Positions 1-64,000 of a stretch of DNA of 64,000 nucleotides are shown here, one piece after another. Source of the DNA: Methylohalomonas lacus (lineage in GTDB: Bacteria > Pseudomonadota > Gammaproteobacteria > Methylohalomonadales > Methylohalomonadaceae); the NCBI RefSeq assembly GCF_024808875.1, contig NZ_JANUCT010000009.1:1-64000 (forward strand), read 5' to 3'. Position numbers and translations under genes: made by a program. The number at the start of each line of letters is the position of its first letter. The first letter of the stretch is position 1. The notes beneath the pieces were generated by a model, which was given only the letters and a program-made list of their open reading frames with translations, made no database searches and was not told where the DNA came from.

Positions 1-144
1 GCGCCACGGACAACCCGTGCGCATCCGGTACAGGATCCCTTCCAGCGTCAGCCGATGTTCCGTCTTGTTGTACACCCGCCCGCTGAGCTGCAGCAAGTTC
101 GATAGCCGGGACCAGTCGGCATCTGTTAACATCAATCCGAGCAT
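1..144 (-). CDS. IS5-family transposase, N-terminal fragment
   Basis: Forty-eight codons are visible before the window edge. The translation starts MLGLMLTDADWSRLSNLL and ends RLTLEGILYRMRTGCPWR, the conserved N-terminal region of IS5-family (IS427/IS1031-like, DUF4096) transposases, which recognises the IS ends ahead of the DDE catalytic domain. An AAGG-like ribosome-binding site precedes the ATG at 144; an in-frame ATG at 132 (MLTDADW) is an alternative. The catalytic domain lies outside the window, so activity cannot be judged. Confidence 0.75.
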   Translation of the reverse strand, partial: MLGLMLTDADWSRLSNLLQLSGRVYNKTEHRLTLEGILYRMRTGCPWR

Positions 145-234
145 GGTCGCCTTTTAAATCACTGTTTTTCTCCGAAAACAATGATAACAGGTACCATGCC
201 CACCCTTAATCACATCGCAAAGATCAACAGACCC
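1..234 (-). mobile_element. Partial IS5-like insertion sequence (5' end of element)
   Basis: The window opens inside an insertion sequence whose transposase reads leftward and runs off the edge. A plausible outer terminus is at about 217-234, read on the minus strand as GGGTCTGTTGATCTTTGC; it resembles the GGGTCTGT-type ends I associate with some IS5-family elements. The other end is outside the window, so neither the terminal inverted repeat nor the target duplication can be confirmed. The inferred edge lies three bases from the stop codon of the lipoprotein gene at 238-963. Confidence 0.5.
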
Positions 235-237
235 TAA

Positions 238-963
238 TTAACCCTCAAATGCCTCCAGCTCGAACACGACCTTGCCGGCAAAGGTCTGCATTTCGCCCTG
301 GTTCAAAACACGGCCGCTGGTCGACTCGGCGCGCACCGACTTCACCAGACCAACACCCGGCGCATACCAGTCGGTCTTGTCGATACTGATATCAGTCGGA
401 CCAATGTAATTGCCGGCGTCATAGTTGCGCCGCTGGCCCTGGCCGCTGACCCGCAGGCAGTTATCAAACCGACCGGCCGGTACAGTGACGCTGGCATCCG
501 TGGATTCAATGGTGTATTCCATTTCCACTGAGGCGCTGATCTCGTACTCGGTGCGCTGCGGCGGGCCGGTGCGTGCAAGCGTGATCGTTTCCGTCCTGCC
601 ACGCCAGCTCGTTCCCGGCTGCAAGGGTTTGCGCAACACGACCCGGCGCTCTTCGGGCAGCGCGGTCGGTTCAGACGCGTCGCGCCGCTGACTGGCGATG
701 CGATATATGCCCGTGTCGTCGTTACGATAAAACACGCGGGTACCATCCAGCGTCCGGCGCACCGGCAGGCGCTGTTCCTCCCAGACCCTGGGTTCGCCAG
801 CGGCGACTATGTATTTCTGCTGCTCGACGCCATCCATGGTCGTCAGTTCGATGCTGTAACGCCAGCTGGTTCCGGGTGCCAGCGGATAGTAATCCGACGA
901 CTGATCGGCGCAACTGCCTAGTGTGGTAACAAGCAACAACGCGGTAAGCAGGCGCAACAGCAT
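238..963 (-). CDS. Predicted lipoprotein of unknown function
   Basis: A 241-residue protein with an N-terminal hydrophobic signal peptide ending in a lipobox (LGSC, Cys at about residue 18), so it is probably a lipid-anchored envelope protein. The mature part begins with a YYPLAPGTSWRYSIE segment; 'YPL..G..W.Y' openings occur in small beta-rich bacterial lipoproteins of unknown role. I see no catalytic motif. The start lies 3 bp after the stop of the symporter gene, so the two are probably co-transcribed. The stop codon abuts the inferred edge of the insertion sequence. Confidence 0.75.
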   Translation of the reverse strand: MLLRLLTALLLVTTLGSCADQSSDYYPLAPGTSWRYSIELTTMDGVEQQKYIVAAGEPRVWEEQRLPVRRTLDGTRVFYRNDDTGIYRIASQRRDASEPTALPEERRVVLRKPLQPGTSWRGRTETITLARTGPPQRTEYEISASVEMEYTIESTDASVTVPAGRFDNCLRVSGQGQRRNYDAGNYIGPTDISIDKTDWYAPGVGLVKSVRAESTSGRVLNQGEMQTFAGKVVFELEAFEG

Positions 964-966
964 GGT

Positions 967-1893
967 TCATTCTCCTGAATCTGGATGACGGTCATCGTGG
1001 CGGCGCAATACAGCGGCCAGCAAGGCACCGCTGATATTGTGCCAGATGCTGAACAATGCACCCGGCAAGGCGCTGAGCGGACCGAAATATTTCAGTGCCA
1101 GCGCCACGCCAAGACCGGAATTCTGCATGCCGACCTCGATCGCCAGGGTGCGTGCCTGGATTCGCCCCAGACCCGCCAGTCGTGCCAGGCCATAACCGGC
1201 TACCAGCCCGAAACCGTTATGCAACACGACGGCCAGCGCCACGATCGCGGCCATATCGGTGAGCTGCGCCTGGCTCAGGGCTACAACGATGCCTATGATG
1301 AATAGGATCGCCAGCATCGAAAGCGGTGCGAACCAGGCTTCAACACGACGACAATAATCACCCAACCAGTGACGCAGCAACAGGCCCGTAGCAACCGGAA
1401 TGACAATGATGGCCAGTATATCCAAGAGCATGCCAGCCACCGGCACTGGCACGCGCTGACCAATATACAGCCATGTCAGAGCCGGTGTCGCCAGCAATGC
1501 CAGCAGTGTTGACAGTGCTGTCAATGTTATGGATAAGGCAACATCACCGCGGGCCAAATAGCAGATGACATTGGAGGCGGTACCACCGGGGCAGCTACCG
1601 ACGAGTACCAGGCCAACGATCACTGCAAGCGGCAAACCAAGTAGATACCCCAGCCCCCACGCAATAAAGGGCATTAGTCCATACTGTAATAACAGACCGA
1701 ACAGGATGACACCCGGCCGTTGCCACACCGCCGTAAAGCTGGTGGCCGTCAGTGTCATTCCCATCCCAAACATGATGACACCCAGCAACGGCATAATGGC
1801 CGGTTGAAAGGGCATCAACCATTGCGGCTGCCAGTACGCCAGCAGACTGAACAACACCGCACCGAGGGGAAACAGGGCAACACGCAGCATCAT
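967..1893 (-). CDS. Bile acid:sodium symporter family (BASS) transporter
   Basis: A 308-residue, very hydrophobic protein with about nine to ten predicted membrane segments. Features typical of the BASS/SBF family include the early GVIMFGMGMTLT segment and GSCPGGTASNVICYLARGDV around residues 98-117, which matches the family's sodium-site crossover region. Members carry organic anions such as bile acids, pantoate or keto acids with sodium across the inner membrane; the substrate here cannot be inferred. The gene immediately precedes the lipoprotein gene (3 bp gap). The start could be the first or second of two adjacent Met codons. Confidence 0.85.
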   Translation of the reverse strand: MMLRVALFPLGAVLFSLLAYWQPQWLMPFQPAIMPLLGVIMFGMGMTLTATSFTAVWQRPGVILFGLLLQYGLMPFIAWGLGYLLGLPLAVIVGLVLVGSCPGGTASNVICYLARGDVALSITLTALSTLLALLATPALTWLYIGQRVPVPVAGMLLDILAIIVIPVATGLLLRHWLGDYCRRVEAWFAPLSMLAILFIIGIVVALSQAQLTDMAAIVALAVVLHNGFGLVAGYGLARLAGLGRIQARTLAIEVGMQNSGLGVALALKYFGPLSALPGALFSIWHNISGALLAAVLRRHDDRHPDSGE

Positions 1894-1990
1894 GGCATGA
1901 TGCCGGTCTACGGAATACAGTCAAGTGATAGGCAACGCGAATGACGTGGACAATTCAAAGTCGCATCCATCTATTCAGAGGTACAGAAAC

Positions 1991-2022
1991 AAAAAAGCCT
2001 GTCCGGTGAACCGGACAGGCTT
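1991..2022 (-). terminator. Rho-independent terminator after the TonB receptor gene
   Basis: A perfect 12-bp inverted repeat (AAGCCTGTCCGG / CCGGACAGGCTT at 1995-2006 and 2011-2022) with a TGAA loop is followed on the minus strand by a run of T (plus-strand A run at 1991-1996). It lies about 40 bp downstream of the receptor stop codon. Confidence 0.92.
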
Positions 2023-2059
2023 CTAATGGTTTGCTTGCCTCGTAATGGTTAAAGGAGGG

Positions 2060-4234
2060 CTACCAACTGACCGCGTAGCTCAAACCCACGCGTCGACCGG
2101 GTCCTTTAGCATAAGCATATACAGTATCGAACGCTTGGTTGACTGCCGGAAAATAATTTTCATTAAAAAGATTCTCGGCTGTTAAGCGTAAATGGCCTGG
2201 GCCAATAGCGACGCGGCTTACAAGATCAACTACAGTATAGCTATCGACGTCCCCATGACCAAAACCTGAAATATCAGTACTGCGATCCCCAATATATTGA
2301 AATTGCAGGCGATTCATCCATTCCTTAGTTGGACTGTAATCTATATAGGCTGTAAGTTTTTCAGGTGAAATACGCGTATTCGGTAGATCCACATCTCCAT
2401 TAGCGGTTTCTACTTCGCCGTCGGCCCAGGAAAAAGTACCTCCTGCTTTCCAACGACTGTTGAAGCGATAGTCCATCGAGCCTTCAATGCCCCATATTTT
2501 TTCAGACGCGCGCTGTATTAATACAGTCTGATTGCTTTGGTTAAAAGTAGCGCCATCATCGGATTCACTGTAAAAACCTACAATACTATATTGCCAAGGA
2601 CCATTATATCCACGCAAACCGATTTCATAATTATCGACTTGTTCAGCCTTGGTTTCAAAATCTGATGCTCTAAGCGTTTCGCCTGCACCGAAAGTGCCAG
2701 CATCATCCAGTGTTCTGGCAATATCCGACAAGGAAAAACCCTCAGAATAACTTGCAAAAAGATCGAGGTAATCAGTTAGATAAAAAACCGTGCTCAGATT
2801 GAACAAGGTTTCACTCAGTTCCAGTTCTCCGCCTAGGACCGTATTACCAGAACGATTTTGCTGAATGGTAGCTGCGTCAATGTTGATATCTTCATGCCTT
2901 ACACCACCGCGCAAGAGTCCATATTCGCCAAGAGGCAATTCAAGTTCGGCAAAACCTGCAATAGCATCTTCATCCAGCGTCACTGGATCAGTCGCATTAG
3001 GGCCGAATTGTATCTGTGAAGTTTCATCATTAATATAGTCCATGCCCCACATAACGTTAGCTTTGTAACCATCAAAATCAAGAGGCGTGTCGATGGTTAG
3101 ACGAGCCCCCAGTTTTTCCGATTTTATTTCGCTTTGAGGAGACCCCGGAAATTTGGAAAAGCTTGCCGCCTGATCGCCATAATAAGTGTTCAACTTGAGT
3201 TTGTTACCTAGAAAATCATCATGCATATAGTTGATATTTGCTACAATATTTTCTGTCCCAGGATCGATACTATTAGTACTGCCTGGTATAGCATCGTCTA
3301 TTGGGATGGCTGGTGTGCGACGGCTGTTTGGCAACGGATCACTGTTAGTCGTTGATAATGAAGGCGCACCAAATGCACCGAAATAACCGCCAACATAGTC
3401 TGTCTCTTGTTCTATATCATAATAATTAACCATGGCATCGATACGCTGCCGATTATTATCAAAATTGTACCCAATCTTACCGATAAGATTGTATTCATCA
3501 CTGTCCGCCAAACCGACCTGGTTGCCTTGCGGGTCAGGCGGTATGCGTCTACCTTTCGAATCGAAACGATCATCACGAGTAGTGAATGCACCAGATGCTA
3601 AATAGTCCAGCTGCCCGCTAGTCCCAGACACACGATGATTTGTTGTTAATTCACCTGAACTGTCAATATGTTCGGTTGAAAAACTGACTCCGGCTTCCGA
3701 ATAGCCGGCAAGCTTTTGGTCAGACGGTTTTTTGGTAATGATATTCACGAGTCCGCCCCCAGCATCAAAGCCATATACAGCGGTACCCCCGCGCACAATT
3801 TCAATTCGCTCGATCGCGGCCGGATTTATAGTGTTCAGGTCACGGAAACCATCACGCAAGGGTGTCGACTGCGGAACACCGTCTATCAGCACTTGAAAAT
3901 TGCGCCCGCGCAGGCTTTGCCCGAAATTCGACAGGGCTTCCGTGCTCGGCGACATGCCGGGGACGGTCTGGGCAAGTATGCTGCCGAGATCCTGATCGAG
4001 ACTGGCCTGTGTTTCTATCTCCTCGCGATCGATCACCGTCACCGATCGCGTCAACTTCGACACGGGGGTTTCCGAGCGCGTGGCGGAAACGACAACTTCA
4101 CTCAGGGCATTGGCATTGTCGTCCGCTGTGGACTGGGCCAATAGACTCTGAGGCAACGCCAGGGCACTGCACAGGGTCATGGAAACTACAATTTTTTTCT
4201 TCAAAATCACATTATTGGGACAACGTTCCAGCAT
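2060..4234 (-). CDS. TonB-dependent outer-membrane receptor
   Basis: About 724 residues from the ATG at 4234 (an in-frame ATG at 4261 would add nine). An N-terminal signal peptide (ILKKKIVVSMTLCSALALPQ..LLAQS) is followed by a TonB-box-like EVVVSATRSETP, a plug domain with the LRGRNFQVLIDGVPQ and IERIEIVRGGTAVYG signatures, and a 22-strand-type barrel ending in ..VGLSYAVSW with a terminal aromatic residue. It should import a ferric chelate or similar ligand using TonB energy. A Fur-like box lies upstream, supporting an iron role. The barrel half is visibly AT-richer than the plug half and the neighbours, suggesting recombination or transfer. Confidence 0.88.
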   Translation of the reverse strand: MLERCPNNVILKKKIVVSMTLCSALALPQSLLAQSTADDNANALSEVVVSATRSETPVSKLTRSVTVIDREEIETQASLDQDLGSILAQTVPGMSPSTEALSNFGQSLRGRNFQVLIDGVPQSTPLRDGFRDLNTINPAAIERIEIVRGGTAVYGFDAGGGLVNIITKKPSDQKLAGYSEAGVSFSTEHIDSSGELTTNHRVSGTSGQLDYLASGAFTTRDDRFDSKGRRIPPDPQGNQVGLADSDEYNLIGKIGYNFDNNRQRIDAMVNYYDIEQETDYVGGYFGAFGAPSLSTTNSDPLPNSRRTPAIPIDDAIPGSTNSIDPGTENIVANINYMHDDFLGNKLKLNTYYGDQAASFSKFPGSPQSEIKSEKLGARLTIDTPLDFDGYKANVMWGMDYINDETSQIQFGPNATDPVTLDEDAIAGFAELELPLGEYGLLRGGVRHEDINIDAATIQQNRSGNTVLGGELELSETLFNLSTVFYLTDYLDLFASYSEGFSLSDIARTLDDAGTFGAGETLRASDFETKAEQVDNYEIGLRGYNGPWQYSIVGFYSESDDGATFNQSNQTVLIQRASEKIWGIEGSMDYRFNSRWKAGGTFSWADGEVETANGDVDLPNTRISPEKLTAYIDYSPTKEWMNRLQFQYIGDRSTDISGFGHGDVDSYTVVDLVSRVAIGPGHLRLTAENLFNENYFPAVNQAFDTVYAYAKGPGRRVGLSYAVSW

Positions 4235-4276
4235 TGGTACCCCCACCAGCAAATGAATCATTATAGTTAAGAATAA

Positions 4277-4291
4277 TAATAACGATTATCA
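4277..4291 (-). promoter_or_regulatory. Fur-box-like operator upstream of TonB receptor
   Basis: On the minus strand the 15-mer TGATAATCGTTATTA matches the 7-1-7 Fur consensus (TGATAATnATTATCA) at 12 of 14 defined positions. It lies within 20-60 bp upstream of the receptor start. Iron-dependent repression is inferred from the match and gene type. Confidence 0.55.
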
Positions 4292-4561
4292 ATTACAAAT
4301 AGGCGAGGATCAACCCTTTTGACCTGTTTGTTCAGAAATTGATTGCTGGCCGGTCGAAACTGCACGGCACGCGGGTCACTAACCACGCCAATTGGCGCGA
4401 TCCTGACTGTTCAGCTTACGGTGCACTCCCGTTCAGGGAATCCATGGCGGGCGGGATGGTTCTGCCCATGTCAGGCGATAACGTGGGCTGGCGTCTCCCT
4501 GCCAGTATCAATTCAAATGCAGGACGGCTCGTCGTTGCGCCCATACCAGGACACGCAAGCG
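4292..4561. other. Intergenic stretch without recognised gene
   Basis: Between the Fur-like box and the DUF3565 gene I see no convincing coding region, RNA gene or repeat. Short overlapping frames on both strands have no recognisable motifs. I looked for a cobalamin-riboswitch core, which often precedes TonB receptors, and did not find one. Confidence 0.5.
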
Positions 4562-4765
4562 TCACATGTCTATGGGCGCGCGCTGATCGCACTTGCGGCA
4601 ATTAAGGACCTGCCCGAGCATGGCCTCACGACCGGCCACGGTGGTCACCCAGGGGCGGTTGAACCACGGCGGATTGTGTCGCACGTGCTGGCAGTGGCCA
4701 CAGGCGAGCTCCGCCACCCAGTCATCCTCGGCGTCCTGGTGATAACCGACGATAGCCTGCTGCAT
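4562..4765 (-). CDS. DUF3565 family protein
   Basis: A 67-residue protein starting MQQAIVGYHQDAEDDWVAEL. It contains the family pattern CGHCQHVRHNPPW, then NRPW, and a C-terminal CRKCD. Two Cys/His clusters (CGHCQH and CRKC) suggest a small metal-binding, zinc-ribbon-like fold; no function is established for the family. The start was set at the internal Met where family similarity begins, although the frame is open nine codons further. It lies downstream of pnp but is separated from it by a terminator. Confidence 0.85.
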   Translation of the reverse strand: MQQAIVGYHQDAEDDWVAELACGHCQHVRHNPPWFNRPWVTTVAGREAMLGQVLNCRKCDQRAPIDM

Positions 4766-4790
4766 GGCATGGCCTCCCAGTGACCGATAC

Positions 4791-4815
4791 AAAAAAGGGG
4801 CCGTTAAGGCCCCTT
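4791..4815 (-). terminator. Rho-independent terminator after pnp
   Basis: An 8-bp stem (AAGGGGCC / GGCCCCTT, 4795-4802 with 4808-4815) with a GTTAA loop is followed on the minus strand by a T run. It ends the rimP-to-pnp transcription unit 28 bp past the pnp stop. Confidence 0.88.
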
Positions 4816-4842
4816 GTTCAAAATTGCTGCGTCAGGCTGGCA

Positions 4843-6954
4843 TCAGCCTGTTGCCTCGGCGTTTTCATCATCTTCTTCAATGGCCTTCATGCTCAGGCGT
4901 ACGCGGCCCTGCTTGTCGACTTCCAGTACCTTGACCCTGACCATCTGGCCCTCGCTCAGCTTGTCGCTGACCTGCTCGACACGCTCTTCGCAAATCTGCG
5001 AAATATGCACCAGGCCATCCTTGCCGGGCAGGATATTGACGAAGGCGCCGAAGTCCATGAGCTTGGCGACGCGGCCTTCATAGATGCGGCCGACCTCGAT
5101 GTCCGCGGTCAGCTGTTCAATGCGACGCTTGGCTTCCTCGCCGGCGGCCTTGTCGACCGAGGCGATCTTGACCGTACCGTCGTCGTCGATGTCGATCGAC
5201 GCGCCGGTTTCCTCGGTCATCTGGCGAATGGTCGCACCGCCCTTGCCGATCACGTCGCGGATCTTCTCGGGGTTGATCTTCAGGGTGATGATGCGCGGCG
5301 CATACTCGGACATGTCCTGGCGCGGCGACGGCAGGGCCTCGTTCATTTTCTCAAGGATATGCATGCGGCCTTCCTTCGCCTGGCTCAGGGCCACTTCCAT
5401 GATCTCCCGGGTAATGCCGTCGATCTTGATGTCCATCTGCAGCGCGGTGACACCGTCGCCGGAGCCGGCCACCTTGAAGTCCATGTCGCCCAGGTGATCC
5501 TCGTCACCCATGATGTCGGACAGGACGACGTACTTGTCGCCTTCCTTGATGAGTCCCATGGCGATACCGGCCACCGGCGCCTTCATGCTGACACCGGCGT
5601 CCATCAGTGCCAGGCTGGCACCGCAGACACTGGCCATGGAGCTGGAGCCGTTGGATTCGGTAATTTCGGAGACGACGCGGATGACGTAGGGGAAGTCCTC
5701 CAGGTTCGGCATGACGCCCTGGACGCCGCGCTTGGCCAACTTGCCGTGGCCGATCTCGCGGCGTTTCGGCGTACCGACACGGCCGGTTTCACCAACACAG
5801 TACGGCGGGAAATTATAATGGAACATGAACGGTTCACGGCGCTCGCCCTCGATGGCGTCGATGATCTGCGCGTCGCGACCGGTACCGAGCGACGTGACCA
5901 CCAGCGCCTGGGTCTCGCCGCGGGTAAACAGCGCCGAACCGTGGGTCCGCGGCAATACGCCGACCTCAATGCTGATCGGCCGTACGGTCTTGACGTCGCG
6001 ACCGTCGATGCGGGTTTCGCCGGAGAGTACGGCACTGCGCACGATCTCGCTTTCCAGTGCCTTGATCTCGCCCTTGACCTGGGCTTCGCTCCAGGCGCTG
6101 TCTTCAGCGGCGGTCAACGCCTCGACGATTGACTTGCGCACTTCGCTGAGGCGCTCGCTGCGCGCCTGCTTGTCCTGGATCGAATAGGCTTCGCGAATCA
6201 GATCATTGCCCTGGGCCTTGATCGCATCACGCAGCTCGGTCTCGACTTCCGGTGCCTGCCAGTCCCAGGTCTGGACGCCGTATTCCTCGGCCAGCGCCTT
6301 GATGTTATCGATAACGATCTGCTGCTGCTCATGGCCATACATGACCGCACCGAGCATGACGTCTTCCGGCAGCTCCCTGGCTTCCGACTCCACCATCAGC
6401 ACCGACGATTCGGTACCGGCGACAACGAGGTCGAGGTCGGAATCCGCCAGTTCTGTCTGGCCGGGGTTGAGCAGGTACTCGCCGTCCTTGTAGCCGACGC
6501 GGGCGGCGGCAATCGGTCCGCCGAACGGACAGCCGCTCAGGGTCACCGCGGCTGACGCGCCGATCAGCGCCGGGATATCCGGATCGATTTCCGGATCCAG
6601 CGACATGACGGTGGCAATAATCTGGACCTCGTTCTTGAAACCCTCGGGAAACAGCGGCCGCAATGGCCGGTCGATGAGGCGACAGGTCAGCGTTTCCTTC
6701 TCACTGGGCCGGCCCTCGCGCTTGAAGAAGCCACCCGGAATCTTGCCGGCGGCGTAGGTCTTTTCCTGGTAGTCGACGGTCAGCGGAAAGAAATCGCGAT
6801 CCGGATCGGCATTCTTGGAAGCGACGCAGGTGACCAGCACGACGGTGTCGCCCATGCTGACGACGACGGCGCCACTCGCCTGACGGGCAATACGACCGGT
6901 TTCCAGAACCACGGGCGTATCGCCGTAGAGAAATTCTTTACGGACAGTACTCAT
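4843..6954 (-). CDS. pnp: Polynucleotide phosphorylase
   Basis: A 703-residue protein of usual length for PNPase, the phosphorolytic 3'-5' exoribonuclease and degradosome core. Two RNase PH-like domains flank an alpha-helical linker. The second contains [10 protein letters not shown]-type sequence ([15 protein letters not shown]) with catalytic acidic residues. They are followed by a KH domain ([20 protein letters not shown], about 560-580) and an S1 domain ([20 protein letters not shown]) near the C terminus. It lies directly after rpsO, the conserved gene order; a hairpin between the two may allow processing or partial termination. Confidence 0.98.
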
Positions 6955-7000
6955 AATTGATATCTCGTCTGATGATTGGAATAACGGAACGGCGTTCGCA

Positions 7001-7031
7001 CAAACAAATCGGGCAGCCCTTGAGCTGCCCG
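7001..7031 (-). terminator. Hairpin between rpsO and pnp (possible attenuating terminator)
   Basis: An 8-bp stem (CGGGCAGC / GCTGCCCG at 7010-7017 and 7024-7031) lies just after the rpsO stop. The following minus-strand sequence, ATTTGTTTG, is T-rich but interrupted, so this may be a partial terminator or an RNA-processing hairpin, as at the same position in E. coli. Confidence 0.6.
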
Positions 7032-7038
7032 TGGTGCA

Positions 7039-7308
7039 TTATTTACGCAGTCCCAGACGACCGATCAGGTCGCGGTAACGTTCGATGTCGGTTTTCTTGA
7101 GATACTCGAGCAGCTTGCGGCGACGATTGACCATCCGCAGCAGACCCTGGCGGGAATGATGATCCTGCTTGTGGGTTTTGAAATGCTCGGACAGGTCTGA
7201 AATGCGCGCAGACAAAAGCGCCACCTGGACTTCAGGTGAGCCGGTATCGGCACCGGAACGTTGATATTCCTGAACAATATCAGCCTTGTTCTGCTGATCT
7301 AGGGACAT
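7039..7308 (-). CDS. rpsO: 30S ribosomal protein S15
   Basis: An 89-residue protein, the exact family length, starting [23 protein letters not shown]. The conserved [30 protein letters not shown] and [10 protein letters not shown] segments are present. It binds the central domain of 16S rRNA early in small-subunit assembly. A GAGGAAG ribosome-binding site precedes the ATG. On the minus strand a TAAAAT -10-like element near 7323-7328 may give it its own promoter besides read-through from truB. Confidence 0.98.
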
Positions 7309-7461
7309 GCATGCTTCCTCTGATTTTAAGACACTTGGCTTGCTTCAACCGGACAACTCCGCCCCATGCGGAAATTGTCTCGTGATTCTTCAATTTACGG
7401 GCGCGTATTGTAACCGCGGACCGGTGCCGGAACAAGAACGCCAGTGGCGAAAAGTTGCCCG

Positions 7462-8382
7462 TCAGCCGGCGCTCAGCAATCGTTTCGGCGCGATGCGGCC
7501 GTCATCCAGCACTTCGCCGATGCCGATGAACTGACCGTCATCGGCGTAGACCCGCAGCAGGCCCGCGGTTGGTGCGTTCGGCACCTGCACCGGCTGGCCG
7601 CGGACCAGGTAATGCGCCAGGGTGGCGTCCAGCGTCACCGCCGGATGGCTACCCAGGGCGCTGTCCAGCGGCATCAACAGGGCATCCAGTGCCGCCAGGC
7701 CGCCAGCGTCCAGCGCCTGGTTAAGCTGTTCGAGGCTGACCATCTGGTCGGCGGTGAACGGTCCGGCACCGAGCCGGCGCAGCGCACTGACGTGCCCGCC
7801 ACAACCGAGCCGTTCGCCGATATCCTCGGCCAGCGTGCGGATATAGGTGCCCTTGGAGCAGCGAACATCGATCTCCAGCCAGTCAGGCCCGCTGTCGACC
7901 AGATCGAGCGCGTGTATGGTCACCGGTCGCGGCGGCCGCTCGACCTCGACACCGGCCCGGGCCAGTTCATACAGCCGTTTTCCCTGGTGCTTGAGCGCCG
8001 AATGCATGGGCGGCACCTGCTCGATGTCACCGGTAAACGCCGCCAGTATTGCGGTTACCTGGCCGCTATCGAACGCCGGTATCGGCCGTTCGCTGAGCAC
8101 CTCGCCGAGCGCATCGGCGGTCGAGGTCTTTTGCCCCAGCTTGCAGGTGGCGCGATAGTGCTTGTCGGCATCGAGCAGATAGGCCGACACCTTGGTCGCC
8201 TCGCCGAAACACAGCGGCAGCAGGCCGGTGGCGAGCTCGTCCAGGCTGCCGGTGTGGCCCGCCTTGCGTGCGTCGTATAGGCGCTTGACCTGCTGCAGCG
8301 CGCCGTTGGACGTCACGCCCGCCGGTTTGTCGAGCGGCAGAATGCCGTCAACGGGACGACCGCGCTTATGCCGCCGGCTCAT
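7462..8382 (-). CDS. truB: tRNA pseudouridine(55) synthase
   Basis: A 306-residue protein that converts U55 in the T arm of most tRNAs to pseudouridine. The catalytic motif is [17 protein letters not shown] around residues 43-59, with the nucleophilic Asp in GSLD. The KPAGVTSN motif near the start and the [16 protein letters not shown] segment are also family hallmarks, and a PUA-like C-terminal domain follows. It lies between rbfA (25 bp gap) and rpsO in the conserved operon. Confidence 0.97.
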
Positions 8383-8407
8383 TGCGGCTGGCCTCCGGGA
8401 ATCCCCC

Positions 8408-8797
8408 TCATGATGCGTCGCTGTCGTCCCTGCCGCCGGGCTTGTTCAGAGAATCGATCAGCCGGGTCATGCGGGCGCCGTACTCCTGCACCTCGTCGTA
8501 GACGAACTTCAGTCGGGGCACGCTGCGCATGGTCAGCACCTGCGCCAGGCAATGCCGGTAGTGCGGCGCCTGATCGTTGAGCGAGCTCAGCAGCGTCTTG
8601 CGATCGACGCTTTCATCCAGCGAGGTGATATAGATCTTGGCATAGCTGAGATCCGGGCTGACGTCGGCCTTGGCCACGGTAATCAGCCTGGCGGCCTGCT
8701 CGTGCGGCTGCCCCAGCGACTCGTGCTGGATGATCTGCGCCAGCTCGCGCTGGATCTGATCACCGACACGTTTATTGCGGCCGTATTCTCGGGGCAT
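8408..8797 (-). CDS. rbfA: 30S ribosome-binding factor A
   Basis: A 129-residue protein with the KH-like RbfA fold. It carries the characteristic [15 protein letters not shown] start, [14 protein letters not shown], and C-terminal [12 protein letters not shown] followed by RLIDSL. RbfA helps mature the 5' end of 16S rRNA and supports cold growth. It normally sits tightly behind infB; here 165 bp with an inverted-repeat element separate the two. Confidence 0.97.
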
Positions 8798-8810
8798 GTT
8801 TAATAGTTTC

Positions 8811-8954
8811 TCCGCAAATGAACGCGAATGGACGCAAATATTAATAATTGAATTGGTGAACCAATAAAACAGACAGCGATATTGATTGCACCAAATTTTC
8901 CAATCGAAATAATAGCTTTTTAAGTATTCGCGTTAATTTGCGTCCATTTGCGGA
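8811..8954. repeat. Inverted-repeat element, copy 1 (infB-rbfA gap)
   Basis: The 144-bp segment starts TCCGCAAATGAACGCGAATG and ends with a matching inverted arm finishing CATTTGCGGA. The two 30-base arms match at about 25 positions when one is reverse-complemented. Each arm is built from 10-bp CGCRAATGRA-like units. The AT-rich interior holds a smaller palindrome (ATTGGTGAACCAAT) and no ORF. A related element is at 40065-40229. It looks like a non-autonomous mobile repeat; no transposase is present. Confidence 0.75.
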
Positions 8955-8962
8955 CTGATAAT

Positions 8963-11593
8963 TTAAAGACTGCGATTGACCGTGACGCGTTCGAACACCT
9001 CGATCTGGTCGCCTTCCCTGACCTCGTAGTCCTTGACGCCAATACCGCATTCGGTACCCGCCTGAACCTCGTTGACGTCGTCCTTCACACGCCGCAGGGA
9101 CTCGAGCTGACCCTCGAAAACGACCACGTTGTCACGCAGGACGCGGATCGGGTTGCTGCGCTTGACCACGCCCTCGGTGACGATGCAGCCGGCGATATCG
9201 CCAAACTTCTTCGAGCGGAATACCTGCTTGACCTCGGCGTTGCCGATGATCTGTTCGCGTACTTCCGGTGCCAGCATGCCGCTGAGCGCGGTCTTGATGT
9301 CATCGATAACATCGTAGATGACGCTGTAGTAGCGCAGGTCCAGGCCCTCGTCTTCCACCAGCTTGCGCGCGGCGGCGTCGGCACGAACATTGAAACCGAT
9401 GATCATGGCACCGGATGCCAGCGCCAGGTTGACGTCGGATTCGTTGATGCCGCCGACCCCGTTGGACACGACCGAGACCTTGACCTCGTCATTGCTCAGT
9501 TTCTCCAGCGAGTCGGCCAGCGCTTCAGCCGAACCCTGGACGTCAGCCTTGATCAGCACGTTCAGGGTGACAACTTCGCCCTCGCCCATCTGCGCCATCA
9601 TGTCCTCGAGCTTGTTGGCCTGCTGCTTGGCCAGCTTGACCTCGCGGTACTTGCCCTGGCGGAACATGGCGATCTCGCGCGCCTTCTTCTCGTCGCCGAC
9701 TACGACCAGCTCATCGCCGGCACGTGGCGTACCCGACAGGCCGAGCACCTCGACCGGGGTCGATGGGCCGACCGATTCGACGTCCTCGCCGCGCTCGTTC
9801 AGCATGGCGCGCACACGGCCGTATTCGTGGCCACTGACGACCACGTCGCCCTTGTTCAATGTGCCGGACTGGACGAGGATGGTGGCGACCGGGCCGCGGC
9901 CCTTGTCGAGACGCGATTCCACCACCGCGCCGGTAGCCGGCCCTTCGGCAACCGCCTTGAGTTCCAGCAATTCGGCCTGCAGCAGCACCGCATCGATCAG
10001 ATTATCAATGCCCGTCCCCTTCAATGCCGATACCGGCACGAACTGGGTATCGCCACCCCAGTCCTCGGAGATGACTTCGTGCTGGGACAGTTCCTGTTTC
10101 ACGCGGTCGGGATCGGCGTTGTCCTTGTCGATCTTGTTGACGGCAACAATGATCGGCACACCGGAGGCCTTGGCATGCTTGATGGCTTCCTCGGTCTGCG
10201 GCATGACACCGTCGTCGGCGGCCACCACCAGAATGATGATGTCCGTGACCTGGGCGCCACGTGCACGCATAGCGGTAAACGCCTCGTGGCCGGGCGTGTC
10301 GAGGAAGGTTACCGGACCGGTTTCGTGCTGTACCTGGTAGGCGCCGATGTGCTGGGTAATACCCCCGGCCTCGCCGGCCGCCACCTTGGTGCGGCGTATG
10401 TAGTCCAGCAGCGAGGTCTTGCCGTGGTCGACATGGCCCATGATCGTGACCACGGGCGCACGCGACACCTTCTCGCCCTGCTGGGCAACCTGCAGAACTT
10501 CTTCCTCGAGCGCGTTTTCCTTCAGCAGCTTCGCCGTATGGCCCATTTCCTCGACGATGAGCGCCGCCGTTTCCTGATCGATGGTCTGATTGATCGTTGC
10601 CATGGTGCCGAGATTCATCATGATCTTGATGACCTCGGAGGCTTTCACCGACATGCGCTGCGCCAGATCGGCGACCGTGATGCTTTCGGGAATGTTGACC
10701 TCGCGCACGACCGGGGCGGTCGGCTTGGCAAACTGGTGTGACGTCGAACCGCGCTCGCCACCACCACGGGCACGCGGCTGCGGTTTCTTGCGCCGGCGTC
10801 CGGCCTTGTCACTGGCCACATGCAGTTCTTCGCGGCCCTTGCCCTTGCGCCGGTCATCGGAGCGATCGTCACGCCCCTTGTTGCGTTTTTCCTTGGCCTT
10901 CTCGGCCTTTTCCTTGTCCGCCTTCGTCGGCGTTGCCACCTTTCTGTCGGTGGCCGGCTCGCCCGTCTCGGCGGGTTGTTCCGCGGCGGGCTCTTGTTCG
11001 GTCTCGGCCGGCGCTTCGGCGGCGGGCGCCGCTTCCTCGGCAACCGGCTGTTCGCTCGCGCCTTCCAGCTGCGCCTCGAGTTCGGCCGCGGCCTTGTCTT
11101 CGGCGGCGCGTACTTCGGCCTGTTCAGCCGCCTCCGTGGCCGTCTCGGCGACCGGCGCCTGTTCGGCCTCGGCGGCGCTCTGCTCGGCCCGCGTCCGGGC
11201 TTCAGCCTCGGCGCGCTCGGCGGCTTCGCGCTCGGCCTTTTCGCGATTCTCCTCGTCGATGACACTGCGCTTGACGTAAGTACGGCGCTTGCGGAACTCG
11301 ACATTCACCGTCTTCGAACGCGGCGTCTTGCTGCGGCTGCTGCGATCGCCGGCCACCGGCACCTTGATTTCACTGACCGTTTTACGCCGCAGGGTGACCT
11401 TGCTCGGTTCGAGGTCGGCCTGCTGTTTACCGTGCTTCTGGCGCAGATACCCCAGCAACTGGGTCTTCTCGGCATCGGTAATCATGTCGTCCGCCTGCTT
11501 CGACGCGATACCGGCCTCATTCAGCTGTTCAAGCAGACGATCGACCGATATGCCGACCACATCCGCGAACTGGCTGACTTTAACTTCAGGCAT
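8963..11593 (-). CDS. infB: Translation initiation factor IF-2
   Basis: About 876 residues from the ATG at 11593, which has a GGAGG ribosome-binding site eight bases upstream. An upstream in-frame ATG at 11608 is less likely. The N-terminal IF2 domain ([19 protein letters not shown]) is followed by a long charged Ala/Glu/Lys-rich linker, then the GTPase domain with [25 protein letters not shown] and NKID, and C-terminal beta-barrel domains. IF-2 places fMet-tRNA on the 30S subunit. Its start overlaps the nusA stop. An inverted-repeat element begins nine bases beyond its stop codon. Confidence 0.98.
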
Positions 11594-13109
11594 CTTTGCC
11601 ACCTCCATCCTCTATCGCTTCACCCTCAAACCACGGCACACGTGCGGTCATAATCAGTTCGCCGGCACGCTTCTCATCCATGCCCTCGATATCCATCAAA
11701 TCATCAACGGCCTGTTCTGCCAGGTCTTCCATGGTGACCACACCACGGCTGGCCAGCGCCCAGGCAAGCTGCTTGTCCATGCCCTCCATGTTCAGCAGAT
11801 CCTCGGCCGGCGGCGTATCGGGCACGCTTTCCTCGGAGACGATGGCGCGCGTCAGCATGATATCGCGGGCACGATTCCGCAGTTCCTCAACCAGATCGTT
11901 GTCGAACTCCTCGATCTCCATCATCTCGCTTTCCGGGACGTAGGCCACTTCCTCGACACTGGAAAAGCCTTCCTGGACCAGAATGTTGGCGACTTCCTCG
12001 TCGACGTCGAGCTGTTCCATGAACATCTGCACCAGCGTCTGCGACTCGGCCTCGTTCTTTTCATCGGCCTGCTCAACCGACATCACGTTCAGCGTCCAGC
12101 CGGTCAACTCGCTCGCCAGCTTGACGTTCTGGCCGCCGCGGCCGATGGCCTGGGACAGATTATCGTCGGCGACGGCGACGTCCATGCTGTGCGAATCCTC
12201 GTCGACCATGATCGAGGCGACCTCGGCCGGTGCCATGGCGTTGATCACGAACTGGGCGGGGTTTTCGTCCCACATGATGATGTCGACGCGCTCGCCGGCC
12301 AGTTCATTCGAGACCGCCTGCACGCGCGAACCGCGCATACCGACGCAGGCGCCGATCGGGTCGATGCGCGGATCCTTGGCATGCACGGCGATCTTGGCGC
12401 GCGAACCGGGATCGCGGGCGCCGCCGAGGATCTCGATCATGCCCTCGTTGATTTCCGGAACCTCGATTTTGAACAGCTCGATCAGCAATTCCGGCGCCGT
12501 GCGGCTGAGAAACAACTGCGGCCCGCGGGCGTCGGTACGGATGTCCTGCAGATAGGCGCGTACACGGTCGCCCGGACGAATCGGTTCACGCGGTATCATC
12601 TGCTCGCGCCCGATGACCGCCTCGGCATTGTCACCCAGGTCGATAATGACCGAACCGCGTTCCATGCGCTTGACGATGCCGGACACCATCTCGCCCTGGC
12701 GATCCTGGAACGCCTCGACCACACGCGCCCGCTCGGCCTCGCGCACCTTCTGCACGATGACCTGCTTGGCGGTCTGGGCGGCGATACGGCCGAACTCGAC
12801 CGATTCCATCGGTTCCTCGACGTAGTCGCCGACCTCGATGTCCGGCTGTTTCTCGCGGGCCGTGCTCAGGCGCACCTGGTGATCCGGAAACTCGAGTTCC
12901 TCATCGGTATCTTCAACCACTTCCCAGCGCCGGAACGTCTCGTAATTGCCTGTGCTGCGGTCGATGGCGACCCGCGCCTCGATATCGCGGCGATGACGTT
13001 TCTTGGTCGCGCTGGCCAGCGCGGCCTCGATGGCCTCGAAGATGATTTCCTTGCTGACGCCCTTTTCGTTGGAGACGGCGTCGACCACCATGAGGATTTC
13101 TTTGTTCAT
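11586..13109 (-). CDS. nusA: Transcription termination/antitermination factor NusA
   Basis: A 507-residue protein of the long gammaproteobacterial form. An N-terminal RNA polymerase-binding domain ([20 protein letters not shown]) is followed by an S1 domain ([18 protein letters not shown]), two KH domains (including [23 protein letters not shown]) and two C-terminal acidic helix-hairpin-helix repeats from about residue 365. It modulates pausing, intrinsic termination and rRNA antitermination. Its 3' end overlaps the infB start by eight bases, suggesting translational coupling. Confidence 0.98.
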
Positions 13110-13150
13110 CTACCTGCTCTCAGTACTCAATAGTTCAGATTGTAAAAACT

Positions 13151-13609
13151 TCAGTCATACACCGGGATCAGGCGCGCATGCTCGACCCGGTCGGCGTCGA
13201 TTTCGTAGCGCTCACCATCGACCTGCATAACGATGTTGTCATCCGTCACCGCCTCAATAATGCCGCGCAGGCGCCGGCGCTCAGCCAGTGGCTGGCGCAG
13301 CTTCACGTTCGCCTCGGCGCCGGTGTGGCGGGCGAACTGCGCCAGCGTGAACAGCGGCCGGTCGAGGCCCGGCGACGATACTTCCAAGGTATAAGCCGCT
13401 TTCAGTGGATCCTCAACATCGAGCACAGCCGAGACCTGGCCGCTGACCTGTTCACAGTCCTCGACCCGGATGCCGGCCTCGTTATCGATGTATATGCGCA
13501 CCAGATCGCTCTTGCCCTTGTTACCCTGCTCGATGCCGAGCAACTCGTAACCCATGGCTTCTATGACCGGCTGCAACAGCCGGACCAGCGTCTGATTCTG
13601 GCGGTACAC
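13151..13609 (-). CDS. rimP: Ribosome maturation factor RimP
   Basis: About 152 residues from a GTG start at 13609 preceded by GGAG. An upstream in-frame ATG at 13705 would put the coding region through the leader hairpins and is rejected. Family signatures include LLQPVIEAMGYELLGIE, RIYIDNEAGIRVEDCEQVS and LEVSSPGLDRPLF. RimP assists 30S subunit maturation. It is the first gene of the unit continuing into nusA (41 bp gap), and its leader holds two strong hairpins after a good sigma-70 promoter. Confidence 0.95.
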   Translation of the reverse strand: MYRQNQTLVRLLQPVIEAMGYELLGIEQGNKGKSDLVRIYIDNEAGIRVEDCEQVSGQVSAVLDVEDPLKAAYTLEVSSPGLDRPLFTLAQFARHTGAEANVKLRQPLAERRRLRGIIEAVTDDNIVMQVDGERYEIDADRVEHARLIPVYD

Positions 13610-13622
13610 GTCGTTCTCCGGA

Positions 13623-13693
13623 CCTGCCGGACGTCCGGCAGGGACAAAATTCCCGGCCCACAAACGAGAAAGTGGGCGCGCGGCCCACTTTCT
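13623..13693 (-). promoter_or_regulatory. Two-hairpin leader of the rimP operon (putative attenuator)
   Basis: Two inverted repeats occupy the leader. The first has an 11-bp stem, AGAAAGTGGGC / GCCCACTTTCT (13667-13677 with 13683-13693). The second is a perfect 20-bp palindrome, CCTGCCGGACGTCCGGCAGG, at 13623-13642, 14 bases before the GTG start and next to the GGAG ribosome-binding site. A structured rimP leader is known in related bacteria. The first hairpin is followed on the minus strand by CTCGTTTGTG, not a clean T run, so attenuation is inferred. Confidence 0.55.
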
Positions 13694-13721
13694 TATTAAA
13701 GGCATTTCTTAAAGGCAGGCA

Positions 13722-13751
13722 AGTATAGCAACGCCGCCTCCTTCATGGCAA
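13722..13751 (-). promoter_or_regulatory. Sigma-70 promoter for the rimP-nusA-infB unit
   Basis: On the minus strand TTGCCA (13746-13751) and TATACT (13722-13727) are separated by 18 bp, a strong match to sigma-70 consensus. Transcription would start about 105 bp before the rimP start and run through the leader hairpins. No tRNA-Met gene, which precedes rimP in E. coli, is seen here. Confidence 0.7.
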
Positions 13752-13813
13752 TGCAGCAAATGCGGCCAATCGCCTGATTCCACGGCGCAAATGGCGCTGA
13801 CCGCCGGGTATGC

Positions 13814-15550
13814 TCAGGCCGGCATGTCCGGCCGGGCGCCGATGTCGTTGCCGTGCTCGTCTATACAGGCCGGAATTGGCGCCCGCTGTTGACGGCCGAG
13901 AACCAGATCGGCCGCCTGGTCGGCGGCATCGACAAAGGGCATGAGGATCAAGTCGGCGCCCTTATCACGCAGCCGCTCGGCATCGCCGGTGTGTTGTGCG
14001 GCAATCGCAATACGGCCGGCAAAACCCTGATGTTTCAGGGCTTCGACCAGCACCCGCCGGGGATCGCCGTGGCTGAGTGGAGCCGAGACCACCGGTATCG
14101 CAGCGATCACCCAACCTACCCCGGCCAGCGGCAGGTGCATGACGAAGTCACTGTCCGCCATGTCGCCATACATGGCCGGGATACCCTGGCGCTTCCATGC
14201 GCGTACGTTGTCCGGGTCGAAGTCGACGCCCAGCACCTTCAGACCGCCCTGGTGCAGGCGTTCATACATGGCACTGCCGTAACGCCCCAGGCCGAACAGG
14301 ATCACGTCATAGTGCTGATCGCTGGAAACAGCCATATCACCCTCTTCGCGGTGTGCCGAACGCCGTTCGAAAACGTTAAGCCAACCCTCAAAGAAACCGT
14401 ATATCTGCTGTGAATACAGAATCATGTAAGTCGACAGCGCGATGGTGATTAAACCGACCAGCGTAACCAGGCCGACCGCCGATTCGTTGACGTGTCCCAG
14501 CGTCAGTCCCATGGCAATGAAGATCAGGGAAAACTCGCTGATCTGGGCTACGGTCAGTCCGGCGAGAAAACCGGTGCGCTTGCGATAGCCCATGTAGCCC
14601 ATGATGATGAGCACGATCAGCGGATTGCCAATCAGCACGAACAGCGAAAATATCAGTGCAGCACCTAACTCATCGCCGATCAGGTACAGATCCAGTTGTG
14701 AACCGAGCGCGATAAAGAAAAACAGCAGCAGGAAATCGCGCAGACTGCCCAACCGGGTCGCGATCGCGTCGCGGTAATGCGTCGAGGCCAGCGACACGCC
14801 GGCGAGCAGGCCGCCCAGTTCCTTGCTGAAACCGAGGCCGTCGGCCATGGCAGCCAGAAAGGCCGCCCAGGCAATGGCAAACGTCACCAGCAGTTCCGGC
14901 GAACGTGCCACCATCTGCATCAGCCGTTCGGCAACATAGCGAATGAACAGGCCGGTACCGATCAGGAATAGCGCACCGAACATCAGGATACGGGCTATGT
15001 CGTAGAACGGGTTCTCGCCGCTGGCGCCCACCCCGACGGCCGACAACACGACCATGGCCAGTACCACGACCAGATCCTGGACGATGAGAAAACCGAGTGC
15101 GATACGGCCATGCAGCGAATCGATCTCGCGTTTATCGGACAGCAGCTTGACAATAATGATCGTACTGGAGAACGTCAGTGCCACGGCAATGTACAGACTG
15201 GTCACAGCGTCGAAACCGAGCGCGATCCCGATCAGGTAGCCGATGGCCGCGGTGAAGAACACCTGTCCCAGACCGGTCACCAGCGACACGGTGCCGATCG
15301 AACGTACCAGGTGCAGATCGAGTTTCAGACCAACCAGAAACAACAGCACGGCGATACCGAGCTTCGACAGCAGCTCGATTTCAGTGCCATCGCCAACCAG
15401 ATCGAATCCCGCCGGTCCGGCCAGTATGCCGACGATGATGAAGCTCAATATCGTCGGCAGGCGCAGCAGCTGGCCGAAAACGCCGATAGCAGAAGCCAGC
15501 AACAGTAACCCGGCTACTTGCGTGAAAATATTGGTTTGCAGTAATTCCAT
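13814..15550 (-). CDS. CPA2 family cation:proton antiporter with RCK/TrkA-N domain
   Basis: A 578-residue inner-membrane protein. About twelve membrane segments (from MELLQTNIFTQVAGLLLLASA) form a KefB/CPA2-type exchanger domain; a central segment reads GLGFSKELGGLLAGVSLAS. From about residue 415 there is a cytoplasmic Rossmann domain (VILFGLGRYGSAMYERL, GxGxxG) ending an acidic beta strand at GVDFD. These proteins exchange potassium or sodium for protons under nucleotide or redox control. It stands alone, so ion and ligand cannot be assigned. Confidence 0.88.
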   Translation of the reverse strand: MELLQTNIFTQVAGLLLLASAIGVFGQLLRLPTILSFIIVGILAGPAGFDLVGDGTEIELLSKLGIAVLLFLVGLKLDLHLVRSIGTVSLVTGLGQVFFTAAIGYLIGIALGFDAVTSLYIAVALTFSSTIIIVKLLSDKREIDSLHGRIALGFLIVQDLVVVLAMVVLSAVGVGASGENPFYDIARILMFGALFLIGTGLFIRYVAERLMQMVARSPELLVTFAIAWAAFLAAMADGLGFSKELGGLLAGVSLASTHYRDAIATRLGSLRDFLLLFFFIALGSQLDLYLIGDELGAALIFSLFVLIGNPLIVLIIMGYMGYRKRTGFLAGLTVAQISEFSLIFIAMGLTLGHVNESAVGLVTLVGLITIALSTYMILYSQQIYGFFEGWLNVFERRSAHREEGDMAVSSDQHYDVILFGLGRYGSAMYERLHQGGLKVLGVDFDPDNVRAWKRQGIPAMYGDMADSDFVMHLPLAGVGWVIAAIPVVSAPLSHGDPRRVLVEALKHQGFAGRIAIAAQHTGDAERLRDKGADLILMPFVDAADQAADLVLGRQQRAPIPACIDEHGNDIGARPDMPA

Positions 15551-15587
15551 TCAGTCTTCAACCCTGTCCATTCCGGGCTGGCACCCG

Positions 15588-15728
15588 TTAATGCACTCGA
15601 TAGTTATTTAAATTTGATTGATTATGGCGCGGCAGATTGGCAGAGTCTCGGCCCCGCTTGTCGAACTTGGTAATTTTGCCATAGTTCTCAAACAGTTGCC
15701 TCTGCGTCATGTCGGGTTCAACAAGCAT
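15588..15728 (-). CDS. Possible small ORF or gene remnant
   Basis: A 46-codon frame starts MLVEPDMTQRQLFENYGKIT and ends ..NLNNYRVH. The frame is open further upstream with CREYPVHQAERRG before the ATG, and just above it another frame reads YDLPADDALIAGNILYT. The composition looks protein-like and the break between frames suggests a decayed gene, but I do not recognise a family. The rest of 15551-15938 shows nothing else I can name. Confidence 0.25.
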   Translation of the reverse strand: MLVEPDMTQRQLFENYGKITKFDKRGRDSANLPRHNQSNLNNYRVH

Positions 15729-15938
15729 GCCGCGGCGCTCGGCCTGGTGTACAGGATATTCCCGGCAATCAGTGCATCATCAGCAGGCAGGTCGTAGTTC
15801 TTCTTTTACGATAGCGCGCCAACTAAAGGACCGGAACGCTTTTGACAGGGCAGCACTCTGAAGCAGTCCGTGACGTTGCATGGTCTGACCGAATCAACGG
15901 GTTGATGTGCTGAATTTGATGATTGAAGCGTACCGGCG

Positions 15939-17297
15939 TTACGCGCGGGCTGATCCGTCGACGGCACCGGCCCACGCCTGGCGATACAAACACCAGGTAT
16001 TGCGACCCTGGCTTTTGGCGTCGTAAAGCGCCTGATCGGCGCGTTTAATCAATGCCGTGCGGACATCCGTCTCGTCCGGTAGCGCGAACATCGATCCGTA
16101 GAAGGCGATACCGATGCTGATCTGTACCTCCACAGAGTGCGTATCAAACCGGAAGGGCTCGGCGAGATTGGCCAGTAGCTTGCCGGCGAGATTCTCTGCT
16201 GCCGCGATCTGATTCACACCGGTCTGCATGAGGACAAACTCGTCACCGCCGATGCGTGCCAGCGTATCAGTTTGCCGGATCACGCCGGACAGCCGCTCTG
16301 CCACCTGATGCAGCAAGCGGTCACCCGCGGCATGCCCCAATGTGTCATTGACCTGCTTGAACTGGTCAAGATCGATCATATGCAGGGCCAGATTGTTACT
16401 GCTGCGATCACACTGGCGGATCGCCTGGTCCAGTCGATCAAATAACAGGTGGCGATTGGGCAGGCCCGTGACCTCGTCGAAATAGGCCATGTAGTTCAGC
16501 CGTTCGCGCGCAGTTTTTTCCGCGCTGATATCCAGACCGATGCCATCCCAGACCACGTCGCCATTGGCAAGCCGGGTCGGTTGCGCCTGGACACGCACCC
16601 AGCTGGTGCGACCATCCGGCAGAACGGCACGGTATTCCGTATAATAGGGTTCGATTCTGGCATGCGCCTCGGCGAAAACGCTTGCCAGAGCGTCGCGATC
16701 ATCGGGGTGTATCAGCTCCCAGAAATCCTCGGGGTTGGCCATCAGGCGGTCCGGGTCGACACCGAACTGCTCGCGCAGTGATTCGCTCAGATAGGTAAAA
16801 TGAAACGTGCCATCGACCGACTGCATGCGCTGGAAGATATAACCTGGCAGTCGACTGGTGACATTGGCCATGATGCGTTCATGTCGCGCCAGACGTGTCC
16901 GTGTTTTGGCCGCCTCGCATTCGCGTTCAATGGCCAGCGGTAATCGTTCGAGGTGATCCTTGGAGACGTAATCGTGGGCACCGTGTTTGATCAACGCGAC
17001 CGCCCGGTCGTCGCTGATCCGGCCGGAAACAATAATGACGGGAATATCGTGGCCGAGGGTAGCGATCCTGTCCAGCACCTGCTCAATATCCAGTTCAGGC
17101 ATCTTTGCGTCGCTGAGGACCACATCCCAGTCCGCTCGCTGCAACGCCTCGATCAGCGACGGCTCGTCAGCAACGCATTCAAGCGCTGCATCACCATCCG
17201 CATAGTCCAGCGCCTGCCGAATCAGTTCAGCATCGTTGGCCGAATCCTCAACCAGCAAAATATTGCGCTTGCACAAAGCACTGGCAGTGTCTTTCAT
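15939..17297 (-). CDS. Response regulator-PAS-GGDEF diguanylate cyclase
   Basis: A 452-residue protein. An N-terminal receiver domain (NILLVEDSANDAELIRQAL, acceptor Asp in VVLSDAKMP) is followed by a PAS/PAC domain around residues 150-265 (LREQFGVDPDRLMANPEDFW) and a C-terminal GGDEF domain with ARIGGDEFVLMQTG. The active-site motif is intact, and an RxxD inhibitory site (RQTD) lies five residues before it, so it should make cyclic di-GMP under product inhibition. No partner kinase gene is adjacent. Confidence 0.92.
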   Translation of the reverse strand: MKDTASALCKRNILLVEDSANDAELIRQALDYADGDAALECVADEPSLIEALQRADWDVVLSDAKMPELDIEQVLDRIATLGHDIPVIIVSGRISDDRAVALIKHGAHDYVSKDHLERLPLAIERECEAAKTRTRLARHERIMANVTSRLPGYIFQRMQSVDGTFHFTYLSESLREQFGVDPDRLMANPEDFWELIHPDDRDALASVFAEAHARIEPYYTEYRAVLPDGRTSWVRVQAQPTRLANGDVVWDGIGLDISAEKTARERLNYMAYFDEVTGLPNRHLLFDRLDQAIRQCDRSSNNLALHMIDLDQFKQVNDTLGHAAGDRLLHQVAERLSGVIRQTDTLARIGGDEFVLMQTGVNQIAAAENLAGKLLANLAEPFRFDTHSVEVQISIGIAFYGSMFALPDETDVRTALIKRADQALYDAKSQGRNTWCLYRQAWAGAVDGSARA

Positions 17298-17433
17298 CGG
17301 AATTTATAGAGGAATCCTGGCACCTGTAATGGAAAGACTATAGCAAGTTCGGTGGCAGCGGAAACCAAAAAATTGTCCGCCAGCAGGTTTAGTGACAGGT
17401 AATCGGTAATTAGTGATTGGCGGGCACCAACCC

Positions 17434-17474
17434 TAAAGATGGTAGCGGGGGCAGGATTTGACCGGTGACCTTCG
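17434..17474 (-). repeat. Partial copy of the tRNA-fMet 3' end
   Basis: The first 28 bases (17434-17461) are identical to 17582-17609: six bases of 3' flank, the CCA end, the 3' acceptor strand and most of the T arm. After a few mismatches and a one-base deletion, GACCTTCG matches again. The 5' half of a tRNA is missing. It is either a decayed tandem tRNA copy or a tRNA 3'-end repeat; spacing from the intact gene is about 148 bp and a terminator lies between. Confidence 0.8.
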
Positions 17475-17547
17475 CCCCTATAACAATCAGAGACCGGGGC
17501 ACACGCAGTGTGCCGGGATCATGACCCGAAGAGCGCAAGCCCGAAAC

Positions 17548-17572
17548 AAAAAAAGACCCGCTTAAAAGCGGG
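17548..17572 (-). terminator. Rho-independent terminator after tRNA-fMet
   Basis: A GC-rich 6-bp stem (CCCGCT / AGCGGG, 17557-17562 with 17567-17572) is followed on the minus strand by a seven-T run. It lies 15 bp beyond the CCA end of the initiator tRNA. Confidence 0.88.
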
Positions 17573-17587
17573 CCTTTTCGGTAAAGA

Positions 17588-17664
17588 TGGTAGCGGGGGC
17601 AGGATTTGAACCTGCGACCTTCGGGTTATGAGCCCGACGAGCTGCCAGACTGCTCCACCCCGCA
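17588..17664 (-). tRNA. Initiator tRNA-fMet (CAU)
   Basis: A 77-nt cloverleaf with encoded CCA and anticodon CAT in the loop CTCATAA. Initiator features are present: the 1:72 pair is absent (T opposite T) and three consecutive G:C pairs (GGG/CCC) close the anticodon stem. The T arm reads GCAGG-TTCAAAT-CCTGC. It has its own promoter and terminator, and a partial 3' copy lies downstream. Confidence 0.97.
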
Positions 17665-17682
17665 ACTGTTCAGAGGCTGCGC

Positions 17683-17711
17683 AGTGTAATCATTGTCGGG
17701 TGTGATTTCAA
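17683..17711 (-). promoter_or_regulatory. Sigma-70 promoter of tRNA-fMet
   Basis: On the minus strand TTGAAA (17706-17711) and TACACT (17683-17688) have 17-bp spacing, about 18 bp upstream of the tRNA 5' end. The intervening GCGCAGCC may act as a GC-rich discriminator typical of stringently controlled genes (inference). Confidence 0.7.
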
Positions 17712-17730
17712 GACATTGCCGTGGCTGACT

Positions 17731-18852
17731 TCAGCGCGCCACCGCTTCGAGTCGCACCGGCTGCCGACGCCGGCCCCAGTCCCCTGCTTTCGCCTCGAAA
17801 CGGCCAGGTAACGGCGTCGCGCAATGGCGGCAGCGACCGTCGTCATCCAGATGCCAGGCACCGAGCTGATACCAGTCGCGCTCGATCAGCAGTTCACCAC
17901 AACCGCTGCACCAGGTACTGCTGCCTTGCGGATCGTGTACGTTGCCGGTGTAGACGTAGTTCAGTCCGACCTGCCGGGCGATATGCCGGGCGCGGGTCAG
18001 TGTGGCTGTCGGCGTGTGCGCCTTGTCCCGCATCTTCCAGTCCGGGTGAAAGGCGGTGAAGTGTAATGGCACATCGTTGCCGAGATGTTCACTGATCCAT
18101 TCACACTGAGCATGAATCTCTGCGTCGCTGTCGTTTTCATCCGGTATCAACAGCGTCGTTATCTCGAACCAGACGTCGGTTTCGTTGTGCAAATACTCCA
18201 GCGTTTCCAGCACCGGCTGCAGCTGGCTGCCGGTGACCTTCCTGTAAAAGCGTTCGCTGAAGGCTTTCAGATCAATATTCGCGGCATCCATGTAGCGATA
18301 AAACTCGGCGCGTGGCTCCGGGCAGACGTAACCGGCGCTGACTGCCACCGCCTGTACGCCAACCTCGTGACAGGCGGCGGCAACGTCGATGGCGTACTCG
18401 TGAAAGATCACCGGATCGTTGTAGGTGAATGCAACGCTGCGGCAGCCGAGTTCCCGTGCCGCCTCGGCCAGCCGTTGCGGCGAGGCACTGTCAGCCAGCG
18501 TATCGATCTCGCGCGACTTGCTGATGTCCCAGTTCTGGCAGAACTTGCAGGCCAGGTTGCAGCCGGCGGTACCGAATGACAGTACCGGTGACCCCGGCAG
18601 AAAATGGTTCAGCGGTTTCTTCTCGATCGGATCGACACAGAAGCCGCTGGAACGGCCGTAGGTCGTCAGCACAATCTCGCCGTTCTCGCAGGCGCGCACG
18701 AAACACAGGCCGCGCTGCCCCTCATGCAGCTTGCAGGCGCGCGGACAGACGTCGCACTGCACCCGGCCGTCCTCGAGCCGATGCCAATAGCGTGTAGCGA
18801 CGCGATCCGAGCCATACTGCTGGCTGTAGTGATTATCGTTTGGTGTTTGCAT
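17731..18852 (-). CDS. amrS: AmmeMemoRadiSam system radical SAM enzyme
   Basis: A 373-residue radical SAM protein. CNLACKFCQNWDISKS around residues 98-113 gives the CxxxCxxC cluster site for the SAM-binding 4Fe-4S centre. An N-terminal CDVCPRACKLHEGQRGLC and a C-terminal CSGC and CRHC pair suggest further metal sites. The family resembles pyruvate formate-lyase activating enzymes and is consistently found with AmmeMemoRadiSam proteins A and B, both of which lie divergently next door. The substrate is unknown. Confidence 0.9.
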   Translation of the reverse strand: MQTPNDNHYSQQYGSDRVATRYWHRLEDGRVQCDVCPRACKLHEGQRGLCFVRACENGEIVLTTYGRSSGFCVDPIEKKPLNHFLPGSPVLSFGTAGCNLACKFCQNWDISKSREIDTLADSASPQRLAEAARELGCRSVAFTYNDPVIFHEYAIDVAAACHEVGVQAVAVSAGYVCPEPRAEFYRYMDAANIDLKAFSERFYRKVTGSQLQPVLETLEYLHNETDVWFEITTLLIPDENDSDAEIHAQCEWISEHLGNDVPLHFTAFHPDWKMRDKAHTPTATLTRARHIARQVGLNYVYTGNVHDPQGSSTWCSGCGELLIERDWYQLGAWHLDDDGRCRHCATPLPGRFEAKAGDWGRRRQPVRLEAVAR

Positions 18853-18964
18853 GATGTTAGCGAAGTACGCGGTGACTACCTATACTCTAGACCAGTTCGG
18901 TCGGCGGCGGATTCCGCACTGCCGGAGCCGATATCCACTGGCTCAAACGAATACTCATTGGACC

Positions 18965-19780
18965 ATGAACAGTACCGACAAGTTTAGCAATCATGTCCGC
19001 GAACCGGCGGTGGCGGGCCTATTCTACCCGGGCACCGCCACCGAGCTGCGTGCCAGTGTCGAACGCTGTCTGGCGCAGATCCCCGGCGACGCCGCTACAC
19101 CACAGGCCAAGGCGATCATAGCCCCGCACGCCGGCTACGTCTTTTCCGGCACGGTAGCGGCGCGGGCCTACGCCGGCTGGCGCGATCTCGGCGACCCGAT
19201 CAGCCGCGTGGTTGTACTGGGGCCGTCACACCGCGTCTACCTGCGCGGCATGGCGCTGCCGGCCAGTAGCGCCTTCATCACGCCGCTCGGCCGTGTCGAT
19301 ATCGACCGCGAACTGGCAGAACGCGTCCGGACCATGCCGGATGTCGTCATCGATGACACACCGCACGCCGCCGAACACAGTATCGAGGTGCAACTGCCGT
19401 TTCTGCAGACGCTGTTTCGCAACTTCGAGTTGCTGCCAGTCGTTGTCGGTGATGCCCGCGCAACATCCGTGGCGAGGCTGCTCGAACAGGTCTGGGGCGG
19501 CCCGGAGACGCGCATTGTCATCAGCACCGACCTGAGCCACTACCAGAACTACACTGCGGCCAATGCCATCGACAGCGCCACCAGCGCCGCGATCCGGACA
19601 TTGCAATACGAGGCCATCGGCCCGGAACAGGCCTGTGGCTGCATGCCGTTGCGCGGTCTGCTTTATTACGCCCGCGAGCATGGCCTGCGTATTGATGAGC
19701 TGGCGCGCTGCAATTCCGGTGACACCGCCGGGCCGCGCGATCAGGTCGTTGGTTACGCCGCCTACGCCCTGCACGACTAG
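18965..19780 (+). CDS. amrB: AmmeMemoRadiSam system protein B (Memo family)
   Basis: About 271 residues from the ATG at 18965 (the frame is open further upstream). It has the Memo-family fold, related to extradiol dioxygenases: VREPAVAGLFYPG at the start, IIAPHAGYVFSGTVAARAY, VVVLGPSHRVYLRGMALP, HAAEHSIEVQLPFLQ and STDLSHYQNY. Conserved His residues in APHAGY, GPSH and AAEHSIE match the metal-site histidines of the family. It is divergent from the radical SAM gene and four bases ahead of protein A. A TATACT at 18881-18886 may be its -10 element. Confidence 0.92.
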   Translation: MNSTDKFSNHVREPAVAGLFYPGTATELRASVERCLAQIPGDAATPQAKAIIAPHAGYVFSGTVAARAYAGWRDLGDPISRVVVLGPSHRVYLRGMALPASSAFITPLGRVDIDRELAERVRTMPDVVIDDTPHAAEHSIEVQLPFLQTLFRNFELLPVVVGDARATSVARLLEQVWGGPETRIVISTDLSHYQNYTAANAIDSATSAAIRTLQYEAIGPEQACGCMPLRGLLYYAREHGLRIDELARCNSGDTAGPRDQVVGYAAYALHD

Positions 19781-19784
19781 CAGC

Positions 19785-20360
19785 ATGCCGGTTCAACAGG
19801 CGATTGATGACAGTGCCCTGCTGGCACTGGCCCGGCAGACGATAGCAACGGGACTCGAGCAGCACTGCCTGTGCCTGCCCGATGTCGAGACTTACTCAGA
19901 GCGTTGGCGCGAAGACACAGCGAGTTTTGTCACATTGAAACTGGCCGGCGATCTGCGCGGTTGCATCGGCACACTCGAAGCGGTCGAACCGCTGGTCACG
20001 AACGTCGCGCGCAACGCCTACAACGCCGCATTCAATGATCCGCGTTTCCCGCCGCTGACCGCCGTTGAGTTACCGCTGGCGCGTCTCAGCGTGTCATTGC
20101 TGACCGCGCCGGAACCGCTGGCATTCACCACGGAAAGCGACTTGCTGGAACAACTGCAGCCGCACAGCGACGGACTGATCATCGAGCGCGGTCAACAGCA
20201 CGCCACGTTCCTGCCGACGGTATGGGACAGCGTGAAAACCCCGGTACAGTTTCTCCAGGCGCTGAAACAGAAGGCGGGACTGTCGCCCGATACGCAGCCC
20301 GAACGGGCCTGGCGCTATCGCACGCAAACTTGGCAGGAGCCGGATCCGGCGCCCGGTTAG
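19785..20360 (+). CDS. amrA: AmmeMemoRadiSam system protein A (AMMECR1 family)
   Basis: A 191-residue protein from the ATG four bases after the amrB stop, so probably translationally coupled. Family features are FVTLKLAGDLRGCIGTLEA with the conserved LRGCIG core, ARNAYNAAFNDPRFPPLTAVEL, and a C-terminal FLPTVWDSVKTPVQFLQAL. AMMECR1-like proteins have no established reaction; LRGCIG is thought to mark the functional site. It completes the three-protein set with Memo and the radical SAM enzyme. Its end overlaps the convergent TPR lipoprotein gene by four bases. Confidence 0.92.
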   Translation: MPVQQAIDDSALLALARQTIATGLEQHCLCLPDVETYSERWREDTASFVTLKLAGDLRGCIGTLEAVEPLVTNVARNAYNAAFNDPRFPPLTAVELPLARLSVSLLTAPEPLAFTTESDLLEQLQPHSDGLIIERGQQHATFLPTVWDSVKTPVQFLQALKQKAGLSPDTQPERAWRYRTQTWQEPDPAPG

Positions 20361-20968
20361 CCCTGTTGCGCACCCAGCTGACGCGCGTTACGGCGCGCGC
20401 GTTCGGCCTCGGCTTCATTACCGAGCGCACTGTAGGCGCGGGCCAGCAATTCCCAGTTCCCGGCCATCAGACGACGATTCCCCGACGCCAGCGCATTCGA
20501 CTTGTTGGCCAGATCGATCGCCGCCTGGTAGTCGCCCTGCTGCAGGCGCAGTACGCCCAGACGATGCCATAGCCAGGGATTTTTCGGTTCGATGCGCAAG
20601 GCGCGTTCCAGATTGGCAGCGGCCTTTTCATCCTCGCCGCCGGCGGCCTGCTCACGCGCCGTTTCCAGCAGGGCTACGACCGCCGGACTGGCTGTCGCCC
20701 GCTCGGGGGCCGGCTCCGGCGCCTTGACCGGCCGATCCGCAGCCGCCGTGTCACGCTCATCGCGTTCCGGGTCGCCTTCCGGCAGTGGTAACTTTTCCAT
20801 CTCCGGCGCCGGCAGGCGCGATTCCACCGGTGCCTTGCGTTCCGACTCGGTCGCCGGCGGTGGCTGGCGCGAATCGGTCGGTGTGCGGCTGGCCGGCGGC
20901 CCGAATGAACAGGCACTACTGACCGCGAGAGCGGCAAGCAGGAGCGGCGGGAACAATAATCTCTGCAT
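20357..20968 (-). CDS. TPR-containing lipoprotein
   Basis: A 203-residue protein with a signal peptide ending at a lipobox (VSSACS, Cys about residue 20). A Pro/Glu/Arg-rich disordered stretch follows, then two to three tetratricopeptide repeats from about residue 95 (AREQAAGGEDEKAAANLERA, NPWLWHRLGVLRLQQGDYQAA). It is probably an envelope scaffold protein. It lies 12 bp downstream of mrcB, suggesting co-transcription and a possible cell-wall role. Confidence 0.8.
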   Translation of the reverse strand: MQRLLFPPLLLAALAVSSACSFGPPASRTPTDSRQPPPATESERKAPVESRLPAPEMEKLPLPEGDPERDERDTAAADRPVKAPEPAPERATASPAVVALLETAREQAAGGEDEKAAANLERALRIEPKNPWLWHRLGVLRLQQGDYQAAIDLANKSNALASGNRRLMAGNWELLARAYSALGNEAEAERARRNARQLGAQQG

Positions 20969-20980
20969 GGCGCGATTGTA

Positions 20981-23275
20981 TTAGAAAAAGCGATCAAAGA
21001 ACCGCTTCACGGGATTCGATTCGTGACACGGTTCAAAACCTTCCGGCAGATGCGGTTCGATGAACGGAAAGGCCGACGCGCCCTTGCAATCGTCATCCGT
21101 GCGCTTGCCGTCGATCACTTTCTGCCAGCGCACACCAGCGGGTGGCGTCAGGGTCAGCGGTTGCGGCGATTCCGCCAGCATCAGATCGATCCAGACCTGC
21201 AACGCGCCGCTGCTGCCGGTCAGGCCGGTGGGCCTGTTGTCATCACGCCCCACCCAGACCACGGCCAGCTTGTCACTGCCGTAACCGGCAAACCAGCTGT
21301 CACGCAGGTCGTTCGTGGTCCCGGTCTTGCCCGCCAGTGGCATCAGGTTCGGCAACCGTGCGCGTGCCGATTGCGCGGTACCACGCTCAATAACCTGGGT
21401 CAGCAGGAATGTCGTCAGGTAACTGGCCTTCAGCGGTGCCACCTGGTCGACCGACAGTGAATAGCGGCTCAGTGATTCGCCCTCGCTGTCCATGACCGCG
21501 ACGATCGACTTCAACGGCGTACGGAAACCACCGGCGGCAAAAACCTGGTACATCTGCGCCACCTGTACGGGCGACATGTCCACGCTGCCGAGCATAATGG
21601 ACGGATAGGCCGGTACGGACAGCCCCGGCAACAGTGTCTCGATCGTGTCGGCAACATTCTCGACACCGAGTTCGAGACCCAGATTGACCGTCGCCAGATT
21701 GTAGGAATTGGCCAGGGCCAGATACAGCGGCACCTCGCCATGCAGCTCGCGATCATAATTGTCCGGCACCCATTCGCTGCCGTCGGGCTGCGGCAGCCGC
21801 ACCGGCGCATCCTCGATCGGCGTAATCACGCTGTAGCGCTGTGGCTGCATCAGAGCCGTCAGATACACGGCCGGTTTGATCAGCGAACCGACCGGCCGAT
21901 TTGCATCCAGTGCCCGATTGAAACCGGCGCCCTGCTCACCGCGCTGGCCGATCAACGCGGTGATCTCACCGGTATCGACGCTGGTCAGGACCACTGCCCC
22001 CTGCAAGTCGCGACTGCGTTCACCGACCTGTTCCAGTGCATCCAGGCGCTGTGCCAGTGCTGCATCGGCACGCCTTTGTGCGACCGGATCCATGGTGGTA
22101 AAGATGCGCAGTCCGGCATTCTGCAAATCGTCACTGGCGTATTCGCGATGCAACTGGCGCCGGACCAGGTCGACGAAAGCGGGATAACGATCCGAGGTCC
22201 AGCCGGGTGCATCACTAACACCCAGCGGCTTTCCCTGTAAGCGTTCGGCCACGGCCGGCTCGATAAAATCCTGCTCGGCCATAAGCCGCAACACCAAATC
22301 GCGCCGCTCGCGGGCGCGTTCCGGGTGACGGCGGGGATTGTAATACGAGGCGCCACGTACCAGACCTACCAGCATGGCAAGCTGATCGGTGCGCAGCTCG
22401 GTCAGCGGCCGGCGAAAATAAAACTCGGCGGCCAGGCCAAAGCCGTGAATCGCATTGTTGCCCTGCTGTCCCAGGTAGACTTCGTTTATATAGGCCTCGA
22501 GGATCGCCTGCTTGTCATAATGCAGTTCCAGTGACAGCGCCATGATCGCTTCGTTGAATTTTCGCCACAGACTGCGATCCTGGGTCAGGTAAAAGTTCTT
22601 CACCAGCTGCTGCGTCAGGGTACTGCCACCCTGGCGAATATCACCGGCCAGCAGGTTGACCCAGGCGGCACGGACTATGGCCAGCGGATCGATTCCGTGG
22701 TGCGAATAGAAATTCCGATCCTCAACCGCAATCAGGGCATCGACCAATGGCTGCGGTATCTGCTCACCGCGCACCAGAATGCGGTCCTCGTGATGCTCCG
22801 GATAGATCTTGCCGATGACCTGCGGTTCCAGCCGCAATACCGGAATAGTCTCGCCACCGGTCGCTGATATCGAGCTGATGCCGCCGGCATCGAACTGCAG
22901 TAACGCATAGCGGCCTTGCTCAACCGCGTCGGGGAAACTGAAATTGCGACTGTGCAAGCCAACTCGCGTGGCACTGACGGCATATTCACCCGGCTCATCA
23001 GCCCGCTGTACCCGTTCATAGCCCAGCGCTCTGAGTTCGGCCAGCAAGGCGTCACGTGTCAGATCCTGGCCGACATACAGTTCAAGCGGACGCGCATAGA
23101 CGCGTGCCGGCACAGCCCAGCGCTTGCCTTCAAAGGCAGTACGGACCTGGTAGTCCAGCCATAGGACGTAGACCGCGGCGATAGCGCCAAACGCGATGAC
23201 CAGTGATAACCACAGACCGAGACGGGAAGTTCGACGGGCGTTCTTTTTACGTTGACGACGTTTGGGTTTGGACAT
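20981..23275 (-). CDS. mrcB: Penicillin-binding protein 1B (bifunctional)
   Basis: A 764-residue class A PBP. A basic cytoplasmic tail (MSKPKRRQRKKNARRTSRLG) and one membrane anchor near residues 20-42 precede a UB2H-like region, the glycosyltransferase domain (VEDRNFYSHHGID, GGSTLTQQLVKNF) and the transpeptidase domain with SLIK (nucleophilic Ser), SYN and KTGTT. It polymerises and cross-links peptidoglycan in the periplasm. The following TPR lipoprotein could be a partner, by proximity only. Confidence 0.96.
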   Translation of the reverse strand: MSKPKRRQRKKNARRTSRLGLWLSLVIAFGAIAAVYVLWLDYQVRTAFEGKRWAVPARVYARPLELYVGQDLTRDALLAELRALGYERVQRADEPGEYAVSATRVGLHSRNFSFPDAVEQGRYALLQFDAGGISSISATGGETIPVLRLEPQVIGKIYPEHHEDRILVRGEQIPQPLVDALIAVEDRNFYSHHGIDPLAIVRAAWVNLLAGDIRQGGSTLTQQLVKNFYLTQDRSLWRKFNEAIMALSLELHYDKQAILEAYINEVYLGQQGNNAIHGFGLAAEFYFRRPLTELRTDQLAMLVGLVRGASYYNPRRHPERARERRDLVLRLMAEQDFIEPAVAERLQGKPLGVSDAPGWTSDRYPAFVDLVRRQLHREYASDDLQNAGLRIFTTMDPVAQRRADAALAQRLDALEQVGERSRDLQGAVVLTSVDTGEITALIGQRGEQGAGFNRALDANRPVGSLIKPAVYLTALMQPQRYSVITPIEDAPVRLPQPDGSEWVPDNYDRELHGEVPLYLALANSYNLATVNLGLELGVENVADTIETLLPGLSVPAYPSIMLGSVDMSPVQVAQMYQVFAAGGFRTPLKSIVAVMDSEGESLSRYSLSVDQVAPLKASYLTTFLLTQVIERGTAQSARARLPNLMPLAGKTGTTNDLRDSWFAGYGSDKLAVVWVGRDDNRPTGLTGSSGALQVWIDLMLAESPQPLTLTPPAGVRWQKVIDGKRTDDDCKGASAFPFIEPHLPEGFEPCHESNPVKRFFDRFF

Positions 23276-23370
23276 GGAATCTGAACAGACAGTGATTCAA
23301 GCAAGTGTCGAAAATTCGACAGTCAGGGGCAAATTGCTTTGTGGTCGGAAATTCTAACCGATAATGAAAA

Positions 23371-23396
23371 AGGGCCCCATATCACTATGGGGCCCT
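23371..23396 (-). terminator. Rho-independent terminator after the histone-like gene
   Basis: A perfect 11-bp stem (AGGGCCCCATA / TATGGGGCCCT, 23371-23381 with 23386-23396) with TCAC loop is followed on the minus strand by T5. It ends 25 bp beyond the -1-frame stop of the histone-like gene but about 150 bp beyond the zero-frame stop. Confidence 0.92.
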
Positions 23397-23421
23397 CAAT
23401 GAATAACTACCAACCGGCCGC

Positions 23422-23552
23422 TCAGATTTTTTTCGCCGCAGCCAGTTTCCTGGCTATTTCACGGCGCCTCTGCTGACGCGCCCTGATGGTTGCCTGCGCC
23501 TCGCGGCGCCGCTCAGAGTCGCGTCTGGCCGGCGTCTCAGCTTCACGCCTTA
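23422..23552 (-). CDS. Putative -1 frameshift extension of the histone-like protein
   Basis: In the frame reached by a -1 slip at the end of the histone-like gene, 43 codons (VRREAETPARRDSERRREAQ through IARKLAAAKKI) run open to a TGA at 23422-23424. This part is strongly basic and alanine-rich, in keeping with the upstream protein, and has no ATG, GTG or TTG of its own, so it can be translated only by fusion. The transcription terminator directly follows. The alternative is a recent indel or a homopolymer sequencing error splitting one 173-residue gene. Confidence 0.55.
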
Positions 23553-23942
23553 CTTTTTTTTCGTCCGGCGCTTGGCCTTCTTCTTGGTAGTCTTCTTCTT
23601 GCTGGCTTTCTTCTTGGTAGCCTTCTTCTTGGCTACCTTTTTCTTGGCCTTCTTCTTGGTGGCCTTCTTCTTGGCCGCCTTTTTCTTGGCCTTCTTCTTG
23701 GTAGCCTTCTTCTTGGCTACCTTCTTCTTAGCCTTCTTCTTGGTAGCTTTCTTCTTGGCCGCCTTTTTCTTGGCCTTCTTCTTGGTAGCCTTCTTCTTGG
23801 CTACCTTCTTCTTGGCAGCCGTTTTCTTCTTGGCTGCCTTCTTCTTGGCGGTCTTCTTCTTAGCTACCTTCTTCTTGGCCACCTTCTTCTTGGCGGCCGT
23901 CTTCTTCTTACTGCGAGTTGTCTTCTTCTTACTAATTGCCAT
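23550..23942 (-). CDS. Lysine-rich histone H1-like nucleoid protein
   Basis: A 130-residue protein made almost wholly of Lys, Ala and Thr, starting MAISKKKTTRSKKKTAAKKK. AKKKATKKKAKKKVAKKK-type modules repeat at both protein and DNA level. Such tails resemble eukaryotic H1 C termini and AlgP/Hc-like bacterial proteins, which bind DNA non-specifically. A GGGGAG ribosome-binding site precedes the ATG. The zero frame ends on A AAA AAG and UAA, a -1 slippery heptamer. A TATAAT promoter with phased A tracts lies upstream. Confidence 0.85.
   Translation of the reverse strand: MAISKKKTTRSKKKTAAKKKVAKKKVAKKKTAKKKAAKKKTAAKKKVAKKKATKKKAKKKAAKKKATKKKAKKKVAKKKATKKKAKKKAAKKKATKKKAKKKVAKKKATKKKASKKKTTKKKAKRRTKKK
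23553..23559 (-). other. A AAA AAG slippery heptamer (putative -1 frameshift site)
   Basis: The heptamer is read in the zero frame as AAA AAA AAG and is followed at once by the stop UAA. The same heptamer drives -1 frameshifting in E. coli dnaX and in several insertion sequences. Downstream sequence can form short hairpins, GGCGT/ACGCC and GCGCC-GCGA-GGCGC with a GNRA loop. I see no upstream Shine-Dalgarno-like stimulator. Confidence 0.5.
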
Positions 23943-24021
23943 AACGATTGACTCCCCGTTTGGTCCTGTTTGGCGTTTAAGTCCTGTTAGCTACAGCAGA
24001 TGAAAACAGAACTTGCAACTT

Positions 24022-24070
24022 ATTATAGTAATCTTTTTTTCATTTTCTAATTTTTTTTGCAATTTTTTTC
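24022..24070 (-). promoter_or_regulatory. Promoter with phased A tracts before the histone-like gene
   Basis: On the minus strand TATAAT (24022-24027) is preceded at 16 bp by TAGAAA (24044-24049). Four A tracts of 4-8 bases, centred near 24037, 24044, 24054 and 24066, overlap and precede it with roughly helical spacing. They could act as an UP element or bend the DNA. Confidence 0.5.
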
Positions 24071-24157
24071 ATCTGGTGCTATCGCAAGACCAGGCGATGG
24101 CGGTCCACTAACGCTACGATCGGTTCATCGATCAGCGTTCATGCAAGCCGACATAAG

Positions 24158-24856
<699 letters not shown>

Positions 24857-24898
24857 CTATGTTATTTAATGCGGGAATTCTGCGATTTTTCGGTCAGC

Positions 24899-25306
24899 GT
24901 GAAAATAGAACTCGACAGTCAGGCCGATGCCGGCAATCGCATAGAGGCCTACAGCCCCGGCCAGATCGTTATTGCCGAGCGGCACTATAACACGAGCCTT
25001 ATTGTCAGCCCCGAGCAGCTTGTCAGTGACTGGCCGCCGCAACAGTGGTCCGATCTTGCGGCGCATCATCTTGATGCGGTCATCGAACTGCAGCCGGAGA
25101 TCATCATCATCGGTACCGGCCGGCACCTGCATTTTCCCGCCAATGACGTGCTGCAGCCGTTGCTGAACGGCGAGTTCGGCTACGAGATCATGGACACCGG
25201 TGCCGCGTGTCGCTGTTATAACGTGCTGGCCACCGAGGGCCGGCGCGTCGTGGCGGCGTTGATGATGATCGAGACCGGGGACGCAGGCACAATCAATGAA
25301 CGGTGA
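24899..25306 (+). CDS. Mth938-like domain protein (DUF498)
   Basis: About 135 residues from a GTG start at 24899 (VKIELDSQADAGNRIEAYSP); upstream in-frame ATGs at 24854 and 24869 are alternatives. Family signatures are YNTSLIVSPEQLVSDW, PEIIIIGTGRHLHFP and GEFGYEIMDTGAACRCYNVLATEGRRVVAALMMIE. The fold is a small alpha/beta domain of unknown reaction, related to a mitochondrial complex I assembly factor. It is on the opposite strand from adk and rpoS and seems monocistronic. Confidence 0.85.
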   Translation: MKIELDSQADAGNRIEAYSPGQIVIAERHYNTSLIVSPEQLVSDWPPQQWSDLAAHHLDAVIELQPEIIIIGTGRHLHFPANDVLQPLLNGEFGYEIMDTGAACRCYNVLATEGRRVVAALMMIETGDAGTINER

Positions 25307-25362
25307 CCGAATACCGTGCGTCGGTATTGTCAATCACTATGCACCAGTCACTGATTACCGCG

Positions 25363-26406
25363 CTAGCTCTCTGAAAACAGCGCCTCGACCGAGAAACCCT
25401 CACGCTCGAGTATCTGCCGCAGACGCTTGATCGCCTCGATCTGGATCTGGCGCACGCGCTCGCGCGTGACGCCGAGTTCATTGCCGATTTCTTCCAGCGT
25501 CGCGACTTCGCGGCCATGCAGACCGAAACGATGTTCGACCACGGCACACTGCTTGTCGGTAAGCTGGGATAACCAGGTATCGATATGGCGTTGGATGTCG
25601 CTATTTTGCAACAGCAACGAGGGATCGAGGTTGTGCTCGTCGGGGATCATGTCGAGCAGGGACTTGTCGGAGTCATAGCCGGCCGGGGTATCCACCGAGG
25701 TAACGCGCTCGTTCAGACCGAGCATGCGTTTCACCTCCTCGATCGGCCGATCCAGCATTTGCGCGACGTCTTCCGGATTGGGTTCACGATCCAGCTGCTG
25801 TGCGAGCTTGCGCGCGGCACGCAGGTAGATATTGATTTCCTTGACGACGTGGATCGGCAAACGCACTGTACGGGTCTGGTTCATCAGCGCCCGCTCGATG
25901 GTCTGGCGGATCCACCAGGTGGCGTAGGTGGAAAACCGGAAACCCTTTTCCGGATCGAACTTCTCGACCGCGCGAATCAGACCGAGATTGCCCTCCTCGA
26001 TCAAATCCAGCAGCGCCAGGCCGCGGTTCATGTAACGCCGCGCGATTTTCACGACCAGCCGCAGATTGCTCTCGATCATGCGCCGGCGCGCGGCCGGATC
26101 ACCCTTGCGCGACAGCCGCGCGTAGTAGACCTCCTCTTCCGCGCTCAGCAGCGGCGAAAAACCGATTTCGCTCAGATACAGGCGGGTGGCGTCGAGCTCG
26201 CCCTCGGGAATGGTGCCGGCGCTGTAGGAACTCTTCGTTTCAGCCGTAGCAGGGGCGGTGACCGCTTCGGGTTCGGTGTCGCCGTCATCGGCCTCAAAAT
26301 CGGCGCCCTTGTCGTTGTCAGCGAACTGTTCGACGTCGCTGTCATAAATCTCGGAGGGATTCTCTTCCTCGTTAGTCTGGCTTTCCTTGGAATCGACGCG
26401 AGGCAT
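25363..26406 (-). CDS. rpoS: Stationary-phase sigma factor RpoS
   Basis: A 347-residue group 2 sigma factor. An acidic N-terminal region precedes region 1.2 ([21 protein letters not shown]), region 2 ([54 protein letters not shown]), region 3, and region 4.2 with the helix-turn-helix [19 protein letters not shown] near residues 304-322. The RpoS identity is supported by the nlpD-pcm-surE genes directly upstream. It should direct the general stress and stationary-phase programme. A promoter inside nlpD is common in relatives but was not identified. Confidence 0.97.
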
Positions 26407-26432
26407 GAGTAAACAGGGATCAGCGGTTAACG

Positions 26433-27329
26433 CTAACCCTGCCGGTCCGGCAGATGTTGGAGTGGATCGATGGGCTGACCGTCGCGGCGTATCTCAAAAT
26501 GCAAAGCGGCAGCACCATCACTGGCTGCCCCCATTGTCGCAATTTTCTGACCGCCCTTGACACTGTCACCTTCTTTAACAAGCAACTCATTGTTGTGCGC
26601 ATAGGCACTGAGGTATGTGGCATTGTGTTTGATGATAATAAGCTTTCCGTAGCCGATAAGTCCACTCCCACTGTACACCACCTGGCCGGCGGCGGCAGCA
26701 GCGATCGGCTGTTTCAGGCGGCCGCTGATCTTGATGCCCTTTTCGCCGGTTGGCGATTTCGCCCGCACCAGCTTGCCTTCGGTCGGCCATGACCACTGCA
26801 CCGGCCCGTCAGCAGCCGCCTGTTTGTCGCCGCCAGTGGGTTGGGCCGCAGCCTGCCGGCGCTGTTCGGGTTGTTGTTTCGCCTCGCTGCGCGGCAGCGG
26901 CGGTGACGGCTTTTTATCAGTACTGGAACGGCTCAGCGGCGGTGACGGCGCACCGCGTGTTGTCTTGGCCGCAGCCGCGACCGACTGGCCGGTTGGCGGT
27001 CGCAGACGGATGCGATCGCCGGGATAGATGGTGTACGGCTGACGAATGTTGTTCCAGCGGGCGACATTGCGATAGTCGAGCCCGTAGCGCCAGGCCACAC
27101 CATAAAGTGTGTCGCCACGGCTGACGATATGCTGACCACTGGCCGGTATCGCACGTTGCTCACGAGCGCGCTGCTGGCTGCTGTCAGCGTCGCGCGCCGT
27201 CACCCCGGGGCCACTGACCGGCGCCCGGCCACTGCCGGCACAACCGTATACAAACGCCATCAGCAGCAATACGACCCAGACACCGGCCAAAGGCAAAGCA
27301 TGGCGCCCGGTGCATGGCGATGTACGCAT
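26433..27329 (-). CDS. nlpD: NlpD-like LysM/M23 lipoprotein
   Basis: A 298-residue lipoprotein with a lipobox (VYGCAGS). A LysM domain at about residues 65-110 ([28 protein letters not shown]) is followed by a Pro/Gln/Lys-rich linker and a C-terminal M23/LytM domain. The second HxH motif of active M23 peptidases reads ALHFE, lacking its first His, so the domain is probably catalytically inactive and acts as an activator of cell-wall amidases, as known for NlpD. It sits 26 bp before rpoS and directly after pcm. Confidence 0.93.
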
Positions 27330-28004
27330 TCAGACAAGCCCTTCCAGCATTGGCACGAAACTTACCATATCCAGCGGCGTTTCTTCATAGCTGTCATCGG
27401 CCTTGCGGGTGATCGCCAGCAGCTTCTGCTCACCACTGCGCCCGACCGGGATCAGCAAACGACCACCGACGGCCAACTGATCCAGCAACTGTTGCGGTAC
27501 ACCGATCGGTGCCGCTGTTACCAGGATACCGTCGAACGGTCCCTGCTCGGGCCAACCGAGATTGCCATCGGCGTACTTGGTGCGGATGTTGCGCAGACCG
27601 AGCGAATGAAAATGCTCACGTGCCCGATCCAGTAATGCGCTGATACGCTCAACCGTGTAAATCCGTTCCGCCAGACCGGCCAGTATCACCGTCTGGTAAC
27701 CGCAGCCGGTGCCGATCTCGAGGACCCGCTTCATCGTCTGACCGGGTGGCAACTCCTGCATCAATGCCTCGGTCATGCGCGCAACGATGTACGGCTGCGA
27801 GATGGTCTGGCCATAACCGATGGGCAGCGCCGTGTTTTCATAGGCGCGGCTGGACAGCGCTTCGTCGATGAAAATATGCCGTGGCACACGGCGCATGGCG
27901 TCGAGTATGCCTTCATCGCGAATGCCCATGGCGCGCAGCTTTTCCACCAGCCGGTCGCGTGCCCGCTGCGATGTCATGCCGATACCGGTAAAACGTTTAT
28001 TCAT
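27330..28004 (-). CDS. pcm: Protein-L-isoaspartate O-methyltransferase
   Basis: A 224-residue cytoplasmic enzyme that methylates L-isoaspartyl residues in aged proteins so they can revert to aspartate. The SAM-binding motif is [18 protein letters not shown] (about residues 81-98). The family's RVPRHIF and [18 protein letters not shown] are present. It overlaps surE by eight bases and runs straight into nlpD, the conserved surE-pcm-nlpD-rpoS unit. Two further PIMT-like genes occur at 40210 and 50391. Confidence 0.96.
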
Positions 28005-28755
28005 CGGCGTCGACTTCGTTCAGCCACGCGCCGAGCATTTCCATGCTGCTGTAACGGGTCAGATCCACTTGCATGGGCGTAACCGAGACGCAGCCGGCGC
28101 GCACGGCATGAAAATCCGTGCCGGGGCCGGCATCTTCCTCGCCACCGACCGGACCGACCCAGTAAACATCGCGACCGCGCGGATCCTGGGCCCGGATCGC
28201 GGGTTCGGATTTATGCCGGTGACCGAGGCGCGTCACCTCATAGCCAGCCAGTTCCGCGTAAGGGACGTCCGGTATATTCACGTTCAGCAGAACGTCATTC
28301 TGCAAGGGCCGCTTTTGCAGGTTATCGACCAGCCTGAGCACCACCTGTACCGCTGTGTCGTAATGATGCGGCGCGCTGCCGGTCAGTGATACCGCCATCG
28401 CCGGTATACCGAGGAAACGTCCTTCCATGGCCGCAGCCACCGTACCCGAATAGAGCACGTCGTCGCCGAGATTGGCGCCATTGTTGATGCCGCTGATCAC
28501 CATGTCCGGCTCCTCTTCGAGTAAACCGGTAATGGCCAGATGGACGCAGTCGGTGGGCGTGCCGTTGACGAAAATGAAACCGTTTGGTGCCTGTTGCGGC
28601 CGGATCGGCATATCCAGCGTCAGTGAATTGCTGGCGCCGCTACGATCGCGATCCGGCGCGACCACAGTGATCGTACCGATGGCCGCGACGGCCCGGGCCA
28701 GACAGGCAAGGCCCTCGGCCTGAAATCCATCATCGTTACTGAGCAGAAAATGCAT
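27997..28755 (-). CDS. surE: 5'/3'-nucleotidase SurE
   Basis: About 252 residues from the ATG at 28755 ([16 protein letters not shown]). The start carries the family metal-binding SNDDG motif; further signatures are [17 protein letters not shown] and [21 protein letters not shown]-like sequence. SurE dephosphorylates nucleoside monophosphates and short polyphosphates and supports stationary-phase survival. It is the first gene of the surE-pcm-nlpD-rpoS unit; truD, upstream of it in E. coli, is absent here. Confidence 0.95.
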
Positions 28756-28866
28756 GTCGGGCAGGTCAGTCCAGCGCCACCCGGCAGGGCGGCGGATTTG
28801 TGGCAAAAACGTTATTGTGCCTCGTGTCGGCGCATCCGTGAATAGCCAACACGTCCATCTGCAGCG

Positions 28867-29784
28867 TTATGTAGCCGGCAACGCAGCCAGCAGAAACTCC
28901 AGCAACGCTTTCTGCGCATGCAGGCGATTGCCGGCTTCTTCCCAGACCACACTCTGTGGTCCGTCAATCACCTCCGCCGTCACTTCCTCACCGCGATGCG
29001 CCGGCAGACAGTGCATGAACAGCGCGTCTGGTGCCGCCAGCTGCATGAGCGCAGCATTGACCTGGTAAGGCATGAACAGCGCGGCGCGCGACTGCGCTTC
29101 TTCCTCCTGGCCCATGCTGGCCCAGACATCGGTCACGACCAGATCAGCGCCGGCAACCGCCGCCTGCGGATCCGTGGTCACCATGACGCGGTCACCGGCC
29201 TCCGCAACGCGGTCCGCATCCGGCGCATAGTCAGCCGGTGCGGCAACATTGAACTTGAAATCCAGCAGCCGGGCGGCGTTGATGTACGAGTTGCACATGT
29301 TATTGCCATCGCCCAGCCAGGCTACGGTACGGCCCTGGATCGAGCCCCGGTATTCGTACCAGGTCTGCAGGTCGGCCAGCAGCTGACACGGATGCAGTGT
29401 ATCCGACAGGCCGTTGATGACCGGCACCGTGGCATACGCGGCGAGTGTCTCGATAGTAGCGTGATCGTAGGTACGCAACATGATGCAGTCGACCATCTGC
29501 GACAATACCCGTGCCGTATCCTCGATCGGTTCACCCCGTCCGATCTGCGAACCGGTCGGCGACAGGTAGATGGCGTGGCCGCCCAGATGCGCCATTGCCG
29601 TCTCGAACGATACCCGCGTGCGCGTCGACGACTTCTCGAAAATCATCGCCAGCACGCGACCCGGCAACGGCTGGCTTATATGCCCCTGGCGGACGTCGGA
29701 CTTCACCGCGATGGCACGTTGGATGATGCGTTCCAGTTCATCGCGTTCGAGATCCATCAAACTCAGAAAATGTCTTACCGCCAT
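28867..29784 (-). CDS. argF: Ornithine carbamoyltransferase
   Basis: A 305-residue enzyme joining carbamoyl phosphate and ornithine to make citrulline. The carbamoyl-phosphate motif [10 protein letters not shown] begins at residue 52, HPCQLLADL is present, and [11 protein letters not shown] near residue 258 holds the ornithine-site Cys. It follows argD with a 2-bp gap, so the two form an arginine-biosynthesis unit. I could not identify an ArgR box upstream with confidence. Confidence 0.97.
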
Positions 29785-29786
29785 GG

Positions 29787-30965
29787 CTATGTTCCCTGAT
29801 TCAAAAATTGCCGCACGATGTCGCTGACACCCGCCACGATACGATCGGCTTCATCATCGCTCAGTATCAGCGGTGGCAGCAGGCGAATGACTTTATCGGC
29901 CGTGACGTTGATCAACAGCCGTTGCTGTAGCGCGTCGGTTACGAGTTGCTGACACGGCCGATCGAGTTCAACACCGATCATCAGTCCGTGACCGCGCACC
30001 GCGGTTACGCCGGGCTGATCCTGCAACGCATTTTGCAGACCTGTAAGCATACGCGTGCCGAGTTCCGCCGCGCGCGCGACCAGGCCGTCGCCGGCAATCG
30101 TATCGATGACCGTCAGCGCGGCGCGTGCCGCGAACGGATTGCCGCCAAAAGTCGAACCGTGATTGCCGGGCTGAAACAGATCCGCGGCCCGGCCACTGGC
30201 CAGGCAGGCGCCGATCGGCACGCCATTGCCCAATGCCTTGGCGAGCGTCATGACATCGGGCGTAATGGCTTCATGCTGACAGGCAAACCACTGGCCGGTT
30301 CGTCCCATGCCGGTCTGTACCTCATCGAGCATCAGCAACCATTCGTGCGCGTCGCACAAGCGCCGCAGCGATCCCAGATAATCCGCCGGCGGAATGTGAA
30401 TACCGCCCTCGCCCTGCACCGGCTCGACCAGTACCGCGACGATATCCGGATACTCGGCGGCGGCCCGTTCCACGGCTTCGATGTCGCCATAAGGCACGCG
30501 CACGAAACCCGGTACCAGCGGCGTGAACCCCTTCTGCACCTTGACACTGCCGGTGGCACTCAGAGTTGCCAGGGTACGGCCGTGAAAGGCGTTTTCCATG
30601 ACCACGATCTTCGGCCGGCTGACATCGCGCTGATGGCCGTAAAGCCGTGCCAGCTTGATCGCTGCTTCATTCGCCTCGGCTCCTGAATTGCAGAAGAAAA
30701 CCCGATCCATGCCGGCGACATCGATAAGTTTTTCGCCCAGCTGTTCCTGCAGCGGAATGCGGTAAATGTTCGATGTATGCACCAGGCGCCCGGCCTGCGC
30801 TGACAGTGCCTCGGCCAGCGCCGGATGCGCATGGCCCAGGCCACAGACAGCGATACCGCTCAGGGCATCGAGATAGGCCTCACCGTGCTGGTCATACAGC
30901 CAGGCACCGGCACCGCGCTCGAAAGCGACATCCAGCTGGGCATAGGTAGTCATCAGACTCGACAT
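29787..30965 (-). CDS. argD: Acetylornithine aminotransferase
   Basis: About 392 residues from the ATG at 30965; a GTG three codons upstream and a later ATG ([11 protein letters not shown]) are alternatives. Family signatures are [34 protein letters not shown], and [15 protein letters not shown] holding the pyridoxal-phosphate lysine. It makes N-acetylornithine, and often N-succinyl-diaminopimelate for lysine synthesis. It is immediately followed by argF. Confidence 0.95.
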
Positions 30966-31027
30966 GTCGATCACTCAGGATTATTCGTGACTCGCGTTCA
31001 GTGACGCAACAAACAACCGATTCAAAA

Positions 31028-31056
31028 TAAAAAAGGCAGCCCGCGAACAGGCTGCC
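31028..31056 (-). terminator. Rho-independent terminator after sodB
   Basis: A 7-bp stem (GGCAGCC / GGCTGCC, 31035-31041 with 31050-31056) is followed on the minus strand by a T6 run and more T-rich sequence. It lies about 75 bp beyond the sodB stop. Confidence 0.85.
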
Positions 31057-31130
31057 CCATACAGGGTTCGGGCAGGCCGTAGCGCAGCAGCCGGAAATCG
31101 GCCTGCAGCGCTACAGTGCCGGCCGGATTT

Positions 31131-31715
31131 TTAACCGCCGAAATTGCGCGCGGCGAAATCCCAGTTCACCAGCTGCCAGAATGCCTCCAGGTACTTCGGC
31201 CGGGCATTGCGGTAGTCGATGTAGTAGGCGTGTTCCCAGACATCGCAGGTCAGGATCGGTTTCAGATCATCCTGCAGGGGATTGCCGGCATCATCGGTAT
31301 TGACGACTTCCAGCTTGCCGGACTTGTTGACGACCAGCCAGGTCCAGCCGGAACCGAAGTTGCCGACAGCCTTTTCGTTGAACTGCTTGCGCAACTCATC
31401 GGCAGAACCGAAGGCATCGTCGATCGCCTTGCCCAGATCGCCGCTCGGATCCTTGCCGCCCTTGGGCGACATCGAGTTCCAGTAGAACGTGTGGTTCCAC
31501 ACCTGTGCGGCCTGGTTGAACAGCTTGCCGGCCGGCGCCTGCTTGATGATGTCCTCCAGCGACGCCTCCTTGAATTCGCTGTCCGGCAGCATCTTGTTCA
31601 GTGTGTCGACATAGGTCTGGTGATGCTTGCCGTAGTGGTATTCCAGCGTCTCGGCTGAAATATGCGGCGCCAGGGCATCTTTGGCGTACGGCAGCTCAGG
31701 TAATTTATGTTCCAT
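31131..31715 (-). CDS. sodB: Superoxide dismutase (Fe/Mn family, Fe-type)
   Basis: A 194-residue enzyme from the ATG at 31715, the usual SodB length; the frame extends upstream but similarity starts at MEHKLPELPYAKDALAPHIS. Metal ligands are visible: His in LEYHYGKHH, His in VWNHTFYW, and Asp and His in CDVWEHAYYIDYRN. It removes cytoplasmic superoxide. A sigma-70 promoter and a palindromic operator-like site lie upstream, and a strong terminator follows. Confidence 0.96.
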   Translation of the reverse strand: MEHKLPELPYAKDALAPHISAETLEYHYGKHHQTYVDTLNKMLPDSEFKEASLEDIIKQAPAGKLFNQAAQVWNHTFYWNSMSPKGGKDPSGDLGKAIDDAFGSADELRKQFNEKAVGNFGSGWTWLVVNKSGKLEVVNTDDAGNPLQDDLKPILTCDVWEHAYYIDYRNARPKYLEAFWQLVNWDFAARNFGG

Positions 31716-31751
31716 GACAACCTCGTAAGTCTTTGTGCTTGCTCGCGAATT

Positions 31752-31773
31752 TAATGAAACTATAATTTCATCA
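31752..31773 (-). promoter_or_regulatory. Palindromic operator-like site in the sodB leader
   Basis: ATGAAA-CTATAA-TTTCAT is a perfect 6-bp inverted repeat with a 6-bp spacer, and one mismatch extends it to 8 bp per arm. It lies just downstream of the predicted start point, where a repressor or an RNA hairpin could act. I cannot assign a regulator; the arms do not match Fur. Confidence 0.4.
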
Positions 31774-31782
31774 TTTAGCCCT

Positions 31783-31812
31783 AGTATAAAGTAAAGCCGC
31801 GGGGGTCTCCAA
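31783..31812 (-). promoter_or_regulatory. Probable sigma-70 promoter of sodB
   Basis: On the minus strand TTGGAG (31807-31812) and TATACT (31783-31788) are separated by 18 bp, giving a leader of about 60 bases that contains the palindrome. Confidence 0.5.
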
Positions 31813-31870
31813 CCGATACCTGATAATGGCGTGCACCCGCGCACCCCCCACGCAATCCCGGTGCTAGCGT

Positions 31871-33403
31871 ATGGATCCAGTCGAACTGTCCCTGTTTACT
31901 AGCCGCATCCAGGCCGTCTGCGACGAAATGGGCGCCGTGTTGCGTTTTGCCGCTTTCTCGCCGAATATCCGCGACCGGCTCGACTATTCCTGCGCGGTAT
32001 TCGACCCGCAGGGCCAACTCTGCGGCCAGGCCGCGCATATTCCGGTCCACCTCGGCAGCATGGCCTACGCGATGCAGGATCTGGTCGGACGCTTCGACTG
32101 GCAGCCCGGCGACATGGTCATCGTCAACGACCCCTACCTGGGCGGCACCCACCTGCCCGACGTCACCCTGATCGCACCGGTATTCCCGCAAGGCGCCACG
32201 GCGCCGGCGGCGTTCGTCGCCAACCGCGCCCACCACGCCGACATCGGCGCGGCAACGCCCGGTTCCATGCCGTTGACCAGTCAGCTCGCCGACGAGGGCG
32301 TGCTGCTGTCGCCACAGCTGTTGCTGCGCGCCGGCGACATCGATGCCGGCGTGTTCGACCGTATCCTCGAGGCACTGAACAACCCGGCCCAGGCCGAGGC
32401 CGACTTTCGCGCCCAGATCAGCGCCAACGACTGTGGCCGCCGGCGCCTGGGCGAACTCATAGACGCGCGCGGGCCGGCGGATTTTACTGCCGCGCTGGCA
32501 GCCCTGAACGACTACGGCGAGCGTCTTGCCCGCGACGGTCTGCGCCAGTTGCCCGATGGCGCCTACGACTTCGCCGACGTCATGGATGACGACGGTCTCG
32601 GCCGCGAAGACATCGCCATCCGTGTCAGTCTGAAAGTTAACGACGGCGCCATCGAGCTCGACTTCAGCGGCACCGCCGAGCAGGTCGACGGCAACATCAA
32701 CTGCCCGCTGTCAGTCACTGCGGCGGCGGTCTATTACAGCCTGCACTGCCTGATGCCGGCGCGCACGCCGGCCTGCGCCGGCAGCTTCCGGCCGATCACG
32801 TTCACCGCGCCGGCCGGCTGCCTGATCAATGCCAATGCACCGGCAGCGGTGGCCGCCGGCAACGTCGAGACCAGCAGCCGCATCGTCGACGTCATACTCG
32901 GCGCACTGGCCGTGGCGGCACCGGAACGCATACCGGCTGCCAGCCAGGGCACGATGAACAATCTGGCGATGGGCGGCGACGGCTGGGACTATTACGAGAC
33001 CATCGCCGGCGGCATGGGCGCCGGCCGCGACGGTGGCGGCCTCGACGGCGTGCAGACGCACATGACCAATACGCTGAACACGCCGATCGAGATCGTTGAA
33101 ATGCAGTACCCGCTGCGCATCAATCGCTACAGCCTGCGCGACGGCTCCGGCGGTGGCGGTGCCCGATCCGGAGGCAACGGCCTGATCCGCGAATACACGT
33201 TCCTCGGCGCGACCTCGATCACGTTGCTGACCGAGCGCCGCCGCCACGCGCCCTGGGGACTTGCCGGCGGGCAACCGGGCGCCTGCGGCGAGAACTGGTT
33301 TAATGACACGCCGGTGCCGCCCAAGGCCAACCTGACCGCCACTGCCGGCGACCAACTGACACTGGCAACCCCGGGCGGCGGTGGCTGGGGCGATAACGGC
33401 TGA
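31871..33403 (+). CDS. Hydantoinase B/oxoprolinase family protein (HyuB-like)
   Basis: A 510-residue protein with the full HyuB domain: MDPVELSLFTSRIQAVCDEM, FSPNIRDRLDYSCAVFD, AHIPVHLGSMAYAM, NDPYLGGTHLPDVT, and a Gly-rich C terminus (GGGGARSGGNGLIREY). HyuB normally works with HyuA in ATP-dependent hydantoin or 5-oxoproline hydrolysis, or as acetone carboxylase-like subunits. No hyuA is adjacent and the N-terminal half of a fused oxoprolinase is absent, so the partner must be elsewhere or the role differs. Confidence 0.88.
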   Translation: MDPVELSLFTSRIQAVCDEMGAVLRFAAFSPNIRDRLDYSCAVFDPQGQLCGQAAHIPVHLGSMAYAMQDLVGRFDWQPGDMVIVNDPYLGGTHLPDVTLIAPVFPQGATAPAAFVANRAHHADIGAATPGSMPLTSQLADEGVLLSPQLLLRAGDIDAGVFDRILEALNNPAQAEADFRAQISANDCGRRRLGELIDARGPADFTAALAALNDYGERLARDGLRQLPDGAYDFADVMDDDGLGREDIAIRVSLKVNDGAIELDFSGTAEQVDGNINCPLSVTAAAVYYSLHCLMPARTPACAGSFRPITFTAPAGCLINANAPAAVAAGNVETSSRIVDVILGALAVAAPERIPAASQGTMNNLAMGGDGWDYYETIAGGMGAGRDGGGLDGVQTHMTNTLNTPIEIVEMQYPLRINRYSLRDGSGGGGARSGGNGLIREYTFLGATSITLLTERRRHAPWGLAGGQPGACGENWFNDTPVPPKANLTATAGDQLTLATPGGGGWGDNG

Positions 33404-33500
33404 GCAGCGCAGGCGTATTAGGCGCCAATCACGCGAAACTGGTAAAATGTGTGCAGTGCAACGCGATCTTCTACCAATTTTCCGTATAGAGGTTTTACCG

Positions 33501-33833
33501 ATGGATGTCATGGAACAAATCAAGCAGTCAATTGAAAGCAGCCCAATCGTGCTGTTCATGAAGGGCACGCCGGACATGCCGCAGTGCGGCTTTTCGATGC
33601 GCACCGCCGAGGCGCTGAAAGCCTGCAATGTCGAGTTTGCCTACGTCGACGTGCTGGCGCAGCCGGAAGTACGATCCAACCTGCCACAGTATTCACACTG
33701 GCCGACCTTTCCACAGCTGTTCATCAACGGCGAACTCGTCGGCGGCTGCGACATCGTGCTGGAGCTGTTCCAGAAAGGCGAACTGCAGACCATGACGCAG
33801 AGTGCGGGCAGCCAGCAGGCCAGCGCCGGTTAA
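33501..33833 (+). CDS. grxD: Monothiol glutaredoxin (Grx4 type)
   Basis: A 110-residue protein from the ATG at 33501. The monothiol active site is CGFS in KGTPDMPQCGFSMRTAEAL, and WPTFPQLFINGELVGGCDI forms the glutathione-binding part. These proteins bridge a 2Fe-2S cluster with glutathione and deliver it to iron-sulfur assembly or BolA partners. A TAAAAT -10-like element lies near 33443. It is convergent with dnaQ. Confidence 0.95.
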   Translation: MDVMEQIKQSIESSPIVLFMKGTPDMPQCGFSMRTAEALKACNVEFAYVDVLAQPEVRSNLPQYSHWPTFPQLFINGELVGGCDIVLELFQKGELQTMTQSAGSQQASAG

Positions 33834-33850
33834 ACGACTGAGGGCGTCCT

Positions 33851-34576
33851 TTAGGCCGTGTCCGGCGTCTGGTCTGGTGTACGCCGCCAGACACAGACGC
33901 CGCCACACTTTTCATCCAGTTCATCCAGCCGCCGTTCGTGGGCCTCGAGTTCGGCTTCCGGTACCCGCACCGGCGTTACCTGCGGCCGTTCGCCGCCACC
34001 CAGCAGTTCACTGGCATCTATGCGTCGGTGACCACCCGCAACCAGGGTTAAATCCTCCTGGCCACTGGTCATGGTCAGGTACACGTCCAGCAGTATCTCG
34101 GCGTCCAGCAACGCGCCATGCAGTTGACGTTGTGAATTATCCACTTCCAGACGCTTGCACAACTCGTCCAGGCTGTTGCGCTTGCCCGGGTAAGTCTTGC
34201 GCGCCATATCCAGCGTATCGGTAACCGTGCAGTAATCCTCAATACAACCCCAGGCCTTGCCGAGCCGTTCCAGTTCGGCATTGATAAAGGCAACATCGAA
34301 CGGCGCGTTGTGAATGATCAGCTCGGCGTCACGGACAAAGTCAATGAAGTCATTGGCGATGTCACTGAAACGCGGTTTGTCGGCGAGGAAGTCATTACCG
34401 ATGCCGTGCACATCGAAAGCCCCTTCATCGATCTGGCGTTCCGGGTTGATATATTGGTGGAACTGGCGCTGCGTCTGACGCCGGTTGCGCAGTTCGACGC
34501 AACCGATCTCGATGATGCGATGGCCCTGACTGGGCTCCAGGCCGGTGGTTTCAGTATCCAGGACTACTTGGCGCAT
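33851..34576 (-). CDS. dnaQ: DNA polymerase III epsilon subunit (proofreading exonuclease)
   Basis: A 241-residue protein. The N terminus MRQVVLDTETTGLEP holds the ExoI DxE motif; ExoII is NAPFDVAFINAEL (after IIHN) and ExoIII is HGALLDAEILLDVYL, giving the DEDDh catalytic set. C-terminal GQEDLTLV resembles the clamp-binding motif. It removes misincorporated bases during replication. The start codon is abutted by a 7-bp tandem repeat and has no recognisable Shine-Dalgarno, which is unusual. It is divergent from rnhA as in E. coli, with a longer gap. Confidence 0.96.
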   Translation of the reverse strand: MRQVVLDTETTGLEPSQGHRIIEIGCVELRNRRQTQRQFHQYINPERQIDEGAFDVHGIGNDFLADKPRFSDIANDFIDFVRDAELIIHNAPFDVAFINAELERLGKAWGCIEDYCTVTDTLDMARKTYPGKRNSLDELCKRLEVDNSQRQLHGALLDAEILLDVYLTMTSGQEDLTLVAGGHRRIDASELLGGGERPQVTPVRVPEAELEAHERRLDELDEKCGGVCVWRRTPDQTPDTA

Positions 34577-34577
34577 G

Positions 34578-34622
34578 ATTAGTGATTAGTGATTAGTGAT
34601 TAGTGATTAGTGATTAGTGATT
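34578..34622. repeat. Heptanucleotide tandem repeat ATTAGTG (about 6.4 copies) at dnaQ start
   Basis: Six perfect copies of ATTAGTG plus a partial one occupy 34578-34622, ending one base before the dnaQ ATG. Read with dnaQ the unit is CACTAAT. It fills the position of the ribosome-binding site and 5' leader. The unit length is not a multiple of three, and stop codons in it confirm that it is not coding. A related AATTAGTGATTGG is found near 17408. Confidence 0.9.
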
Positions 34623-34730
34623 TAAATAAGCCTGACCGACACCGTTTGAATGTCAAGAATAAAAAATTAACTTCAACGCCCAATTAACTAGCCGAACAGG
34701 ATCTCGGTTACAGCATGGTATGCAAACCTG

Positions 34731-34758
34731 TTTTCGCGGCGCGGTCGGCGCTCCTACC
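34731..34758. repeat. REP-like GTAGGAGCG...CGCGAA sequence
   Basis: Read on the minus strand this is GGTAGGAGCGCCGACCGCGC continuing CGCGAAAA. It resembles the GTAGGAGCG...CGCGA repetitive extragenic elements found in many gammaproteobacteria. Only one copy is seen in the window, so assignment rests on resemblance alone. Confidence 0.35.
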
Positions 34759-34781
34759 AATCACAAATCACCAGTTGCCAT

Positions 34782-35231
34782 TCACTGCTCGCCCCTGAGC
34801 ATTCTGTCAATCGCCTCGTTTGCTAGCTGATCGACCAGTTCATTTTCGCGGTGACCGCTGTGGCCCTTGACCCAGTGCCAGTTGATCGTGTGTTTCTGGA
34901 CCGCCGCATCGAGACGCTGCCATAGATCCTGGTTCTTGACCGGCTTTTTGGCGGCGGTTTTCCAGCCGCGTCGTTTCCAGTTCGCCAGCCACTCGGTGAT
35001 GCCCTGGCGCAGGTATTCGGAGTCGGTGGTCAGATCAACCTGGCAGTCGTCGCGATTCAGCGATTCCAGCGCCGCAATCGCGGCATACAGTTCCATGCGG
35101 TTGTTGGTGGTCTGCGCTTCCGCGCCCGCCAGTTTCTTTTCCTGATCGCGCCAGCGCAGCAATGCCCCCCAGCCGCCCGGACCGGGATTGCCACGGCAGG
35201 CGCCGTCGGTGAATATTTCAATCTTGTTCAC
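34782..35231 (-). CDS. rnhA: Ribonuclease HI
   Basis: A 149-residue enzyme degrading RNA in RNA:DNA hybrids. Catalytic acidic residues are in [15 protein letters not shown] (Asp), [13 protein letters not shown] (Glu), LTTDSEYL (Asp) and the C-terminal [11 protein letters not shown] (Asp). [12 protein letters not shown] is the His loop. Its start overlaps the end of the upstream methyltransferase gene by four bases, so the two are probably translationally coupled. Confidence 0.97.
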
Positions 35232-35992
35232 GAAGTCAGCGTTCCTGTCGGCTGTTTTTTACGTGCGGTCGGTTCGGCAATCCCGTTGGCGATCAGACGC
35301 CGGCGCCGGCGCCACAATTCGCGCACGGGGGTTAAGGGGATGACGCGCTTTTTCGCGACAATGGCATGTACACCGGCCCACCATGGCCAGCACCACGGTC
35401 CCAGCTGTTCCATGAAGACCAGTCGCTGCAATGTCGCCGTGTGGACAATCGGCGGTCGATAGAACAGCCGCTGGGTAGTCAGTATTTCAAACCCCAGCAG
35501 TCGCAACCAGTCCTGCAGTCGCGAGGCACTGAAAAAATGCCCATTCCAGGGCGGTGCCGCACGCCAGCCGAGCAGCAACCGTGACAGCCCCCAGAGACTC
35601 CAGGGGTTAAAGGTCAGTATTAGCACATGCCCCTCGCCAATGAGCACACGTTCGCACTCGCGCAAAACCTGGTGCGGATTCACTTCGAACTCGAGCACAT
35701 GCGGCAAGACCAGCACGTCGACACTGTCGGCGGCCAGCGGCAGACTTTCGCCGCGGCTGACCACGGCTGGTTGCTGGCCGTCGACGGCATCCAGCGCCAG
35801 CACGGCACGGTGACCGATGCGGCTGGCCGCCAGCAAATCCATGTCGGCGAGCTGGCCGAGCTGAAGAATATGATAACCGAACATGTCCGGCAGCTGTTGC
35901 GCGAGCCAGTCCTGCTCGATTTGCAACAGGCTGGCGCCGGGCTGCTGCGCGAACCAGGCTTGCAGACGTGTACGAAGATGTGTGACCGACAT
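35228..35992 (-). CDS. YafS-like class I SAM-dependent methyltransferase
   Basis: A 254-residue methyltransferase-like protein. The central part reads [20 protein letters not shown], typical of Methyltransf_11 proteins, followed by [30 protein letters not shown]. The usual Gly-rich motif I is weak ([16 protein letters not shown]). Its place before rnhA matches yafS of E. coli. The target is unknown. gloB, which sits beside yafS in E. coli, is missing. Confidence 0.82.
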
Positions 35993-36144
35993 CGCGTCAG
36001 TTCATCCCAGGGTGGTTAACAGGTTCAAATGCGCGGTTAATACAGTCGCCGGATGCATTAATCACAGTCTAAGCGCTTGATTATACTTGACCGGGATGGG
36101 ACATCCCCATAGCATTGGCCGATAATTAACAAACCGGCTTCAGT

Positions 36145-37764
36145 ATGAAACGCCTGACAACAATAACAATACTCCTGTTCCTGTGCGCCTGTAGTAGCAA
36201 TCCCAGTCAGAAAACCGCCTCTTCCGATCCGTCGGCGGACGATCAGGCGGTGGCCGATGCCGAGGCTGCCGGGAATCAACACGAAATGCGGGTGCGCCCC
36301 GTCAGACCGGACCTGATGCCGTCGAACCAGTGGGGGGTCGACAGCCCCTTGCCGGAGGCGGACGAAGCCGCCAGCCATGACGATGTCTGGGCCCGCATCC
36401 GCGCCGGCCTGACGCTGGACCGACATACCAACCAGCCGGCGGTGCAACGCAAGCTCGAGTGGTACAAAAAGCATGCGGACTACATGAGTCGCGTTGCCGA
36501 GCGTGCCGCACCCTATATTCATCATATCGTCGAGGAACTCGACGCCCGCGGCATGCCGCTGGATCTGGCGCTGCTACCGGTGATCGAAAGTGCCTATAAG
36601 CCGCGCGCCTACTCGCGCAGTCATGCCGCCGGCCTCTGGCAGTTCATCCCCGCCACCGGCGAGCGTTTCGGTCTGAAGCAGAACTGGTGGTATGACGGTC
36701 GTCGCGACGTCACCGCCGCCACCAGCGCCGCACTCGACTACCTGCAATTCCTGAACACCGAAATGAGCGGTGACTGGCTGCACGCACTGGCCGGCTACAA
36801 TGCCGGCGAAAACACCGTACTGCGCGCCATTCGCCGCAACGCGAACCGTAACCGCCCGACCGATTTCTGGCACTTGTCGCTGCCCAATGAAACACGTGGC
36901 TATGTGCCGGCATTGCTGGCCACAGTCGAGGTCATCGCCAATCCAGAGCAATATGGCGTCAACCTGAAACCGGTCGCCAACGAACCCTACTTCACCCAGG
37001 TGGCCACCGGCGGCCAGCTCGACCTCAGCAAGGCAGCCGAACTGGCCGGCATCAGCGAAGCCGAGATGAAGCGGCTCAATCCCGCTTTCCGGCGCTGGGC
37101 CACCGACCCGGACGGCCCGCATGGCCTGCTGCTGCCGGTGGACAAGGCGGAAAAATTTGAGCAGGCGCTGAACAGGCTGCCGGCCAGCGATCGCATCACC
37201 TGGCGGCGCCACGAGATTCGCCGCGGCGAAACGCTGGGCCAGATCGCCAATCGCTACGATACGACCGTGGCCGTCCTGCAACGGACCAACCAATTACGCG
37301 GCAACCTCATTCGCGCCGGCAAGCAACTGCTGATACCGGCACCCGGCCAGGAAAACAGCGCACCACCGGCAGAACTGGCGCAGGCCGGGACCAACGAATC
37401 GGCTGCCGAAAACAAGCAGCACACCGTGCGCCGCGGCGAGAACCTGTGGAATATCGCCCGGCGTTACAATCACAAGGTCGCGACCCTGACCCAGGTCAAC
37501 AACCTGACCAGCGACAGCGTGCTGCAGCCGGGCCAGCGGTTGCGCATCCCGGCCAACGGCGACAGCGGCCGCAGTGATGACGGCAGCCAGGCCACCGGCC
37601 GCAAGCAGGTACGCTATACCGTACGCCAGGGCGATTCACTCTGGTCCATCTCGCGCCGTTTCCAGGTCTCGGTCGCGGCGCTGCGTGAATGGAACAGCCT
37701 GCAGAGCCAGGCACTACTGAAGCCGGGCCAGGAACTCGAACTGTACGTCGACCAGGGCATCTGA
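36145..37764 (+). CDS. mltD: Membrane-bound lytic transglycosylase D with three LysM domains
   Basis: A 539-residue lipoprotein (lipobox FLCACS, Cys about residue 15). The SLT domain around residues 120-240 contains LPVIESAYKPRAYSRSHAAG with the catalytic Glu, then LWQFIPATGERFGL. Three LysM domains follow, beginning near HEIRRGETLGQIANRY, HTVRRGENLWNIARRY and YTVRQGDSLWSISRRF. It cleaves peptidoglycan glycan strands non-hydrolytically from the outer membrane. Confidence 0.95.
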   Translation: MKRLTTITILLFLCACSSNPSQKTASSDPSADDQAVADAEAAGNQHEMRVRPVRPDLMPSNQWGVDSPLPEADEAASHDDVWARIRAGLTLDRHTNQPAVQRKLEWYKKHADYMSRVAERAAPYIHHIVEELDARGMPLDLALLPVIESAYKPRAYSRSHAAGLWQFIPATGERFGLKQNWWYDGRRDVTAATSAALDYLQFLNTEMSGDWLHALAGYNAGENTVLRAIRRNANRNRPTDFWHLSLPNETRGYVPALLATVEVIANPEQYGVNLKPVANEPYFTQVATGGQLDLSKAAELAGISEAEMKRLNPAFRRWATDPDGPHGLLLPVDKAEKFEQALNRLPASDRITWRRHEIRRGETLGQIANRYDTTVAVLQRTNQLRGNLIRAGKQLLIPAPGQENSAPPAELAQAGTNESAAENKQHTVRRGENLWNIARRYNHKVATLTQVNNLTSDSVLQPGQRLRIPANGDSGRSDDGSQATGRKQVRYTVRQGDSLWSISRRFQVSVAALREWNSLQSQALLKPGQELELYVDQGI

Positions 37765-37840
37765 ACAGCAACACCTCACCCCCGGTCCGGCAAGACAGCG
37801 TAGAATAGCGACAGCGGCCAATAGCTGGGGCACTGATTCG

Positions 37841-40060
37841 ATGCGATTCGTAAAATGGCTACTGCGCGGCCTGTTGCGGCTGCTCTACCGGGTCGACTGC
37901 CAGGGACTCGAGCACTACCACGACGCCGGCGAGCGCGTGCTCATTGTCGCCAACCATACCTCCCTGCTCGACGGCCTGCTGCTGTACGCCTGGCTGCCGG
38001 ATACCCCCACCTTCGCCATCAATTCAAACATCGCCCGCCAGCCGCGGTTCGGTTTCTTCCTGCGTTTCGTCAATCTGTTTCGCATGGATCCGGCCAGTCC
38101 ACTGTCGCTGAAATCGCTGATCCGCTATCTGAATGCCGGCAACAAGGCGGTCATCTTCCCGGAAGGCCGCGTCACGACTACCGGCGGGCTCATGAAGATT
38201 TACGAGGGTCCGGGACTGGTCGCCGACAAGGCCGACGCCATGGTGCTGCCGATCGGCATTCACGGCCCGCAGTTTTCGCCGTTCTCCTACCTCAAGGGCA
38301 AGGGCGTGTGCCGCTGGTTCCCGCGCGTCACCCTGCGTATCCTGCCGCCGCGCCGCATCCATATCGACGCATCGCTGCAGGGCCCGGCACGGCGCAAGTC
38401 GGCGGTGCAGCAAATGCAGGACGTCATGTACGAATTGCACGCGGCGACGTTCAATCAGCGCCAGACTGTCTTTCAGGCCATGGTCAATGCCGCGCGCGAC
38501 AATGGCCCGAAGCGCATCATTCTCGAGGACAGTCAGCGCCAGCGACTGAGCTATCGCCAGCTGCTGCAACGCGCCCTGATTCTCGGTAGCGCGCTGCGCC
38601 GGCAGACCGATGCCGGCGAACACGTCGGCCTGATGCTGCCGAACAGCAACGCCATGGCGATCGGTTTTCTGGCCCTGCAGTACAGTGGCCGGATCGCGGC
38701 CATGATCAACTTTACCGGCGGCGCCCGTAGCGTCATCCGTGCCTGCGAGACCGGCAACGTCAAACGCATCTATACGTCGCGCCAGTTCATCGAGAAAGCC
38801 GGTCTGGAAAACGTGGTCGAGCAAGTCGCCGCCAGCGTCGACGTACGTTATCTTGAAGACCTGCGTGCCGAAATCGGGCTGGTCGACAAACTGCTGGGGC
38901 TGCTGCGATCGCGTTACGCCAGCCGCCACTATCGGCGCATTACCCGGAACCGCGACCCCGACCAACCGGCGGTTATCCTGTTCACCTCCGGTTCCGAGGG
39001 TGTCCCCAAGGGCGTGGTGCTGTCACATGCCAACCTGTTGGCGAATTACGCCCAGGTCCGCTGTCACATCGATTTCCAACCGACCGATCTGGTGTTCAAC
39101 TGCCTGCCGCTGTTTCACTCGTTCGGCCTCAATGCCGGTTTCATCATGCCATTGCTGGGCGGCAGTCAGGTGTTCCTATACCCCACACCGCTGCACTACC
39201 GACAGATACCGGAACTGATCTACGAGCTGGGCGCGACCATCCTGTATGGCACCAATACCTTCTTCAAGGGCTATGCCCACTACGCGCATCCGTTCGATTT
39301 CCACAGTCTGCGCTACACCGTCGCCGGTGCTGAAAAGTTGCGCGACGACACCCTGCAGTTGTGGATGGAACGCTTCGGCATCCGCATTCTCCAGGGCTAC
39401 GGCGTCACCGAAACCAGCCCGGTCATCGCCGTGAACACGCCGCTGGAAAACCGGATCGGCACCGTCGGCCGGCCGGTAACCGGCATGCAGTTCTATCTTG
39501 CACCTGTGGACGGCATCGAAACAGGCGGCCGGCTGGTCGTGTCCGGTCCCAACGTCATGCTCGGCTATCTGCTGGCCGATCGCCCGGGCGAACTCGTGCC
39601 GCCGGAAACCGAACGCGGTCGCGGCTGGTATGACACCGGCGACATCGCCAGTATCGATGACGACGGTTACATCACGATTCTCGGCCGTGCCAAGCGCTTC
39701 GCCAAGGTTGGCGGCGAGATGGTGTCACTGACCGCAGTGGAAGAGCTGGCACAGAAGGTCTGGCCTGACGCCAGCCATTCGGCCGTCAGCCTGACGGATG
39801 AACACAAGGGCGAGAAGATTCTGTTGCTGACCACCGAGCCGGATGCCCATCGCAAGGCGCTGATCGAATACGCCCGGCAACACGGTTACGGCGATCTGTA
39901 CGTGCCGCGGCATATCATCGGCATCAGCGAGATCCCGGTACTCGGCACCGGCAAGACCGACTACAGCACCCTGCAACAGCTGGCCGAAGCCGCCGACGCC
40001 AGCGACGTGAGCTGGATCGACAATCCTGAACAGCTGATTAGCAACTCAAAACAACAATAA
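37841..40060 (+). CDS. aas: Aas-like bifunctional acyltransferase/acyl-ACP synthetase
   Basis: A 739-residue protein of the same architecture and length class as E. coli Aas. The N-terminal PlsC domain has NHTSLLDGLLL (HX4D) and VIFPEGRVTTTGGLM. From about residue 230 there is an AMP-forming ligase domain with ILFTSGSEGVPKGVVLSHAN (P-loop), GYGVTETSPVI and WYDTGDIASIDDDGYI. Aas re-acylates lyso-phospholipids with acyl-ACP at the inner membrane. E. coli Aas is paired with lplT, which is not seen here. Confidence 0.9.
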   Translation: MRFVKWLLRGLLRLLYRVDCQGLEHYHDAGERVLIVANHTSLLDGLLLYAWLPDTPTFAINSNIARQPRFGFFLRFVNLFRMDPASPLSLKSLIRYLNAGNKAVIFPEGRVTTTGGLMKIYEGPGLVADKADAMVLPIGIHGPQFSPFSYLKGKGVCRWFPRVTLRILPPRRIHIDASLQGPARRKSAVQQMQDVMYELHAATFNQRQTVFQAMVNAARDNGPKRIILEDSQRQRLSYRQLLQRALILGSALRRQTDAGEHVGLMLPNSNAMAIGFLALQYSGRIAAMINFTGGARSVIRACETGNVKRIYTSRQFIEKAGLENVVEQVAASVDVRYLEDLRAEIGLVDKLLGLLRSRYASRHYRRITRNRDPDQPAVILFTSGSEGVPKGVVLSHANLLANYAQVRCHIDFQPTDLVFNCLPLFHSFGLNAGFIMPLLGGSQVFLYPTPLHYRQIPELIYELGATILYGTNTFFKGYAHYAHPFDFHSLRYTVAGAEKLRDDTLQLWMERFGIRILQGYGVTETSPVIAVNTPLENRIGTVGRPVTGMQFYLAPVDGIETGGRLVVSGPNVMLGYLLADRPGELVPPETERGRGWYDTGDIASIDDDGYITILGRAKRFAKVGGEMVSLTAVEELAQKVWPDASHSAVSLTDEHKGEKILLLTTEPDAHRKALIEYARQHGYGDLYVPRHIIGISEIPVLGTGKTDYSTLQQLAEAADASDVSWIDNPEQLISNSKQQ

Positions 40061-40064
40061 GCGA

Positions 40065-40229
40065 TCCGCGAATGAATGCGAATACACGCAAATTTAAAAA
40101 TGATGTAATGGTATTTTGAGAAGGCAGCCGCAACGCGGAGAAACAAAAGCTCGGCTCAATTACTTTGCTCCGAGCATTGCTGCATTTTCACAATCAGCTT
40201 GATTGGCGTTTATTCGCGTTCATTTGCGG
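40065..40229. repeat. Inverted-repeat element, copy 2 (after aas)
   Basis: A 165-bp segment with left arm TCCGCGAATGAATGCGAATA and right arm ending TTCGCGTTCATTTGCGGA. The reverse complement of the right arm (TCCGCAAATGAACGCGAATA) matches both the left arm and the left arm of copy 1 at 8811. The interior differs from copy 1 and holds its own GCTCGG/CCGAGC inverted repeat. The right arm runs into the 3' end of the exported PIMT gene, supplying its last codons (..ANERE). Confidence 0.75.
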
Positions 40230-40971
40230 ACGTATCTGATTGATCATCCGGCCTGACCATCGGCACGAAACCGACCGGAATGACGTCGCGGGTCTCGATC
40301 GAACCGTCGGCCTGCTTGACCAGCAACTGCAGGGTCTGGGCAGTGCCCTGCTCACCTACCGGTACCACCATGCGCCCACCGACGGCCAGCTGTTCGATCA
40401 GCGCCTCCGGTATTTCGGGAGGTGCCGCAGTGACGATGATCGCATCGAACGGCGCCGCTTGCGGCCAACCCTGATAACCGTCACCAATGCGCAACTCGAT
40501 CGCATCGTAGCCCAGCTCGGTGAGGGTCGAGGCTGCGCGCCGACCCAGTTCGGGCAGCAACTCGATGCTGTAAACGCTATCGCTGAGTTCAGCCAGGATT
40601 GCCGCCTGGTAGCCGGAACCGGTACCAACCTCGAGCACGCGATCGCCGGCTTCGACCGACGCCAGCTCGGTCATCAGTGCGACAATAAACGGCTGTGAAA
40701 TGGTCTGATCGTGACCGATCGGCAGCGCGCGGTTGAGGTAAGCATTGGACTTTTGCGCCGTCGGTACGAATGCATGCCGCGGCACCCGGCGCAGTGCCTC
40801 CAGCACGCGCTCATCGAAACGCGAACGACCGGTATAGACGCCGGTGTCGCGCGCCTGTGCGCTCACCTCGTCCACCATCCGCTCGCGTTCGGCCTGTCGT
40901 TCATCCGCCATCGCCATTCCCGTCGTCAGCAAGCCTGACACCAGTAATACGTTTATCCACTGTGCAGTCAT
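40210..40971 (-). CDS. PIMT-family methyltransferase with predicted signal peptide
   Basis: A 253-residue protein-L-isoaspartate O-methyltransferase paralogue. MTAQWINVLLVSGLLTTGMAMADE reads as a Sec signal peptide with an AMA-D cleavage site. The core is intact: RRVPRHAFVP, LPIGHDQTISQPFIVALM and the SAM-binding VLEVGTGSGYQAAILAEL. Export would place a SAM-dependent enzyme where SAM is not expected, so either the leader is retained as an anchor or the start is misjudged. The last residues are encoded by a repeat arm. It starts three bases after endonuclease V stops. Confidence 0.85.
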   Translation of the reverse strand: MTAQWINVLLVSGLLTTGMAMADERQAERERMVDEVSAQARDTGVYTGRSRFDERVLEALRRVPRHAFVPTAQKSNAYLNRALPIGHDQTISQPFIVALMTELASVEAGDRVLEVGTGSGYQAAILAELSDSVYSIELLPELGRRAASTLTELGYDAIELRIGDGYQGWPQAAPFDAIIVTAAPPEIPEALIEQLAVGGRMVVPVGEQGTAQTLQLLVKQADGSIETRDVIPVGFVPMVRPDDQSDTSANERE

Positions 40972-40974
40972 GGT

Positions 40975-41619
40975 TCAACCCGATGCGAGTTTGTGCGCCG
41001 CGCGGATCGGCTCCGGCAGACGATAGCGCGTGGTCGTCGCCTCGACCCACTGTACAGCGCTTTCCAGACATACCTTGTGACCGCTGGAAACGTAGATCGT
41101 TTTCACGTGCGCCCGGTTACGTAGTACCACGCCTATGATCTCCTGCTGATGAAAAAGATACTGCTGGCTGCCGCGCTCCGGGGTGACGTCGTGATGTGTG
41201 CCGATCAGCCGTTTCTTGGCCACGCCAATGCTGGGCAAGCCGGTCAACAGGCCGAGATGGCAGGCAATGCCGAAACGCCGCGGATGGGCGTAACCCTGAC
41301 CGTCACAGAGCAGCAGATCCGGCGGCTGTGCCAGCTGTTCCAGGGCCTCGAGCACGGCCGGCACCTCGCGAAACGACAGCAGGCCGGGAATATAGGGCAA
41401 ACGCGTGGGCTGGCGGGCGATCGCGCTGGCGACCACCTCGAGCTCGGGACAGGCCATGACCACGACCGCCGCCCGGGTCGTGTTGCCGCGATCCTCGAAA
41501 CCGACATCAACGCCGGCTATATAACGCACCGGACCGAACTGATCCGTGGTGATGATCTGCTGGCGCAGTTCCTGCTGCAGGTTGATGGCCTGCTGCGGCG
41601 TCAAATCCCAGCTGTGCAT
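40975..41619 (-). CDS. nfi: Endonuclease V (deoxyinosine 3'-endonuclease)
   Basis: A 214-residue DNA repair enzyme that nicks near deoxyinosine and other deaminated bases. Family features are YIAGVDVGFEDRG with a catalytic Asp, YIPGLLSFREVPAVLEAL with the catalytic Glu, DLLLCDGQGYAHPRRFGIACHLG and VAKKRLIG. It is followed after 3 bp by the PIMT-like gene with a signal peptide, so both damage-repair-type genes may share a transcript. Confidence 0.95.
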   Translation of the reverse strand: MHSWDLTPQQAINLQQELRQQIITTDQFGPVRYIAGVDVGFEDRGNTTRAAVVVMACPELEVVASAIARQPTRLPYIPGLLSFREVPAVLEALEQLAQPPDLLLCDGQGYAHPRRFGIACHLGLLTGLPSIGVAKKRLIGTHHDVTPERGSQQYLFHQQEIIGVVLRNRAHVKTIYVSSGHKVCLESAVQWVEATTTRYRLPEPIRAAHKLASG

Positions 41620-41671
41620 GGGCGATTCCGAGCGCCGGGGACAGGATCTGTCCCCGGCTTCGGGTTAGCGT

Positions 41672-42070
41672 CTAGGATTTGCCGAGACTGCAACATCCGG
41701 GACCATGCGCCACGACGTAGAGCATGCCGCCCATGATGGCAAGGTTCTTGAAGAACGCATTGAACTCGTCCGGGTTCGACCAGAATGGATGGAAAATCAC
41801 GGTCACCGGGATCAGAAACAGGAAGATCGCCAGAGCCGCCCAGCGGGCCTGCAGACCCAGCAGCAGCAGCAGGCCACCGCCCAGTTCAATGATGATGGTC
41901 AGCACCAGCAGCACCTCCGGCAGTGGCAACCCCTTGCTGGCCATATAACCGGCCGTGCCCTCAAAACCACCGATCTTGTTCCAGCCGGCAATGATGAAAA
42001 TCAATGACAATAGTACGCGCCCGACCAGCGGGGCGTATTTCTGGGTAGCGTTACAGTTTGCCAGGTTCAT
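41672..42070 (-). CDS. DoxX family membrane protein
   Basis: A 132-residue protein with four predicted membrane segments. DoxX signatures are VGRVLLSLIFIIAGWNKIGGF near the start, ELGGGLLLLLGLQARWAAL and FHPFW in the C-terminal half. Members are often involved in redox or thiosulfate-linked membrane reactions, but most, including this one, have no assigned role. It is divergent from apt; the two starts are about 65 bp apart. Confidence 0.88.
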   Translation of the reverse strand: MNLANCNATQKYAPLVGRVLLSLIFIIAGWNKIGGFEGTAGYMASKGLPLPEVLLVLTIIIELGGGLLLLLGLQARWAALAIFLFLIPVTVIFHPFWSNPDEFNAFFKNLAIMGGMLYVVAHGPGCCSLGKS

Positions 42071-42134
42071 CTCAATCTCCCATCAAGTGCGATTTTGGTT
42101 ATCATGCAACGTATTACCGCCCGGAGCATCATGC

Positions 42135-42650
42135 ATGGAACATCTCAAGAACATCATTCGCGACATTCCCGATTTTCCCAAGGCCGGCATACTGTTTCGC
42201 GATATTACACCGCTACTGGCCGATGCTGAAAGCCTGCGCGAGACGGTCAACGCGCTGGTCGCCCCATACCGGGACGCCGGCATTACCGCCATCGCCGCCA
42301 TGGAGGCGCGTGGCTTCATTTTCGGCGGCCTGGCCGCCGATGCGCTCGGCACTGGCTTCGTGCCCCTGCGCAAGCCGGGCAAACTGCCCTATGAAACGAT
42401 CAGCGAAAGCTACGACCTTGAATACGGCGCTGCCAGCCTGGAAATCCATGCCGATGCCCTCGATGAACGTGATACGGTACTGCTGATTGATGACCTGATT
42501 GCGACCGGCGGTACTGCCGTCGCATCCTGCCGTCTGGTTGAACGACTCGGCGCCCGGGTCGCCGGACTCGCTTTCATTATTGAACTGGACGGCCTGAACG
42601 GTCGCAGCGCGCTGGCCGACTACCACGTCCACAGCCTGGTGCATTACTGA
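42135..42650 (+). CDS. apt: Adenine phosphoribosyltransferase
   Basis: A 171-residue salvage enzyme making AMP from adenine and PRPP. The start is the ATG at 42135 (MEHLKNIIRDIPDFPKAGIL); the frame is open upstream. AAMEARGFIFGG is a conserved loop and VLLIDDLIATGGTA is the PRPP-binding motif. It is convergent with the diguanylate cyclase gene, only 4 bp apart. Confidence 0.97.
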   Translation: MEHLKNIIRDIPDFPKAGILFRDITPLLADAESLRETVNALVAPYRDAGITAIAAMEARGFIFGGLAADALGTGFVPLRKPGKLPYETISESYDLEYGAASLEIHADALDERDTVLLIDDLIATGGTAVASCRLVERLGARVAGLAFIIELDGLNGRSALADYHVHSLVHY

Positions 42651-42654
42651 TGCG

Positions 42655-44043
42655 TCAATCGGCGACACACACCTGATCACGGCCGGCCGCCTTGGCCTCA
42701 TAGAGGGCGGTATCAGCCTGCTTGAGCAATTCATCCAGCTGTTCACCGTGCTCCGGGTATAGCGCGATACCCACCGAGATACTGAGCGGTTTATTGACCG
42801 ATTGCTGGCCGTCGAACGTCAGCGCATGCATCTGGGTACACAATTTTTCCATCCGTTTAACGGCAGCCGCCTTGCTGATGTTGGCCAGCACCAGCGTGAA
42901 TTCCTCGCCGCCATAACGCGCCGCGATATCATCACCACGCAGATTCTCCATAAAGTGGCTGGCGACCGCCTTTAGAACCTTGTCGCCGATGGCATGGCCA
43001 TGATCGTCATTGAACGCCTTGAAGTGATCCAGGTCGATCATGACCACGGCCAGGGTTTGCTCGTTGCGCCGGGCACGGGCGATTTCGCGCTCCAGCGATT
43101 CCTGCATGTAACGACGGTTATAGAGGTTGGTCAGCGGGTCGCGCACCGACTGATCGCGCAGGGCCTCGCGCAGCATGAAACTGGACAGCGCCAGTGACAG
43201 GTTTTCCGCCGTGTTCCGCAGCAATTCCTGATAACGCTCATCGTCGATCCGCTGATTGTCGTTATTCTGCAGGTAGATGAGTCCCAGTACATCACCGCTG
43301 GCCAGCAGCGGAATGCACAGGTAGCCCGCCTCCGGACATTCATTCAAATGCTGGCAGAACAGTGTGGTCTTCTCCCTGACGATATAGGTCTTGCCCTGGC
43401 GCAGGGCCCAGCACGCCTCCCTGGCGAAGGCGGGGGCTTCTTTGATATCCCCCCATACGGTGACCGCCTCGAGCATCTGGGTTTGCCGGTTCAACAGGTA
43501 CAGCGCACCAGCGGTATCGGCAAACAGGCGCGGCGCGTAATGATTGATCACAGAGTGTACTTCATCGATATTGCTGCACACCTGAATTTGTTCATTCATC
43601 TGCCGCAGCAGACGGCCGTGGGTGTTGGCGTGCTCGAGATCATCATTCATCTGCGCCAGCATTTCCTCGATACGCTTTTGCTCACTGATATCGGCAACCG
43701 CACCGATATAGCCGATAAAACTGCCATCGGCCCTGTAGATCGGGTGACTCTTGTCCAGCATCCAGCAATACTGCCCATGACTATCACGTAGCCGGTAAAC
43801 GAGCTTTATGGGGCTATGCTCACTCATGTGTTGCCGGATGGTCTCGAGACAGTTGTCGCGATCATCCGGATGCAGTGCGTCTAACCAGGCATGCTCGTCG
43901 ATCGCCTGTGACTCGTCCAGTCCCAGAAACTCGCGCCATAGGCGGTTGTAATAAATATGGTGACCATCAACGTCAGTCATCCACAGAATGACCGGCGCCT
44001 CTTCGACGACATAATGATTTTCTTCATCGTTTTTCTGCGTCAT
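42655..44043 (-). CDS. PAS-GAF-GGDEF diguanylate cyclase
   Basis: A 462-residue soluble protein. A PAS/PAC domain (APVILWMTDVDGHHIYYNRLW, about 15-130), a GAF-like domain (about 160-290, containing GYLCIPLLASGDVLGLIYL) and a C-terminal GGDEF domain with RYGGEEFTLVLANIS are present. The active site GGEEF and an RxxD inhibitory site (RGDD, five residues upstream) are intact, so it should produce cyclic di-GMP in response to an unknown cytoplasmic signal. Confidence 0.92.
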   Translation of the reverse strand: MTQKNDEENHYVVEEAPVILWMTDVDGHHIYYNRLWREFLGLDESQAIDEHAWLDALHPDDRDNCLETIRQHMSEHSPIKLVYRLRDSHGQYCWMLDKSHPIYRADGSFIGYIGAVADISEQKRIEEMLAQMNDDLEHANTHGRLLRQMNEQIQVCSNIDEVHSVINHYAPRLFADTAGALYLLNRQTQMLEAVTVWGDIKEAPAFAREACWALRQGKTYIVREKTTLFCQHLNECPEAGYLCIPLLASGDVLGLIYLQNNDNQRIDDERYQELLRNTAENLSLALSSFMLREALRDQSVRDPLTNLYNRRYMQESLEREIARARRNEQTLAVVMIDLDHFKAFNDDHGHAIGDKVLKAVASHFMENLRGDDIAARYGGEEFTLVLANISKAAAVKRMEKLCTQMHALTFDGQQSVNKPLSISVGIALYPEHGEQLDELLKQADTALYEAKAAGRDQVCVAD

Positions 44044-44083
44044 CGCCTGGCATCTCCACAGCTATGCGCGGGTTGCTTGACAG

Positions 44084-44839
44084 CTAACTTTCGCCGCCAT
44101 TGATATTGATGATCTGCCCGGTCAGGTAGTGACTGTCGTCGCTGGCCAGATACAGCGCCGCGGCGGCCACGTCCTCCGGTTGTCCCATGCGTTTAAGCGG
44201 AACGCCTTCCAGTACTCCGGCACGGTAATCGTCCGGCATGTGATCGCGGATGAATTCGGTCTCGATCCAGCCCGGCGCAATGATATTGACCCGCACCGTC
44301 GGCGCGAGATTCTTGGCCAGGCAGCGACTATAGCCGATGATACCCGCCTTGACCGCGGCAAACAGTTCGGGATTGCGACCGACCATGCCGGTCAACGCCT
44401 GACTCCAGCTGGTATTGATGATGACGCCCTGGCCGGCTGCGGTCATCAAGGGCGCCACCGCCCAGCAGCATTCCATGGTACCGCGCAGGTCCACGCTCAG
44501 TAACTGCTCGAGCTTGGCGGCATCGTCGAGTTCACTGGCCGGGCCGGTCAGAATATCGGCGCCGGCATTGTTGACCCAGATGTCGATGTTACCGAGCGCC
44601 GCCTGTGCGCCGGCAACCAGTGCGCGCACCGCATCGGCGTCGGCCACATCGGCCTGTATCGCCTGGGCCTGACCGCCGTCTGCGGTGATCGTATCGACGA
44701 TCGCCTGGGCACGCTCTGCCGACCGGCGGTAATTGACCACCACGTGGGCGCCTTCAGCTGCAAGGCGTTGCGCAATCGCCGCACCGATACCGCTGCTGGC
44801 ACCGGTAACCACCGCTGTCCTGTTCTGCAGACGCTTCAC
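44084..44839 (-). CDS. SDR family oxidoreductase with Tyr-to-Phe change
   Basis: About 251 residues from a GTG with GGAG six bases upstream; an ATG four codons earlier (MEWK) is possible. The NAD(P) motif TGASSGIG, NNAGAD and INTSWSQA are present. Where the catalytic YxxxK is expected, the sequence reads LFAAVKAG, so Tyr is replaced by Phe while Lys is kept. The C-terminal NIIAPGWIETEF is typical. It may bind cofactor without standard dehydrogenase activity. Substrate unknown. Confidence 0.88.
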   Translation of the reverse strand: MKRLQNRTAVVTGASSGIGAAIAQRLAAEGAHVVVNYRRSAERAQAIVDTITADGGQAQAIQADVADADAVRALVAGAQAALGNIDIWVNNAGADILTGPASELDDAAKLEQLLSVDLRGTMECCWAVAPLMTAAGQGVIINTSWSQALTGMVGRNPELFAAVKAGIIGYSRCLAKNLAPTVRVNIIAPGWIETEFIRDHMPDDYRAGVLEGVPLKRMGQPEDVAAAALYLASDDSHYLTGQIININGGES

Positions 44840-44957
44840 TTTCCACTCCATTAACAAGGATTATTGATTGAGCCGGCTGCAGTGTAACCGAGACGCAGTG
44901 TACAAGGACAATTGATGGATCCTGACAGTGACCGGGGACTGTGATAGAAAGACGTTC

Positions 44958-45410
44958 ATGTCCGAAACCGCCCTGCAGGCCATCCGCAATTATCGCCGTA
45001 TCAGCCCGCATCTGGCGACAGCCGGTCAGCCAGATGTGAACCAGTACCCGTTACTGGCCGGGCATTTTGACTCTGTCATCAACCTGGCGCGTCCCGACTC
45101 GCCGCACGCGCTGGCTGATGAACCGGCACTGGCGGCACGCCATGGGCTCGAATACATTGCCCTGCCAGTCGACTTCAAGAATCCCCGCAGCGACGATTTC
45201 GAGGCATTTCGCCGGCACCTGCGGGAACGTGAACAACAACGTGTGTTTGTGCATTGCGCCATGAACTGGCGCGTTTCCAGTTTCATCTTCCTGTATCGCG
45301 TCATCGACGCCGGTGTCGACCGTGCCACGGCGCTACACGACCTGGAAGCGGTCTGGCAGCCGGACCCGGTCTGGCGTGAATTTATCGATACAACGCTGAA
45401 GCAGGCGTAA
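44958..45410 (+). CDS. Protein tyrosine phosphatase-like protein (CX4R variant)
   Basis: A 150-residue protein from the ATG at 44958. ISPHLATAGQPDVNQYPLLA and the loop VFVHCAMNWRVSSFIFLYR identify the DSP/PTP-like family. The signature reads Cys-X4-Arg rather than the usual Cys-X5-Arg. Related bacterial proteins share a similar short loop as far as I recall, so catalysis may differ from classical phosphatases. It is divergent from the SDR gene. Confidence 0.8.
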   Translation: MSETALQAIRNYRRISPHLATAGQPDVNQYPLLAGHFDSVINLARPDSPHALADEPALAARHGLEYIALPVDFKNPRSDDFEAFRRHLREREQQRVFVHCAMNWRVSSFIFLYRVIDAGVDRATALHDLEAVWQPDPVWREFIDTTLKQA

Positions 45411-45434
45411 GTAACGCCGCCACGCCGGTGAATA

Positions 45435-46775
45435 TCAGTCCGTCGCGGCCGTGACCTCGTCGAATGCGCGGCGCACAGCCGCCGTAACGTCATGATAGTC
45501 ACCGAGCAGCTGTCGGGCGGCAGCGACGTCATCTTCGGCCTGGTAATCCAGCGCCCGCGCCAGCGTTGTCAGGGACTCCGGATCGCGCGCTATCGAGCTG
45601 ACCGGTTTCATGTCGAACACGCGCAGGCGTGCCTCCATGCGCTTGAGAAAATCATAACCGCGCAACAGACACTCGCAATGCGCGTCTGACAACCGTTGTC
45701 GCTGGCTAAGCCGCTCGAGCGCAGTGCGCGTACTCGGCGTCTGCAGATCACTGTCATGATGGCCGTACAATAACTGCAGATAGTGACTGATGAAGTCGAT
45801 GTCCATAACCCCGCCGCGGCCGCGCTTCAACTCGAAACGCCCGGCCGGACTGCCGAGTTCATGTTCGACCCGCGCGCGCATATCGCGGACTTCTACCCGC
45901 AGGCGCTCCGGATCGTAGTCGGCGTAGATATGCGGCTGGACGTCGGCGAGCACGCGCCCGGCCAGGCCATCGGCCTCGATCACCGGCCGGCAACGGGTCA
46001 TCAGCTGGCGCTGCCAGATGTCGCGTTCGCTGCAATGATAGTCACGGAAGGCATCCGCCGAAGTGACCAGTACGCCGGCGGCACCATGCGGCCGCAGGCG
46101 CATGTCGACCTCGTAGAGACTGCCGGCCGGTGCCGCCATGGCAATGCCGCGCAACAGCGCACGCACCAGTTTCGACGCCTGCTCGAACAATTCCGGCACA
46201 TCGTCGGGATAGAGAAAGATCAGGTCGAGATCGGAACCGAAGTTCATCTCGGCTCCGGCCATGCGCCCCATGCCCAGCACCGCCAGATGCTCTTCGAGCC
46301 CCGGTGCCGTGTGATGCATGTAAATGCGCAGCGCCGTATCCAGCGTCAGTTCCGCCAGGTCGGTCAGGCACGCTTCCTGCCTGGCCTGGTGCTGCAACTG
46401 GCGCAATTCGGCCAGCAGGATCTGCAGCATGATTTCGTTTTTGACGATGCGCAGCGCCTCCATGGCGCTGTCCGGCGACTGCTCGATATCGATCGCCTGC
46501 ATTCGTGCCTGCATGGCCTCGCGCTGCAGCGCCGGACGCGGATCGGCATCGATGATGTCGGTGATGGCCGAACCGCGATAAAACACGAACCGGGTGAAAT
46601 ACCAGCTGGCACCGAAGACGCGGATCAAAAGCGGCAGATCGTTCGGAATCTTGCCCCAGTCCTGCTGCTCGCACAGCTCCTGCCAGCGTTCAAGGCTGGC
46701 GGCCGCGGAATCCGCATGCCAAGCCTCGGCCAGTGCCTGGCGGCTGTCTGCATCCAGTTGTTGCTGTAGTGACAT
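45435..46775 (-). CDS. glnE: GlnE C-terminal half: adenylyltransferase (AT) domain protein
   Basis: A 446-residue protein equivalent to the adenylyl-transferase half of GlnE. The nucleotidyltransferase motif reads GAEMNFGSDLDLIFLYP, followed by LYEVDMRLRPHGAAGVL, FELKRGRGGVMDIDFISHYL and a helical C-terminal domain. It has its own ATG with a GGAACGGGA ribosome-binding site. In E. coli both halves form one 946-residue chain that adenylylates and deadenylylates glutamine synthetase; here the upstream half is a separate ORF in another frame, 26 bp away. Confidence 0.85.
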   Translation of the reverse strand: MSLQQQLDADSRQALAEAWHADSAAASLERWQELCEQQDWGKIPNDLPLLIRVFGASWYFTRFVFYRGSAITDIIDADPRPALQREAMQARMQAIDIEQSPDSAMEALRIVKNEIMLQILLAELRQLQHQARQEACLTDLAELTLDTALRIYMHHTAPGLEEHLAVLGMGRMAGAEMNFGSDLDLIFLYPDDVPELFEQASKLVRALLRGIAMAAPAGSLYEVDMRLRPHGAAGVLVTSADAFRDYHCSERDIWQRQLMTRCRPVIEADGLAGRVLADVQPHIYADYDPERLRVEVRDMRARVEHELGSPAGRFELKRGRGGVMDIDFISHYLQLLYGHHDSDLQTPSTRTALERLSQRQRLSDAHCECLLRGYDFLKRMEARLRVFDMKPVSSIARDPESLTTLARALDYQAEDDVAAARQLLGDYHDVTAAVRRAFDEVTAATD

Positions 46776-46801
46776 GGTCCCGTTCCGGTTATCGGTAGCG
46801 C

Positions 46802-48100
46802 TTATTGTTCCGGCAGAATGCGCTCGAAACAGCTGCGCGCCAGGGTCTGGTGTTCCAGCAGCTGATCCTCGAACGCCGCCAGGGCTTCGCCGTTGCTGTC
46901 GTCAAAGCCGAGCGAGCGTGCCAGCATGAGCCGCTGTTGCCGGTCGTCGGGTAAATCGTGCGTCTGGCGTTCATCGATCATCTGCAGACGGTTTTCCAGG
47001 CGCCGCAAAAACAGGTAACTGCGGCGTATGGCAGCCGCCTCGTCGGCATCCAGCAGGCCGAGATCGATCAGCGCCTGCATGGACTGCAGCGTATTGGTCG
47101 TGCGCAGTGCCTCGTGCCGGCCGCCGTTGACCATCTGCAGCATCTGCACGAAAAACTCGATATCGCGGATACCGCCGGCACCGACCTTGACGTTCCAGCT
47201 GCCGCTGCGGCGACGCATTCGGGCCATATCGCTCTTGATTTGCAGAAACCGATCCAGATCCGAGGCTGCCAGCGAACGGCTGAAGATAAACGGTTGCAGG
47301 CGACCCAGCAGATCCGCACCCAGATCCTCGCTGCCAGCCACGACACGCGCCCGCAACCAGGCAAAACGTTCCCAGGCTTCACTGCTGGCCTCATAGTACT
47401 GTTCGGTTTCATCGACCGACATCGCCAGCGGGCCACTGCGTCCCCAGGGCCGCAGTTTCAGATCGACGCGGTAGAGAAAACCATCGGCGGTCTGCTCTTC
47501 CAGCGCGCGGCTTAACCGGCGGATGATGTCAATGACATGCTTCTGGTAATCGTCGACATCGGCGGCAAAATCCTCGCAGTTCTGGGTGACAAAGATCAGG
47601 TCGATGTCGGAACTGAAATTCAGTTCCGCCGCACCCAGCTTGCCAAGACCAAAGACACACAGCGGCGGCTCGCCATAGTCACTTGCGATGAGCCCGAGAC
47701 CGCGACCGAGGATCTGTTCCGCCAGCCGCGTCAAGCCATCAAGCACCTGTGGATAGTCGGCTTCACCGGCACTCAGGTCCAGGCGCGTCAGGCGCAACAG
47801 CTCGCGGTACTTGTAGCGCCGCAGCCCGGCCATATCCTGCTCGCCGTTCAGGCTATGCGGGGTCGCCGCTGACTGGCGAAAATCCGCCAGGCAATCGCCG
47901 TGGCTGCAGATGAAGCGATGCAGAAAATTGGAAACACCGACGACCTCGACGAGTTCCGCCTGCTGCTCGGCCGATAATGCCTCGACGGTCTGCCAGAGCG
48001 CAGGCTCATCCTGCATCTGTTCCAGCCGTCGCGCGGTGACCTCGGGGACCGGCGAATGCGCGATACTCTGTTCCAGTTGGCTTGAAAAACCGCTCGTCAT
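46802..48100 (-). CDS. glnE: GlnE N-terminal half: adenylyl-removase (AR) domain protein
   Basis: About 432 residues from the ATG at 48100 (a GTG four codons earlier is possible). The AR motif FGLGKLGAAELNFSSDIDLIF, FLYRVDLKLRPWGRSGPL and KVGAGGIRDIEFFVQML match the deadenylylating half of GlnE. It ends ..CFERILPEQ with a stop and then the AT-half gene begins. Together they total about 880 residues, close to fused GlnE, so this is either a genuine split or one frameshift; separate ribosome-binding sites favour a split. Confidence 0.85.
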   Translation of the reverse strand: MTSGFSSQLEQSIAHSPVPEVTARRLEQMQDEPALWQTVEALSAEQQAELVEVVGVSNFLHRFICSHGDCLADFRQSAATPHSLNGEQDMAGLRRYKYRELLRLTRLDLSAGEADYPQVLDGLTRLAEQILGRGLGLIASDYGEPPLCVFGLGKLGAAELNFSSDIDLIFVTQNCEDFAADVDDYQKHVIDIIRRLSRALEEQTADGFLYRVDLKLRPWGRSGPLAMSVDETEQYYEASSEAWERFAWLRARVVAGSEDLGADLLGRLQPFIFSRSLAASDLDRFLQIKSDMARMRRRSGSWNVKVGAGGIRDIEFFVQMLQMVNGGRHEALRTTNTLQSMQALIDLGLLDADEAAAIRRSYLFLRRLENRLQMIDERQTHDLPDDRQQRLMLARSLGFDDSNGEALAAFEDQLLEHQTLARSCFERILPEQ

Positions 48101-48160
48101 GCTCGCACTCACTCCGCCGATTCAACGGCGCCCCTGCCGGCCGCAATCCGCGACCGACGT

Positions 48161-50198
<2,038 letters not shown>

Positions 50199-50274
50199 CA
50201 TTTGAATGTGACAAAATAGAGGAATTGGCGGGCCGAATCCATCATTAGGGACGGCCAATTACCTTTGAATGCTA

Positions 50275-50280
50275 TATAAT
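50275..50280 (+). promoter_or_regulatory. Probable -10 element before the third PIMT gene
   Basis: A consensus TATAAT lies about 110 bp before the ATG at 50391. The region 17 bp upstream has no good TTGACA match, so activity is uncertain. Confidence 0.35.
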
Positions 50281-50390
50281 ACCAAGCTTGTGGCCGGAAA
50301 CGACACAGCCGGTAACCGCGCCATGGGCGTACTGCGTTACCGTTTGCGACCCCCCCAATTCAGTTGAACGTCGAAGGAAACGCTTCGAAA

Positions 50391-51044
50391 ATGGACTTCG
50401 AGAAAGCCCGTTATAACATGATCGAGCAGCAGGTGCGGCCCTGGGAAGTTCTCGATCAGGACGTGCTCGACCTGCTGGCCGAGATTCACCGCGAGGACTT
50501 TGTACCCGCCGCCTACCAGCGCGTCGCGCTGGCCGACGCCAGCATACCCCTCGGCCACGACGAGGTGACGATGACGCCGAAGCTGGAGGCGCGACTGCTG
50601 CAGAGCCTGTTGGTCGGTCCCGACGATCGGGTACTGGAAATCGGTACCGGCTGCGGCTACCTGACCGCGCTGCTGGCAAAGTCGGCGCGCGCGGTCGTCA
50701 GTGTCGATCTCTATCCCGATTTTACGGACAGCGCCCGCGACAAGCTGGCTGCGCATGCCATCGATAACGTCACGCTGGCCACCGGTGATGCCGCCAATGG
50801 CTGGCCCGATACGGCACCGTACGACGCCATCGCGGTCACCGGTTCGGTGCCGGTGCTGACCGCGGCGTTCCAGTCGCAGCTGACCATCGGCGGCCGGCTG
50901 TTCGTGATCGTCGGCGAATCACCGGTCATGGAAGCGCGGCTGGTCACTCGTATCGGTGAACGCGAATGGGCCAGTGAAAGCCTGTTCGAGACCGACCTGC
51001 CGGCGCTGGTCGGTGCCCCGAAACGCCAGACATTCACCCTGTGA
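50391..51044 (+). CDS. PIMT-family protein (third paralogue)
   Basis: A 217-residue protein from the ATG at 50391 (MDFEKARYNMIEQQVRPWEV); a TTG start nine codons earlier is open. SAM motif I is [19 protein letters not shown]. The usual PIMT residues 'IGHGQTIS' are replaced by LGHDEVTMTPKLEARLL, so substrate preference may differ from true isoaspartyl methyltransferases. The arrangement thiC (divergent), this gene, rhodanese, tolC recurs in gammaproteobacteria. Its stop is seven bases before the rhodanese start. Confidence 0.88.
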   Translation: MDFEKARYNMIEQQVRPWEVLDQDVLDLLAEIHREDFVPAAYQRVALADASIPLGHDEVTMTPKLEARLLQSLLVGPDDRVLEIGTGCGYLTALLAKSARAVVSVDLYPDFTDSARDKLAAHAIDNVTLATGDAANGWPDTAPYDAIAVTGSVPVLTAAFQSQLTIGGRLFVIVGESPVMEARLVTRIGEREWASESLFETDLPALVGAPKRQTFTL

Positions 51045-51051
51045 GAGACTG

Positions 51052-51369
51052 ATGCAGACAATCAGCCCGGAAACACTCAAGCAACGACTCGACAACGGCG
51101 ACCCGCTGGTCATGATCGATGTGCGCGAGGACTGGGAGTACCAGACCTGTCATATCGAGGGTTCAAAACATGTGCCCATGAGCCAGGTCATGGGACAACT
51201 CGACAACCTCGACAAGTCGGCGGAAACGGTATTCATCTGCCACCACGGCATGCGCAGCCAGCAGGTCGCGCAATACTTGGAGACCCAGGGTTTCTCCCGG
51301 GTCTACAACCTGGAAGGCGGCGTCGACCAATGGGCCCGGACCGTCGAGCCGGACATGGAACAGTATTGA
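51052..51369 (+). CDS. Rhodanese-like domain protein
   Basis: A 105-residue single-domain rhodanese. MIDVREDWEYQTCHIEGSKH and VFICHHGMRSQQVAQYLETQ are the family blocks; the active-site Cys is in ICHHGMRS. The loop resembles GlpE-type sulfurtransferases that move sulfane sulfur from thiosulfate. It follows the PIMT-like gene by seven bases and precedes tolC by about 120 bp; a sulfur-carrier link to nearby thiC is speculative. Confidence 0.9.
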   Translation: MQTISPETLKQRLDNGDPLVMIDVREDWEYQTCHIEGSKHVPMSQVMGQLDNLDKSAETVFICHHGMRSQQVAQYLETQGFSRVYNLEGGVDQWARTVEPDMEQY

Positions 51370-51487
51370 ACCGCAACGTGCAGATCCTGCTTGCGCGCTG
51401 CGGCCTGGTTCACAGGCTCGATAGAGCGGCACAACCCGGATAATACCCGGCTTCAGTTTCAATCCATTTGGCAACCGGATTCATTAT

Positions 51488-52813
51488 ATGCGTCAAATTC
51501 TAGCCCAAACTTTGCTACTGGCCGTTTTCATGCAACCGGGACTCGCCCGGGCCGCTGACCTCCTGGATGTGTACGCGCTTGCCGAAAGCTCGGACCCGAT
51601 CTACCAGGAAGCCCGCGCCAACTACCGTGCCACCCTGGAGTCCAAGCCCCAGGCCCGCGCCCAGCTGTTGCCACAGATCGGCCTGAGCGCCAGCACCTTC
51701 CGTAATCAGCAGGACATAACAACCGGCGGGCCGGATGCATTCGGCGGTGCCGGCGAGGTCGAGTTCACCAGCCGCGCCTATTCGCTGGACCTGCGTCAGC
51801 CGCTGTTCCGGGCGCCCGAGTACATGCAGTACCAGCAGTCTGACAGCATCGTCAAACAGGCCGACGCCGAGCTGCGCGCCGCGCGCCAGGACCTGGTCAT
51901 CCGGGTCGCCGAGGCCTACTTCGACGTGCTCGCCGCCGAGGACAATCTCGAGTTCGCCCGGGCGGAAAAGCGCTCGCTGGAACAACAGCTGGACCAGGCC
52001 GAACAGCGTTTCGAGGTCGGCCTGACCGCGATCACCGATATCCGCGAAGCGGAGGCCGGCTACGACAGCGCCGTCGCCCAGGTCATCGAGGCGGAAAACG
52101 CTGTCGACAATGCCCGCGAGGCCCTGCGCGAACTCACCGGCCAGTATGTCAGCGATTTCAACGAACTGAACGACGAGATCCCGCTGGTCAAACCGGAGCC
52201 GGCGGATATCGATGAATGGACCAGCCGTTCCCAGGAACAGAACATCAACATCACGGCCGCCGAGTTCTCACTCGAAACCGCCAACAAGGAAATTGATGTT
52301 CAGAAAGCCGGCCACCTGCCGACACTGGATCTGGTTGCCAGCACCGGCTACGACAAGACCGGCGGTCGCTTTGGCAGTACCCGGACACATACCGATGCCA
52401 TCGGCCTGGAACTGAATGTGCCGCTGTTTTCCGGCGGTGCAACCACCTCGCGCACGCGCGAGGCCCGTGATTTGTACGATGCCAACCTGCAACGCCTGCA
52501 TGCGACGCGGCGCAACGCCCAGAGCCTGACCCGGCAATCATATCTCGGTGTCATTTCGGGTATCAGCCGCATCGAGGCGCTGAAAAAGGCCGTGGTCTCC
52601 AACGAGACGGCGCTGGAAGCAACCAACGCCGGTTTCGACGTCGGCACGCGCACCGCCGTGGACGTGGTGGCAGCCGAACGTGCCCTGTCCGATGCCCGGC
52701 GCAACCTGTCACGGGCGCGCTACGACTACATCATCAACACGCTGCGCCTGAAACAGGCGGCCGGCATCCTGAGCGATCAGGATCTGGCGCTGGTCAATCG
52801 CTGGCTGAACTAG
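51488..52813 (+). CDS. tolC: TolC family outer-membrane efflux protein
   Basis: A 441-residue protein with a signal peptide (MRQILAQTLLLAVFMQPGLA-RAAD). Two OEP repeats follow: the first starts DLLDVYALAESSDPIYQEARANY, the second includes AAEFSLETANKEIDVQKAGHLP. Long coiled-coil helices and ADAELRAARQDLVIRVAEAYF are typical of the trimeric tunnel that exports proteins and drugs with inner-membrane partners. It is likely the housekeeping TolC given the pcm-like/rhodanese context. No pump subunits are adjacent. Confidence 0.94.
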   Translation: MRQILAQTLLLAVFMQPGLARAADLLDVYALAESSDPIYQEARANYRATLESKPQARAQLLPQIGLSASTFRNQQDITTGGPDAFGGAGEVEFTSRAYSLDLRQPLFRAPEYMQYQQSDSIVKQADAELRAARQDLVIRVAEAYFDVLAAEDNLEFARAEKRSLEQQLDQAEQRFEVGLTAITDIREAEAGYDSAVAQVIEAENAVDNAREALRELTGQYVSDFNELNDEIPLVKPEPADIDEWTSRSQEQNINITAAEFSLETANKEIDVQKAGHLPTLDLVASTGYDKTGGRFGSTRTHTDAIGLELNVPLFSGGATTSRTREARDLYDANLQRLHATRRNAQSLTRQSYLGVISGISRIEALKKAVVSNETALEATNAGFDVGTRTAVDVVAAERALSDARRNLSRARYDYIINTLRLKQAAGILSDQDLALVNRWLN

Positions 52814-52867
52814 GCGGCTGAACTAGGCTTACTCAAGTCAAGCAATTCAAACTTCTGGGGACTCAAG

Positions 52868-53452
52868 ATGACTGCAACCGTCACCGGCCCGAAGGGCCTC
52901 TGCCACGCCGACGACAGCCTGCTGCTGGTCGTCGATGTGCAGGAAAAGCTCACCACGGTCATGCCCGACAAGGTGGTCAACCGGCTGCGTCGCAATGCCG
53001 GCCTGCTGTTGCAGGCGGCCAGTCTGTTCGACGTGCCGGTTATCGCCACCGAGCAGTATCCGAAGGGGCTGGGCAAACTCGAGGCTGGCCTCACCGATCT
53101 GCTGCCACAGGGCAGTTCGGTTTATGAGAAAACCGCTTTCAGTTGCCTGGCGGCCGAGGGACTGGCCAAACAGATCAGCGACAGTGGCCGCAAACAGGTG
53201 ATCATCACCGGCGTGGAAGCGCATATCTGCATATTGCAGACGGCGCTGGAACTGGCCGACCAGGGCTATATCGTCTTTGTCGTCGGCGACGCGGTCTGTT
53301 CACGCAACCGCGAGAATTACGAGAACGCCCTACATCGCCTGCGCCATGCCGGTATCACTGTCATCGACTCCGAGTCGGTGCTGTTCGAGTGGGTCAAGGA
53401 TGCCGGCCACGAGCACTTCAAGGCCGTCTCGAAACTGGTGCAAAGCGACTAG
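52868..53452 (+). CDS. Isochorismatase-family hydrolase
   Basis: A 194-residue YcaC-like cysteine hydrolase. The catalytic triad is visible as Asp in LLLVVDVQEKL, Lys in SVYEKTAFSC, and Cys in ITGVEAHICILQTALEL. Members hydrolyse isochorismate, nicotinamide or other amides; substrate cannot be chosen here. It lies 54 bp after tolC on the same strand, and its stop overlaps the convergent membrane-protein gene by four bases. Confidence 0.9.
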   Translation: MTATVTGPKGLCHADDSLLLVVDVQEKLTTVMPDKVVNRLRRNAGLLLQAASLFDVPVIATEQYPKGLGKLEAGLTDLLPQGSSVYEKTAFSCLAAEGLAKQISDSGRKQVIITGVEAHICILQTALELADQGYIVFVVGDAVCSRNRENYENALHRLRHAGITVIDSESVLFEWVKDAGHEHFKAVSKLVQSD

Positions 53453-53817
53453 CGACAGCCTACCTGAGAACGATAGCCGTGCAGCAACAGGGCGCTGCCC
53501 GCGCCCAGAAGCGCAGCCAGTGGTAGCGCGGCAGGTGTGATTCCGGCCAGTACCTGCAGCGCCAGCCATGTCACCGCGGCGGCAGCCAGCAATGGCAACA
53601 GCCAGTGCCCCGCTAATCGCCACCACGTTTTCGAGCCCACCAACAGCAACGGTAGCAGCAGCGCAAGCGGCGCCCACAGTGCCTGCTGCAGATACAGCAT
53701 CAACGCCAGCCAAGCGGCGACCGCCAGAAAGGCGGCCTGCAGGTACAACAGGCGGCGTAGCGCCGGATCCGGATAACCGCTGCCGGACGGCCTGTTGGCG
53801 GGGCTTGTGAACGACAT
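53449..53817 (-). CDS. Small integral membrane protein of unknown function
   Basis: About 122 residues from an ATG with GGAG nine bases upstream; an ATG five codons earlier is possible. Four predicted membrane helices fill the chain (LLYLQAAFLAVAAWLALMLY, WAPLALLLPLLLVG, HWLLPLLAAAAVTWLALQVL, ALPLAALLGAGSALLL). The composition (Leu/Ala/Trp-rich) recalls DUF2069-type small membrane proteins, but I cannot confirm a family. Confidence 0.65.
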   Translation of the reverse strand: MSFTSPANRPSGSGYPDPALRRLLYLQAAFLAVAAWLALMLYLQQALWAPLALLLPLLLVGSKTWWRLAGHWLLPLLAAAAVTWLALQVLAGITPAALPLAALLGAGSALLLHGYRSQVGCR

Positions 53818-53977
53818 CGCTGGCCACTCCATAAAATGCCTGAATGGAGTCAGCGCAAGCGCCGTGCCAACGATTGGCCTGTTTTACTATATTGTTATTA
53901 ATCAATAAGTTGGATTGTATTCATAGACCATGACATGAACGATCATGAGGCCAGAACGTCGTTATACAACGACAGAC

Positions 53978-56515
53978 TCAGGTCTGCAGGTACTGGCGTA
54001 CCGTCTCGACCAGCACTGTCTTCTTGATCGGCTTGCTGAGATGATGGTTGCAGCCGGCAGCCATGCACTTGTCGATCTCTTCCTTAATCGCATGGGCTGT
54101 CAGCGCCACGATGGTTATCGCCGGCCGGGCCTGCTCACCTTCCAGTGCGCGTATGCGGCGTGCTGCTTCATGACCGTCCATCACCGGCATCTGCACGTCC
54201 ATCAGCACCAGGTCGTAGCGATTGCGCGTAAACAGTTCGAGCGCCTGTTCACCATTCTCGGCTTCATCAATGGTCATCTGCAGGGGCTTCAGGTAAGCCT
54301 GCACCAGCATGCGGTTGTCGGCATTATCCTCGACCAGCAGAACACGTTTGTCCGGCAGACTGGCGGGGGCAGGCTCGGCCGGTTTGTTCACCTTGCCGGC
54401 ATCGCCCGCCGTATCAAGAATCGCCGCCATGACCTGCATCAACTCACTGCGTTTCAGCGGCTTGATCAGGTAGCCGCCCAGGCCCAGCGACTTGATGTAC
54501 GGCAGATCATCGCTCAGATCCGCTGAGCTCAGCATCAGGATCGTATTTACCCGCTGGCCCTGAGCCCGCAGTCGCTCAACCACGTCGATGCCGGTCTGGC
54601 CCGGCATGTGCCGGTCCAGCAAGACCAGATCGTAATGCCCGGCATGGGCGCTGAGTTCCGCCAGCGCCGCCGGGCCGTTGCTCAATTCCGTGACCTCGGC
54701 ACCGGCGGCGGTCAGCGCCGAGTTCAGGATCATGCGGTTGGTATCGTTATCGTCGACGATCAACACGCATCGGCCATGCAGGTCGACCGTTGGTGTCGGC
54801 CGCTTGCGTTCGGCCCGCGCCGTCTGCGGCAGACGCACGTCAAACTGGAAACGGCTGCCCTGGCCGCTATCGCTGGTCACCCAGATCTGGCCGTCCATCA
54901 ATTCGACCAGCCGCTTGCAGATGGTCAGCCCCAGGCCGGTTCCGCCGTACTTGCGCGTCGTCGAGGAATCGACCTGGGTAAAGCTGGCGAAGATGGCCTC
55001 GCACTTGTCCGCCGGAATGCCGATACCGGTGTCTTCCACGACACAATGCAACATATCGGCCGCGTCGGTTGCGTTGCTGACATGCACATGCACCTGACCA
55101 CGCTCGGTAAACTTGAGCGCATTGCTGATCAGGTTAAGGATAATCTGGCGCAGGCGTGACGGGTCGCCCAGCCGCGCAACATGCACATCAGGCTCGATGT
55201 GAAAATTCAGCTCCAGCCCTTTTTCAGCAGCCTTGAGCGCGTAGATATCGATCGCCTCTTCCAGCACCTCCTCGAGGTCGAAAGGGATCTGCTCAAGCAC
55301 CAGCTGGTGTGCCTCGATCTTCGACAGATCGAGAATATCGTTGACCAGGCTCAGCAATGCCTGACCGGCATTGTGGAAGACATTGATGTATTTCTGTTGC
55401 TCGCTGGTCAGCGGGGTATCGGCCAGCAGATCAGACATGCCGATGATGGCATTCAGCGGCGTACGGATCTCGTGACTCATACTCGCCAGGAATTCGGACT
55501 TCACCTTCGACGCTTCCAGCGCCTGATCACGGGCGATGGCGAGTTCCTGGGTCTGCTCCTCGACCTGGCGCTCGATAACGGCGTTGCGCTGCTCGAGTTC
55601 ACGCGCCTGCATGTCGCGGCTGCGCGCCAGCGCCAGCATCAGCAGCGTGACACCGATGCCCACCAGCAGGGCCGTCAGCAACAGCCCCTGCTCGAGTTCA
55701 TTCCAGTACAACGGTCGCTGACTTTGCAGGCGCACGGAAAAGGCCGGCATCTGGAACTGGCTGTCGCGTTCGAACCCGGCAGCCTGCAGACCCGCCTGTT
55801 GTTCGGCGTCACGTGCGTAGATCTGCTGGCGACCGGTCAACCCGGCCGTCTCGATCAGCAGGCGGACGCTGGCGCGATTAAAGCGTGCGCGGTTATCGAC
55901 CAGCGCAGTCGGATCGATGAGCAAACCAACCAGGCGCTGCGCGTTATCCGGGCCGGCCGGCAACAGCCGCAATAACCAGAAGCCGCCAGACGGTTGTTCG
56001 GCGACTGGCGGTGACGGTGCTGTAGCGCCGCTGCTTGCCGCGAGCTCCAGTGTCGCCGGATACAGATCATGCCCGGTCAACGCAGCCACCGCCGGTGCCA
56101 ACGCGATATTGCGCGTGAACTCATGCGCAATATCGAGCTTGCCGGCGTGCAGACGTTCGGCATCCGCTGCCGTGCTTACGAAACCGGCGGCGATGAACTC
56201 ATGCCGTCGCAGCAGATCGCGCATGTAGGCCGTATACTGATTATCATCCAGCGTGATATCCATCTCGAGCAAGGCACTGACACTGACCAGGGCTTCCTCG
56301 GCCGTATTCAGGCGCTGATTGATCGCATCGCTGAACGACACCGACTCAAGCACGAACTCGCGTCGCTGATTGTCGATCTCGGCACGCCAGGCCAGCAGAA
56401 ACAGGACCAGTGTAAAGGCCAGGCCCAGGCCGATCGGCAACAGGTACAACAACCGCCGGCGCCAGTCCCGGCCCGGCGCCGCATGTCCGGTCAACGATGC
56501 AGTCCCTGCGTTCAT
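53978..56515 (-). CDS. Hybrid sensor histidine kinase with CHASE and two receiver domains
   Basis: An 845-residue membrane kinase. A first membrane helix (about 22-43) and a second (about 285-303) flank a periplasmic CHASE-like sensor. They are followed by HisKA ([21 protein letters not shown], phospho-His), HATPase ([27 protein letters not shown]) and two receivers ([13 protein letters not shown] and [13 protein letters not shown]). It has no HPt domain of its own; a separate HPt gene lies 23 bp upstream. The set looks like a phosphorelay feeding the GlrR-like regulator. Confidence 0.93.
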
Positions 56516-56538
56516 GGTCGCCGCCGGCGGGTTGCCGG

Positions 56539-56844
56539 TTATTCCTCGTAGATGACTTCGACCTGCGCCAGGTACTGCGCCAGTTCACTTATCTGACGGT
56601 CCATGGCATCACGGTCGTTATCGCGGGCGGCTGCCTCAAGACCGGCACCCAGTTCAGTGATGCGAACGAAACCATAACCACCGCCCACCCCCTTGAGCAT
56701 ATGGCCGATGGACTGAACGGTGGCCAGGTCGCCCGCCGCCAGTGCATCCTGTAGCTTTACAACATCCGTGTGCCGATTCTGCAGAAACCCCGGGATCAGC
56801 GCTTCCAGATCCGGATCCACGGACACCCTGATGGTCTGACTCAT
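56539..56844 (-). CDS. HPt phosphotransfer protein
   Basis: A 101-residue protein from the ATG at 56844 ([20 protein letters not shown]); the frame is open upstream. The histidine phosphotransfer motif is [17 protein letters not shown] with the reactive His in GHMLKG. It is encoded between the sigma-54 regulator and the hybrid kinase, all on the minus strand, so it probably relays phosphate from the kinase receiver domains to the regulator. Confidence 0.9.
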
Positions 56845-56913
56845 TGTAATGGCCCTCTCCCCTGAAATTTCAGCCCCGTGCGTCACCCGAAGTCGTGCAA
56901 CGCGCTCGCCCGG

Positions 56914-58299
56914 CTAGTCGTCGTTATTCCGGTCACGAAATTGCGCCGGATCAATATCGTGTTGACCCAACAGCTTGTAAAACTCGGTACGGTTACGTCC
57001 GGCGATGCGCGCGGCATTCGCCACATTACCCGTGCAGATGCGCATGACACTGAGCAGATAATTGCGCTCGAAAGTGTCCTTGGCTTCCTTCAGTGTCTGA
57101 ATCCGGCTGGCCGGGTCATCCTGCAAGGCGCGTTGCACCAGGCTGAGCGGTATGGCCTCGGTCCGGGACAGTGTACAGCACTGTTCAATCATGTTGATAA
57201 GCTGGCGGACATTGCCCGGCCACGGCGCGGTGGCCAGGTAATCCAGTGCCTCGGGGGCAAAATAGCGCCGGGTCCGGTTCGGGTAGCGCCGCTGATGGGC
57301 CTGTAACAGATGATCGATCAACACCGAAATGTCTTCACGGCGCTCGGCCAGTGACGGAATCTTCAGCGGCACGACGTTGAGCCGGTAATACAGATCCTCG
57401 CGAAACTCGCCGGCCTTGACCGCCTGGGCCAGATTCCGGTGCGTGGCCGAAATGACGCGAACATCGACCGGGTAATTGCGTGTCGAACCGACCGGGCGCA
57501 CCTGGAAATCCTGCAACACGCGCAGCAGCTTCACCTGCAGTTGCAATGGCATGTCACCGACTTCGTCCAGAAACAGGGTGCCGCCGTTGGCGGCGAGGAA
57601 CAGACCCTCGTGACGGCTGTTGGCACCGGTAAAGGCACCTTTTTCATGGCCAAACAATTCCGACTCGAGCAATTGTTCCGGAAACGCGCCACAGTTGATC
57701 GGGATAAACGGTTGCTCGCGGCGCGGGCTGGCATCGTGGATCGCCCGCGCCAGCACTTCCTTGCCGGTACCGGTTTCCCCCTGTATGAACACGGTAATGT
57801 CGCTATCAGCCACCAGCTTGGCATGCTCGACGAGCTCCGCCATCTGACTGCTTTTATAAATCAGCCCCTGGCTGAAGGCGGCGTCGATGTACGGATCCGC
57901 GGCCCGGTTGAGCGCGCGCGAGGCCTGATCCAGCAATTCCTGGCGCTGTACGGGTTTGGTCAGGAAAGCCGCCGACCCCAGGTGGGTCGCCTTGATGGCG
58001 TCGGGGATCTGCGCCTTGCCGCTGAGCATGATCACCGGCAGCAGCGGATTGGCCTGATGCACACGCGTCAGTAACGCCATGCCGTCGAGATCGTCCATGA
58101 ACAGATCGGTAATCACCAGCTGCGGCCGCAGCAGATCAAACTGTTTCAGCGCTTCTCGTCCGCTGGTGGCGGTTTGTACGTCATAGCCGGCCTTGTCGAG
58201 CCAGACACTGAGCAATGACAGAATGTCGTCATCGTCATCGACCAGCAGAACGGTTGCCGGATTCGCCTGTTGTTGTTCGCTTGCTTGCTGTTCGGTCAC
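56914..58299 (-). CDS. GlrR-like sigma-54-dependent response regulator
   Basis: A 461-residue NtrC-family activator. The receiver domain (VLLVDDDDDILSLLSVW, acceptor Asp in VITDLFMDDLDG) is followed by the AAA+ domain with Walker A GETGTGKE, the sigma-54 loop GAFTGA, LFLDEVGDMP, and a Fis-type helix-turn-helix (NVANAARIAGRNRTEFYKLLG). The C terminus closely resembles GlrR (QseF) of E. coli, which controls glmS indirectly through the GlmY RNA. Here it is adjacent to glmS. Confidence 0.92.
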   Translation of the reverse strand: MTEQQASEQQQANPATVLLVDDDDDILSLLSVWLDKAGYDVQTATSGREALKQFDLLRPQLVITDLFMDDLDGMALLTRVHQANPLLPVIMLSGKAQIPDAIKATHLGSAAFLTKPVQRQELLDQASRALNRAADPYIDAAFSQGLIYKSSQMAELVEHAKLVADSDITVFIQGETGTGKEVLARAIHDASPRREQPFIPINCGAFPEQLLESELFGHEKGAFTGANSRHEGLFLAANGGTLFLDEVGDMPLQLQVKLLRVLQDFQVRPVGSTRNYPVDVRVISATHRNLAQAVKAGEFREDLYYRLNVVPLKIPSLAERREDISVLIDHLLQAHQRRYPNRTRRYFAPEALDYLATAPWPGNVRQLINMIEQCCTLSRTEAIPLSLVQRALQDDPASRIQTLKEAKDTFERNYLLSVMRICTGNVANAARIAGRNRTEFYKLLGQHDIDPAQFRDRNNDD

Positions 58300-58452
58300 G
58301 CCAGCGGACTCCTGCCTGGATACGACTGGTTATCCCCCCCCCTGACACACGTGCGCCAGCAGATGAGCTGTGCGTGAAACTGTCCACGTGCGGCCATGCC
58401 AAGCCACAATCATAAAGTATCCGCGGGCAACTATCAGCAACCGCGATAAATG

Positions 58453-58475
58453 CCGGCCGTGCCGGCTACGGCCGG
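58453..58475 (-). terminator. Hairpin downstream of glmS (possible terminator)
   Basis: An 8-bp GC-rich stem, CCGGCCGT / ACGGCCGG, with a 7-base loop, lies six bases after the glmS stop. The following minus-strand sequence, CATTTATCGC, has only a short T stretch, so termination efficiency is uncertain. Confidence 0.45.
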
Positions 58476-58480
58476 GACAG

Positions 58481-60313
58481 CTATTCGACCGTCACCGACT
58501 TGGCCAGATTACGCGGCTGGTCGACGTCCGCACCCTTGATAACGGCAATATGATAGGCGAACAGCTGCAGCGGGATCGTGTAGACGATCGGTGCAATGGT
58601 CTCGGGCACCCGTGCCAGGTTCAGTACGCGCACGGCATCCTCGGCCGGCACGCCGGCACTGGAATCGGCGAACAGGTATAACACGCCACCGCGGGCGCGA
58701 ACCTCCTGCAGGTTCGACTTCAGCTTTTCCAGCAAACTGTTGTTGGGCGCGACCGCAATGACGGGCATGTCTTCATCGACCAGCGCCAGCGGCCCGTGTT
58801 TGAGCTCGCCGGCGGCATAGGCCTCGGCATGGATATAGGAAATTTCCTTGAGCTTGAGCGCCCCTTCCATGGCCACCGGCAGCATGGTGCCCCGGCCCAG
58901 GTACAGGGCATGGTGCTTGTGCGAGAACTCTTCCGCCACCTGACCGATGGCATCATTGAGCTGCAGAGCGGTATTGATATGCCCGGGCAGGGTTTCCAGC
59001 TCGGCCACCAGGCGCCGTTCCAGTTCGCTGTCGATGCGGTTGCGCCGGCCCAGGGCGATCGTCAGCAACAGCAAGGCGACCAGCTGGGTGGTGAAGGCCT
59101 TGGTCGAGGCGACGCCGATCTCCGGGCCGGCCCGGGTCAGAAACACGAGATCGGATTCCCGTGTTAACGAGCTCTCCGGGTTGTTGCAGATGGCCAGGCA
59201 GGCGCTGTACTCAAGTGCTCTGGCCAGCGACAGGGCCGCCAGCGTATCGGCGGTTTCGCCGGACTGTGACAGCGCGACAAACAGGGTGTTCTCCGGCACG
59301 ACGTGGGCGCGATAACGGTACTCGCTGGCGATCTCGACCCGGCAGGTCAGCCCGGCCAGCGCCTCGATCCAGTAGCTCGCAACGAGCCCGGCATGGTAGC
59401 TCGTGCCACAGGCGACGATATGAACGTGCTCGATGCGGCTGAAGATGTCGCTGGCAGCCATGCCGAAGGCCGTGTCGAGTACCTGGCCGTGTTCGATACG
59501 GCCGGTCAGCGTGTCGGCCACGGCGACCGGCTGACTGAAAATCTCCTTGAGCATGTAGTGCCGGTAGCCGGCCTTGTCGACCGCGTCGGCGGCCAGCTCG
59601 GAGGTCATTACCGGCCGTTCGACGACCTGCCCCGTGTGATCGTAAATCGTGAGCCGGTCGCGTTGAATATCGACAATATCGCCGTCCTCGAGATAGATGA
59701 ACTGACGGGTGACAGGCAACAGGGCAAAAACGTCGGAGGCGATGAAATGTTCGCCGATACCGACACCGACGACCAGCGGGCTACCGCGACGCGCGGCGAC
59801 CAGCCGATCCGGCTCGTCGGTGTCGATAACGCCAATGGCATAGGCGCCATCAAGCTCAGCCACGGTCGCGCTTACCGCTGCCAGCAGGTCCCGGCCGCTG
59901 GCACGATGCGCATGCACGCGGTTCACCACAACCTCGGTATCGGTTTGCGAACCGAACTCATAACCCTCGCCGCGCAGGGTCTCGCGCATCGATTCATGGT
60001 TTTCGATAATGCCGTTATGCACCAGCGCGATCTGTTCGCGGCAGACATGCGGATGGGCATTGTCAACGCTGGGCCGGCCATGGGTCGCCCAGCGTGTGTG
60101 CGCGATACCGGTACCGCCAACCGGTGGCTCTGCGGCCGTCGCCGCGCTGAGCTCGGCGACCTTGCCGAGCACGCGGGTGCGCTGCAGCTTGCCGTCCCGG
60201 TCGAGGATGGCCAGACCGGCCGAGTCGTAACCACGGTATTCGAGCCGTTTCAGACCTTCCAGCAGAATGGGGAGTACATCACGTTGGGCAACAGCACCGA
60301 CAATGCCACACAT
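58481..60313 (-). CDS. glmS: Glutamine-fructose-6-phosphate aminotransferase (isomerising)
   Basis: A 610-residue enzyme that makes glucosamine-6-phosphate for peptidoglycan and LPS. The N-terminal glutaminase domain starts [17 protein letters not shown] with Cys2 as nucleophile and includes RRGSPLVVG. Two SIS sugar-isomerase domains follow ([30 protein letters not shown]), ending in AKSVTVE. It starts five bases after the Sel1 lipoprotein gene stops. No glmS ribozyme is expected or seen. glmU does not accompany it in this window. Confidence 0.97.
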
Positions 60314-60318
60314 AGAGA

Positions 60319-60894
60319 TTAACCTGGATCCTGGTTCGCGTTGTTATCCGTAGCGCGCATGTCTTTCGTGCCTGATTCAAGCTCCGGTGGCTTGAGCTCC
60401 GGCAGATAGTCCGCCGTCGGATTGAGAATATAACGATCGGCCATGCGCCGGGCCTTCATTTGTTGATTCGGGGTCAGCTTGCTCGCCAGGGACTTGATGT
60501 AGGCATCAGCGCTGGCGTTGCCCTGTTTGTCGGCGGCATAGAACCAGCTGTAGGCCTCGATATAATCCCGCTCGACACCCCGACCGTCGCTATACAACAT
60601 GCCCAGGTTGCGCTGCGCACCGGGATGTCCCTGCCTGGCGGCCTGCTCGAACCAGCGCTGCGCCTTGCGATAGTCACGCCCGCTGCCAAGTCCCAGGTAG
60701 TGCATCGTGCCAAGGGCGTTCTGGGCTTCGGCATCACCGGCTTCTGCCCGGGGCAACCAGAGTTCATGCGCCCGCTCGTAGTCACCCGCTTCAAAAGCCG
60801 CCTGTGGATCATCCGACGCGCCACACCCGGCCAGCAGAAAACTCAATAGAGGGAACAGGCAACAGAATCGGACTACGCGGCGGGTATTCGGCAT
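60319..60894 (-). CDS. Sel1-repeat lipoprotein
   Basis: A 191-residue lipoprotein (lipobox LLAGCG, Cys about residue 24). Sel1-like repeats of about 36 residues occupy residues 30-150 ([25 protein letters not shown]-type, [21 protein letters not shown]). Such repeats mediate protein-protein contacts. It is transcribed directly ahead of glmS (5 bp gap), suggesting co-expression with cell-wall precursor synthesis. The precise role is unknown. Confidence 0.85.
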
Positions 60895-60939
60895 ACGATC
60901 AATTATGGGGGTTATCAGTACGAATGCCTATTCTGAAAA

Positions 60940-60955
60940 TGGTCGGGACGGCAGG
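60940..60955 (-). repeat. Partial copy of the tRNA-Pro 3' end
   Basis: The 16 bases TGGTCGGGACGGCAGG are identical to 61069-61084, the CCA end, acceptor 3' strand and start of the T arm of the tRNA-Pro gene. Identity stops exactly at CCA on one side and inside the T arm on the other. The copy lies about 130 bp downstream of the gene in its direction of transcription. Confidence 0.75.
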
Positions 60956-61068
60956 GTGAGTGGTAAACCCGGCAAGCACCGCTTGCCGTTGCCATGAACG
61001 CCGCGACGGGGATGTCGCGGCAGGACCGTATCACCATGGACGGATCCCGCCCGGTAAACTCCAATGTT

Positions 61069-61145
61069 TGGTCGGGACGGCAGGATTTGAACCTGCGACC
61101 CCCTGCACCCCATGCAGGTGCGCTACCAGCCTGCGCCACGCCCCG
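61069..61145 (-). tRNA. tRNA-Pro (GGG)
   Basis: A 77-nt cloverleaf with encoded CCA. The anticodon loop is TGGGGTG within the stem CTGCA/TGCAG-type arm, giving anticodon GGG (reads CCC/CCU). Acceptor ends pair CGGGGCG-type 5' sequence with CGTCCCG-type 3' sequence, and the T arm reads GCAGG-TTCAAAT-CCTGC. Downstream (to 60956) there are two perfect hairpins, CCGCGAC/GTCGCGG and CGGCAAGC/GCTTGCCG, but no T-run terminator, and then a 16-base 3'-end copy. Confidence 0.96.
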
Positions 61146-61413
61146 ATTTTGTAATGCTTGCTAAGATAACAAAATAATCCTCAGGCGACGAGAGCGGGAT
61201 TGCCTGGATCGCTCAAGACTCATTATTTGGGGTGGCCTGCCCCGGTCGATAATGCGAATTCCGGATACCGCCTGCCGGTGATCCTGAATACGGCGTTAGT
61301 TATCGCTTCAAGACAAGGCGGTGCCTTTCTCGAGCAGCGGAGTTTACTGGCTGATAAATGAGCAGCGAGGGAAGGCTCGCAACGCCGGATTGAAGCGATT
61401 AATAAAGCCGGCG
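61146..61413. other. Intergenic stretch between tRNA-Pro and merR
   Basis: I see no gene, RNA or strong terminator here. It must contain the tRNA-Pro promoter; AT-rich sequence directly 5' of the tRNA (61146-61175) includes TTGTTA and TTACAA on the minus strand, but spacing to the tRNA start is not convincing. Confidence 0.4.
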
Positions 61414-61770
61414 TCAGCGCCGCAGGATCTCGAGCACGTCCTCGAGCTCGGTCCGCAATTGCTTGATGATCTGCTGACTCTGGTTGGAATCGTCCTTGGC
61501 CTGATCGCCGGACAGACGCTGGCGCGCACCACCGATGGTGAAGCCCTGCTCGTAAAGCAGACTGCGGATCTGGCGGATCAGGATGACATCGTGGCGCTGG
61601 TAGTAACGGCGGTTGCCGCGCCGCTTCAACGGCTTCAACTGCGGGAATTCCTGTTCCCAGTAACGCAACACGTGCGGCTTCACCAGGCACAGCTCACTGA
61701 CTTCACCGATCGTGAAGTAGCGCTTGCCGGGAATGGCCGGTAATTCGCTATTGTTCGATGCTTCCAGCAT
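61414..61770 (-). CDS. MerR family transcriptional regulator
   Basis: A 118-residue protein. The MerR helix-turn-helix runs about residues 17-85: [28 protein letters not shown], then [19 protein letters not shown]. The C-terminal helical part ends at EDVLEILRR with no metal-binding cysteines. Its position right after ihfA, overlapping its stop by 23 bases, is the conserved pheT-ihfA-merR arrangement. Target genes are unknown. Confidence 0.93.
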
Positions 61771-62050
61771 AGGCTTCCACGCGCGCTTTCAGTTTCTGAC
61801 CCGGGCGAAAAGTAACGACTCGTCGGGCACTTATTGGAATCTCTTCACCGGTTTTCGGGTTGCGACCGGGACGCTGGTTCTTGTCCCGCAAATCGAAATT
61901 GCCAAAGCCGGACAATTTGACCTGGTTGCCGGATTCCAGCGCTGCGCGGATTTCTTCGAAGAACATCTCGACGATTTCCTTAGCCTCGCGCTTATTGAGC
62001 CCAAGCTCCTCGTAGAGCCGTTCAGCCATTTCAGCTTTCGTCAGGGCCAT
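61748..62050 (-). CDS. ihfA: Integration host factor alpha subunit
   Basis: A 100-residue HU/IHF family protein, standard length. [25 protein letters not shown] is the helical dimerisation part; [30 protein letters not shown] includes the DNA-intercalating arm with the conserved Pro. With IhfB it bends DNA at recombination, replication and sigma-54 promoters, which may matter for the GlrR-like regulator in this window. It starts 15 bp after pheT. Confidence 0.97.
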
Positions 62051-62065
62051 CTAAAAATTCCTTTA

Positions 62066-64000
62066 TTATTCTCTCAATTCTGCGCCAAAGGCTTGATTCA
62101 GGGCGGTTATCACCCTGTCGACATGAGCATCGACCTCGCTATCGGTAAGAGTGCTCGAAGATTTCTGAAAGGTCAAGCCTACCGCCAGACTTTTTTGCCC
62201 CGAATCAATACCTTCGCCTTGATATACATCAAACAACTCTAGCTTATTTAGCACATCGGGTACATTATCGCCAATACAATCCAGCACCGCCTGCGCCGTA
62301 ACTCCGGTCGGCACCAATAGCGCCAGATCACGACGGACACTCGGATATCGCGATAGTTCACGGAACTTGGGCACAGTTTCGCGACCGATCGCATCCAGCC
62401 GGATCTCGAACAGCCACGCCGGCCGGTTCAGGTCGAGGCGTTTCTGATGCCCGGGATGCAACGCACCGAGCATTCCAACCATCTGATTTTCAATAAAAAT
62501 CCCGGCACTCTGACCGGGGTGCAGGGCCGGGTGGCTGGCCGGGTGCAGTTGCCAGTCGTCACTGCCCAGGGCCAGCAACGCCTCGACGTCATTGCGCAGG
62601 TCGGCAAAATCCAGCGGCCGGCTCTCCAGGCCCCATTGGACCGGATAGCGGCCGCCGTAGGCCACACCGGCGATGACACTTTCCTGCTGGATTTCATTAT
62701 CCTGAAGGAAGAACCTCAGACCCGTCTCGAATAGTCGTATGCGCGCCTGCTGGCGCTTGCGATTGTAGCCCAGCGCCTGCAGGAGCCCCGGCCACAGGCT
62801 CAGGCGCATGTGACTCATGTCACTGGTAATCGGGTTGGCCAGCGCCAGGCCCGGCTCGCCGCACAGTGCCGTCTGCAGGTCGGCATCGCCGAAGCTGTAG
62901 GTGATGGCCTCCTGATAGCCACGCTGGACCAGCACCTCGCGCGGCCGGCTCAGGTTGGCCGGCTGTTCTGGTTCCCGCTTCATGACCTGCGGCAGGGGGT
63001 AATGCTGGGCCTCGATGCGATCATAGCCATGGATGCGGATGACCTCCTCGATGAGGTCCGGTTCGATGGCAATATCGAACCGGTAACCCGGCGGCGTTAC
63101 CGTCCAGCCCGTCGCCGTCGCGGCGACTGTCATGCCGAGACGCTCCAGGATGCCCGCCACCGTCGCGTCCGGGATATCCAGCCCGAGCAACCGGCCGAGA
63201 CGTTCGCGCCGTAACGTCACCGGGCCGGCCGTCGGCAGCTGTGATGGCTCAACCGACTCGTCGACCGGTCCCGGCTGGCCGCCGGCAATATCGATTAGCA
63301 GCCGGGTGGCACGCTCAATGGCGCGGCGCTGACCCTGCGGGTCGACGCCGCGCTCGAAACGATAGCTGGCGTCGGTCTGCAGCCCCAGCCGCCGGCCGCG
63401 GCCGCTGATAACCGCCGGGCTGAACCAGGCGCATTCCAGGTAGACATCCGCCGTCGTGTCCGCAACCGCTGAGTCGGCGCCGCCCATGACGCCGGCCAGG
63501 CCCAGCGCACGCTGCTCGTCGGCGATGACCAGGAAATCCTCATCCAGGGCCACACTCTGGCCATCGAGCAGAATCAGCGTCTCGGCGACCGCCGCGCGGC
63601 GCGGCGTAATGCGGCCATGCAATTCGGCAAGATCGTAGGCATGCAGGGGCTGGCCGTATTCGAGCATGACGTACTGGGTGACATCGACGGCGACGCTGAT
63701 CGGCCGGATACCGGCACGGCGCAGACGCTCCTGCAGCCACAGTGGCGAGGCCGCCTGCGGGTCGATACCGCGGACCACGCGGCCGAGGAAACGCGGGCAG
63801 TCGGCCGCGGCCGCCAGCGCCACCGGCACGACGTCATCATGTACCGGCGTCACCGCAGCCGGCTCGGCGTTCTGCAGGGGCCGGTCGAACAAGGCGCTGA
63901 TTTCACGCGCGACACCAAGCACGCTCGCGCAATCGCCGCGGTTCGGCGTCAACTCGATCTCGATCACCGTATCGTCGAGCTGCAGCAACGCATCCAGCTG
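62066..64000 (-). CDS. pheT: Phenylalanine-tRNA ligase beta subunit, C-terminal part
   Basis: About 644 codons are visible; the N-terminal part, including the EMAP-like tRNA-binding domain, lies beyond the window edge. IEIELTPNRGDCASVLGVAREIS starts the B3/B4 editing region, FERGVDP and LLGLDIPDATVAGILERLGM belong to B5, and the C-terminal anticodon-binding FDX-ACB domain ends ..VITALNQAFGAELRE. With PheS it charges tRNA-Phe. The visible frame has no internal stop. It is followed by ihfA. Confidence 0.97.
   Translation of the reverse strand, partial: QLDALLQLDDTVIEIELTPNRGDCASVLGVAREISALFDRPLQNAEPAAVTPVHDDVVPVALAAAADCPRFLGRVVRGIDPQAASPLWLQERLRRAGIRPISVAVDVTQYVMLEYGQPLHAYDLAELHGRITPRRAAVAETLILLDGQSVALDEDFLVIADEQRALGLAGVMGGADSAVADTTADVYLECAWFSPAVISGRGRRLGLQTDASYRFERGVDPQGQRRAIERATRLLIDIAGGQPGPVDESVEPSQLPTAGPVTLRRERLGRLLGLDIPDATVAGILERLGMTVAATATGWTVTPPGYRFDIAIEPDLIEEVIRIHGYDRIEAQHYPLPQVMKREPEQPANLSRPREVLVQRGYQEAITYSFGDADLQTALCGEPGLALANPITSDMSHMRLSLWPGLLQALGYNRKRQQARIRLFETGLRFFLQDNEIQQESVIAGVAYGGRYPVQWGLESRPLDFADLRNDVEALLALGSDDWQLHPASHPALHPGQSAGIFIENQMVGMLGALHPGHQKRLDLNRPAWLFEIRLDAIGRETVPKFRELSRYPSVRRDLALLVPTGVTAQAVLDCIGDNVPDVLNKLELFDVYQGEGIDSGQKSLAVGLTFQKSSSTLTDSEVDAHVDRVITALNQAFGAELRE

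Follow-up and report, generated by a model that had tools for sequence, protein, structure and literature searches.

The window, that is, the whole stretch of 64,000 nucleotides of Methylohalomonas lacus DNA that was analyzed, contains two adjacent genes on the minus strand: nfi, assigned to endonuclease V by family profiles (40975..41619), and a gene for a leader-bearing protein of 253 residues belonging to the isoaspartyl methyltransferase (PIMT) family (40210..40971), assigned by profile matches, an AF2 model and fold comparison. Profile searches revealed that the family match spanned nearly the full length of both proteins; endonuclease V matched Pfam PF04493 with an E-value of 2.9e-76 and the NCBIfam deoxyribonuclease V model with 1.5e-91, and the PIMT matched Pfam PF01135 with 3.8e-63 and NCBIfam PRK00312.1 with 3.4e-70, above its cut-off. 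The two ORFs were found as the preliminary description had placed them, three bases apart. The nfi stop codon TGA (40977-40975) is followed by ACC and then by the PIMT ATG (40971-40969), with the stop and the ATG in the same frame; since this in-frame stop lies two codons ahead of the ATG, no earlier PIMT start is possible. Compared with known endonuclease V, the nfi product matched over its full length, and its only unusual point was its neighbor. A small membrane protein, which by eye we take to be DoxX-like, is encoded 52 nt upstream of nfi on the same strand (41672..42070, minus). The pair is bordered by a convergent acyltransferase/AMP-ligase-like gene (37841..40060, plus strand) and a divergent adenine phosphoribosyltransferase (apt)-like gene (42135..42650, plus strand), both assigned by eye. 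Elsewhere in the window, we observed an ORF of 130 residues (23550-23942, minus strand) that consists mostly of AKKK-type repeats and resembles a histone H1 tail.

Three strong PCMT-family genes were present in the window, namely the leader-bearing gene and copies at 27330-28004 and 50364-51044, and four weaker matches to the PCMT profile were located on other contigs of the same genome. The first copy (27330..28004, minus strand) is a canonical-type pcm that lies, by eye, between surE-like and nlpD/rpoS-like ORFs. It belongs to the same family as the leader-bearing PIMT and shares 49% identity with it, but it has no leader by the rule described below and its clade is separate at an SH-aLRT support of 97. 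The third gene (50364..51044, plus strand) lies upstream of a tolC-like ORF, as judged by eye; its QTIS motif is absent, and HDEVTMTP stands in its place.

The preliminary description had paired nfi with the PIMT gene, and we examined this linkage in a sample of 185 genomes of the class, 51 of which have nfi. All 51 flanks were viewed, over 1.5 kb for 30 loci and to approximately 2.5 kb for 21, with shorter stretches where a contig ended. In only 3 of the 51 loci (G000, G028 and G120) was a PIMT match close to nfi, and nfi-PIMT was accordingly rejected as a general pair. In two further genomes (G011 and G163), the PIMT lay approximately 2.2-2.3 kb from nfi with other ORFs between them, and an additional adjacent case was present on a Thiotrichaceae contig (L041) from the named-genome scan. 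By eye, the gene order on this contig was that of the window (apt-like, nfi, PIMT, acyltransferase-ligase-like), and the small membrane gene was absent between the apt-like gene and nfi. In all six cases, nfi was upstream of the PIMT on the same strand. The conservation of the gene pair thus held for order and strand, which recur, but was confined to a few lineages.

To place the window protein among its relatives, we assembled rows of 155 distinct PIMT sequences from the class sample, the named-genome scan and chosen fetched stretches; the scan was run with six peptide patterns, including one derived from the window leader, and of the 209 relatives that it yielded the best 80 were retained. 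Two rows with too little sequence (L145 and L157) were dropped from the group counts, which left 153. A quick tree of 154 rows, with L157 left out, gave groups supported by SH-aLRT values of 85 to 98. The window gene fell in a wide multi-phylum clade of 63 rows, whose support was only 85, and this clade was accompanied by a sister leader-gamma clade (26 rows), a leaderless gamma clade (21 rows), canonical rows (19) and remaining rows (24). The canonical controls were 18 of 20 stretches chosen by place together with the window copy.

The AF2 model of the window PIMT, obtained with 49 relatives, had a mean pLDDT of 92.5, with 59 for residues 1-20, 89 for residues 21-30 and more than 90 in the next blocks. 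The best solved structure was E. coli PIMT (3lbf), with a Z-score of 33.6 and an rmsd of 1.3 Å over 207 residues. Residues 2-208 of the E. coli enzyme superposed on residues 25-244 of the window model, which indicated that the window protein is a full E. coli-type PIMT with a leader ahead of it. In comparison with Pcm/PIMT of E. coli (3lbf) and V. cholerae (4l7v), the fold of the mature part, the SAM motifs and the QTISQP motif were common, whereas the window protein adds the leader and an Asp at position 88 (D88, in GHDQT; 40708-40710, minus strand). This Asp was present in 95% of the wide exported clade, and the corresponding position was Gly in 86-100% of the rows in the three other groups.

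The active-site motifs were highly conserved. Each position of QTISQP (residues 89-94; 40690..40707, minus strand) was conserved at 89-100% in four groups of PIMT rows, and SAM motif I (EVGTGSGYQ, residues 114-122; 40606..40632, minus strand) was likewise conserved across groups. In particular, Q89, T90, S92, P94, G116, G118, Y121 and E137 were invariant in all four groups, E114 was conserved at 89-100%, G165 at 98-100% and D176 at 97-100%; D164 reached 95-100% by group, but 48% in the leaderless clade. The SAM motifs were thus found intact, as the preliminary description had stated, with the SAM-site and QTISQP residues conserved as in the canonical rows. As to whether the protein is still a METHYLTRANSFERASE, such conservation would be expected if SAM were still in use. 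A differing catalyzed reaction, one of three options raised previously, was not suggested by the motifs, which were kept alike in the leader and leaderless groups. The protein might be exported and no longer act in repair, its SAM fold having been kept for another acceptor or as an envelope ligand sensor. SAM chemistry is usually taken as cytoplasmic and we know of no periplasmic SAM pool, which speaks for such a role, as does the linkage of relatives' PIMT to a spermine-synthase-like membrane protein (see below); given the conserved QTISQP and SAM-site residues, we regard it as unlikely.

The leader comprises residues 1-22 (MTAQWINVLLVSGLLTTGMAMA; 40906..40971, minus strand), and its translation agreed with that quoted previously. 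Residues 8-22, 15 uncharged residues, form the only run of at least 12 in the protein that lacks D, E, K, R, H, N and Q, and they qualify as a signal-peptidase-I-type hydrophobic h-region near the N-terminus. Additionally, A20-M21-A22 ahead of D23 fits an A-x-A site, with small residues at positions -3 and -1 of the predicted cleavage site. The n-region (MTAQWIN) contains no Lys or Arg and carries only the terminal amine; accordingly, the leader passed the relaxed form of our signal-peptide rule and failed the stricter form, in which a basic residue is demanded. When residues 2-31 were shuffled, 286 of 5000 sequences passed the relaxed rule, and 9 of these 286 reached the observed hydrophobicity of 2.8. 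The leader had been called a clear Sec-type leader; the h-region and the A-x-A site fit a leader of this type, but the word clear goes too far for a single sequence whose n-region has no Lys or Arg and that fails the stricter rule.

The choice of start codon bears directly on this point. The Shine-Dalgarno score was slightly better for M21 than for M1 (-4.3 versus -3.2), a comparison that is not decisive. Starts at M19 or M21 are possible for the window gene, and a start at M21 would give a cytoplasmic enzyme that still holds R29 (40885..40887, minus strand), which was Arg in 100% of the canonical, 100% of the leader-gamma and 98% of the wide-clade rows. Farther downstream, M32 (40876..40878, minus strand) lies inside the helix of residues 26-42 and is mostly Met or Leu in relatives; a start at this position is unlikely, because R29, which the canonical and leader groups conserve, would be lost together with part of the helix. 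Alternatively, translation of the window protein might begin at M21 (or M19) and yield an additional PIMT of the cytoplasm; the upstream hydrophobic codons would then be the remains of a leader in decay, or would serve a dual start from which both forms arise. The n-region without Lys or Arg, the better Shine-Dalgarno score at M21 and the existence of a leaderless clade of near relatives favor this explanation, which we nonetheless consider somewhat unlikely in view of the leaders found in the window gene's own clade.

The signal-peptide rule was home-made and applied as one rule to all groups, with shuffled leaders as a control. Leaders of differing sequence passed it in 57 of the 63 wide-clade rows (17.5 for shuffled leaders) and in 24 of the 26 leader-gamma rows (8.3), compared with 1 of 19 canonical rows (1.1), 1 of 21 leaderless gamma rows (1.2) and 5 of the 24 remaining rows (3.0). 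Under the stricter rule, 71 of 134 non-canonical rows and none of the 19 canonical rows passed. The passing wide-clade rows carried 15 named phyla by taxon label, although they are mostly metagenome bins and single labels may err. The window PIMT resembled this clade in its leader under the relaxed rule, its D88 and its placement in the tree (SH-aLRT 85). In 29 of the 57 wide-clade and 14 of the 24 sister leader rows, approximately half, there was no ATG, GTG or TTG between the hydrophobic segment and the equivalent of R29; these rows therefore cannot yield, from a start codon in that interval, a leaderless enzyme that keeps this Arg, which argues against a cytoplasmic PIMT. Relatives that start past the hydrophobic segment, proposed beforehand as a test of export, do exist, mainly as a separate clade, the leaderless one, in which 20 of 21 rows failed the rule. 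The case for export comes from the family and not from the window leader alone; we consider the claim strong for the family and moderate for the window gene.

The same leaders bear on how the enzyme would be oriented and in what state it would cross the membrane. One option raised previously was that the leader anchors the enzyme facing inward, in which case it would be an uncleaved anchor with the enzyme on the cytoplasmic side. We found no point in support of this, and 22 of the 57 passing wide-clade leaders were of the lipobox type. The n-region was more positive than the 15 post-cleavage residues in 54 of 57 wide-clade and 23 of 24 sister rows, an asymmetry that is in part built in, because a positive n-region is among the requirements of the rule. 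Together with the A-x-A site in the window sequence, these results make an inward-facing anchor hardly credible. Tat-like (twin-arginine) leaders were flagged in one row (L238) and noticed by eye in four others (L040, L067, L232 and L233); such leaders would export a folded PIMT. The enzyme might then leave with SAM bound for one turnover, or it might take SAM from lysed neighbors. The few Tat-like leaders among relatives offer a route for folded proteins, but most leaders, including that of the window, have no twin arginine, and Sec substrates cross the membrane unfolded, so this explanation seems very unlikely to us.

The cysteine content of the cores was also compared. Cysteine was absent from the core in 23 of 26 leader-gamma rows; the contrast was with 8 of 21 leaderless rows (Fisher p 0.0005) and with 4 of 19 canonical rows (p 7e-6), and because the rows are related, these p values overstate the significance. 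This cysteine loss provides independent support for export in the leader gamma clade. The window PIMT has no Cys; its wide clade showed no cysteine depletion, with 27 of 63 rows Cys-free and a mean of 0.84.

In the sister clade, the leader-bearing PIMT gene is usually followed by a gene for a protein of approximately 815 residues with a spermine-synthase-like domain, which matched PF01564 over the cut-off. In the class sample, 27 of 185 genomes contained matches to this partner, comprising 22 strong matches, one fragment at a contig end (G098) and four remote matches. The partner lay directly after the PIMT in 22 of the 23 genomes with a strong match or the fragment; in the other (G131), the two genes were assembled on different contigs, and both lay close to a contig end. 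One remote partner (G091) adjoined a leader-bearing PIMT, and the other three (L220-L222) had no adjoining PIMT in the stretches read. Within the leader gamma clade, the partner was present in 22 of 26 rows, G131 counted; three rows (L048, L133 and L129) had no partner, L129 being also without a leader, and the flank of L067 was too short to judge. In the sequence read around one leader-clade member (L214, genome G057), the leader and the membrane partner were both absent. In two families (L211 in G028 and L212 in G120), nfi, the exported PIMT and the partner gene were consecutive and shared a strand.

In a sample of the phylum, where divergent versions of the pair were also present, the partner was matched in 23 of 398 genomes. 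Of 24 partner loci read, 22 had a same-strand PIMT beside the partner, on its far side in L231 and L233, and two (L229 and L230) had a partner-like gene with no PIMT in the stretch examined. Nineteen of the 22 adjoining PIMTs passed the leader rule, which failed three phylum rows with leaders visible by eye (L224, L226 and L232) and whose pass for L231 is doubtful. Most of the loci L160-L179, L043, L211, L212 and L223-L246 thus share a unit of two genes, an exported PIMT followed by the membrane protein. Among the other 62 wide-clade rows, 47 entered a genome search for the partner; a distant relative was found in 10 of these 47 genomes, with a PIMT adjoining in one, and 9 of the 10 partner-like genes in other phyla stood without a PIMT over the stretch that was read. 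A search of the window organism's genome (98.97% complete) at an E-value of 0.001 did not turn up the partner, nor was it matched among the ORFs around the PIMT; the genome's own PF01564 matches were two, a strong one on contig C8 and a weak one on C15. Most of the wide clade therefore resembles the window organism in having an exported PIMT but no partner.

Hydropathy of 17 aligned members revealed that the partner consists of seven transmembrane (TM) segments, a domain of approximately 375 residues and seven further TM segments. Short loops on the domain's side contained 4.1 Lys plus Arg versus 17.3 on the other side in these 17 members, and 4.2 versus 16.5 in 15 members of a divergent set; by the positive-inside rule, the fewer basic residues on the domain's side place the domain in the periplasm. 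The three remote partners located away from a PIMT (L220-L222) had the same predicted domain side (6.3 versus 15.6), which indicates that this topology is a feature of a wider membrane family and not of the pair alone. Compared with known membrane-fused spermine-synthase-like proteins, the partner shared the PF01564 match and E353, but differed in its 14 TM segments with a domain predicted to be periplasmic; it also scored far below the cut-off of each NCBIfam model that it matched. E353 of its SAM-fold motif was present in 45 of 45 aligned members, and motif I was partly degraded in the divergent set, where G331 was Gln in 15 of 28, the motif being judged within its own family only. Adjacent genes thus encode a SAM-fold domain and a SAM-dependent exported enzyme, both predicted to face the same compartment, which suggests that this compartment may handle SAM or a related compound. 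The linked 14-TM protein is a candidate for SAM supply in the sister clade.

On balance, we lean toward the window gene encoding an exported SAM-dependent PIMT paralogue that repairs envelope proteins in the periplasm. The paralogue would pass through the inner membrane by means of its leader, signal peptidase I would release the mature PIMT after residue 22, and the mature enzyme would repair isoaspartyl sites of envelope proteins with SAM, working alongside the cytoplasmic surE-linked Pcm. The sequences and the model show the fold and motifs of a PIMT, the added leader, the differing leaders of relatives and the cysteine depletion of the sister clade; that the window protein is exported, that it acts on isoaspartyl residues and that SAM or a substitute is present outside the cytoplasm are what we infer. 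Counting against this reading are the n-region without Lys or Arg and the resulting failure under the stricter rule, the Shine-Dalgarno score of M21, the cysteines retained in the gene's own clade, the SH-aLRT support of only 85 for that clade, the failure of the leader rule in 6 of 63 wide-clade and 2 of 26 sister rows, and the fact that a periplasmic SAM pool is not known to us. Of the three options raised previously, the anchor is disfavored and a different reaction is not suggested by the motifs, which leaves arrival of SAM or an equivalent in the compartment as a hypothesis.

In the open-licence literature, a scope that leaves subscription journals and preprints outside, we found no description of an exported PIMT or of the partner pair in the material available, and the available parts of PMC5442454, PMC4287336, PMC4440636 and PMC7451513 describe neither. 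Our preferred reading of the window gene is an exported PIMT, without the membrane partner, that belongs to a widespread type of which we met no description in the accessible part of that literature.

More broadly, and tentatively, many didermal bacteria may carry out SAM-dependent protein repair beyond the cytoplasm. In one large branch, the downstream 14-TM protein might move or present SAM or remove S-adenosylhomocysteine, and the window organism, which has no partner, would need another route for SAM. If this is true, there would be an unrecognized pool of SAM outside the cytoplasm, or some means of managing without one, together with a repair route for long-lived envelope proteins; through the linked 14-TM gene, the question of SAM is open to testing.
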